From Deltaproteobacteria bacterium (GTDB lineage Bacteria; Desulfobacterota; GWC2-55-46; DRQE01): 38,465 nt of DNA. The notes under the pieces were generated by a model that made no database searches, was not told the origin of the DNA, and saw only the letters and a program-made list of their open reading frames with translations. Numbering within the stretch: the first letter of the stretch is position 1; each line of letters begins with the position of its first letter. The DNA lies in assembly GCA_024278765.1 (NCBI GenBank), contig JAJRSM010000073.1:1-38465 (forward strand), in the 5' to 3' direction. Made by a program: the position numbers and the translations under genes. Shown one piece after another: positions 1 through 38,465 of the stretch.

Positions 1-136
1 CTGACCTCTTTGATTACATCGAGGTCTTTTACAACAAAACCCGGCGTCACAGCTACCTCGGTCAGCTGAGCCCGCATGACTTTGAAATGGCTTCATCAGG
101 TAAAGGGTAGTTGTCTACTAAACTGAGGGAAGTCCA
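1..136 (+). mobile_element. IS3-family insertion sequence, right end (partial)
   Basis: The window opens inside an IS3-family element. It holds the last codons of the transposase, then a terminal inverted repeat at about 111-136. Read on the minus strand that end begins TGGACTTCCCTCAGTTTAG, typical of IS3-group ends that start with TG. The element ends at the final CA near 136, after which an unrelated, AT-rich reading frame on the minus strand begins abruptly. The other end and any target-site duplication lie outside the window. Confidence 0.8.
3..110 (+). CDS. IS3-family transposase OrfB, C-terminal fragment
   Basis: The frame starting at base 3 reads 35 residues and stops at 108-110. It contains the signature YIEVFYNKTRRHSYLG followed by LSPHDFE, the C-terminal end of the DDE integrase core of IS3-family OrfB transposases, where the final lysine/arginine-rich stretch follows the catalytic Glu. 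The 5' part is outside the window, so activity cannot be judged. The stop codon is immediately followed by the terminal inverted repeat, as usual for this family. Confidence 0.85.
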   Translation, partial: DLFDYIEVFYNKTRRHSYLGQLSPHDFEMASSGKG

Positions 137-572
137 ATATGCGATCTGATTTTTCAGATGAATTATCTTGAGCAGAACCTTCCTTTTTCTTTCTTTCTAT
201 CGCAATTTTTTGTATAGCAAGTTGCGCCAAGATATCATTTCCAAATTTTTTTCTTAAAAAATTACCTGCACACTGCAATTCTTGTATTCGACCACCAGGT
301 TCTTGCATTTTATCTTCTTCTATTTTATATCCCTGCTCTTGACCCACCTGTAAAATCAACTTACTAATTTTTATATAAACAACCTCATAATCATAATTCT
401 TAAAACTTTCCTCAAAAGCTTGAGCTACAGTTGTAACTCCGCTACCTATAGGACCACAAAAAGCTATGACTAGCTCTTGTGTACGCCTACCTTCCATTAT
501 ATTTTTCGGAGTTTTACTTTTTGCATCTGAGGCGATGCTGAACTCTGCTTGCTTTGTCTTTGCCTCACCCAT
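137..572 (-). pseudogene. Truncated anti-phage dCTP deaminase-like gene (N-terminal P-loop domain only)
   Basis: The minus-strand frame starts at ATG 570-572 and carries a P-loop (VIAFCGPIGSGVTT, about residues 35-48) in a nucleoside-kinase-like fold, followed by RIQELQCAGNFLRKKFGND and LAQLAIQKIA. This pattern of variant P-loop then 'LQ.AGN.LRKK.GNDILA.LAI..I' matches the N-terminal domain of the two-domain anti-phage dCTP deaminases, which deplete dCTP during phage infection. Native sequence stops after about 145 codons at base 137, where the IS3 end begins. The frame then runs through the IS end to a stop at 96-98. The C-terminal deaminase domain (zinc-binding His and PCxxC) is missing, so the gene should be inactive. 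It is more AT-rich than its neighbours, consistent with a transferred defence gene. The family call is from memory of the motif pattern. Confidence 0.6.
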
Positions 573-631
573 AAAAATAGCCTTAGATTTAAAATGTTAA
601 CCTTAGGAGAAAGACATAATACTACATTACT

Positions 632-679
632 GCACTCACCATGATATGATTTGTTTACAAATCATATCATGGTGAGTGC
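632..679. repeat. Perfect 23-bp inverted repeat with 2-nt centre
   Basis: Bases 632-654 are the exact reverse complement of 657-679 (arm begins GCACTCACCATGATATGATT), separated only by TT. No T-run follows on either strand, so it is not an obvious intrinsic terminator. It lies between the start of the truncated defence gene and the end of rsmE. It could be an operator, a cruciform-forming site or the footprint of a small mobile element. Confidence 0.9.
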
Positions 680-803
680 TATCTTGTCAAACTAATTCAG
701 ATATATTACACATAAAAACAATCTTGAAAATTCTTTATTTTTAAGAAGTTGCAGGCTGCAGTCACTTTTGTTTCATCTCATAAAATACCACAAAGTATCC
801 GCC

Positions 804-1547
804 CTACCCCAACCCGCCAAGCTCGTACTGAACAATAGCAAGGGCTGCTATCGCCGCTGTCTCAGAGCGCAAGACTCTACGCCCAAGCCCGGCCTTTTTA
901 AAGCCAACGGCCACGGCCCGGTCTACCTCTTCATCTGTAAGGCCACCCTCAGGGCCAACAAGCAGGCATACACCCGTCTCTGGCGATAAAAAGCTAAGTG
1001 ACTTTTTTAAAGAGTTCTTGGTCTCGCCCTCGTAGAGAATAACCCCCCGGTCCTCACCGCACCGGGCAAGGGCCTCGCCGTACTCGACCATATCAAGGCT
1101 CGGTACGACCGTTCTCTCACATTGCTTTACGGCCTCTACCGCAATACGCCGCAGTCTCTCTAATTTACCCGCGACCTTCTCCGCATCAGGGCTTGGCACG
1201 GTCCTCTCATTTGTATAAAAAACAATACGCATCACGCCAAGCTCGGTCGCCTTCTGCACTATAAGCTCCGGCTTATCACCCTTAACCAGAGCCTGCAATA
1301 AGGTCACCGCAGTCCGGCTCTCACCAACTCTTTCGCGAGAACTACTAACCAGAACCCATGCCGAATCCTTACCGAATTCTTCTATCACACCCGTAAGCTC
1401 TAGCCCCTTACCATTTAAGAGTATTACAGGACTGCCAATCTCCAGACGTAAAACCTTTTTAAGATGAATAAACTCCTCGCCACAAAGCTCCACCCGCTCC
1501 TGGTCAATTTGTATGTCTTCTACAAAAAACCTTCTCGCCTTTGCCAA
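804..1547 (-). CDS. rsmE: 16S rRNA (uracil(1498)-N(3))-methyltransferase RsmE
   Basis: RsmE methylates N3 of U1498 in 16S rRNA using S-adenosylmethionine. The protein has the N-terminal RNA-binding (PUA-like) part beginning ARRFFVED, with HLKKVLRL near residue 30. The C-terminal SPOUT knot carries LLVGPEGGLTDEEVD and LGRRVLRSETAAIAAL, the hallmark family motifs. I chose the TTG start at 1547 (MAKARRFFVE) because an AGGGAGAAAA ribosome-binding site lies just upstream and the length (247 aa) then fits the family. An upstream in-frame ATG at 1601 would overlap prmA and add an atypical N-terminus. The gene lies 29 nt behind prmA, so the two are probably cotranscribed. The pairing of prmA and rsmE is common in bacteria. 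Confidence 0.93.
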   Translation of the reverse strand: MAKARRFFVEDIQIDQERVELCGEEFIHLKKVLRLEIGSPVILLNGKGLELTGVIEEFGKDSAWVLVSSSRERVGESRTAVTLLQALVKGDKPELIVQKATELGVMRIVFYTNERTVPSPDAEKVAGKLERLRRIAVEAVKQCERTVVPSLDMVEYGEALARCGEDRGVILYEGETKNSLKKSLSFLSPETGVCLLVGPEGGLTDEEVDRAVAVGFKKAGLGRRVLRSETAAIAALAIVQYELGGLG

Positions 1548-1576
1548 AGTTGTTTTCTCCCTGTTGCCACCTAAAA

Positions 1577-2500
1577 TCAACGCAAGGTAATAGCAACCCA
1601 TTCCTTGCTTTTTGTGATTTTCACTGTATTTAGTGGCGTAGACGCCCTAAGGCTCGCGGCCTCAAAACGCGTAGCGACATCCGTCGCCTCTTCTACTAAG
1701 ATACCAGAAAGTATCAAAGCTCCACCCTTCTTTACCTTTGCGACTATATCCCCCGTAAGGTTATAAAGAACTATTGTCCTGATATTGGCGACCGCTAAAT
1801 CAAAAGACCCGCTTAACTCAGAGAGCGGCTTACAAGTAAGCCTCGCCTTTGTTTTATTTATCCTCAGATTTTTACGGGCATTCTTCAGTGCCACCTCGTC
1901 TATATCCGTTCCGACTATCCCTTTAAAACCAAGCCTCGCCCCAGCAATCGCCAAGACCCCACTGCCCGTACCAATATCCAACATAGTAGCTGCCGGGGGC
2001 ATATCTTTTGCAACGGCCTTTATTCCGCGCAGGCAAAGCCGGGTCGTCTCGTGGCCACCTGTGCCAAAGGCCATCGCAGGCTCGATCTCGATTAGATACT
2101 CGCCCTTTTTTAAAGCGGCCTTACTCCAAACTGGCCTTACCAGAAAACCACCGACACGTACCGGTCGCAGAAACCTCTTCCACTTCTCTGTCCATGCCTG
2201 ATCTTTAAATAAAGACGTAGTAAAGCTCCAGCCAAACCGCTCAAGCTCCGCACTTAGACTCAGCAAAGAATCTCCCGTAGCGATATACCCGATCAATGTA
2301 AGAGGCTCGGTAAGGGTCTCAGGCCGTCTGGTCATATCCTCTACCACAGGACCAACGACATCAAATGCCAAGGGCTCAAACGGAAGCTCTTCTATAACAC
2401 CCTGGCTTCCGGCCTCGACAATCAAGGCCGTAGCCTCCTCGGCCTCGCCAACAGGGCCGGTAGCACGCACCTCTATCCATTCCTTTACCTTCTGCGCCAT
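1577..2500 (-). CDS. prmA: Ribosomal protein L11 methyltransferase PrmA
   Basis: PrmA trimethylates ribosomal protein L11. The sequence has the substrate-recognition N-terminal domain, the linker motif AFGTGGHETTRLCL, the class I SAM-binding motif MLDIGTGSGVLAIAGA, an acidic loop (GTDID) and the NPPF-like segment VANIRT. Total length is 307 aa, normal for the family. I start it at ATG 2498-2500 (MAQKVKEW), with AAAGGGG about 10 nt upstream overlapping the yajQ stop codon; an in-frame TTG nine bases earlier is less likely. It follows yajQ directly and precedes rsmE, forming a minus-strand translation-related operon. Confidence 0.95.
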   Translation of the reverse strand: MAQKVKEWIEVRATGPVGEAEEATALIVEAGSQGVIEELPFEPLAFDVVGPVVEDMTRRPETLTEPLTLIGYIATGDSLLSLSAELERFGWSFTTSLFKDQAWTEKWKRFLRPVRVGGFLVRPVWSKAALKKGEYLIEIEPAMAFGTGGHETTRLCLRGIKAVAKDMPPAATMLDIGTGSGVLAIAGARLGFKGIVGTDIDEVALKNARKNLRINKTKARLTCKPLSELSGSFDLAVANIRTIVLYNLTGDIVAKVKKGGALILSGILVEEATDVATRFEAASLRASTPLNTVKITKSKEWVAITLR

Positions 2501-2515
2501 TAACACCAAACCCCT

Positions 2516-3004
2516 TTAAGAGCGCATATTCTCAAACTGAAGCTCTACGTCCAGATCTTCACCCTTTAGAAAAGCAATAACCCCCTGAAGGTCATCTAGC
2601 TTCTTACCGGTTACACGCAGTTGATCGCCCTGAATAGAGGCCTGAACCTTCAGCTTCGTCCCTTTAATCCGCTTAATAATATCCTTGGCCTTGGCCTGTT
2701 CTATACCTTGCTGTATCTTTATCTCCTGGCGAAGCAAGCCGCCCGAGGCGTCCTCAACCTTTCCGTAGTCCAGTGCCTTAAGTGAAATCTTTCTACTAAT
2801 AAACTTTGTCTGTAAGACATCAATAACGGCCTGCAACTTATAATCGTCATCTCCGATAACAGTTATATCACCCTTGCCCTCCCACTGAATCTCACTCTTC
2901 GAACCCTTAAAGTCATAACGCTGCCCAAGCTCCTTCTTTGCCTGATTAACGGCGTTGTCTATCTCCTGCTCATCTACCTTTGAAACAACATCAAATGACG
3001 GCAT
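2516..3004 (-). CDS. yajQ: YajQ-family nucleotide-binding protein
   Basis: This 162-aa protein starts [20 protein letters not shown] and contains [11 protein letters not shown] and [18 protein letters not shown], all diagnostic of the UPF0234/YajQ family. It consists of two ferredoxin-like domains that bind nucleic acids and, in some proteobacteria, cyclic di-GMP. The exact role is not settled across the family. The ATG at 3004 has a strong GGAGG site 8 nt upstream. The gene leads the yajQ-prmA-rsmE cluster, and the tandem repeats at 3061-3370 lie just upstream of it. Confidence 0.93.
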
Positions 3005-3060
3005 ACTGATACCTCCCGTAAAAATTTTCTTAATAAAAAACTATCTTGACAGACTTTGCC

Positions 3061-3375
3061 CCACCGCAGGTGGTACTGCGTACAGCAAATCCATTAACTA
3101 AGTTCTATCTTCGCGGCGAAGCCGCTTTGCTCTCCGCAGGAGTGCCACGCCGCAGGGTACTGCGTACAGCAAATCCATTAACTAAGTTCTATCTTCGCGG
3201 CGAAGCCGCTTTGCTCTCCGCAGGAGTGCCGCACCGCAGGGTACTGCGTACAGCAAATCCACCTTGGTAATTACTGACTACGCACGGCGTGTAGCCATCT
3301 AATGAACTTCGCCCTCACGCAGTGAGTTGCGTACAGCATGTTCATTAATAAAACTTATACCCATGCGTAGCACCA
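3061..3375. repeat. 84-bp tandem repeat and related intergenic repeat units between lolA and yajQ
   Basis: This 371-nt gap holds no convincing gene. An 84-bp unit begins at 3073, 3157 and 3241 (GTACTGCGTACAGCAAATCC), two near-identical full copies plus a partial third. Each unit contains the dyad GTAC-TGC-GTAC, a TTCGCGGCGAAGCCG segment and GCAGG hairpin pieces. CCACC-GCA-GGTGG lies at 3061-3073, and a diverged unit (TTGCGTACAGCATGTTCATT) lies at about 3328-3348. The same family, in opposite orientation, recurs near 9.83-10.11, 16.6 and 23.5-23.75 kb. The unit length is a multiple of three, which keeps a spurious open frame through it. Confidence 0.9.
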
Positions 3376-4092
3376 CTACGGTCTGACAACCGTTACACCC
3401 TTGGGTGCGTCAAAGCGAAAGATTTCATTCTTAAGCCGTGGGTTTATCTTTATATCCTTAAGGCTCACCGTTGTCTCGACCCCGTAAGGGTCTACAACCT
3501 TTACGCCCTCTACGATAAAACTATTTTTATTTATCTTAACGACTAACCTGCTAAAACTGGTCTCGCCATAGGTCGGGGCCATACTCACCCTCCAGCTCTC
3601 CTTACCATCACGGATAATATCTATCAAAAAATCATCCTCCAGCTCGCCGCCTATCGTCCCCTCTATCCCAGAAAAGCCCGTCAAGAGTCGCATAATAACT
3701 GGCAACGGACCCCGGCTGGCATCGGTCTCTACGACCTGCATAATATCAGGCTGATACATCCAGAGCGTTACACCGTCGCTTACGATAACATCTTTTGTTG
3801 GAAACTCATACTCCCAGCGCATCTTTGCCGGTATCTCTTCTGTGCCGTCCTTTACCGGCCCTTTTAAAAAGACCCTTCCCTCAGAGACGTTGCGCCGATT
3901 AAGCTGCTGATAAACAGCCACTTGCGTAAAACGGGCCGAGAGCGTATCTATAGAGCTATACCTCTTGGTAACCTTCGCCAGGATATCCTTGGCCCGAACC
4001 GTAGCACCAGAGGACTCGACAAAGACAAGGCTTAAAGACAAGACCACCAAAAAACCAATCCAAAAAAATCTATTATTTTTTTTTACGCTCAT
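3376..4092 (-). CDS. lolA: Outer-membrane lipoprotein carrier protein LolA
   Basis: LolA ferries lipoproteins across the periplasm from the LolCDE complex to the outer membrane. The product begins with a basic segment and a hydrophobic signal peptide (FFWIGFLVVLSLSLVFV) cleaved before the mature start near RAKDILAKV. It then shows the family pattern LSARFTQV, GRVFLKGP, MRWEYEFPTKDVIVSDG and LWMYQPD, and ends with IFRFDAPKGVTVV. Length of about 238 aa fits. The start could be ATG 4092 (used here) or a GTG at 4098, which has slightly better AGGG spacing. It follows ftsK by about 45 nt on the minus strand, a common ftsK-lolA pairing. Confidence 0.9.
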   Translation of the reverse strand: MSVKKNNRFFWIGFLVVLSLSLVFVESSGATVRAKDILAKVTKRYSSIDTLSARFTQVAVYQQLNRRNVSEGRVFLKGPVKDGTEEIPAKMRWEYEFPTKDVIVSDGVTLWMYQPDIMQVVETDASRGPLPVIMRLLTGFSGIEGTIGGELEDDFLIDIIRDGKESWRVSMAPTYGETSFSRLVVKINKNSFIVEGVKVVDPYGVETTVSLKDIKINPRLKNEIFRFDAPKGVTVVRP

Positions 4093-4140
4093 GGCCACCG
4101 CACCCTACTCACATCTTTAATTTACAGCCCCTATAAACTA

Positions 4141-6354
4141 CTACTCTTCTATACCTCTTTTCAAGACCTCTCTTGGTTTACTTCCCTGCGGAGGCCCGAC
4201 TATACCTTCTTCTTCCATCCTCTCTATTATTCGAGCCGCTGTATTATAACCTATCCTGAACCTGCGCTGAATATAAGAGGTCGATAAGAACTCCAGCTTT
4301 TCTGCCATAAGAACGGCCTCTCTGTACTTCTTCATAAACTCTTCGCCAAGCTCTTCCTCTTCCTCAATGCGATTTACCGTCTTGGCATCTATAATTTCGG
4401 CCTTCTTTAAGATAGGCTTTGCCTGCTTTTTAAGGGCCTCGGTTACGCGCAGTATCTCATCAGAAGAAACGTAGACCCCGTGCACCCTCTTTAACTTAGA
4501 CGAGCCCGGAGGGAGAAAAAGCATATCACCATTGCCAAGGAGCGACTCAGCTCCCATTGAATCAAGGATTGTCCTGGAATCGACTCTGGAAGGAACTTGA
4601 AAGGAAATTCTCGCCGGAAAATTGGCCTTTATAAGCCCTGTCAAGACATCAACAGAGGGCCGCTGTGTGGCAAGAATCAGATGAATCCCGGCGGCACGCG
4701 CCATCTGCGAGAGCCTTACCAGAGAATCCTCTACGTCTTTACCGGCTGTCACCATAAGGTCGGCCAGCTCGTCGATTATAACGACTATATACGGAAGCTT
4801 TCCGTGCTCTATCGCCTCTGTCCCATCGGCATTCTCACTCGATGCCATGGCTGGCGTGTCTTTTACCCCGCCGTTTTTTTCTTCGGCTAATATCTTATCG
4901 TTATAGTCGTCTATATTTTTAGCCCCTTTAACGGCCATACGCTTATAACGCTTCTCCATCTCAGTCACTATGCCGCGCAACATTACGCTAGCACGCTTCG
5001 GGTTGGTAACGACCGGGGCGAGCATATGCGGGATACCTTCATAAGCCGAAAGCTCTAGCATCTTCGGATCTATCATTAAGAAACGGACATCATCAGGGGT
5101 GGCCTTGTAGAGAATACTCAAGATCATCGCATTTACCGCGACGCTCTTACCCGCACCCGTAGCACCTGCTACCAGAAGATGCGGCATCTTTGCCAGGTCT
5201 GTTGTAAAGGGGACACCAGAGACGTCTTTACCAAGAGCTAACGTTAGCGGAGACTTACTCTTATTAAAGTCCTCACACTCCAGAATATCTCTAAAGGCTA
5301 TAGTCTCTCGCTCCGTATTGGGTATCTCTATCCCGACAACGGCCTTGCCCGGCACAGGGGCAAGGATTCGTATGGACTCGGCACGCATCGCAAGAGCGAG
5401 ATCATCTGATAGGTTAGTGATCTTACCTACCTTTATACCTGGTGCGGGCTCAAACTCATAGGTCGTAACAACAGGGCCGGGCCTTACCTCTACGACATGA
5501 CCCGCCACATCAAAGTCATGGAGTTTTTTCTCGAGTATCTTTGAGTTTGTCAGGATAGTCTCATTATCATAGAGACCACTGCCGCCGTCACTCTCATTAA
5601 GAAAGCTCATCAGGGGCAGTTTAAAGCTCCCCTTTGCGCCATCTGTCGCAAACTCAAAGCGTTCCTGGCTCTGCTCGGGTTTCTTTGGTGCTACATCCTT
5701 AACCGGTTTTGAGGTAACGATGGTTGGTTTTTTGCTAGGCCCTTGTTCAGCCGCAACGATTGCAGCCTGCGCCTTGATCTTTTCTTTATTGGCGGCAGAA
5801 TCACTACGACGCTTACCAAACCTTCTTGCTACGCTAGAGATCAAGACCCCGAAAAATGTTGCGATTGCCAGAATCACAACGGCTATACTCTGACCAAATC
5901 GGACGACCGAGATACCCGTACCCACGCGCAGCGCGATCAAAAGTACAGCACCCAATACTATAATGCTTCCAGCCGAGCCAAGATAAAGACCAAGATGCCT
6001 TGCGATAAAGTTACCGACTATCCCGCCTTGTCCGCCAAGGATAATCTCTATTATGGCCGCAAGGGCCACGATAAACAAGATAAGGCTAATGGGAATCGTA
6101 GCCCTTACCTTAACGCCGAACCTGAAGAGCATTCTATAGGAAATAAGAAAGAAGAGGGCCGGAAAGACATATGCGGTAAGACCAACTGCTATAAAGAGAA
6201 GCCAGGAGATAGTATTACCGATCAGCCCTACGCGACTCTCGGTGCCGGCATGGAAACATATTAGACTTGCCGTTGCCAGCAGTGCTATAGCAAGAAATAT
6301 TATTCCGGCTATCTCGGCCTTAAGACCCCTTTCTTCTTTTTTTTGTTTTGCCAC
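4141..6354 (-). CDS. ftsK: DNA translocase FtsK/SpoIIIE
   Basis: FtsK couples cell division to chromosome segregation by pumping DNA at the septum. The 737-aa protein has four or five membrane segments in residues 13-175, a short charged linker (180-245), the alpha/beta motor domain with Walker A GATGAGKS at 397-404 and Walker B VVIIDELADLM, LATQRPSVDVLTG, and a C-terminal winged-helix gamma domain (FLSTSYIQRRFRIGYNTAA) that would read polar KOPS-type sequences. The linker is far shorter than in E. coli FtsK, as in SpoIIIE-like versions. The start is a GTG at 6354 with GGGGG only a few bases upstream. A row of three small dyads lies directly upstream. Confidence 0.96.
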   Translation of the reverse strand: MAKQKKEERGLKAEIAGIIFLAIALLATASLICFHAGTESRVGLIGNTISWLLFIAVGLTAYVFPALFFLISYRMLFRFGVKVRATIPISLILFIVALAAIIEIILGGQGGIVGNFIARHLGLYLGSAGSIIVLGAVLLIALRVGTGISVVRFGQSIAVVILAIATFFGVLISSVARRFGKRRSDSAANKEKIKAQAAIVAAEQGPSKKPTIVTSKPVKDVAPKKPEQSQERFEFATDGAKGSFKLPLMSFLNESDGGSGLYDNETILTNSKILEKKLHDFDVAGHVVEVRPGPVVTTYEFEPAPGIKVGKITNLSDDLALAMRAESIRILAPVPGKAVVGIEIPNTERETIAFRDILECEDFNKSKSPLTLALGKDVSGVPFTTDLAKMPHLLVAGATGAGKSVAVNAMILSILYKATPDDVRFLMIDPKMLELSAYEGIPHMLAPVVTNPKRASVMLRGIVTEMEKRYKRMAVKGAKNIDDYNDKILAEEKNGGVKDTPAMASSENADGTEAIEHGKLPYIVVIIDELADLMVTAGKDVEDSLVRLSQMARAAGIHLILATQRPSVDVLTGLIKANFPARISFQVPSRVDSRTILDSMGAESLLGNGDMLFLPPGSSKLKRVHGVYVSSDEILRVTEALKKQAKPILKKAEIIDAKTVNRIEEEEELGEEFMKKYREAVLMAEKLEFLSTSYIQRRFRIGYNTAARIIERMEEEGIVGPPQGSKPREVLKRGIEE

Positions 6355-6365
6355 TTTCCCCCGAT

Positions 6366-6417
6366 CCGTTCTAAACGGTTTGACCCGTCTTGGACGGCTG
6401 TAATCCGCCTTGGACGG
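6366..6417. repeat. Three 13-bp dyads spaced 19-20 bp (ftsK upstream region)
   Basis: Three short inverted repeats follow one another: CCGTTCTAAACGG (6366-6378), CCGTCTTGGACGG (6385-6397) and CCGCCTTGGACGG (6405-6417). They lie between the dcd stop and the ftsK start. A fourth similar dyad, CCGTCTGAGACGG, is at about 8543-8555, upstream of ilvE. The near two-turn spacing looks like a row of protein-binding sites, but small RNA hairpins are equally possible. Confidence 0.7.
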
Positions 6418-6425
6418 TTCTTAAA

Positions 6426-7601
6426 CTAAGCCTTCTTAAATTGCTTACTAAGGGTAATGGTCTGGTACTGATAAGAAGACCCGATCTTTGGGCCATAGAC
6501 CTCTTTAGGAGTCTTACTCATCTTCTCAAAGAATAATTTAAAGAGGGTCTGACCGTGGGCGATCATAAAAGGCACGTCATGGGCGCGTACTTCTAGGACG
6601 GCCTGCGTCCCTTTTACCTCGCCCCGCTTTCCGTAGCCAAAGCCCGGGTCAAAGAAACCCGCGTAATGCGTGCGCAACTCGCCCGAGCCGGCCTCAAACG
6701 GCAGCATCTCTGAGGCATAGCCACCGGGTATCCTGATCTTTTCCTTAGAGGCCAGGATATAAAATTCTTCGGGCTCTAGTATCAAGGTACCCCTGTCATT
6801 TCTATAGATCGGCTCCCAGAAATCTTTCATATTATAATGATCTTTATTAGAAAGATCCACAACCTGACTATTCTTCTTTGACTTATAGCCGATAATCCCG
6901 CTCTTATCACCCTTAAGATCAACACTCATAAATATCCCGTTGGATATTATATTACCATTGGCATTGGAGACCTTCTGATCGCCGTCATATAAAAGACCGA
7001 TCTCGGTATTAAGTCTTTTAAGCTGCCTGTCACTGACCAGACAATCGCCACGACGGAGCCTAAGCTGTACAAGACTCTGCCCGGCCTTTACCCTGACGGT
7101 AAAAGAGCGCGGCATTATCTCCAGAAAAAGCCCACCTTCGTAGCCATCCCTTATCTCATCAAAGCGAGAATTCCTATCGGTTATGACGCGCGTAAAGATA
7201 TCGAGCCTTCCGGTCGTGCTCTTTGGATTGGCCTTACCACCAACGCCCCTTGGCAACTTCAAAAACTCCATCAAGGGGATAAGATAGACGCTATCTTTTT
7301 CCAGGATCTTACCATCCTCGCCCATATCCATCTCATACATTACAAGGTCGATTCCGTACATATCCTTCTGATGCAACTTATCAAGGACGCCGTCGGTCTC
7401 GGGCAAAAAGCTCGAAACCAGCCTGTAGACCTTTGTACCCAACCTAAGGTCCATGCTAGCCGGCTGTACCTGCCCGTCAACTATAGGTGTGGACGCCGTA
7501 ATAACGCCCGCTGCTATCGCCTCGTTTAGTTCCACGTCACTAAAGACACCGCTACTTTGTTTTTTCTTTGCCATCTTTAAAATCAATAGGGGTTTTCTCA
7601 T
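6426..7601 (-). CDS. dcd: 2'-deoxycytidine 5'-triphosphate deaminase, double-length form
   Basis: The enzyme deaminates dCTP to dUTP, a step toward dTTP. At about 391 aa it is roughly twice the length of E. coli Dcd and belongs to the long two-domain form known from alphaproteobacteria and others. The N-terminal trimeric-dUTPase-like half has VQPASMDLRLG, NPKSTTGRLDIFTRVITD and GLFLEI. The C-terminal half has LPFEAGSGELRTHYAGFFDPGFG followed by GTQAVLEVRAHDVPF. The start used is ATG 7601, which has a good GGAGAAGGGG site and sits 13 nt after ilvE; a second ATG at 7574 (MAKKKQSS) fits the family start better but has no clear ribosome-binding site. It is cotranscribed with ilvE. Confidence 0.88.
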   Translation of the reverse strand: MRKPLLILKMAKKKQSSGVFSDVELNEAIAAGVITASTPIVDGQVQPASMDLRLGTKVYRLVSSFLPETDGVLDKLHQKDMYGIDLVMYEMDMGEDGKILEKDSVYLIPLMEFLKLPRGVGGKANPKSTTGRLDIFTRVITDRNSRFDEIRDGYEGGLFLEIMPRSFTVRVKAGQSLVQLRLRRGDCLVSDRQLKRLNTEIGLLYDGDQKVSNANGNIISNGIFMSVDLKGDKSGIIGYKSKKNSQVVDLSNKDHYNMKDFWEPIYRNDRGTLILEPEEFYILASKEKIRIPGGYASEMLPFEAGSGELRTHYAGFFDPGFGYGKRGEVKGTQAVLEVRAHDVPFMIAHGQTLFKLFFEKMSKTPKEVYGPKIGSSYQYQTITLSKQFKKA

Positions 7602-7614
7602 CCCCTTCTCCGTT

Positions 7615-8529
7615 TTATATACGCGTTAACCAGCTCTCATACTCCGAAGCCCTACCCTTCACCGCATCAAAGTAGATTCTCTGGATCTGCTCTGTAATAA
7701 GACCACGCTTGCCGTCCCCTATCTTTCTATCGTCTATCTCACGGACCGGGGTTACCTCAGCAGCCGTTCCTGTTAAAAAGACCTCATCTGCCGTATAGAG
7801 TTCATCGCGGGTAAACCTCTCTTCTGTAACCTCGATTGAAAGATCTGCGGCTATTTGCATAACAGTATCTCTGGTTATTCCCTTTAGTATAGAAGTTAGC
7901 GAGGTCGTCTTCAATTGTCCGTCCTTTACCATAAAAATGTTTTCGCCGGTCGCCTCTGAGACGTAGCCATCTGTATCAAGCATTATCGCCTCATCATAAC
8001 CAGCCTTTACTACCTCACGCTTAGCAAGAATAGAATTAAAATAACCACCGGTTGTCTTTGACTTTGTCATGGCAGCATTTACGTGATGCCTGGCGTATGA
8101 ACTGACCTTTGCCCTTATTCCGCTATTAAGCCCTTCCTCACCAAGGTATGCCCCCCACTCCCAAGCAGCCAAAGCTATACGCACGGGATTATCCTTAGGA
8201 TATATTCCCATAGCACCGTCACCCAGAAACACAAGCGATCTGATATAGCATTCGGCAAGTTTATTTGCCTTTACTATTTCTATCGTTGCCTTGCTGATTT
8301 CGGCTTCTGTATAAGGGATATCTATCTGGAGTATCTTTGCCGACTCAAAGAACCTCTTTGTATGGTCGCCGAGCCGGAAGATCGCACTGCCGCCGTCTTC
8401 TGTGGCGTAACACCTGATACCCTCAAATGCACCAAGCCCGTAATGAAGTGTATGCGTGAGCACATGAACATTCGCCTCGTCCCACCCAACAAACTCTCCG
8501 TCCATCCATATCTTTTCTGCTTTCTTCAC
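7615..8529 (-). CDS. ilvE: Branched-chain amino-acid aminotransferase
   Basis: This fold-type IV PLP enzyme performs the last step of valine, leucine and isoleucine synthesis. Motifs seen are LHYGLGAFEGIR (residues 28-39), the catalytic lysine in TKSKTTGGYFNS (Lys158), EAIMLDTDGYVSEATGENIF, and the phosphate-binding LTGTAAEVTPV. Length of 304 aa is typical for proteobacterial IlvE. The start is a GTG at 8529 with AAGGAG 9 nt upstream. It lies just upstream of dcd on the minus strand and 35 nt after the L,D-transpeptidase gene, so a long minus-strand operon from the bactofilin gene is likely. Confidence 0.95.
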   Translation of the reverse strand: MKKAEKIWMDGEFVGWDEANVHVLTHTLHYGLGAFEGIRCYATEDGGSAIFRLGDHTKRFFESAKILQIDIPYTEAEISKATIEIVKANKLAECYIRSLVFLGDGAMGIYPKDNPVRIALAAWEWGAYLGEEGLNSGIRAKVSSYARHHVNAAMTKSKTTGGYFNSILAKREVVKAGYDEAIMLDTDGYVSEATGENIFMVKDGQLKTTSLTSILKGITRDTVMQIAADLSIEVTEERFTRDELYTADEVFLTGTAAEVTPVREIDDRKIGDGKRGLITEQIQRIYFDAVKGRASEYESWLTRI

Positions 8530-8564
8530 TAACTCTGCTCCTTCCGTCTGAGACGGACTCTTAA

Positions 8565-9440
8565 TTATCTTTTATATAAATCTTTAGCTTTTTTTTTTGC
8601 ATCCAACAAACTCTGAGACCGACCTTTAATACCTTGAGTTTTCTTACCTATCAGAGACCACCCTGCTTTATTTTTATCAAGATAAAATCTCGTAGTCCGC
8701 TCGCCTCTCATAACCGTAGCGACAAAACCCGTACCGTGCCTGAATATACTAAGGCTATCTTTTTCTCTAATCTTTAAAAAATCTTTTTTTATAAGAAACT
8801 CTAAAACCTCTTTCTCGATCCTTTTGGCTTCTTCCAGAGAACCTCTCGTCAAATCCTCAACAACTATTATCGGAGTCCTGCCGATCTCTATATAATTTAT
8901 TATCCTCAATACATCGTCATCAAGCCCAACGACGCAGCCCTTAGATTCGCGCGGTCTTTTAAGCCTTGGCGGATCATCAGTGCCGTGCAGCCAGATACCA
9001 GAGCCTGTTTTTTTCGCTAGCTTATCAATCGGATTCGGGTAGTCCATCACAACCGCCAGCACCCCGTAACGCCCGGGCAGTTCCTTACCATCGATTGACT
9101 CTACAAAAAAATAAGTGCCTTCCGGCGTCTTTAGATCGCCGCGCCTCAGCTTATCGCCCTTTGCCTTCCCCGATATTACGTGAAAGAACCCTATCGTCTC
9201 TAGCCCTTCACCTATAACATATAGCCCTGGCTTGGACTTTACGACAAAGAGCACCTCCGCACCCTCTCCGAGCTTTATAATATTACTAGCAAGATATCCT
9301 TTCTCAATTACATTGCTTGCATCTACCTTAACAAAAGACAAGATCAAGACTACCAAAAAGACAAGAAAAAGAATAATATAGCGCAGTATTCTTTTCTTCG
9401 CAGCTACTGCGCCGTGGTTATCCGAGTCGCTCTGCCTCAC
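8565..9440 (-). CDS. L,D-transpeptidase (YkuD family), membrane-anchored
   Basis: YkuD-domain enzymes form 3-3 peptidoglycan cross-links or attach proteins to peptidoglycan. The protein has an N-terminal membrane anchor or signal (ILRYIILFLVFLVVLILSF). The catalytic domain follows, with LRRGDLKTPEGTYFF and the active-site motif HGTDDPP...SKGCVV (His and the Ser-x-Gly-Cys nucleophile). About 80 further residues after the domain end in a basic tail and are not recognised. A GTG at 9440 begins one base after the bactofilin stop. A TTG at 9452 with GGAGAAGG close by would overlap that gene and is the alternative. The link to the upstream bactofilin suggests a shared role in local cell-wall shaping. 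Confidence 0.88.
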   Translation of the reverse strand: MRQSDSDNHGAVAAKKRILRYIILFLVFLVVLILSFVKVDASNVIEKGYLASNIIKLGEGAEVLFVVKSKPGLYVIGEGLETIGFFHVISGKAKGDKLRRGDLKTPEGTYFFVESIDGKELPGRYGVLAVVMDYPNPIDKLAKKTGSGIWLHGTDDPPRLKRPRESKGCVVGLDDDVLRIINYIEIGRTPIIVVEDLTRGSLEEAKRIEKEVLEFLIKKDFLKIREKDSLSIFRHGTGFVATVMRGERTTRFYLDKNKAGWSLIGKKTQGIKGRSQSLLDAKKKAKDLYKR

Positions 9441-9441
9441 C

Positions 9442-9816
9442 CTAAACCCCAACCTTCTCCACAGCCCTCTGCTCTATAGGCGCACCGGCCTTGGTCATAA
9501 CGCAGTTGCCCTCAAAGACAACACCCTCGTCCATCAGCAAGTTCGGCGTATTTATATCGCCTATAACCCTGCACGGACTCTTTAACTCGACCCTTGTTCC
9601 AGCCGAGATCATCCCTCTTATCTCACCAGAGACAATAACAGTGCTGACCCTGACCTCACCCTCAATCAAAGCACCCTCACCAACCAGCAGTATTCCGCCG
9701 GACTCTATCTCGCCCTTGTAATGACCCTCTATCCTGACCGAGCCATCAAAGACCAGCTTACCCTCCATCCTCATGCCCTTCCCTATAAAACCAGCTACCT
9801 CTGAGCTTCTCTTCAT
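9442..9816 (-). CDS. Bactofilin (polymer-forming cytoskeletal protein)
   Basis: This 124-aa protein has the bactofilin beta-helix: about six repeats of short beta-strands with alternating hydrophobics (GKLVFDGSVRIEGHYKGEI, LLVGEGALIEGEV, VSGEIRGMISAGTRVEL, GDINTPNLLMDEGVVFEG). It has short, disordered ends. Bactofilins polymerise without nucleotides and commonly recruit cell-wall enzymes or position ParAB systems. Here the next gene is an L,D-transpeptidase, and parAB lie about 300 bp upstream, both consistent with that. The ATG at 9816 has an AAGGAGG site. Confidence 0.92.
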   Translation of the reverse strand: MKRSSEVAGFIGKGMRMEGKLVFDGSVRIEGHYKGEIESGGILLVGEGALIEGEVRVSTVIVSGEIRGMISAGTRVELKSPCRVIGDINTPNLLMDEGVVFEGNCVMTKAGAPIEQRAVEKVGV

Positions 9817-9833
9817 CGCTTACGCCTCCTTAA

Positions 9834-10105
9834 CCACCTGCGGTGGAGCAAAATTCATTAGATAGTCACTTGCCGCTCACAGCACAAAACCCTATTAACA
9901 CACTTTGCCGTACGGCGAGCACCCACCTGCGGTGGAGCAAATTCATTAGATAGTTACTTGCCACTCACAGCACTAAACCCTATTAACACACTTTGCCGTG
10001 CGGCGAGCACCCACCTGCGCTCACTGCGTGAGAACAAAATTCATTAGATAATTACTTGCCGCTCACAGCACTAAATCATATTGATGCATTTGCTGTACGC
10101 AGTAC
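9834..10105. repeat. 88/89-bp tandem repeats between bactofilin gene and parB
   Basis: The 289-nt gap is filled by three head-to-tail units starting at 9834, 9923 and 10011. Each has CCACC-TGC-GGTGG or a replacement hairpin (CTCACTGCGTGAG in the third), then a TTCATTAGATA segment, CTCACAGCAC, CTATTAACACACTTTGCCG and a GCGAGCACC end. The third unit ends in the dyad GTAC-GCA-GTAC (10095-10105), the same core as the 3-kb repeats read on the other strand. No gene is seen here. Confidence 0.9.
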
Positions 10106-10978
10106 TTAGAGACCCCTTAATAGGTCCAGCAACCTCTCACGCTCATCACTGCTATAGTACTCAAGCTCTATACTACCCTTACCACCCTTGTCTTTTACTC
10201 GGACCTTCGTACCAAAGCGTCTCCTTAACTCATCCTCTATAGCACCAAGTGCGGAACCAGCTGCCGCTGATGCCCCTGAGACCACCATCTTTTCAGCAGA
10301 GATCTTTTTTGCACGCGCCAACCTCTCGGCCTCTCTAACAGATAGCCCCTTTGCTATAACCTTCTTACAGAGCTCACGCTGCGCACTAGGGCCTTCCAGA
10401 GATAATATCGCACGTGCGTGCCCCATCGTAATCTTTCCCGTAACAAGCTCCACCTTTACCTCTGGCGGTAGCTTTAAGAGCCGCAGATAATTCGCCACTG
10501 TTGCTCGCTCTTTACTAACCTTCTTAGCAACAAGCTCCTGAGAGAGCCCTGTATCGATAAGCCGCTGGTAGGCCTCTGCCTCCTCCATAGGATTCAGGTC
10601 TTCACGCTGAATATTCTCTATTATCGCAAGCTCCAGACTCTCCGCGTCCGTCACATCCATTATTACAATCGGAACCTCAGAAAGCCCAATGCTCTTTGAC
10701 GCGCGCCAACGACGCTCACCCGCTATAAGTTCATAGCTAGAGCCGTCTTTACGTACAACTAAAGGCTCAATAATACCTTTTTCTTTAATAGAACTAGCTA
10801 GTTCCGCCAATGCCTCGGCCCTGAAGGTCCGCCTAGGCTGCTGCTTATTAGGAACTATATTTCCTATAGGGCACAACATATAACCTGTGCCTCTACTTTC
10901 CGGCTCAATACTGCGCGTTGGCAGCCTCGGCTCTCCCATCAGTGCGCTCAGTCCGCGCCCCAGTACCTTCTTTGTCAT
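10106..10978 (-). CDS. parB: Chromosome-partitioning protein ParB
   Basis: ParB is a CTP-dependent clamp that loads at parS and spreads over origin DNA. The 290-aa protein begins KKVLGRGLSALMG (the ParA-activating N-terminus). It then has QQPRR and GERRWRASK (the CTP-binding ParB/Srx-like domain), ENIQREDLNPMEEAEAYQRL, and the helix-turn-helix stretch LSQELVAKKVSKERATVANY with GHARAILSL. The C-terminal dimer domain ends LLRGL. Its ATG overlaps the parA stop by 4 nt, so translation is coupled. Confidence 0.96.
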   Translation of the reverse strand: MTKKVLGRGLSALMGEPRLPTRSIEPESRGTGYMLCPIGNIVPNKQQPRRTFRAEALAELASSIKEKGIIEPLVVRKDGSSYELIAGERRWRASKSIGLSEVPIVIMDVTDAESLELAIIENIQREDLNPMEEAEAYQRLIDTGLSQELVAKKVSKERATVANYLRLLKLPPEVKVELVTGKITMGHARAILSLEGPSAQRELCKKVIAKGLSVREAERLARAKKISAEKMVVSGASAAAGSALGAIEDELRRRFGTKVRVKDKGGKGSIELEYYSSDERERLLDLLRGL

Positions 10979-11763
10979 ACCAATACTCCCGTGCCTTTCT
11001 GGCTATTATTTGCAACAAACTCACGAGCAAGCTCCATATAGCTTACAGCACCCTTTGAGTTAATATCATAGGTCACGATTGGCTTACCAAAGCTTGGAGA
11101 CTCGCTAAGCTTCACATTACGAGGGATCGTCGTCTTATAGGCCTTATCCGCAAAATGCTCCTTTATCTCGTCGGCGACCTGATGCGCAAGGTTATTCCTC
11201 GAGTCAAACATCGTAAGCACTATCCCCTCTATCTCCAGCTCCGGGTTACGCCTCTCTCTAATTAGATTGATCGTCCTTACGATCTTGCTCACCCCTTCCA
11301 GCGCATAATATTCACATTGAAGCGGAATAAGAACAGAATCGCTGGCAGTAAGGGCATTAACGGTAAGCAGGCTCAGAGACGGTGGGCAATCTATAAATAT
11401 ATAATCAAAATCGTCTATTACGGTCTGCAAGGCATCTTTTAGCCTATTGTCTCGATTCTCTGCATCTACCAGCTCGACCTCTGCCCCTGTCAGGTCCAGT
11501 GTTGCTGGAACGACCTTTAACCACTCTAACGCTGTCGGCACTATAAGCTCGCCAAGCGGGACCTCGCCGATGATCGCATCATATATACCGCCCTGCTCAC
11601 CATCCGGGTTAAGACCGACACCACTGGTGGCATTGCCCTGAGGATCAAAGTCAACAAGCAAGACCCGCCTCTCTGCAACGGCCAAGGCCGCCGACAGGTT
11701 TACAGCGGTCGTAGTCTTACCTACCCCGCCCTTTTGATTTGCTACTGCTACTATCTTTGCCAT
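10975..11763 (-). CDS. parA: Chromosome-partitioning ATPase ParA (Soj)
   Basis: ParA is the Walker-type ATPase that moves ParB-parS complexes over the nucleoid. It contains the deviant Walker A NQKGGVGKTTTAVNL near the N-terminus, VLLVDFDPQGNATSG, YIFIDCPPSLSLLTVNAL (Walker B) and IPRNVKLSESPSFGKP. I start it at ATG 11761-11763 (MAKIVAVANQ) with AAAGGAG upstream, giving 262 aa. An open frame continues 48 codons upstream but runs across a parS site and is not conserved in the family. Two parS sites lie within 240 bp upstream. Confidence 0.96.
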   Translation of the reverse strand: MAKIVAVANQKGGVGKTTTAVNLSAALAVAERRVLLVDFDPQGNATSGVGLNPDGEQGGIYDAIIGEVPLGELIVPTALEWLKVVPATLDLTGAEVELVDAENRDNRLKDALQTVIDDFDYIFIDCPPSLSLLTVNALTASDSVLIPLQCEYYALEGVSKIVRTINLIRERRNPELEIEGIVLTMFDSRNNLAHQVADEIKEHFADKAYKTTIPRNVKLSESPSFGKPIVTYDINSKGAVSYMELAREFVANNSQKGTGVLV

Positions 11764-11874
11764 AGATGCAAGACTCCTTTGGAACGCAAAAAGCTTAACA
11801 TAACGACGGCGATTTTGAAAGTTTTTTAGAACTATATTTCTGTAATTTTTTTTAAATATAGGGGATTTTACCAG

Positions 11875-11896
11875 ATATGTTCCACGTGGAACATAT
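11875..11896. promoter_or_regulatory. parS site 1
   Basis: A 22-bp perfect palindrome contains the 16-mer TGTTCCACGTGGAACA at 11878-11893, a close match to the conserved bacterial parS element TGTTtCACGTGaAACA. It lies about 115 bp upstream of the parA start and is the expected ParB loading site. Confidence 0.92.
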
Positions 11897-11977
11897 TGAC
11901 CTGACAAAAGCAGTAAAACATCTCAAAAAAATGCCATAACTGCTTCTCCTTTCTTGGCTCACGAAACCCATATGTGA

Positions 11978-11999
11978 GATTGTTCCACGTGGAACAATC
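11978..11999. promoter_or_regulatory. parS site 2
   Basis: This is a second copy of the same 16-mer (11981-11996) inside a 22-bp perfect palindrome with different flanks (GAT...ATC). It is centred 103 bp from the first, between rsmG and parA. Confidence 0.92.
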
Positions 12000-12015
12000 A
12001 GGTGGACGACTAAGG

Positions 12016-12672
12016 CTAGCCTAAAGAAAGAACAACGATTGAGGTCTTTCTATCTGAAAAAGGAATGGTAAACTCATCGATCTTGGCACTCACACCATTG
12101 ATATCATCCAGCTCTGTATCAAGTTTGCCGTCCCTAGGCCCTTTCATAGCAATAATTCTGCCGTCTTCTTTTAGATAGGGCCGTGACATCTCTATAAATG
12201 CAGAGAGCTCTGAAAGGGCACGAGATGTCACACAATCAAATTTTTTAGCATTTTTAAAGACCACAGCCTTGTCCTCGGCACGTGCGTTTATGACATCGAC
12301 CCCTGAAAGCCCCAAAGTCCTAGTGATGTGGCGTAAAAAAGAGGTCTTCTTACCGGTTGGCTCAATAAGTGTGAGGCGAAGCTGTGGGCATGCGATCTTT
12401 AAGACCAGACCGGGATAGCCTGCACCTGTGCCGATATCGAGCAGGCTATCAACGCCATCCATATATCTTAGAGGTATCAAAGAATCGAGAAAGTGACGTA
12501 AGATAATGTCCTTATCACCAGTAAGTGAGGTCAAGTTTATACGCCTGCTCCACTTCTTGAGCTCTTGGATATAGCTCTGATACAACGAGATCTGGACCTT
12601 ATCCAGCTCAATACCGAGCTCTGCCGCGCCGTCCTCTAGATATTTCTCTATTTGCTGACTCTCTAACCGCAC
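12016..12672 (-). CDS. rsmG: 16S rRNA (guanine(527)-N(7))-methyltransferase RsmG
   Basis: RsmG (GidB) methylates N7 of G527 in 16S rRNA. The 218-aa protein has the N-terminal helix region, WSRRINLTS, HFLDSL, the SAM motif LLDIGTGAGYPGLVLKI, LIEPTGKKTSFL, and FDCVTSRALSEL, all characteristic. The start is a GTG at 12672 with AGAGG about 8 nt upstream. It follows mnmG by 41 nt and precedes parAB, the classic mnmG-rsmG-parA-parB order. Confidence 0.95.
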   Translation of the reverse strand: MRLESQQIEKYLEDGAAELGIELDKVQISLYQSYIQELKKWSRRINLTSLTGDKDIILRHFLDSLIPLRYMDGVDSLLDIGTGAGYPGLVLKIACPQLRLTLIEPTGKKTSFLRHITRTLGLSGVDVINARAEDKAVVFKNAKKFDCVTSRALSELSAFIEMSRPYLKEDGRIIAMKGPRDGKLDTELDDINGVSAKIDEFTIPFSDRKTSIVVLSLG

Positions 12673-12713
12673 CTTATCGCCTCTTATTGGAGTTATCCCT
12701 TTAATTACCGAGA

Positions 12714-14621
12714 TTATCCCTCTATTTTCTTAAGATATACCAACAACATGGATAATGCCGCTGGCGTTACCCCTGAAATTCTACCGGCCTGCCCAATAGT
12801 CACAGGCCTGACTCGCATAAGCTTCTCCTTGATCTCACTAGAGATACCCGGAATATCTTTATAAGAGAGTTCCTCTGGGATAGGACGTTCTCCCATGGCC
12901 CTGAATCTACGCGCCTCTTCGGCCTGACGACGTATATAACCCTCATATTTGGCCTCGACCTCGATTGAATAGATAACCCTACCCTCGATTGAGAGCTCTG
13001 AGAGCCAAGAAGGAAGGTCACGTACCAGAGAAAAGATCTTTGCAATATCTGCCTCAGGGCGTCTTAAAAGAATCTTAAGGCTGATTGCCTTCCTTATCGT
13101 ACCGAGCCCTGCCTCCTTTGCGCTAATAGAAAGTTCCGAGCCGGGCGTTACCAGATAACCATCTAGCCAAGCAAGGCCCTTTTCTACAAGATCCCTTTCC
13201 TTTGCAAAAATCGCATACTCTGCGCCGCTTACAAGACCAAGCTCATAACCCTTTGCCCTTAGCCTGCGCTCAGCGTTATCTTCTCGCAAAAGCAACCTAT
13301 ACTCGGCGCGTGACGTAAATAAGCGATAAGGTTCTTCCGTGCCCTTGGTTACTAAATCATCAATTAAAACAGCTATATAGGCCTCTGAACGCTCCAGAAC
13401 TAGGGGCGGCCTATCTGTTAAAGCTAGGGCAGCGTTAATCCCGGCCATAAGCCCCTGTGCTGCGGCCTCTTCATAGCCGGATGTCCCGTTTATCTGCCCT
13501 GCGTGATAAAGACCCTTTATCCGCTTTGTCTCTAGCGTAGGGTGCAGCTCGGTAGGATCTACAAAGTCATACTCTACGGCATAGCCGGGTTTTAAGATTT
13601 CGACCTTTTCTAACCCCTTAATCGTACGCAGAAATGCAAGCTGGACATCAAGCGGCATACTCGTAGAAAGTCCGTTCGGATAGACCTCAATGGTATCTCG
13701 CCCCTCTGGCTCTAAGAAGATCTGGTGACGCTGACGGCCAGCAAATCTCGTCACCTTATCCTCTATAGAAGGGCAGTAGCGAGGGCCCGTACCCTTGATC
13801 ACACCGCTGTAAAGCGGTGATTTATCTAGATTTTCCTCGATTATGGCATGTGTTTTTGGGTTTGTATAGGTGATATGGCAGGGCATCTGATCCTGCACCA
13901 ACCCAGGTGAAGAACTAGAAAAAGGCCGTGCATCAAGGTCACCCGGCTGAAGCTCTAGCTCCGAGTAATCAATAGTCCTTGTATCAAGCCTCGGGCAGGT
14001 GCCCGTCTTTAGGCGACCCATTCGAAAGCCTGCGTGCTTTAACCACCGTGATAACCCGATGCTGACCCCGTCCCCTCGACGCCCGCCCTCTGTCGTCTCA
14101 GAGCCGGTATGCATAAGCCCTCGTAAAAAAGTACCAACGGTTATTATCACGGCACGTGCTGAAAAGCTCGCTGGTGATTCTTCTGCACCGGCCTCTAGCA
14201 GTACGCCTTTGACCTTTCTTTGCGGCCCTGCGCCGTCTAAAAGTATCTCTGCGACAAGTCCTTCTTTTATAGAAATATTTGGAGCACTCTCCAAGGCACT
14301 AAGTACCGCGCCCTTATAGAGGTCTTTATCAGCCTGCGCACGTGTGGCACGCACGGCAGGGCCCTTACTGGCATTTAAGGTCCTGAACTGGATCGCAGTC
14401 TTATCGATGACTCGTGCCATCACACCACCGAAGGCGTCTATCTCTTTTACAAGATGACCCTTGGCGATCCCTCCGATTGCTGGATTGCAGGACATCTGCC
14501 CTATGGTATCTCGACTTATAGTAACGACCAACGTAGAAAGCCCCATACGCGCGGCAGCCAGCGCGGCCTCAGCCCCGGCATGCCCGGCACCTATTACTAT
14601 TAGATCAAAGTTGGTCTGCAT
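12714..14621 (-). CDS. mnmG: tRNA uridine-5-carboxymethylaminomethyl modification enzyme MnmG (GidA)
   Basis: With MnmE, this FAD enzyme installs (carboxymethyl)aminomethyl groups on wobble U34 of certain tRNAs. It has the N-terminal dinucleotide fold [50 protein letters not shown] (with the conserved Cys), and [16 protein letters not shown]. It ends with the helical MnmE-binding domain around [17 protein letters not shown]. The start at ATG 14619-14621 (MQTNFDLIV) has GAGGGAG 5 nt upstream, giving 635 aa. Its partner mnmE lies some 18 kb away on the opposite strand rather than adjacent. Confidence 0.96.
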
Positions 14622-14738
14622 TACTACTCCCTCACAAAACTGAATTAATGAAATTAAAACTATATAAATCAGGTAAATAAAGTGCTTGCAGGTCATAACC
14701 GTCCTGATTCATATCACTGCCGTCAAAAGCAATACTGC

Positions 14739-14768
14739 ATTTTAGCTTATGATGCTTTTAAATGTCAA
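14739..14768 (-). promoter_or_regulatory. Sigma-70-type promoter for mnmG-rsmG-parAB
   Basis: On the minus strand, TTGACA (14763-14768) and TAAAAT (14739-14744) are separated by 18 bp. Transcription would start near 14731, giving a leader of about 110 nt before mnmG. The -35 is a perfect consensus match. Confidence 0.7.
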
Positions 14769-14820
14769 TGAAATGGAGTAGATCGGGAGAAAGAGGTTTT
14801 TAATAAAAAATAAATTAATA

Positions 14821-14848
14821 TTGACTTTATTGAAAATTTCTATATACT
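14821..14848 (+). promoter_or_regulatory. Sigma-70-type promoter for the DksA-like gene
   Basis: TTGACT (14821-14826) and TATACT (14843-14848) are separated by 16 bp. The predicted start of transcription, about 7 nt after the -10, falls at about 14855, only a few bases before the ATG at 14858. The transcript would be leaderless or nearly so, and no Shine-Dalgarno sequence is visible. Confidence 0.7.
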
Positions 14849-14857
14849 TTACGTCCT

Positions 14858-15421
14858 ATGGCAACTATAAAAGATAAAAAAACTACAACTACTGGCACAA
14901 AGAAGAAAGCCCCTATAAAAAAGGCTGCCAAGGCAACTCCGGCTAAAAAAACGCCTATTAAAAAGGCTGCGCCAAAAAAGACTGCCGTGAGAAAAGGACC
15001 TACTAAAAGTTCTTTTAAAAAAGAAATGCGGTCTATGCTGCTTGATAATAAAAAACATCTGCTCGCTGATATCAATCAAAAGATAAAACAGGAAAGCGAT
15101 GCGAATAAGAAAGAAGGCGATATCTACGATATAGCAAGCTCTGAGCGAGAAAGAGAGCTGACCCTTATGCTCGGCGACCGCGATAGAAAAAAAATTCAGC
15201 AGGTCTATCTAGCTTTAGAATGGCTTGACGAAGAAGAATACGGGCTCTGCGAAGAGTGCGGAGAACCAATCGGTGACAATCGCATGCGTGCCCTTCCCTT
15301 TACACGCGTCTGCGTAGAGTGCAAATCTAAACTCGAAAAAAACACCCTGTTCAAAGGTAGGCTCGATGACGGTCCGCAAGGAATGGGCGACAAGTCCGAT
15401 AGCGGCGAAGATGTCTTTTAA
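14858..15421 (+). CDS. DksA/TraR-family zinc-finger protein with histone H1-like lysine-rich N-terminus
   Basis: The C-terminal half (about residues 60-187) is a DksA/TraR protein: a coiled-coil segment, GDIYDIASSERERELTL, then LDEEEYGLCEECGEPI...RVCVECKSKLE, a C-x2-C-x17-C-x2-C zinc finger. DksA proteins enter the RNA polymerase secondary channel and modulate the ppGpp response. The first ~55 residues are instead Lys/Ala/Pro/Thr repeats (KKAPIKKAAKATPAKKTP), like bacterial histone H1-type tails that bind nucleic acids. It has no leader or Shine-Dalgarno site. It is transcribed away from mnmG. Confidence 0.88.
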   Translation: MATIKDKKTTTTGTKKKAPIKKAAKATPAKKTPIKKAAPKKTAVRKGPTKSSFKKEMRSMLLDNKKHLLADINQKIKQESDANKKEGDIYDIASSERERELTLMLGDRDRKKIQQVYLALEWLDEEEYGLCEECGEPIGDNRMRALPFTRVCVECKSKLEKNTLFKGRLDDGPQGMGDKSDSGEDVF

Positions 15422-15466
15422 TGCACACCTCGCTTCAACCTGTAATTATTAAGGCAATTTTCTCTA

Positions 15467-16573
15467 ATGACTAGGCATACCAAAAAAAATCTAACATATT
15501 TCGCCGGTGCGGTTATCCTCTTTCTGCTCGGCATGAGTCTCTTTATAGTCAACAAACCGGAAAAGATAAGAAACTACGTAAAGGTCCGTATGGGGACTTT
15601 CGTAGAGATCGTCTTAAAGGGCGATAACCCGGAGGCAGCCGAGACGGCCTTTGAAGAAATATCAAGGCTAGAAGAGATATTTAGCAGCTATAAGCCAGAT
15701 AGCGAGATCTCGCGCATAACTAAGAATGCCGGTATTAAACCGGTAAGGGTCTCTGCCGACGTAATTGAGGTCCTAGAGACAGCCCTCAGAATATCTGCCG
15801 CATCACACGGCGCATTCGACCCGACCATCGGAGCTGTCTCTAAACTCTGGGACTTCTCAAAGGTAGGAGGAATGAATACGGAAGAAGGCAGGCTAACGGT
15901 AGATAGCCCTATCCCGAGCAAAGCAGCACTTGCCAGACAACTACCTCTGGTCGACTATAAAAAAATAAGTATTAATAAAAAGGCCTCTACGGTAATGCTG
16001 GATGAAAAAGGCATGGCCTTAAACCTTGGGGGTATAGCTAAAGGTTATATAGTACGTAAGGCCTTTCTAAAGATGCAGGAAGTCCACGGTGTAAACTGGG
16101 CCGTTATACGTGCTGGCGGAGATATGACGGTCTTTCATGACCCCGATTTCAGCATTGAGATCGAAAAATCAAAAGACCCACTTACCGTTGGCGTACAACA
16201 TCCAAGGAAAAAAGCCATAATTATTGGTATGCTAGAACTCACACCCTTGGGCGAGACCTTCTCAACCAGAGCGGCCTCCTCTATATCTACCTCAGGCGAC
16301 TATGAAAGATTCTTTATTAGAGACGGGGTAAGATACCACCATATCCTTGATCCTCGTACAGGTATGCCAGCAGATGCCAGCCAGAGTGCCACAATCCTAT
16401 CACGCGATCCAATCCTGGCAGATGCACTCTCTACCTCTGTTTTTATCCTTGGGGCTGAAAAAGGTATGGCCCTTATAGAGGCTACAAAAGGAGTAGAAGG
16501 CGTAATCATTGATAAAGACGGCGTTGTCACAGTCTCTAGCGGCCTCGGAGAAATATACAAACCCCACAACTAG
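15467..16573 (+). CDS. apbE: FAD:protein FMN transferase (ApbE family)
   Basis: ApbE attaches FMN covalently to threonine/serine residues of exported flavoproteins such as Rnf or Nqr subunits. The 368-aa protein has an N-terminal membrane anchor (FAGAVILFLLGMSLFIV), then VRMGTFVEIVL, FSSYKPDSEIS, GAFDPTIGAVSKLW, ALNLGGIAKGYIV, RAGGDMTVF, and the metal/FAD site region HHILDPRTGMPA...DALSTSVFILG. Length and motif order fit the family. The ribosome-binding site is weak (AAGG at 13 nt). No flavoprotein partner is encoded in the window. Confidence 0.93.
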   Translation: MTRHTKKNLTYFAGAVILFLLGMSLFIVNKPEKIRNYVKVRMGTFVEIVLKGDNPEAAETAFEEISRLEEIFSSYKPDSEISRITKNAGIKPVRVSADVIEVLETALRISAASHGAFDPTIGAVSKLWDFSKVGGMNTEEGRLTVDSPIPSKAALARQLPLVDYKKISINKKASTVMLDEKGMALNLGGIAKGYIVRKAFLKMQEVHGVNWAVIRAGGDMTVFHDPDFSIEIEKSKDPLTVGVQHPRKKAIIIGMLELTPLGETFSTRAASSISTSGDYERFFIRDGVRYHHILDPRTGMPADASQSATILSRDPILADALSTSVFILGAEKGMALIEATKGVEGVIIDKDGVVTVSSGLGEIYKPHN

Positions 16574-16873
16574 CCCCATGCGGGGCGGCATATTCATTAA
16601 GATACTTCTAGCTACACGTTGCACGAAACCCCATTAATATATTTTGCCGTGCGCAGCACCATGCAGCACCTTACGTTGGTTCAAGTTTGCAACTTGAACC
16701 TTAACATTCTTGCTGAACAACGACTTTTTGATTTATTTCAACACTTGTCTTTTATAGAGCAATGCCTGTGCCTTGCTGTCTTTTAATACAAGCCCCGAAA
16801 CTAAAAACACAGTTAATAACAAAATACTGGCCTTGCCCTGTATTTTTAATAAAATATAAGAAAAGATCGAAAT
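16574..16873. repeat. Intergenic repeat unit and inverted repeat between apbE and mltG
   Basis: This 300-nt gap separates two convergent genes. It holds one unit of the intergenic family: GCCCC-ATGC-GGGGC hairpin at 16573-16586, TATTCATTAAGATA, CCATTAATATATTTTGCC, and the dyad GTGC-GCA-GCAC at 16649-16659. Then comes a separate perfect inverted repeat, GGTTCAAGTT-TGC-AACTTGAACC (16678-16700). From 16701 to 16873 I see no gene. The hairpins could terminate both convergent transcripts. Confidence 0.8.
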
Positions 16874-17893
16874 TTATTTTTTCCTGTATTTTCGACTCTT
16901 CTGAAACTTTCTGACGGCCCTGTTATGTTCCTTAAGGGTATATGAAAATTTATGCGTACCATCATTGCGAGAGACAAAGTAGAGGAAGGTAACATCTGCC
17001 GGATTTAATGCGGCACGAAGAGCGGCCCTGCCCGGGCTCGCTATTGGGCCAGGTGGCAGACCATAGTTACGGTAGGTATTATAAGGTGTGCGTGTTAAAA
17101 GGTGCTTTTTTGTAATGTTTCCATTATAGTCTTTGATCCCGTAGATCACAGTTGGGTCACTCCCGAGACGTATTCTTTTTCTCAGCCTATTGCGAAAAAC
17201 AGCAGAGATAAGCGGCATCTCATCTACCTTCCCAGTCTCCTTCTCGATTATAGAGGCGAGCGTCACATGCTCTAAAACAGTCATCCCCTGCTTGCCTGCC
17301 TCTTTCTGAAACTCACGGGCATAGACATCCTTGAAGGTCGCTACCATCTTGCGAATTACATCATCGGTCGATGCAAGCTTTGTAAAGTTATAGGTATCGG
17401 GGAAAAGATAACCCTCTAGGCTCTCACCCTTAAGACCATAGGCAGAGGCGGCCTCAGCAGTCATTGTTGCTTTAATAAAAGCGTCCTTAGCACCAAACCC
17501 CTTGCTCTCTACCAAGGCGGCTATATCTTTTATATTATAGCCCTCGGGAAAAGTAACTGGATAACTCTTGGTTCGCCCTGCTACCAGAGTATCGAGAAGT
17601 GCCATCGGGCTCATCTGTGCTGATAATTCATATTCACCGGCCTTTATCTTTTTATGAGCCCCTTTAAGAGATGCCGCGATCTTTATACCAAGCGTCTCCT
17701 TTAAGAAACCTTCCTTAACAAGCTCTCTTGCAATGGCATTTAGACCCATACCACGCTTAACTAAAAAAACTGCGGGTAAAGCACTACTGGAGGCCGCTGT
17801 ATATAGCTTGGTGTATAGATATATACTAGCGATAAAAAAACAACCCACAACTACTACAACAAAAAATTTAATATGTTTTTTATTACGATTCAA
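16874..17893 (-). CDS. mltG: Endolytic murein transglycosylase MltG
   Basis: MltG cleaves nascent glycan strands and is thought to set glycan length. The 339-aa protein has a single N-terminal membrane segment (FFVVVVVGCFFIASIYLY), a LysM-like region, the VTFPEGYNIKDIA motif, LEGYLFPDTYNF, and the catalytic motif LASIIEKETG with its glutamate. It closes with GSDPTVIYGI and YNTYRNYGLPPGPIASPG. The start is a TTG at 17893 (MNRNKKHIKF) with weak AGG-rich upstream sequence. It follows ruvX by 17 nt, a pairing seen in many bacteria. Confidence 0.94.
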   Translation of the reverse strand: MNRNKKHIKFFVVVVVGCFFIASIYLYTKLYTAASSSALPAVFLVKRGMGLNAIARELVKEGFLKETLGIKIAASLKGAHKKIKAGEYELSAQMSPMALLDTLVAGRTKSYPVTFPEGYNIKDIAALVESKGFGAKDAFIKATMTAEAASAYGLKGESLEGYLFPDTYNFTKLASTDDVIRKMVATFKDVYAREFQKEAGKQGMTVLEHVTLASIIEKETGKVDEMPLISAVFRNRLRKRIRLGSDPTVIYGIKDYNGNITKKHLLTRTPYNTYRNYGLPPGPIASPGRAALRAALNPADVTFLYFVSRNDGTHKFSYTLKEHNRAVRKFQKSRKYRKK

Positions 17894-17910
17894 CGCTATA
17901 CCTACTACCT

Positions 17911-18375
17911 TTAATCTTCTTCTTTATTTTGTCTTGCATCTAACCAACCCTGTAGGATATAGGCCGCAGCGAGTTTATCAATTACCTGCTTACGTTTACT
18001 GCGCCGCGCGTCACCCTGGATAAGGACTCGCTCTACTGCGACCGTTGAAAACCGCTCGTCCCAAAACTCTATTGCAACGTGACTGCTAGCAGGCTCTGCC
18101 TGAAGGGCCGCCTCCAGTGCCGTGGTAAATCGGCGCGTATAGGCAGCGGCTGATCCTTCCGTGCCGTTCATCTCATAAGGCATACCAATAACAAGCCTAC
18201 CAATATCACTTGCGACAACCTCTAAGACTATATCTGCCAAGTCGTCCTTCTGCGAGCTTCTCTTAATAACCTTTAGAGGCTGCGCTATAAGCATACTCTC
18301 ATCGGTAAGCGCAAGCCCTATACGACGCCGACCAATATCGAGGCCTAAAACCCTCTTTTTTCCTTTTTCAACCAT
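17911..18375 (-). CDS. ruvX: Holliday junction resolvase-like RuvX (YqgF)
   Basis: The protein has the RNase H-like fold of YqgF: RVLGLDIGRRRIGLALTD with the first catalytic Asp, VIGMPYEMNGTEGSAA, WDERFSTVAVERVLI and VIDKLAAAYILQGWLD with the last acidic residues. In E. coli the family is needed for 16S rRNA 5'-end maturation and has proposed junction-resolving activity. I use ATG 18373-18375 (MVEKGKKRVLG, 154 aa); an in-frame TTG at 18411 would add 12 residues unusual for the family. Confidence 0.92.
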   Translation of the reverse strand: MVEKGKKRVLGLDIGRRRIGLALTDESMLIAQPLKVIKRSSQKDDLADIVLEVVASDIGRLVIGMPYEMNGTEGSAAAYTRRFTTALEAALQAEPASSHVAIEFWDERFSTVAVERVLIQGDARRSKRKQVIDKLAAAYILQGWLDARQNKEED

Positions 18376-18455
18376 AGCACAAAGTATAGCCTTTATAAGA
18401 TGACTCTTCAACAGAACAAAAGACTAAAAAACCCGCAAACACACGTGACTTTATA

Positions 18456-18488
18456 ATCCCCCTCAGTCCCCCTTTTCCAAAGAGGGAA
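18456..18488. repeat. C-rich dispersed-type hairpin repeat
   Basis: The stretch around CCCCCTCAGTCCCCCTTTTC followed by CAAAGAGGGAA forms a hairpin (CCCTTT-TCC-AAAGAGGG with one mismatch). It resembles C-rich intergenic repeats I know from many unrelated bacterial genomes. It lies upstream of ruvX on the minus strand and could act as a boundary or terminator. The surrounding 18376-18622 has no gene that I can support. Confidence 0.5.
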
Positions 18489-18622
18489 GTTGTTGAACCA
18501 TACGCCTAAAATTAAATATAAAGCTCATTTTTACAGTCAATAACCAGTCCGCTGCTGCTTGACTGGATTTAGACCTTACTATATCATTGCCTTTACCTAT
18601 TTTATTTTTACCATTTACTTCA

Positions 18623-18697
18623 GGGCGATTAACGCAGTGGTTGAGTGCCACCTTCGCACAGTGGAAGTCACTGGTTCTAACCCTTTATCGCCCACCA
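18623..18697 (+). tRNA. tRNA-like sequence (degenerate, apparent anticodon CGC), probable pseudo-tRNA
   Basis: The stretch folds into all tRNA parts in the right sizes: a fully paired 7-bp acceptor stem (GGGCGAT/ATCGCCC), an encoded ACCA end, D-arm ACGC-AGTGGTT-GAGT with one mismatch, anticodon arm CCACC-TTCGCAC-AGTGG, a 5-nt variable loop AAGTC, and T-arm ACTGG-TTCTAAC-CCTTT. Loop positions 34-36 read CGC, nominally alanine, with U33 and A37 in place. However, the acceptor lacks the G3:U70 alanine identity pair, the T-stem has two mismatches and T57 is not a purine. The sequence otherwise resembles a valine-type tRNA body. I think it is a decayed or specialised tRNA rather than an ordinary decoding tRNA. 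Confidence 0.5.
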
Positions 18698-18726
18698 TAA
18701 AAATTTATCTGATTAAAGACCGAACC

Positions 18727-18755
18727 TTACCCACTCTCAAGTTTTCTGCTATACT
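18727..18755 (+). promoter_or_regulatory. Possible promoter for the cytochrome pair
   Basis: A good -10 hexamer TATACT (18750-18755) is preceded at 17 bp by TTACCC, only a half-match to the -35 consensus. Transcription from about 18762 would give a leader of some 78 nt before the cytochrome gene at 18840. Weak -35 elements often mean an activator is needed. Confidence 0.4.
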
Positions 18756-18839
18756 GTGCCATGGTCTTTATTTCAAAGACAAAAAACTCTCTCTAAAAAA
18801 TCAACCTAACCAATACTATTGCAAAAGGAGGACTTGACG

Positions 18840-19505
18840 ATGTTAAAGACCTTTCTATTATTTGCCTTTATATCTTTAGGAAGCCTTTTTATCTTTCAAC
18901 CGAATATCGCTAAGGCCACCGATAAAAACGCAACCTATGATACCTCTATCATAGTTGCCAAAAACTACCGTCAGAACAACCCTTGCATGATGAAGAATCC
19001 ATGCGCAATGATGAACCCTTGTTCTAAAAATCCGGGCATGATGAAGAACCCGTACGGGTTGAAAAATCCCTGCGGGTTGAAAAATCCCTGTTCAGGGATA
19101 AAACCTATCAGGAAAAAAGCATTTAAAAATAAAAAGCAGGTCCTTAAATACGGCAAGCGGCTCTGGAGAAATAAACAACTCGGCACAGCGGGCATCTCCT
19201 GCAAGACATGCCACCAGAAGGGCGCAAATCTCAAGAACAAGCCATACCCGCGCTACATTAAGATGACCGGTGATATAGTAACGCTGGACCAGATGATTAA
19301 CTTCTGCATAACCAACCCGATGAAGGGAGAGGCACTTAAGTGGAACTCCAAGAGACTGACCGCGCTTAATGCCTATACGCAGAAGCTGGCCAAGAAAAAT
19401 GCAGCCCTTAATAATCCCTGCTCAATGCGAAACCCATGTGCTATGAAGAACCCTTGCGCGATGAAAAACCCGTGTAGCATGAAAAATCCTTGCTCTGGGT
19501 ATTAA
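18840..19505 (+). CDS. Periplasmic monoheme cytochrome c with flanking Asn-Pro-Cys hexapeptide repeats
   Basis: The 221-aa product starts at ATG 18840 with AAGGAGG 8 nt upstream. It has a signal peptide (LLFAFISLGSLFIFQ, cut near AKA) and a single heme motif CKTCH (121-125). A likely axial Met161 lies in NPMKGEALKW. On each side of the heme domain is a low-complexity block of a hexapeptide close to K-N-P-C-x-M. Cysteines fall at 49, 55, 61, 78 and 84 in the first block, where two units have lost their Cys, and at 194, 200, 206, 212 and 218 in the second. Ten regularly spaced cysteines outside the heme site suggest metal or thiol chemistry, but the function is not known to me. The next gene, a pentaheme cytochrome, overlaps it by 16 nt. 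Confidence 0.85.
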   Translation: MLKTFLLFAFISLGSLFIFQPNIAKATDKNATYDTSIIVAKNYRQNNPCMMKNPCAMMNPCSKNPGMMKNPYGLKNPCGLKNPCSGIKPIRKKAFKNKKQVLKYGKRLWRNKQLGTAGISCKTCHQKGANLKNKPYPRYIKMTGDIVTLDQMINFCITNPMKGEALKWNSKRLTALNAYTQKLAKKNAALNNPCSMRNPCAMKNPCAMKNPCSMKNPCSGY

Positions 19506-20665
19506 GATCGAGACTACTTTATGCAGCACTCGCCGTAGTCATAGTTCCTGTTTGCTATGACTACGGCTTTGCCGCCGGTAACAGTCCACCTAATCTTAGT
19601 GCATCCTTCAGTGCCCACTGGCAGCGACCTCTAAACCTTACAAGAGACAACGCCAGCACACCCGGCCTTCTACCCGCAGACTGTAAACTCTGCCACCCGC
19701 AGCAATACGCCCCGTGGTCCAGATCCTTACACAGCAAAACAACAGGCCCGGGCCTTATGGGCCAGTTAAGCCCTGACTACCCAGGCTTTGCCGGTAGCTG
19801 CTACTTCTGTCACGCACCGGCAAAAAAACAAAATGAACTTCTTCTTGACGACCAGGGCTTTTATGAAAATGCCGCCTTCAATAAAGACTTGCAAGACTCG
19901 GGCGTTAGCTGCGCCATCTGCCACCTGCGCGACTCTGTAATTAACGGACCTACCGGCCCTACAAAAACAAGCAACAAAGACATACCGCACCAAAATACAA
20001 AAAAACCTATCTTTAAAGACTCTATTTTCTGCAGTGCCTGCCACCAACTCGACGGCGGCTTTGAGCTCAACGGCAAGTCACTTACCAATACATATAAAGA
20101 ATGGCTGGATAGCCCCTACCCGGCACAAAATATACATTGCCAAAGCTGCCATATGCCAGAGGGCAAGCACCTCTTCCTGGGCATACACGATAAAGCTACC
20201 GTGCGAGATGCACTCGAAATAAAAATAAAAAGTTCAAAAAAAGCCATTACCCTTACTCTGAAAATTACCGGAGCCGGACATTATCTGCCGACCTATGTCA
20301 CCCCGCTGATTATCGCCAGCGGTCATCTCATCGACAGCTCCGGTAATATTATAAAAAATACACTAATTAAAAACCTTATAGGCAGAGTAGTCAAACTCGA
20401 TCTATCAGAAGAAGTAATGGATAGCCGCATCGCACCGGGTGCGACCCATACCTTCAAGTACCAACCCGAATATCCCAAAAACACAAAAAGCCCTTTAAGG
20501 GCCGTAATCGAGGTTCGGGTCTATCCCGATGAGTTCTATAACAGGTTCTTCAAAGAGGCATTAAAAACCGGAGCTTATGCATCCAGAGCCCTTATGCTAG
20601 AGGCACTTGAGGCGACTGAACAATCGCCATACCTGCTTTTTAGGGGCATTCGCCCCTTTAATTAA
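19490..20665 (+). CDS. Pentaheme c-type cytochrome, exported
   Basis: Five CxxCH heme sites are seen at residues 65-69, 104-108, 141-145, 181-185 and 217-221 (CKLCH, CYFCH, CAICH, CSACH, CQSCH). A short N-terminal signal (LLYAALAVVIVPVC) precedes them. After the hemes, residues ~235-391 form a beta-rich domain without hemes (ALEIKIKSSKKAITLTLKI, AGHYLPTY) resembling the C-terminal domain of cytochrome c554-like multiheme proteins. The only usable start is a TTG at 19490, inside the upstream cytochrome gene, so translation is presumably coupled. No catalytic assignment can be made; electron transfer with the Asn-Pro-Cys cytochrome is inferred from the overlap. Confidence 0.82.
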   Translation: MLWVLRSRLLYAALAVVIVPVCYDYGFAAGNSPPNLSASFSAHWQRPLNLTRDNASTPGLLPADCKLCHPQQYAPWSRSLHSKTTGPGLMGQLSPDYPGFAGSCYFCHAPAKKQNELLLDDQGFYENAAFNKDLQDSGVSCAICHLRDSVINGPTGPTKTSNKDIPHQNTKKPIFKDSIFCSACHQLDGGFELNGKSLTNTYKEWLDSPYPAQNIHCQSCHMPEGKHLFLGIHDKATVRDALEIKIKSSKKAITLTLKITGAGHYLPTYVTPLIIASGHLIDSSGNIIKNTLIKNLIGRVVKLDLSEEVMDSRIAPGATHTFKYQPEYPKNTKSPLRAVIEVRVYPDEFYNRFFKEALKTGAYASRALMLEALEATEQSPYLLFRGIRPFN

Positions 20666-20726
20666 GCTTGAACAATTTATATCTCTAACAAAACCTACTA
20701 GGGCATTCACCCCTTTAATTAAGATC
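20642..20726 (+). terminator. Duplicated hairpin/terminator after the pentaheme cytochrome gene
   Basis: GGGGC-ATTC-GCCCC followed by TTTAATTAAG (20643-20661) contains the stop codon of the cytochrome gene. A diverged copy, AGGG-CATTCAC-CCCT then TTTAATTAAG, follows at 20700-20723. The two copies match over nearly 40 nt, so this is a tandem duplication with 57-bp spacing. The stems plus short T-runs could end transcription from both this gene and the convergent cyclase gene. Confidence 0.55.
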
Positions 20727-20741
20727 GCAGAATTTATGCTA

Positions 20742-22163
20742 TCAGTATACAACTTCAAAAATCTCTACCGGCTTTTCTCTACCTTTAACCTTAAGGTTAC
20801 CGTACTCCTTCATCTCAAAAGAAAAACTGGCTGAGTCATAGATACTTCTGGTTACCAGAATCTGCCCGCCCTTGGCTATTGCCTGTAAACGTTGCGATAT
20901 ATTGACGACATCGCCGATAGCGGTATAGTCCATATGCTGCGGACTTCCTACGTTGCCAACAACGACCTCGCCTGAGCCGATACCAATACCGGTCGTAAAG
21001 TTTTTTCTTATAAAGTCATTCGGGATATCTCTAAGCTTTAACTGCATATCAACGGCGGTCTCAATAGCAAGTCGTTCGTTATTTACGGTCTCGGTCGGTG
21101 CGCCAAAGAGTGCGACAATCATATCACCGACGAATTTATTCAGAGTACCGCCGTAGCCAAAGACAATATCTACCATAAAGGTAAAGTATTCATTCAGGTA
21201 ATCTACGACCTCTTCTGGCGGAAGCTTTTCGCAAGTCGCTGTAAAACCTCTAATATCAGAAAAGAGTATTGCGATATCTTTCTTTACCGGCTCTAAGGAT
21301 ATATCATCTTTGCCAAGAAGGCTCGCCTCCAGAATCTTTGGCGATATATATCTACCAAGATTACTCTCGGCCAAGACCGAGCCAAGTTTATTTGCATGAA
21401 ACTGAGCGTTCTGTATGGCAGAGGCTACGTGGACAACAAGAATAGAGAATATCTGTAAGTCCTGCTCTGTATAAGAAACCTCTGAATCATTGCTTACATT
21501 AAAGACACCGAGCACCTTACCCTTTGCCTTAAGCGGAGCACACATAAGAGAATTTGCCGACTTAGCACCCTCCACGTAGCGCGGATCAGAGACTACGTCA
21601 TTTACTATCTCGGCCTTTCCAGACTCAAAGACATAACCGGCTATTCCCTCACCCGGGCGAAGTGTGATCTTCGGATGATACTCCTGGCCCGAGGCCGAAA
21701 GAATACTAAGGCGTCCTTCATCTTTATTTAAAAGCATTATAGAGGCACTCGTTGAATCGATAAACTTACCGGCCTCTGCTACAGCTAGAAGAGCTATCTC
21801 ATTAACATCCAACTTCTCACTCATGGTCTGCGCGATATCACTTAAAATACCAAGCCTTATATGATCTTCTGATTCAGATGTTGCAATAGCAGGTGCCGCA
21901 ACCTTGCTCATCTCCAGCTCATAGTCCATGATCCGAGAGATAAGACGAGCTACCCTCTCAAGGTCTCCCGAACCCTTTACATAGGCCGCAACAGAGCCAC
22001 CGACCTTGATCGGAAACTGCACAGGGTACTCGCCGTCTTTACCCAGCAGGCAAACCCCCTTGGTATCTACTATTGCCAAAGGAGTTGGATGCAAGCCAAC
22101 TATATCGCCAACAGTAGAAGAAAACCTTTTATCTGCTAAAAACATCTTTAAATCCAAAGACAT
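20742..22163 (-). CDS. Class III adenylate/guanylate cyclase with GAF domain
   Basis: The 473-aa protein has an unrecognised N-terminal region (1-95), a GAF sensor domain (about 110-260: GEGIAGYVFESGK, NSLMCAPLKAKGKVLGVFNV) and a class III cyclase domain (about 290-470). The cyclase domain has ILFSDIRGFTA and GDMIVALFGAP, providing the two metal-binding aspartates, and DVVNISQRLQAIAKGGQILV. It would make cAMP or cGMP in response to a small ligand or redox state. The nucleotide specificity is not certain by eye. I start it at ATG 22161-22163 (MSLDLKMF), preceded by GGAG and AAGG. The open frame extends 127 codons upstream, but that part is T-rich promoter DNA and the antisense of the neighbouring LTEP repeats. 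Confidence 0.9.
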   Translation of the reverse strand: MSLDLKMFLADKRFSSTVGDIVGLHPTPLAIVDTKGVCLLGKDGEYPVQFPIKVGGSVAAYVKGSGDLERVARLISRIMDYELEMSKVAAPAIATSESEDHIRLGILSDIAQTMSEKLDVNEIALLAVAEAGKFIDSTSASIMLLNKDEGRLSILSASGQEYHPKITLRPGEGIAGYVFESGKAEIVNDVVSDPRYVEGAKSANSLMCAPLKAKGKVLGVFNVSNDSEVSYTEQDLQIFSILVVHVASAIQNAQFHANKLGSVLAESNLGRYISPKILEASLLGKDDISLEPVKKDIAILFSDIRGFTATCEKLPPEEVVDYLNEYFTFMVDIVFGYGGTLNKFVGDMIVALFGAPTETVNNERLAIETAVDMQLKLRDIPNDFIRKNFTTGIGIGSGEVVVGNVGSPQHMDYTAIGDVVNISQRLQAIAKGGQILVTRSIYDSASFSFEMKEYGNLKVKGREKPVEIFEVVY

Positions 22164-22406
22164 TAGAACCTTACTCCTCACCTTAAAATCGACAATAAAT
22201 ATATAGCAAAACCCCATTACTACTATAAAAAGTATAACCCTTAAACCTGCTTTATTCAAGACGTAAAGAAAAAACAAAATTTTAAAAAACCTTAAAAAAA
22301 GACAGCAAAGCGCGATAAATACATATATTATAAACAAAAAAACCAGACCCACCCTTACCTCTTCAATATTATGGTAAGATAAAAAGAACCAACAAGGAGA
22401 AATACT

Positions 22407-23537
22407 ATGGCCTTTTATCCTACAAAAGAACTTATAGATCTGGTCTTTGGAGTAGCCGCTGCCACACCTCTTACCGAACCTCTTACCGAACCTCTTACCG
22501 AACCTCTTACCGAACCTCTTGCTAACCCACTTGAAAAAGAACATACAAAAGACAACGGCCTCAACTCGGATTATTCAAACTCCGGCACCTATCTAAAGCC
22601 CTCAGTCTTCTTTGGCAACTCAGAGAAAGACCACAAAACCCCGATTGGTATCTTTAATAGCCACAGACCCGTAAATAACCAAAAAAAGTTCAAAAACAAA
22701 CCAAAAACAACAGAAAACAGCCATATTATGACTGGTTTTGGTGATTTGGACAATCTACTTGGCACGCTCGATAACGACTCTCTTACCCTTATCGCAGGTC
22801 TACCCGGAGTGGGCAAGACCTCTTTATCTCTAAATATCGCGGAATACGTCGGCGCCGACTCTAATATGCCGGTCGCCTTCTTCTCGCTAGATATAAACCG
22901 AGAAGAACTGCTTACGCGCCTAGTCTCGGCTAGATCAAAGGTTACACTTAATAGCATCTATAGTGGCTTTATAACCTCTACCGAAAGAGAAGGACTCAAC
23001 GCAAGCCTTGAAGACCTTTACCACGCACCGATTTACATAGACGACAGCGCAGGGCACTCCCTTGCCTCAATTAAAGAACAGATCCAGACCACTAAAGACA
23101 AATTAGGACTAAAACTTATTATTATCGACTGCCTGCAACTTATAGGTGATAAAAACACCAATGAACGTTCTTTACGTAAAGTAAGTGCCGCACTAAAGGA
23201 CCTTGCAAGCGAGTTGACAATCCCTATAATCGCGACCTATCAATTACCTCAGGCATGGCAAAACAAAAAAGTCGTCCCACATCCGTCTTTTATTCTCAGA
23301 CAAGGAGCAGTTAAACACTACTGCGCCGATAAGGTAATACTTATCTACAGAAGAGGCGTCTGTAGAGAGTGCCACTGCCAGATAGAGCTCTGTACCTGCG
23401 CCCTAGACCTGGATACACGGCTCGTCGTTGGCCACGGAGATTCCCAGAAAGGCGTCACACACCTAAGATGCATAAGCAGCTCGGTACACTTCAAGACCCC
23501 ACCACCTGCGGTGGGGCAAAATCCATTAAATCACTAA
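22407..23537 (+). CDS. DnaB/RecA-type ATPase lacking the DnaB N-domain, with cysteine cluster
   Basis: Residues ~105-362 match the DnaB helicase C-terminal ATPase: TGFGDLDNLLGTL, Walker A GLPGVGKTSLSLNIA (131-145), SLDINREELLTRLVSA, Walker B LIIIDCLQLI (237-246), IPIIATYQLPQ, and QGAVKHYCADKVILIYRR followed by the closing beta strands. The DnaB N-terminal hexamerisation domain is absent; residues 1-105 are low complexity, beginning with four copies of Leu-Thr-Glu-Pro. Between the arginine-finger region and the last strands lies CRECHCQIELCTC (Cys 319, 322, 324, 329, 331), which could bind zinc. The last residues (PPPAVGQNPLNH) are encoded by an invading intergenic repeat. It probably is an accessory helicase-like or loader-like ATPase; the role is unproven. 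Confidence 0.8.
   Translation: MAFYPTKELIDLVFGVAAATPLTEPLTEPLTEPLTEPLANPLEKEHTKDNGLNSDYSNSGTYLKPSVFFGNSEKDHKTPIGIFNSHRPVNNQKKFKNKPKTTENSHIMTGFGDLDNLLGTLDNDSLTLIAGLPGVGKTSLSLNIAEYVGADSNMPVAFFSLDINREELLTRLVSARSKVTLNSIYSGFITSTEREGLNASLEDLYHAPIYIDDSAGHSLASIKEQIQTTKDKLGLKLIIIDCLQLIGDKNTNERSLRKVSAALKDLASELTIPIIATYQLPQAWQNKKVVPHPSFILRQGAVKHYCADKVILIYRRGVCRECHCQIELCTCALDLDTRLVVGHGDSQKGVTHLRCISSSVHFKTPPPAVGQNPLNH
22467..22526 (+). repeat. 12-bp coding minisatellite (LTEP repeats)
   Basis: CCTCTTACCGAA occurs four times without change at 22467-22514, followed by a diverged unit CCTCTTGCTAAC. Each unit adds Pro-Leu-Thr-Glu to the protein. Perfect identity of the copies suggests recent slippage, and the 12-bp length keeps the frame. 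Confidence 0.95.
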
Positions 23538-23754
23538 GCACCGTGCATAATAAAAAATCTCATTAATACATTTTGCCGTGCGCAGCACCACCTGCGCTCA
23601 CTGCGTGAGAGCTAAAGCCCCTTCGGGGCAATTATAAAGCTTGTTAGGTGACGCAGCACCACCTGCGGTGGGGCAAAGTCCATTAAATCACTAAGCACCG
23701 TGCATAATAAAAAATCTTATTAATACATTTTGCTGTGCGCAGCACCGGCAATTT
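23500..23754. repeat. Two intergenic repeat units between the DnaB-like gene and glnE
   Basis: The 357-nt gap has no gene. Two units start at 23502 and 23659, each with CCACC-TGC-GGTGG, GGGGCAAA(A/G)TCCATTAAATC, ACTAAGCACCGTGCATAAT and TTAATACATTTTGC, ending in the dyad GTGC-GCA-GCAC (23578-23588 and 23735-23745). Between them lie CTCACTGCGTGAG and GCCCC-TTC-GGGGC hairpins. The first unit supplies the stop codon and last ~12 codons of the upstream gene. A different dispersed-type repeat follows at 23755-23783. Confidence 0.9.
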
Positions 23755-23783
23755 ATCATGCTGAATTTAGTTCAGCGTCTGTA
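23755..23783. repeat. Dispersed hairpin repeat (ATGCTGAA...TTCAGC type), copy 1
   Basis: TCATGCTGAATTTAGTTCAG, continuing CGTCTGTA, forms GCTGAA-TTTAG-TTCAGC. A second copy (GTCATGCTGAAGTTAGTTCA) is at 38293-38321 next to the IS30 end. Repeats of this look are widespread in intergenic DNA of many bacteria. Confidence 0.7.
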
Positions 23784-23894
23784 TTTGTTTTCATAGATTT
23801 CTCAATAATGAATACAGATCCTAAAAGCTATAACCAGTTTTTCTAAAATGGGTGGTGAGTGGAATTCTTGCCAGGTTAGTGGTATAAAATAGGG

Positions 23895-26800
23895 ATGTGT
23901 CAAGTTAGAGATATCCTGAATAAAGTAGATGCCGAAGAAGTTCTAGGGGCGATGGGTTTTACAAATGCAAGGCGTTCTATCAAAGAACTTCAGGCTCTTG
24001 AGAAGACGCCGTTTGGTGTTTACTTAGATACTATCGTAGAAAAAGCTATTACCTCTCCCTGCGCTGAAGATGCCTTGGGTGGCTTAACGGCCCTTACCGA
24101 GGTTTTATCAGCGGATATACTCAAAGATTTTTTAGCCAAAAAAGGTCGCCTTGCGCAACTGTTATTTCTCTGCGCCAGCTCGCCTTACCTTACTAGATTT
24201 CTTGTAAATAAACCGGAATGGTTCTCTTGGCTATTTCTCGAAGCAGGTCTTGAGCAAGGCATAGGTGAGGGTAGAGATGATCAAAATCAAGAGGCTCTCA
24301 CAAAAGAGCTTCGCCTCTGGCTAAGTGCTGGCGAAAGCTTTGACGAATACTCGACGATTATAAGAAGTTTTCGCAACAGAGAGTATCTTAGGCTTGGCCT
24401 GCGCGATCTGCTCGGTCTGGCTACTATGCAGGAGACAACAGCTGAACTCTCAGATCTGGCAGGTGCCTGCCTAGAGCTCGCCCACGAATTCTGCCTAAAT
24501 GAACTTACCGCCCGATACGGAGAGCCTGTTTATTTCGATAATAACAAAGCTGAAAAAAAAGCCGGGTTTTCTATCATAGCCCTTGGCAAGCTCGGCGGAC
24601 GCGAGCTTAACTTCTGCTCTGATATAGATCTCTTGTATATCTATACGACCGAGAAAGGAGAAAGTAAAGGCATCACGGGTAATAAAAGATCGGTTATTGG
24701 CCTACATTTATTTTTCCAAAAGCTTGGTCGTCAGATCACAAAGATGATCTCGACCGTCACCGATGACGGCTTTGTCTTTAGAGTAGATCTAGACCTGCGC
24801 CCCGAAGGGCGCAGCGGAGAGCTGGTAAATTCACTCAGGAGTGCCGAGGTCTATTACGAGTCTTGGGGGCGTACTTGGGAGCGCAGTGCCATGATAAAAG
24901 CACGACCAGTTGCCGGGGATATAGAGCTTGGCTTGGCATTCCTTAAGATGATAAGCCCCTTTGTCCACCGCCGCTCCATTGACTTTACTGCACTGGAAGA
25001 GATCAAGACGATGAAGGAACGTATTGATATTGATTTACTGCGCAGAAGCCCGAATACGATAGATGTTAAGCTTGGCAAGGGTGGAATCCGCGAGATTGAG
25101 TTCTTCTGTCAGGCCCTGCAACTTATTTTTGGCGGCAAAGACCCGGATATAAGAGAACGTTCAACAATGAAAACTATAGACAAGCTTAAAGATAAGGGTC
25201 TACTTAAAGAAGGCCAAGCCGACACCTTAAAGGCCGGCTATATATATCTAAGAGATCTAGAGCACCGCATCCAGATAGTAGAGGGCCGCCAGAGCCAGGC
25301 CATCCCGCTCGGTAGCGTAGAGGTAGAGCGACTTGCACGTATGATGGGCTTTAAAAGTACAGCAGAAAAAACAGCGACCGAGCTATTTCAAAGTAACTAT
25401 AAAGATACTACGGGCAAAGTCTATAACATCTATAGAACTCTGTTTTATGGTGCTGAAAACGAACTACAAAAAGAGACCTCTAAAGATATCTATCTGCTTT
25501 TCTCAGAGCTTAATGAAGAAAAAGATATCCCCGAAGAGATCGAAAAGATCCTTCGCAACTATGGCTTTTCTCCGACAAGAGAGAACCTTGATAGGATAAA
25601 ACTTCTACGCGACGCACCGAGCTATCAGCGCATATCCGCGACCTCGCGCAGTATGCGAGAAAAACTTGCACCGTTTCTGGTTGCCAAAGCCGCAGGTGCG
25701 CCAGACCCTGATATGGCAATAATAAATACCGAGCGTTTTCTCTCTACCGTTGGCGGTCGCAGGGTACTATACGCCCTGCTGGCCGAAAACCCGGAGCTTA
25801 CGACACTGCTGATTCGCGTCTTCGGCTCGAGCCTATATTTAGCAAATGCCCTGATAGAGCGCCCTGAAAACCTGGAGATTCTGCTTTCTTCCGAGCTATC
25901 TAGACCTATTAAAGAGGATTTTCTTGACGAGTTATCAAGGCTCATTTCTCGCGCTGAATTTTACGAAGAAAAACTGGATATTATCCGACACTATAAAAAC
26001 CAAGAGTTCTTCAGAATCGGGATAAACGACCTGCAAGACCGAATTACCACCAAAGAGATTTCGGATCAGATAAGTAGGCTTGCCGAGGCTATTCTAGAAG
26101 TTGCTCTCTTGCTTGCCAAGGAAGAACTTAATAACAAATACGGTAAGCCATCGTCTGACGGGTTTTTCATTATAGGTATGGGCAAACTCGGTGGTCGAGA
26201 ACTAATCTACGGATCTGACCTAGATGTGTTTTTTGCGTACTCTGAGAGTCGCAAGGAGGATAGTAAAGCCGCTACAGACTCTATAGGTATGAGCTCCGGG
26301 CCAAAGGTCATAACCGATCACGAGTACTTCGTACGCCTTGCGCAGCGCATTATCAGTGTAATCTCGGTCAAGACCTCTGAGGGCGCGGCTTTTGAGGTAG
26401 ATACCAGGCTTCGCCCCTCTGGTAACGCTGGCCCGCTTACCGTATCCAAGACGGCTCTGCTAAGCTACCACAAAAACAAGGCACAGGTCTGGGAAAGGCA
26501 GGCTGCCCTAAAAGCACGGGCCGTCGCAGGCAACATAGAAGAGGGCAAAAAGGTCGTTAAAGAACTACAAGAAACCACTGCCAAAAGAGGGCTATCGGCA
26601 GAAGAGGCTGAAGAATTACTGAAAATTAGAAAAAGAATGGAGCAGGAGATCGCCAAAGAAGACAGTGAGACCCTTAATATTAAGACCGGCTACGGAGGAC
26701 TCGTCGATATAGAGTTCGTGGCTCAGGCACTCTTTATGCGCTATAGGATAGCAAATAAAGACGCATCTCTCTCGCCCCCGGATACCCTTTCTATGCTCCA

Positions 26801-27125
26801 AGCATTACAGATCAATAAAGGGCTAAGTGACGAACAATTTCAAGTACTTAGCAGCTCATATCGTTTCTATAGATTAATAGAAACGAGATTACGCATCATG
26901 CAAGACAACGCAGACTGCAAGCTTTATTATCTTGAAACAGAAGGGATAGAGCCAGATCAAGATCTAAATAAAAGGCTTGAGGCAACGGCCTCTTTGGCCC
27001 GAAGAATAGGTTATCGCGGTAAAGCTGCCGGTCTAGAATTTGTGAAAGACTACAAAAAAAAATCAAGGCAGGTACGCAAAATATATTTAGAGATAATGAC
27101 GGTCCTTTGTAGTATTGATAGCTAG
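23895..27125 (+). CDS. glnE: Bifunctional [glutamine synthetase] adenylyltransferase/deadenylylase GlnE
   Basis: GlnE adds and removes AMP on glutamine synthetase in response to PII and glutamine, controlling nitrogen assimilation. The 1076-aa protein shows two nucleotidyltransferase domains: GKLGGRELNFCSDIDLLYIY near residue 231 (deadenylylase half) and GKLGGRELIYGSDLDVFFAY near residue 763 (adenylylase half). Each is followed by its helical domain with TWERSAMIKARPVAGD or VWERQAALKARAVAGN and GGIREIEF or GGLVDIEF. It is somewhat longer than E. coli GlnE (946 aa). The ATG at 23895 has only a weak AGGG directly before it. glnA and PII genes are not in the window. Confidence 0.94.
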   Translation: MCQVRDILNKVDAEEVLGAMGFTNARRSIKELQALEKTPFGVYLDTIVEKAITSPCAEDALGGLTALTEVLSADILKDFLAKKGRLAQLLFLCASSPYLTRFLVNKPEWFSWLFLEAGLEQGIGEGRDDQNQEALTKELRLWLSAGESFDEYSTIIRSFRNREYLRLGLRDLLGLATMQETTAELSDLAGACLELAHEFCLNELTARYGEPVYFDNNKAEKKAGFSIIALGKLGGRELNFCSDIDLLYIYTTEKGESKGITGNKRSVIGLHLFFQKLGRQITKMISTVTDDGFVFRVDLDLRPEGRSGELVNSLRSAEVYYESWGRTWERSAMIKARPVAGDIELGLAFLKMISPFVHRRSIDFTALEEIKTMKERIDIDLLRRSPNTIDVKLGKGGIREIEFFCQALQLIFGGKDPDIRERSTMKTIDKLKDKGLLKEGQADTLKAGYIYLRDLEHRIQIVEGRQSQAIPLGSVEVERLARMMGFKSTAEKTATELFQSNYKDTTGKVYNIYRTLFYGAENELQKETSKDIYLLFSELNEEKDIPEEIEKILRNYGFSPTRENLDRIKLLRDAPSYQRISATSRSMREKLAPFLVAKAAGAPDPDMAIINTERFLSTVGGRRVLYALLAENPELTTLLIRVFGSSLYLANALIERPENLEILLSSELSRPIKEDFLDELSRLISRAEFYEEKLDIIRHYKNQEFFRIGINDLQDRITTKEISDQISRLAEAILEVALLLAKEELNNKYGKPSSDGFFIIGMGKLGGRELIYGSDLDVFFAYSESRKEDSKAATDSIGMSSGPKVITDHEYFVRLAQRIISVISVKTSEGAAFEVDTRLRPSGNAGPLTVSKTALLSYHKNKAQVWERQAALKARAVAGNIEEGKKVVKELQETTAKRGLSAEEAEELLKIRKRMEQEIAKEDSETLNIKTGYGGLVDIEFVAQALFMRYRIANKDASLSPPDTLSMLQALQINKGLSDEQFQVLSSSYRFYRLIETRLRIMQDNADCKLYYLETEGIEPDQDLNKRLEATASLARRIGYRGKAAGLEFVKDYKKKSRQVRKIYLEIMTVLCSIDS

Positions 27126-27201
27126 ATATTTTCACTTATATGCCCCCTGTTTAAGAACAAATATACCTATAACCCGCAACCCGTCATTTATTAAATAAAC
27201 C

Positions 27202-27230
27202 TTGATAACTAAAGCAGTTTCTGCTAAAAT
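27202..27230 (+). promoter_or_regulatory. Sigma-70-type promoter for dnaA
   Basis: TTGATA (27202-27207), 17-bp spacer and TAAAAT (27225-27230) lie about 80 bp upstream of the dnaA ATG. A near-match to the DnaA box on the minus strand (TGTGAATAC, 27269-27277, one change from TGTGNATAA) lies just downstream and might serve autoregulation. Confidence 0.65.
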
Positions 27231-27307
27231 ATCTCTTCATTTGTCTATAATGGCTGGTAATAAACCATTGTGAATACTACTATGAATTTTTTAAAAACAA
27301 AAAACCT

Positions 27308-28663
27308 ATGGACTCTACAGAAATTTGGGAAAAATGTATTGATGATGTTAGCAAACATATCAGTGCTCAACACCTGGCAACTTGGTTTAAACCTATCAAG
27401 GTTTTAGGTGGCAGTGAGTCTACGCTTGAGTTGGAAGTACCAAATCGTTTTTTCATGGAGTGGATAAAAGATCATTACGCACTTCTTATCCAAGATGTTT
27501 TACGTAAAAATAATAAAAAAGATTTTTCTCTAAAATGGAAGGTCTCGTCATCAGGGGCGGTAAAGATAGAAAATACGCCCTTAATACCTTTACTTAAAAA
27601 GCAGACGACGACAAAAAAGAAAAAAGGTGCGAACAGTAAAAACCCTTTAAGTTCCAAGTATACTTTTAAGAACTTTGTAATCGGTAAGGATAATGAATTT
27701 GCGCATGCAGCCTGTTCTGCCGTCTCTGATCATCTTGGTAGTAAATATAATCCGCTTTTTATCTATGGCGGTGTTGGGCTCGGTAAGACCCATCTGCTCC
27801 AAGCCATAGGCAATAAAGTACTGGGAATTTCTGAGGATATAAATGTATGCTACTATACCTCAGAGCGTTTCATGAATGAATTTATTAATTACGTAAGTCG
27901 CCAGAAGATGGCTGAGTTTCGTAAAAGGTTTCGTAATGTTGATCTTCTTTTAATCGATGATATTCAGTTTTGGAGCGGTAAAGAAAGAACTCAAGAAGAA
28001 TTCTTTCATACATTCAATGCCCTTTATGAAGCCCACAAACAGATTGTCGTTACCAGTGATAAATTCCCTAAAGATATAAAGGGGATGGAAGAGAGACTTA
28101 GAAGCCGCTTTGAATGGGGTCTGGTCGCAGATATTCAGCCACCGGATACCGAGACAAAGATTGCCATACTTAAGACCAAAGCTAAAGCAGATGGAATAAC
28201 TCTCTCTGATGACGTGGCACATTGGCTAGCCTCAATAAATAGCACCAACGTACGAGAATTAGAAGGTTATCTAAACCGAGTTATTGCTGTATCGAGTCTT
28301 ACCGGTAAAGATATAAACTTGGAGATGAGTAAAGAAGCTCTCAAAAATCTGACGGGTTTTCAAGATGAACGTATACTTTCTATTGATGAGATACAGAAAG
28401 CTGTTGTTCTTCATTTTAATATTAAGATATCGGATCTTAAGTCAAAACGTAGACATAAGACTATAGCAACACCCCGCCAGATAGCGATGTATCTGGCACG
28501 TAAATACGGTACTTTTTCTTATCCAGAGATCGGCGATAGCTTTGGAGGAAAAGATCATTCTACTGCGATACATGCTGTAAAAAAGATAGAAAAAGCAGTA
28601 CAAGAAGATACAGAAATTAGAAGAGCAGTTAATAGACTTATCAACAATCTAGGTGTTGGTTAA
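27308..28663 (+). CDS. dnaA: Chromosomal replication initiator protein DnaA
   Basis: DnaA opens the origin. The 451-aa protein has the DnaB-contacting domain I (1-85), a short Lys-rich domain II (~95-115), and an AAA+ domain III with Walker A GGVGLGKTH (154-162) and LLLIDDIQFWSGKE (213-226). Domain IV has KSKRRHKTIATPRQIAMYLA and the signature FGGKDHSTAIHAVKKIE for DnaA-box binding. The start at ATG 27308 has no Shine-Dalgarno sequence, only A-rich upstream DNA, so translation may be modest. dnaN follows after 225 bp. Confidence 0.97.
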   Translation: MDSTEIWEKCIDDVSKHISAQHLATWFKPIKVLGGSESTLELEVPNRFFMEWIKDHYALLIQDVLRKNNKKDFSLKWKVSSSGAVKIENTPLIPLLKKQTTTKKKKGANSKNPLSSKYTFKNFVIGKDNEFAHAACSAVSDHLGSKYNPLFIYGGVGLGKTHLLQAIGNKVLGISEDINVCYYTSERFMNEFINYVSRQKMAEFRKRFRNVDLLLIDDIQFWSGKERTQEEFFHTFNALYEAHKQIVVTSDKFPKDIKGMEERLRSRFEWGLVADIQPPDTETKIAILKTKAKADGITLSDDVAHWLASINSTNVRELEGYLNRVIAVSSLTGKDINLEMSKEALKNLTGFQDERILSIDEIQKAVVLHFNIKISDLKSKRRHKTIATPRQIAMYLARKYGTFSYPEIGDSFGGKDHSTAIHAVKKIEKAVQEDTEIRRAVNRLINNLGVG

Positions 28664-28888
28664 CTGTGAAATCTTAGTGGACAAACCTGTATAACTTTGA
28701 CTGTTTTTATCTTTCTCTGGTTTTCTGTTGATGACTGTTTATAAAAGCATTAGTTATGAAAAAGTTATTAATAGTCTAATAACAGCTTTTTGTTTTTGTT
28801 TTTAGTAAGTTATAGTAAATATAGAGATATACACAGGCCTTACTACTATCTATTACTTTAAAATATTCTTTTATAAGGAGTAGAAAGA
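28664..28888. other. AT-rich dnaA-dnaN spacer, candidate origin or promoter region
   Basis: The spacer is strongly AT-rich with T-runs and TTATAA-like clusters. It has one near DnaA box (ATATACACA at 28827-28835, one mismatch to TTATNCACA) and weaker ones such as TTGTCCACT (minus strand, about 28676-28684). No cluster of perfect boxes is seen, so an origin here is possible but unproven; the 27126-27307 and 14.7-kb gaps are alternatives. The dnaN promoter must also lie here. Confidence 0.35.
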
Positions 28889-29989
28889 ATGAAATTCAGT
28901 ATAGATAAAAATGAATTTATAAAGATTTTGCAAAGAGTCCAGGGAATTGTAGAAAAAAGAAATACAATGCCTATCTTAGCAAATGTTCTTTTAGAATCGA
29001 CTCTGGGTGCAATCAACGTTACAGCTACAGATCTGGAGATATTTATAAAAGACAGATGTGAAGCTAATGTTACGGATGAAGGTAAAATAACGGTAAATGC
29101 CAGAAAGATCTTTGAAATAGTTAGGCAGATGCCAAAAGAAGAAATAGAGGTTAGCACTAGCGGAGATCACAAAGTAACATTAAAAAGCGGAAAATCGCGT
29201 TTTAATATTGTTGGTCTGCCGTACACAGAATTCCCTGCATTTCCGGCAATTGAAGAAGAAGGTCTTACCAGAATAGATCCAGAGGTCTTAAAGGATATGA
29301 TTGATAAAACCACATTTGCAGTATCCCAGGATGAGACGCGTTATAATATAAATGGTTTTTTTATGGAGAAGAAAGAAAATACAACCAGGTTTATAACAAC
29401 AGACGGACACCGGCTTGCTATAATTGAAAAAGATGCAGATAAGATATCAGCCGTAGCAGAAGGCGTGATTCTACCAAGAAAAGGTGTTGGAGAGTTACGT
29501 AAAATACTGGAAGAAAAAGAAGGCGCGTTTATGCTTGGTATAACAAGTAAGAGTGCGACGATGAAGAAAGATAATACACTTATTAATATAAGACTAATCG
29601 AAGGTGAATTCCCTGATTATAAGCAGGTAATACCAAAAGGAAATAATAAAGACCTTAAGGTCGATAGATCTCTATTGTTGGAATCTTTAAAGAGGGTTTC
29701 TATATTATCTTCTGATAAGGTAAAGGGTGTTAAGTTTGCGCTCTCAACGAATAAATTGGTCTTATCTACATCAAGCCCTGAGCTTGGGGATGCTACCGAA
29801 GAACTCGAAGTAGAGTATCAGGAAGAAGATCTAGAGATCGCTTTTAATGCAAAGTATTTTATAGAAGCGTTAGATGTTATAGAAGAAGAAAAAATAGTAC
29901 TTAAACTTAAAGACCAATTAAGTCCGGGGATTATTCAGCCGGAAGGTGTTAGTGAATATACCTATGTAATAATGCCGATGCGTCTTTAG
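28889..29989 (+). CDS. dnaN: DNA polymerase III beta subunit (sliding clamp)
   Basis: The clamp encircles DNA and tethers the replicative polymerase. The 366-aa protein has the three repeated clamp domains, with NTMPILANVLLES and VTATDLEIFI in the first, TRYNINGFFMEK and TTDGHRLAI in the second, and the C-terminal YVIMPMRL that lines the binding groove for clamp ligands. The ATG at 28889 follows AAGGAG by 8 nt. It lies downstream of dnaA as in most bacteria, but recF and gyrB do not follow; rpmH is next. Confidence 0.97.
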   Translation: MKFSIDKNEFIKILQRVQGIVEKRNTMPILANVLLESTLGAINVTATDLEIFIKDRCEANVTDEGKITVNARKIFEIVRQMPKEEIEVSTSGDHKVTLKSGKSRFNIVGLPYTEFPAFPAIEEEGLTRIDPEVLKDMIDKTTFAVSQDETRYNINGFFMEKKENTTRFITTDGHRLAIIEKDADKISAVAEGVILPRKGVGELRKILEEKEGAFMLGITSKSATMKKDNTLINIRLIEGEFPDYKQVIPKGNNKDLKVDRSLLLESLKRVSILSSDKVKGVKFALSTNKLVLSTSSPELGDATEELEVEYQEEDLEIAFNAKYFIEALDVIEEEKIVLKLKDQLSPGIIQPEGVSEYTYVIMPMRL

Positions 29990-30081
29990 GTAAAAAAAGA
30001 TTAAAAATTAAAAGAAAGTAATGCTTAAAAATAAAACTTCAATTAGAAGGTTGAAGACTAGAAAAAAGGAAGGATGAAAAG

Positions 30082-30234
30082 ATGAAAAGAACGTATCAGC
30101 CAAGCAATGTTAAGAGAAAAAGAACCCATGGCTTTCTTCAAAGAATGGCAACATCAGGTGGTAGAGCCGTTATTAACAGAAGAAGGGCAAAGGGTAGGAA
30201 GCGTCTCTCCGTAACAATAGGATGCAATAAGTAA
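30082..30234 (+). CDS. rpmH: 50S ribosomal protein L34
   Basis: This 50-aa gene reads [20 protein letters not shown], then [20 protein letters not shown] and RLSV, followed by a short VTIGCNK tail. It matches L34 throughout. Upstream AAGGAAGGATG provides the ribosome-binding site. It starts the conserved rpmH-rnpA-yidD-yidC cluster, with rnpA beginning 2 nt after its stop. Confidence 0.97.
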
Positions 30235-30236
30235 TA

Positions 30237-30644
30237 GTGGTCGAGACTTGTCTTAAAGGTCACGAAAGACAGGGTTATTCTTTTGAAAGAGAAGAAAGAC
30301 TTCTTAGTAAAAAGGATTTTTTAAAGATAAGGAAAAAAGGTATAAGGCTTCTTAGTGAAAGCTTTATAATTTTTGCGCATAAGAACGATTATGATTTTAC
30401 TAGACTCGGGATAGCAGCAAGCGTCCGTGTTGGTAATGCTGTTAGGCGCAATAGAATAAAGAGACTTTTAAGAGAGTTCTTTAGACTCAATAAAAACATC
30501 TTTCCTAAATCCACAGATATCTTTATCTCCGTTAAAAAAGAAGCAAGGGTAGGCAGGCTCAGAGATATAGAGCTGGAACTTACCCCTGTCGCGAAGAAGT
30601 TATGCCAGAGACAAGGGCGGGTAACGAAACCCCCGAAGCTTTAA
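30237..30644 (+). CDS. rnpA: Ribonuclease P protein component
   Basis: RnpA assists the catalytic RNA in maturing tRNA 5' ends. The 135-aa protein has LLSKKDFLKIRKKG and the RNR signature RLGIAASVRVGNAVRRNRIK followed by RLLREFFR. The start is a GTG at 30237, two bases after the rpmH stop and without its own Shine-Dalgarno site, so translation is probably coupled to rpmH. Confidence 0.93.
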   Translation: MVETCLKGHERQGYSFEREERLLSKKDFLKIRKKGIRLLSESFIIFAHKNDYDFTRLGIAASVRVGNAVRRNRIKRLLREFFRLNKNIFPKSTDIFISVKKEARVGRLRDIELELTPVAKKLCQRQGRVTKPPKL

Positions 30645-30680
30645 AGAACAATATTTTTAAAAGGTCTAAGGTTTTTTAAG

Positions 30681-30956
30681 ATGATAAAAAAAATATTAAG
30701 TCTCTTTATCGTTTTTTACCAGAAAGTAATTTCACCAGGTCTGCCAAGAACCTGCCGTTTTTATCCGTCTTGTTCTGAGTATGCTTTGGGTTCTATTGCA
30801 GAGCACGGCGCAGGTATGGGTCTGCTAAAGGCCACGTGGAGAATCCTTAGGTGTCATCCGTTAAGTAACGGTGGTTTTGATCCGGTTATCAAGAAAGCAA
30901 GTGAAGTGAAAATAAGTTTAAACTCATCACCTCTTAAGAGAAAAGCGAGAATATGA
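30681..30956 (+). CDS. yidD: Membrane protein insertion efficiency factor YidD
   Basis: This 91-aa protein has the full YidD pattern: FYQKVISPGLPRTCRFYPSC, SEYALGSI, and GLLKATWRILRCHPLSNGGF followed by DPV. It is a small amphipathic inner-membrane-associated protein that aids membrane insertion by YidC. Its TGA overlaps the yidC ATG by 4 nt. Confidence 0.96.
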   Translation: MIKKILSLFIVFYQKVISPGLPRTCRFYPSCSEYALGSIAEHGAGMGLLKATWRILRCHPLSNGGFDPVIKKASEVKISLNSSPLKRKARI

Positions 30957-32749
30957 AAAACGATAAAAGAACTATAATACTTTTAATATTAACGATTGTG
31001 ATTCTCTTCGGATATCCGTATGCAATGAAGTTTTTCTTTCCGCCAACGGCAGAGGAGATAGCAAGACAGGTGGAAAAGCAGGCCAAGTTAGAGGCCGAGG
31101 GGAAAGTAGAAAAAATAGATATGGTGGAATCTTCGATGCTGAAGAAGTACTCTGCCTCAGATATAAAACCGAGCGAGAAAGAAGAGTTGATAACCATTGA
31201 GACTCCTCTTTACAGGGCTGTGATCTCAAGCTGGGGCGGTGGCGTAAAGAGCTGGGAACTTAAGAAGTTCCATAAGACGCGTGATCCACACTCGCCGCTT
31301 ATAAATATTGCCCCGGTGCTGCATATAGAAGACACAAATCGACCTCTGCTCAGCAGGTTGGAGATGGAAGGCGCGCCTTCGGTTATTCCGTTTACACCTT
31401 CTAAGACAACAATAAACCTAGGTGCAGGTGAGGTAGAGACCCTGCGTCTTCGCTGGAAAGGTATTGGCGGGGTGATGCTTGAGAAGGACTATACCTTTAA
31501 CGCAGAGACCTATGGAGTTAAGACCGTAGTCAATGTTATTAATAATACAGGCGTACAGATAGATGGTCGCCTGGCTACAGACCTGACCAATTTCTATAAA
31601 AAACCTGGTGAAGGTGATGAAAAAAGTAGCTATGATTTTCATACAGGCCCAGTCATAAAGGGGGCGGGTAAGATAAAGCGTCCGGATATAGAAGAGCCTA
31701 ATCGTGAGTCCGGCGATGACCCTATCGCATGGATAGGGTTGGAAGATAAATATTTTCTGATGGCACTTATTCCGCCTTTTGAGGCAAAGGGTAAGCAGGT
31801 AGAAGAAAGCGAGACCGACCGTTATGCCACGGTCTCTAAAACTTTGTGGGTGGCAGATGTCTCGGAAGACGAATTTTCTTCGGCAACGCTAGCAAGAGTC
31901 TCTCTGGTAGAAAAGATAAGGCTCGCCCCAGGTGAGACCGCAACCATAGAGCATACAGCCTTTATGGGTGTTAAAGACTATAATCGTCTTAAAAAGATAG
32001 GCAACCGTCTGGAAGAGGCTATAGAGTTTGGCTATTTTGCTGTTATCGCAAAGCCGTGTCTGGTTTTACTTAACTTCTTTAATAAGTATGCAAATAACTA
32101 CGGTATAGCAATAATTCTACTTACCATACTCTTCAAGATAATTTTCTATCCTTTAACAAAGTATGGCTTAAAGTCTATGAAGAATATGCAGACTATGCAG
32201 CCGCAGATGAAGGCCATTAAAGAAAAGTATAAAGATGATAAAGCCAAGAAGAACAAAGCTACAATGGAGCTTTATAAGCGCAACAAGATTAATCCAATGG
32301 GTGGATGCCTTCCGATGATCCTGCAGATCCCGGTTTTTATCGGTCTCTACGAGGTATTGGCAGTTGCAATTGAACTTCGTCACGCTCCTTTTGCTTTCTG
32401 GCTGGTAGACCTCTCGGCCAAAGACCCTTACTATATAACACCGGTTCTGATGGGTATCTCAATGTTCTTGCATCAGAAGATGACTCCTTCGGCTATGGAT
32501 CCTATGCAGGCGAAGATGATGATGATCATGCCGGTGGTAATGACCTTTATGTTCTTGAACTTTCCTTCAGGTCTGGTTCTTTACTGGCTTGTTAATAATA
32601 TTCTCTCGATTGTCCAGCAGTGGCAGGTTACGCGCGGTGCTGGTCCGCCAACTGGTGGTGGTGGAGAGAAGGGAGTTGGTAAGAAAAAAGGCGGTGGAAA
32701 GCCAAAGAGAAAATTTGCTTTGCCGGGCTTTAAGATGTTAAGGGCTTAA
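30953..32749 (+). CDS. yidC: Membrane protein insertase YidC
   Basis: YidC inserts and folds inner-membrane proteins. The 598-aa product is of the Gram-negative type. It has an N-terminal membrane segment (IILLILTIVILFGYPYAMKF) and a large periplasmic beta-sandwich domain (~60-350). The conserved five-segment core includes NYGIAIILLTILFKIIFYPL, NPMGGCLPMILQIPVFIGLY and NFPSGLVLYWLVNNILSIVQ. The C-terminus is basic and Gly/Lys-rich, suited to ribosome contact. A strong terminator follows. The khpB (jag) gene often found next is absent. Confidence 0.97.
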   Translation: MKNDKRTIILLILTIVILFGYPYAMKFFFPPTAEEIARQVEKQAKLEAEGKVEKIDMVESSMLKKYSASDIKPSEKEELITIETPLYRAVISSWGGGVKSWELKKFHKTRDPHSPLINIAPVLHIEDTNRPLLSRLEMEGAPSVIPFTPSKTTINLGAGEVETLRLRWKGIGGVMLEKDYTFNAETYGVKTVVNVINNTGVQIDGRLATDLTNFYKKPGEGDEKSSYDFHTGPVIKGAGKIKRPDIEEPNRESGDDPIAWIGLEDKYFLMALIPPFEAKGKQVEESETDRYATVSKTLWVADVSEDEFSSATLARVSLVEKIRLAPGETATIEHTAFMGVKDYNRLKKIGNRLEEAIEFGYFAVIAKPCLVLLNFFNKYANNYGIAIILLTILFKIIFYPLTKYGLKSMKNMQTMQPQMKAIKEKYKDDKAKKNKATMELYKRNKINPMGGCLPMILQIPVFIGLYEVLAVAIELRHAPFAFWLVDLSAKDPYYITPVLMGISMFLHQKMTPSAMDPMQAKMMMIMPVVMTFMFLNFPSGLVLYWLVNNILSIVQQWQVTRGAGPPTGGGGEKGVGKKKGGGKPKRKFALPGFKMLRA

Positions 32750-32782
32750 TAGAAAAGATGCGAAGAGTAAATTTCTAATACG

Positions 32783-32812
32783 GGCCGCGACCTTTGGGTC
32801 GCGGCCTTTTTA
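32783..32812 (+). terminator. Intrinsic terminator after yidC
   Basis: GGCCGCGACC-TTTG-GGTCGCGGCC is a perfect 10-bp GC-rich stem followed by TTTTT. It separates the rpmH-yidC operon from mnmE. Confidence 0.95.
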
Positions 32813-32878
32813 ACTTGTTGTAGTGTGGAAAGGCCGCCGCGACAAAAAGCATAAAACACTCAGCTCAAAAACTAAAAA

Positions 32879-34354
32879 ATGAAGACAACAGAAACAATAA
32901 CTGCGATAGCAACTGCGCTGGGCTCAGGTGGGATAGGTATTATAAGGATAAGTGGAGCCCACGCCTTACAAGCTGGACTCTCGATCTTTACCTTTGCCTC
33001 TACCTCTGCTTTAAGCGGTGGTGCGCCTGAGCCGCAAAGACTTTATTTTGGTGACATTTCTTTTTCTAAAGATGGTAGCTCTGCGGATAAAGGATATTTT
33101 GTTTTTATGAAAGCACCAAATTCTTTTACAGGTGAGGACATCGTAGAGTTTCATTGTCATGGCGGGCAATTATTGCTGAATAAAATTCTAGAGTCTCTTT
33201 TGTCTGATCGTCATGAGGGGGTAGACCCAGTACGGTTGGCCGAGCCCGGGGAGTTTACAAAGCGGGCTTTTTTAAATGGCAAAATAGACCTGACCGAGGC
33301 CGAGGCCGTCGGTGAGCTTATCGGTGCAACAAATGACTCGGCACTTGCAATGGCAAGCGGGCGGTTGCAGGGTCGGTTGGCAAAAGAGATCGCTGAGATA
33401 AAAGAGAGTCTGGTGGAGTTGGTCAGCTGCGTAGAGATAGAGTTGGATTTTGTGGAAGAAGAGATAGACGGCCTAAGTGATGAGGAGATATTAGAAGAGC
33501 TTGGTAGTATAGAGCGCAGAGTTGAGGTCTTGACACAAGGCTATTGCGAGGCCTCGGCCCAGATGCAGGGCGTAAAGGTTGTGATAACGGGTCGGCCTAA
33601 TACTGGTAAGTCGAGTCTTTTAAATAGGCTTCTTCAGGAAGAGCGAGCCATAGTAACCCCGGTTGCTGGAACAACCAGAGATCTTATTGAAGAGAGTGTC
33701 TTGATCAAGGGGCTGCCCGCTAGACTTATGGATACGGCAGGGCTCAGGCAAGGTGATCTTCTTAAGGGTGGCTCTGTCAGGATAGACGAGGTCGAGGCGA
33801 TCGGCATTGAGAGAGCCCGGGCTCAGGTAAAGGATGCGCGAGTTGTTTTTTTCGTAGTAGATGGCTCAGAGCCAGAGCATATCGTGGATATCGAGCTTTT
33901 AGAGAGTCTGTTGGCAGACTCTCTAGATAGAAAAACCTCAGAAAGAAAATTTATAATAGTAGCCAATAAATCTGATAAAGAAGCAGCAATAGAGAATAAA
34001 AAATTATTGTATAAACAAGACATGCCCGTTGTCGTTCTCTCGGCAAAGAACGGTGCGGGAATAGAAGCTCTGGAAGAAGCTTTTTATAAGGTTGTAACCG
34101 GCCTAGATTATAATAGTGAAAAGGTCGCGGTGCAGGGCGAGGCCTTTATAACTACAGTCAGGGAAAAAGACGCTCTAGATAAAACCTTGTTAAAGATCAG
34201 GCTAAGTAAAAATGTAGTCTCTGCCAGGGTCGCACGTGAGTGCTTGGCTTTGGAACTTCGGGGCGCACTCGATGCCCTTGGCCTTGTTGTGGGAGAGACG
34301 ACCAGTGAAGATATTTTGAATAGGATTTTTTCGAGTTTTTGCATAGGTAAGTAA
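32879..34354 (+). CDS. mnmE: tRNA uridine-5-carboxymethylaminomethyl modification GTPase MnmE
   Basis: MnmE works with MnmG on wobble U34 of tRNAs. The 491-aa protein has the N-terminal tetrahydrofolate-binding domain (IATALGSGGIGIIRISG; FTGEDIVEFHCHGG) and helical domain (LTEAEAVGELIGA). Its inserted G domain has GRPNTGKSSLLNRL (238-251), TPVAGTTRDLIEE, DTAGLR and NKSDK. The C-terminal motif FCIGK carries the conserved Cys. About 35 residues more than E. coli (454 aa) fall mostly in loops. Its partner gene mnmG lies at 12.7-14.6 kb on the opposite strand. Confidence 0.97.
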   Translation: MKTTETITAIATALGSGGIGIIRISGAHALQAGLSIFTFASTSALSGGAPEPQRLYFGDISFSKDGSSADKGYFVFMKAPNSFTGEDIVEFHCHGGQLLLNKILESLLSDRHEGVDPVRLAEPGEFTKRAFLNGKIDLTEAEAVGELIGATNDSALAMASGRLQGRLAKEIAEIKESLVELVSCVEIELDFVEEEIDGLSDEEILEELGSIERRVEVLTQGYCEASAQMQGVKVVITGRPNTGKSSLLNRLLQEERAIVTPVAGTTRDLIEESVLIKGLPARLMDTAGLRQGDLLKGGSVRIDEVEAIGIERARAQVKDARVVFFVVDGSEPEHIVDIELLESLLADSLDRKTSERKFIIVANKSDKEAAIENKKLLYKQDMPVVVLSAKNGAGIEALEEAFYKVVTGLDYNSEKVAVQGEAFITTVREKDALDKTLLKIRLSKNVVSARVARECLALELRGALDALGLVVGETTSEDILNRIFSSFCIGK

Positions 34355-34371
34355 ATTCAAAGGAGCAAGGT

Positions 34372-34854
34372 ATGCTAGGAAATATAAAAAGATTCTTCGA
34401 AAAAAACATTACAGGAAAGAAGACAAGCAGCGGCGTAACCTCTGAGAAGGTAACCGAGGAAGGCCTCAGACTAGCTACGGCAGCACTTCTTATAGAGCTA
34501 ACAAGGGCCGATAGTCACGTCAAGGAAGAAGAACGTGAGGTTGTAACAAGGGCACTGAAAAAGGGCTTTGAGCTGACAGAGGGCGAAATTGAGGAATTAA
34601 TTGCTTTGGCAGAGGCCGAGGTCAAGGAGGCTATTTCGATCTTTCAGTTTACCCACCTTATAGATAAGGGTTTTTCGTATGGAAAGAAAAAAGAGATCGT
34701 AAGGCATCTTTGGCAGGTAGCTCTGGCAGATGATGAAATGGAGAAGCACGAAGTGCACCTAATAAGAAAAGTAGCCGATCTCCTGCATGTCGCGCATAGC
34801 GATTTTATAGCCGCCAAGCAAGAGGCCAGAAAGTTCAGGCAGCAAGAGGCATAG
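34372..34854 (+). CDS. TerB-like tellurite-resistance-domain protein
   Basis: The 160-aa cytosolic, all-helical protein has LATAALLIELTRADSHVKEE, EREVV, and LWQVALADDEMEKHEVHLIR, KVADLLHV, the acidic TerB/DjlA-type pattern (ADxxVxxxE...ADDExxxHE). These domains probably bind metal ions and occur in proteins of unrelated roles, so tellurite resistance should not be assumed. An AAAGGAG site precedes the ATG. It lies 18 nt after mnmE and may be cotranscribed. Confidence 0.85.
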   Translation: MLGNIKRFFEKNITGKKTSSGVTSEKVTEEGLRLATAALLIELTRADSHVKEEEREVVTRALKKGFELTEGEIEELIALAEAEVKEAISIFQFTHLIDKGFSYGKKKEIVRHLWQVALADDEMEKHEVHLIRKVADLLHVAHSDFIAAKQEARKFRQQEA

Positions 34855-34940
34855 AAATAATAGTACGTGACGGGTTTTGCTGCTGATAGAGGTTGTAAAG
34901 GTTCTTAGATAAACCGGGTAGATTAGTTAGGATGTTGTTT

Positions 34941-35642
34941 TCAGGGCTGGCTTGCTAGCTTTGCTTTGGCCTGTTCGGCTTCTCTTTTTTTAAGTTCTTT
35001 GACCATCTTTATTCCGGCACTCGTCCCTATTCGGTCTGTTCCGGCCTCAATCAGTTCAAGAGCGGCATCAAGATCATTGATACCGCCGGCGGTCTTTATG
35101 CTTATTCTGTCTCCGGCAAACTCTTTTAATAGCTTCACGTCTTCCAGTGTTGCGACCCCTGGCCCGTAGCCAGTAGCGGTCTTTATAAAACGCGCCCCAC
35201 CATCGACGGCCATCTCCAGAGCATAGGTCTTTTCTTTATAGTCTAGGTAGGCACATTCAATTATAACCTTTATCAGGGCGACAGGGACGATCTCCACGAT
35301 CTCTCTTATTTCTTGTTCGACCAGAGAGGTCTCTCCGCTTTTAAAAAGAGAGATATTCATTACTATATCCAGCTCAACAGCACCTTCTATTACTGCCTGC
35401 TTGGCCTCTGCTATCTTTGTCTCTTTTGTCTGGTATCCAAAGGGAAAACCAATGACTGTTGAGACCTTAAGAGGGCGGCCGTCTATCTTTTTAACAGCGA
35501 ACAAGACATGCGAGGGGGGGACACAGACCGATGCAAACGGGTACGCAAGGGCAGCACTTATCTTATCCTCGATCTCTCTTTTTGTTATGTCCGGCTTAAG
35601 TAAAGAGAGATCTATATGTTTTGCTAGTTGGTCATGTGTCAT
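34941..35642 (-). CDS. deoC: Deoxyribose-phosphate aldolase
   Basis: DeoC cleaves 2-deoxyribose-5-phosphate to glyceraldehyde-3-phosphate and acetaldehyde in deoxynucleoside breakdown. The TIM-barrel has IDLSLLKPDIT, VCVPPSHV, VIGFPFG, ELDIVMNI, KVIIECAYL, the Schiff-base lysine in ARFIKTATGYGPGVAT, and SIKTAGGI. I start at ATG 35640-35642 (MTHDQLAKHIDLS, 233 aa). The open frame continues 29 codons upstream without family similarity, and the ribosome-binding site is weak in either case. The gene is convergent with the TerB-like gene. Confidence 0.93.
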   Translation of the reverse strand: MTHDQLAKHIDLSLLKPDITKREIEDKISAALAYPFASVCVPPSHVLFAVKKIDGRPLKVSTVIGFPFGYQTKETKIAEAKQAVIEGAVELDIVMNISLFKSGETSLVEQEIREIVEIVPVALIKVIIECAYLDYKEKTYALEMAVDGGARFIKTATGYGPGVATLEDVKLLKEFAGDRISIKTAGGINDLDAALELIEAGTDRIGTSAGIKMVKELKKREAEQAKAKLASQP

Positions 35643-35742
35643 AAGGTCGAGATTAGCAGATAAATACGGGCTTCGCAAGTTAAAAAAACAGTGGTCATTA
35701 CAGGTCTGGGTTATTTGAAATAAAAGCAAAAAAAACTGTATA

Positions 35743-35751
35743 TGCTATAAT
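35743..35751 (+). promoter_or_regulatory. Extended -10 promoter upstream of the TIGR03546-like gene
   Basis: TGC-TATAAT is a perfect extended -10 (TG at 35743-35744, hexamer 35746-35751) with A-rich DNA upstream and no clear -35. It lies 50 bp before the ATG at 35802. Confidence 0.5.
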
Positions 35752-35801
35752 ATTTATAGTTCTCACTAACTTCAGATTAAATAAATTGGAGACTTATATC
35801 T

Positions 35802-36311
35802 ATGCTCAGACTCTGTTTCAGGCTTATCATGGCTGTAAACTCCGAGACCTCGTCGGAGCGTATCAGCCTTGCGCTTTGTCTGGGGCTTGTCGCAGGGTTT
35901 CTGCCTTTTTTATCTCCGATTAATCTCGTGGTTCTCTTGCTGGTCTTTATTCTGCGAATAAATATCTCGGCCTTTATAGTTGGGGCTATCATCTTTAGTG
36001 CCGTTGCTTATCTTTTTGACCCTATATTTCATATTATGGGCAAGGCTCTGCTAACGCTTGGCTCTTTGGAAGGGCTCTGGACCTATTTTTATAATACAAC
36101 GATTTTCAGGCTTATTAACTTTAATAATACGATAGTTATGGGAAGTCTTTTTGCATCTATTGTTTTGTTTATTCCTGCCTTTTTTATATTTAATAAATTA
36201 ATCCGCAGGTACAGAGAGTCAGTACTTGCCTGCTTTACAAAACTGACTGTTGTCCGTGCAATTACAAGCAGCAATCTTTACCGAGCCTACTCTGCCTTTA
36301 AAGGAGCATAG
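35802..36311 (+). CDS. TIGR03546-type integral membrane protein
   Basis: The 169-aa protein has about three or four membrane segments (LALCLGLVAGFLPFLSPINL, VVLLLVFILRINISAFIVGA, IVMGSLFASIVLFIPAFFIF). The early part, SETSSERISLALCLGLVAGF, resembles the DUF2062 region. It matches my memory of the TIGR03546 family, which is found beside TIGR03545 proteins as it is here, with the next gene starting 2 nt after the stop. The function is unknown; a paired envelope role is inferred from the fixed neighbourhood. Confidence 0.75.
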   Translation: MLRLCFRLIMAVNSETSSERISLALCLGLVAGFLPFLSPINLVVLLLVFILRINISAFIVGAIIFSAVAYLFDPIFHIMGKALLTLGSLEGLWTYFYNTTIFRLINFNNTIVMGSLFASIVLFIPAFFIFNKLIRRYRESVLACFTKLTVVRAITSSNLYRAYSAFKGA

Positions 36312-36313
36312 CC

Positions 36314-38176
36314 TTGACCGATAAAGGGAAAAAATTAAAAGATAACGGTAAAAAAGACCCGTTGCGTTTTGAGGGCGTAAAGCCGGTAAAACGAGACCAG
36401 AAGGGCTGGCTGCGTCTGCGCGGCATAATTGCTTTTGTAGTGGTCTCTGTCTTTATTGCGGTAATATGGCTATTTTTAGTCGATTATGCCGTAAAAAAGG
36501 CAGTTGAGATTGTTGGCACCGAGGTCGTCGGTGCTCGCGTAGAGCTTGCCAGTGCCGACCTTACCCTCTCTCCGCTTGGTATTACTCTGGAAGGTTTGCA
36601 GGTAACCAATCCTGAAGAGCCGATGACCAATGCCTTTGAGGCCTCTGTAATTACGGCCTCGTTGGAGTTTGGTCCGCTCTTGCGACGTAAGATAATAGTC
36701 GATAATCTAAAGATCGACGGGTTGCGCCTTGCAACTGCCCGTAAAAAGAGCGGTGCTATAAAGGGCGGCAAACGAGCGCTAGTAAAGGCCCGGCCCGTTG
36801 AATTTAAAAAACAATTTGAGATGCCGTCCTTTGAAAAGCCCGATCTGAAGGCAATACTTGCCAGCGAAAAACTAGAGACCAGAGATATAATAGAGTCTCT
36901 AAAAAATGATATAGAGAGGGCAAAAGGCGACTGGGCCGGGCAGATAAAAGGGTTGCCAGGTAAAGAGAAGATAGAGGACTATAAAAAACGCTTTAAGGCC
37001 CTTGAAAAGAGCACAAAAGATAGTGGAATTTTGGAAATGCTTGTGGGTGGGACGGAGTTCTTAACTCTGCAAAAAGACCTAAAAAAGGATCTGAAAGCGA
37101 TAAAAAAGGCCAATAAAGGGCTAAAACAGACACTAAAGGACTATGAAAACAGAATAAACGGGATTAACAAGGCCGTAGATCGAGATATAAGACGAATAAC
37201 AGATAAATATTTGATGCCTAGCAATATGATAAAGAATATGACGCTGATGATCTTTGGCGAGCGTGTGGCGGCACTGACCGAGCGTGGTACTTATTGGTAT
37301 AAAAGACTAGAGCCCTTTATGGAAAGAGGTGGTAAGGGTAGTGGCGAGGTAGAGGTAGTAGAGAAGCTTCGTGGCATAGGGGCGTGGATTCGTTTTAAAG
37401 AGCATGAACCCCTGCCAGATCTGCTTATTCGTAAAGCGCAGTTAGAGGTCGAGACAGAGCGCGGCCAAATCATAGGAATCATTAAAGATATAACGCCGGA
37501 CCAGAAGATACTCGGTCGCCCTATGACCTTTAAGTTCGCTACAGATACACTTAAGGGGGTAAAGGGCCTAACCTTTAGTGGTACGTTGGATCATATAAAT
37601 CAAGAAAAGGCCCTAGATGAACTGGTCCTTAAGGTTGAGGGTTTTGGTATAAAAGATGCTAACATTGCATCATCAACCCTACCGCTTACAGTAAAGAGTG
37701 CTTTGATCGATCTTGATCTCGTGGCGGGCCTAAAGGCAGAGGCCGACGGGCGAAGCCTTGGATCAAAATTTAATATGGCCTTTAGTAAGGTCAGGCTTAT
37801 AAAAGGAGAGCCCACTGGTAATAAGATGCAGGATAAAGTCGCTGATGCCTTAACCGGTATAGACAGTTTTAAGCTTAGGGGCTCGATGACGGGCAAACTC
37901 ATAGGCGGTACGCTTAGCGAAGAAAATATAAAGATAAGCGGAGATCTCGATAAGATAATGGAGCGTGCCGTAGCATCGATCTTTACAAAAGAGGCCCTTG
38001 GTTTTAAGCGCGAGCTGCGCTCTGGTTTAATGAAGGAGCTCGGCGCGGATATAGACGGTCTTGGCGGAGAGCTTGTAGGCCTGGAGGGTCTTTCTAAAGA
38101 ACTTACCAATAGGCTCGACCTGGGTAAGATAAAGAACGATAAAGGCAGTGAAGGATTCCCGAAGATAAAATTCTAA
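36314..38176 (+). CDS. TIGR03545-type large envelope protein (AsmA-like features)
   Basis: The 620-aa protein has one N-terminal membrane segment (GIIAFVVVSVFIAVIWLFLV). It then has VGARVELASADLTLSPLGIT...GLQVTNPEEP, the start pattern of AsmA/TamB-like periplasmic proteins. A long charged coiled-coil-like section (~160-290) and a beta-rich C-terminal part follow. A TTG start at 36314 has AAAGGAG 8 nt upstream and is two bases after the upstream stop, indicating coupled translation. I recognise it as the TIGR03545 partner. No enzymatic motif is visible. A role in lipid or lipoprotein traffic would be a guess from the AsmA-like start. Confidence 0.75.
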   Translation: MTDKGKKLKDNGKKDPLRFEGVKPVKRDQKGWLRLRGIIAFVVVSVFIAVIWLFLVDYAVKKAVEIVGTEVVGARVELASADLTLSPLGITLEGLQVTNPEEPMTNAFEASVITASLEFGPLLRRKIIVDNLKIDGLRLATARKKSGAIKGGKRALVKARPVEFKKQFEMPSFEKPDLKAILASEKLETRDIIESLKNDIERAKGDWAGQIKGLPGKEKIEDYKKRFKALEKSTKDSGILEMLVGGTEFLTLQKDLKKDLKAIKKANKGLKQTLKDYENRINGINKAVDRDIRRITDKYLMPSNMIKNMTLMIFGERVAALTERGTYWYKRLEPFMERGGKGSGEVEVVEKLRGIGAWIRFKEHEPLPDLLIRKAQLEVETERGQIIGIIKDITPDQKILGRPMTFKFATDTLKGVKGLTFSGTLDHINQEKALDELVLKVEGFGIKDANIASSTLPLTVKSALIDLDLVAGLKAEADGRSLGSKFNMAFSKVRLIKGEPTGNKMQDKVADALTGIDSFKLRGSMTGKLIGGTLSEENIKISGDLDKIMERAVASIFTKEALGFKRELRSGLMKELGADIDGLGGELVGLEGLSKELTNRLDLGKIKNDKGSEGFPKIKF

Positions 38177-38292
38177 CGACTGCGTCGCGGCTAAATTCAA
38201 TATCTGGCTTTTTGCTGCGCGTAACATCTGTTCGGGGCAGAAAAGTTTAATAGAAGACACACTGTTACGCATTGTACAAAATCACCCAACCT

Positions 38293-38321
38293 GTCATGCT
38301 GAAGTTAGTTCAGCATCTGTA
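38293..38321. repeat. Dispersed hairpin repeat, copy 2
   Basis: GTCATGCTGAAGTTAGTTCA continues as GCATCTGTA and matches the copy at 23755-23783 in all but a few bases. It forms GCTGAA-GTTAG-TTCAGC. It sits about 10 bp from the IS30-family end. The rest of 38177-38330 shows no gene. Confidence 0.7.
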
Positions 38322-38330
38322 GTGTTTTTA

Positions 38331-38465
38331 TTCCCCACATTCAAGGTCGAAGTGCAACAGAGGCGGAAGCGACCTCAAGCGGTGTTTTGTAGCCCAGACA
38401 CTTTCTGGGCCTGTTGTTGATCAGTGATTCTACCCTTGCCACCTGCTCGTCCGTTATTTTAGCGA
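38331..38465 (-). mobile_element. IS30-family insertion sequence, one end (partial)
   Basis: The right edge of the window lies inside an IS30-family element. Its transposase C-terminus overlaps a terminal repeat reading GTTGCACTTCGACCTTGAAT on the minus strand, similar to the GTTGCACTT...TTGAAT ends of many IS30-family members. The outer boundary is near 38331; the exact base and the target duplication cannot be fixed without the other end. Confidence 0.8.
38341..38463 (-). CDS. IS30-family transposase, C-terminal fragment
   Basis: The minus-strand frame from 38463 to the stop at 38341-38343 encodes 40 residues containing VESLINNRPRKCLGYKTPLE and VASASVALRP. The INNRPRKCLGYKTP motif is the hallmark C-terminus of IS30-family transposases, following the catalytic Glu. 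The 5' part is beyond the window. Confidence 0.9.
   Translation of the reverse strand, partial: AKITDEQVARVESLINNRPRKCLGYKTPLEVASASVALRP

Follow-up and report, generated by a model that had tools for sequence, protein, structure and literature searches.

What does an exported cytochrome do that carries its heme between two blocks of regularly spaced cysteines, and whose gene runs into that of a pentaheme protein? This question is raised by a gene pair of a Deltaproteobacteria bacterium, on a 38,465-nt stretch of contig JAJRSM010000073.1 (assembly GCA_024278765.1). We call the whole stretch the window and the genome that it comes from G000. The anatomy and the pairing of the two genes are well supported, and from them and from relatives in several phyla we ask what the pair may bind and where its electrons may go.

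Layout of the pair and its proline-cysteine arrays

The first gene (ORF1) runs on the + strand from an ATG at 18840 to a stop at 19503-19505 and encodes 221 aa with a single CKTCH; AGGAGG lies 8-9 nt 5' of the ATG and was judged a good ribosome site. The second gene (ORF2) opens with a TTG at 19490, a candidate start that gives a plausible signal peptide. A sequence-only reading of this DNA had called the two fused by overlap: a 16-nt overlap with the end of ORF1 exists, but the frames are separate, so that the genes overlap and are not fused. The same reading's ten cysteines in two blocks around a CKTCH domain were recovered, with both ORFs and all ten NPC units at the positions listed here. 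Scans for promoters and terminators gave sites no more numerous than in shuffles.

18823..18831, + strand: ribosome-binding site AAAGGAGGA of the NPC cytochrome gene (read from the sequence)
18840..19505, + strand: exported NPC-array monoheme cytochrome, 221 aa, with N-terminal signal peptide (ORF, profile, motif count)
18978..19094, + strand: N-terminal array, five NPC units plus degenerate NPG and NPY units (sequence, motif count)
19152..19391, + strand: SoxA/TsdA-type heme domain PF21342, residues 105-184 (profile and alignment)
19200-19214, + strand: CKTCH heme site, within the PF21342 domain
19305-19307, + strand: distal Cys156 of QMINFC, conserved, within the PF21342 domain
19413..19493, + strand: C-terminal array, five NPC units at 6-residue spacing (sequence, motif count)
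19490..20665, + strand: pentaheme c-type cytochrome (ExtKL / c552 / MccSep-like PHC family), 391 aa (ORF and profiles)

Counting motifs, we found exactly ten NPC units in ORF1, five on either side of the heme domain, whereas shuffled versions of the protein averaged 0.12 and never exceeded 2; two additional units of the first block are degenerate (NPG and NPY). Seven of the nine gaps between NPC units measure 6 residues; the remaining two span the degenerate units (17 residues) and the heme domain (110 residues). Eight different codon spellings occur among the ten units, so that chance or DNA slippage was rejected as the origin of the array, and the repeat is kept by selection at the protein level rather than by recent DNA duplication. 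One further cysteine, C156 of QMINFC, had been overlooked and is conserved in every relative. In 18 relatives, nearly all cysteines beyond the heme site and the leader belong either to an xPC unit or to the single conserved QMIN[F/Y]C, so that cysteines are added almost only as xPC. The 6-residue spacing that the earlier reading described for this protein did not extend to the relatives: their spacing is mostly 3 to 9 residues, their NPC count ranges from 3 to 24 per protein, and the residue preceding Pro varies too (HPC in locus L009, QPC in L018).

Tandem repeats of other kinds also occur in the window and its genome. A 12-bp repeat of 4.6 perfect copies (22466-22520) falls where two opposite ORFs overlap, read as KRFG repeats at the start of a cyclase-like ORF (20742-22544, -) and as PLTE repeats in a RecA/KaiC-like ORF (22407-23537, +). 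Two arrays with units of 84-88 bp (3057-3261 and 9834-10082) are located between housekeeping genes. Elsewhere in the genome, the NPC DNA pattern caught a 17-bp repeat with a AACCCATGC core (contig C43, 2617-2777), which probably does not encode an NPC protein, since its period is not a multiple of three.

Affiliation of the two cytochromes

The CKTCH domain does lie between the arrays as previously described, but its type is now corrected to SoxA-like: residues 105-184 match PF21342 (SoxA/TsdA cytochrome c) with 55.6 bits against a cut-off of 27, and the family profile matches the solved structures of SoxA (1h31, E 3.5e-13) and TsdA (4wqd, E 1e-4). C156 is invariant, is the only conserved cysteine beyond the heme site and the arrays, and aligns with INAC of SoxA and GDC (Cys123) of TsdA, the distal-ligand position of this family, so that His/Cys ligation of the heme is predicted. 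In TsdA, the distal Cys takes part in catalysis, and Arg109, Arg119, and Ser127 contact thiosulfate (PMC4423706). The alignment puts Met142, Met152, and Pro160 of ORF1 in place of these three residues; relative to the distal Cys, Arg is found at C-4 in none of 25 proteins and Pro at C+4 in all 25. In the phylum's SoxA-like monoheme proteins without arrays, C-4 is Met in most cases and C+4 is Pro in nearly all, and Met152 is common to ORF1 and the first domain of SoxA, so that the replacements are a property of a wider group. ORF1 reaches 57.5 bits with the SoxA equivalog TIGR04484, below its curated cut-off of 110. SoxY was found neither in the window's genome nor in the deltaproteobacterial relatives searched; it is present in 8 of the 25 genomes with NPC proteins, mostly gammaproteobacteria. 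By its sequence, then, ORF1 has a SoxA-like heme domain and is not a SoxA, and a canonical SoxA or TsdA function was marked down because the contact residues are replaced and the genome has no SoxY. The PF16785 (SMBP) domain is found neither in ORF1 nor anywhere in its genome.

ORF2 has five CxxCH sites and a C-terminal domain that is modelled in part as beta-rich, and the pentaheme profile matches MccSep (9wt8, 5e-15) and T. tepidum c552 (5ze8, 5e-14). A 2025 paper joined ExtKL, Gsu2801, and cable-bacteria cytochromes in one pentaheme (PHC) family, structurally homologous to c552 (PMC11976967), and profile matches identify ORF2 as a member of this ExtKL/T. tepidum c552/MccSep family. The earlier reading is thereby corrected on one point: the pentaheme protein itself belongs to a known family. 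Within it, ORF2 falls into a distinct subfamily that scores above 280 bits versus below 165 for the rest of the PHC family in the genomes, and that keeps five CxxCH together with His81, His227, His233, and His264 with few or no exceptions; its score with the ExtKL equivalog NF040886 is 59.5 bits, below the curated cut-off of 250. Two AlphaFold models, built from 6 and 9 sequences, reached mean pLDDT values of 52 and 45, too low to base any claim on them. The best Foldseek match of the ORF2 model in the PDB is 5ze8 (E 7e-7), with a TM of only 0.26 for a poor model, and residues 231-391, inspected for the C-terminal Ig-like domain of the PHC family, are partly modelled as beta-rich (pLDDT 74-90), without a confident fold match of their own. 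Long N-terminal extensions of some pentaheme ORFs (e.g., L006 and L011) were discarded as the NPC array read in another frame and not protein.

Conserved pairing and exchangeable modules

The two genes form a tight pair, as had been proposed, and the pair is conserved among relatives: it is present in deltaproteobacterial MAGs and one Pseudomonadales MAG, and in one Nitrospinota and one Nitrospirae MAG the two components are both present but located apart. Of 395 genomes of the phylum, 11 contain the strong pentaheme subfamily and 15 the NPC DNA pattern, with arrays in all 11 pentaheme genomes versus 4 of the 384 others (Fisher 2e-18, which overstates independence since the genomes are related). 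A strong NPC-type cytochrome is found in 11 genomes of the phylum, namely ten of the pentaheme genomes and G270; in G205, which has the pentaheme gene, the adjacent NPC protein is divergent and hemeless, and its domain has no Pfam match. The pentaheme gene is also present in 10 of 229 gammaproteobacterial genomes, with an NPC protein beside it or up to about 1.1 kb upstream in six, elsewhere in one, and none seen in two, while in the remaining one a small protein with KNACGS units adjoins the pentaheme gene. Arrays with wide spacing (G602, G519, G467, and G466) escape the strict DNA pattern, so that the gammaproteobacterial NPC count is a lower bound. Two gammaproteobacteria (G461 and G534) have NPC cytochromes without this pentaheme gene. 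Several other gammaproteobacterial matches to the pattern appear to be non-coding or unrelated repeats. Viral contigs contained no relatives, and a plasmid search gave only weak 28% Leptospira matches to the pentaheme protein.

The expectation that the five-heme gene always directly follows does not hold strictly: an NPC protein adjoins the pentaheme gene in 20 of the 29 genomes that have this gene, lies elsewhere in 5, and was not found in 4, among them G002, whose contig begins inside the pentaheme gene. The sequence-only reading had also named an outcome that would count against it, repeats that vary beside a constant neighbor. The number of repeats does vary, but the SoxA-like copy of G270, which has zero NPC units, comes from a genome that lacks this pentaheme gene as well. 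This copy falls inside the NPC group in the tree (support 90/81), suggesting that array and partner were lost together.

What precedes the pentaheme gene can itself be exchanged. In G403, a protein in which an SMBP (small metal-binding protein) domain lies between NPC units (PF16785, 9e-7) overlaps the pentaheme start; of the other SMBP-domain proteins that we found in these genomes, most have no NPC. A hemeless NPC protein stands in the heme protein's stead in G467, a His/Met-rich NPC protein replaces the SoxA-like protein before the pentaheme gene in G466, and such a protein occurs in addition to the NPC cytochrome in G602. Thus, with an exchangeable heme domain and an array variable in size and spacing, the shared core is the NPC array plus the pentaheme protein.

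G403 also has a second arrangement (L007, 3025-3252), where the NPC cytochrome is followed by a 75-aa remnant that joins the pentaheme start to its end, with all five hemes missing; the full pentaheme copy of this genome is located elsewhere, behind the NPC-SMBP protein.

Possible functions and known systems

Six loci have genes for copper, heavy metals, or arsenic nearby: a Cu-translocating P-type ATPase with an HMA protein (L124), a CusABC-like pump with a Cd/Zn-type ATPase (L138), CopD with RND parts and an ArsR-type regulator (L130), a cupredoxin (L136), and ArsM and ArsS (L120 and L012). Metal-type genes are far fewer in 40 control regions (481 kb, same genomes), a comparison that is suggestive only, as the neighbor families were picked after inspection and the control is biased. 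A Crp-type regulator is near six loci, and a rhodanese gene lies 3' of the pentaheme gene in three; each is found in none of the 40 control regions. The window's own neighbors, named by sequence reading, are housekeeping genes, an ApbE-like gene, and a nucleotide-cyclase-like gene.

Two arrangements around the genes were noted in their own right. In a Nitrospirae MAG (L012, 4808-8071), the NPC cytochrome gene lies between ArsM-like (arsenite methyltransferase) and ArsS-like (arsenosugar radical SAM) genes, with an AhpD-like gene. In two genomes (L122, 990-7055; L135, 291-6383), a conserved respiratory cluster with a cytochrome bd-like subunit I, c-type cytochromes, and an EB_dh cytochrome is found a few kb upstream of the pair.

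Three other functions have to be weighed. The pair could be a sulfur-compound enzyme, in which the SoxA-like heme oxidizes or reduces thiosulfate, polysulfide, or other sulfur species while xPC holds sulfane sulfur and the pentaheme protein carries electrons. The SoxA/TsdA domain with its retained, in TsdA catalytic, distal Cys (PMC4423706), the rhodanese genes, and DsrE-like proteins near two loci are consistent with this, but all three TsdA contact residues are replaced, the second heme domain of TsdA is missing, and SoxY is absent from this genome and the deltaproteobacterial relatives searched, and we consider such an enzyme unlikely. About equally improbable is that the arrays cycle between thiol and disulfide, serving the envelope as a redox buffer or as a cross-linked scaffold, with electrons leaving through the hemes. 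An exported protein with many regularly spaced cysteines would suit this, as would the small thioredoxin-like proteins (CPTC or CHVC) adjoining NPC genes in four gammaproteobacterial loci; however, TlpA-type thioredoxins also occur in 3 of the 40 control regions, so that an association with them was abandoned, and array proteins with SMBP domains or His/Met-rich stretches speak for metal instead.

Less likely still is an electron conduit, with the pair as part of a respiratory or extracellular electron chain that the arrays merely anchor or assemble. Members of the pentaheme family include ExtKL, which has a link to extracellular electron transfer, and the sPHC of cable bacteria (PMC11976967), and EB_dh-type cytochrome genes are near six loci versus 2 of 40 controls. 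However, we noticed no porin or outer-membrane cytochrome beside the pair, and anchoring leaves both the cysteine in every unit and the SMBP swap unexplained.

We tentatively prefer an exported thiol array that would bind soft metals or metalloids and whose redox partners would be the SoxA-like heme and the pentaheme protein. The two genes would yield an exported redox pair, whose first member is a SoxA-like monoheme cytochrome, predicted to be His/Cys-ligated, with proline-cysteine arrays on presumably flexible arms. These arrays may act as an extracytoplasmic thiolate sponge for thiophilic ions, e.g., Cu(I) or As(III), and electrons may pass between the heme with its pentaheme partner and the array or the metal bound to it, so that thiols stay reduced or the metal changes its oxidation state. 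A unit number that varies from 3 to 24 looks more like a capacity for binding than like one fixed site, and the SMBP domain, the His/Met-rich swaps, and the metal-gene neighbors favor metal binding. Also in favor of this reading are the addition of cysteines almost only as xPC and the co-occurrence of the pentaheme gene with NPC arrays, in most genomes side by side. Against it, the distal Cys and the pentaheme partner, both invariant, would not be needed for simple metal storage, metal genes do not adjoin the pair in the window or in most loci, and sulfur-type neighbors (rhodanese, DsrE-like, and thioredoxin-like) recur too.

More broadly, the xPC array may be an unnamed exported module that is carried on heme, SMBP, His-rich, and other domains and works with one pentaheme subfamily in several phyla, a redox-coupled metallothionein-like extracytoplasmic system; we regard this generalization as possible though doubtful. 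Were this the case, multiheme cytochromes of the envelope would be connected directly to metal binding by thiols, and cells could change or release bound metal through electron transfer. It would also assign a function to a pentaheme subfamily known from deltaproteobacterial, Nitrospinota, Nitrospirae, and gammaproteobacterial genomes, and further such systems could be located by a simple sequence signature. Consistent with the earlier impression of a layout without a described system, neither NPC repeats nor this pairing is described in the open-access literature searched.

Metallothioneins are likewise cysteine-rich in short repeats, a resemblance that implies no sequence relation; in contrast to them, the window protein is exported, has xPC rather than CxC/CxxC clusters, and is joined to heme. 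The heme domain, CxxCH, and distal Cys of SoxA/TsdA (PF21342) align with ORF1, which differs in its one heme, replaced thiosulfate-contact residues, xPC arrays, and a genome without SoxY. Other monoheme SoxA-like cytochromes of the phylum (MINWCIQNPLEG type) share the single-heme domain but lack NPC arrays, occupy separate parts of the tree, and have no pentaheme gene within flanks of roughly 1.4 kb. SmbP (PF16785) is represented by the SMBP domain within NPC proteins positioned as the window's first gene, whereas the window protein itself is without it. Finally, the window's pentaheme protein shares five CxxCH and conserved flanking motifs with the PHC family (ExtKL, MccSep, T. tepidum c552, and cable-bacteria sPHC), yet it belongs to a distinct subfamily, one that is paired with NPC proteins.
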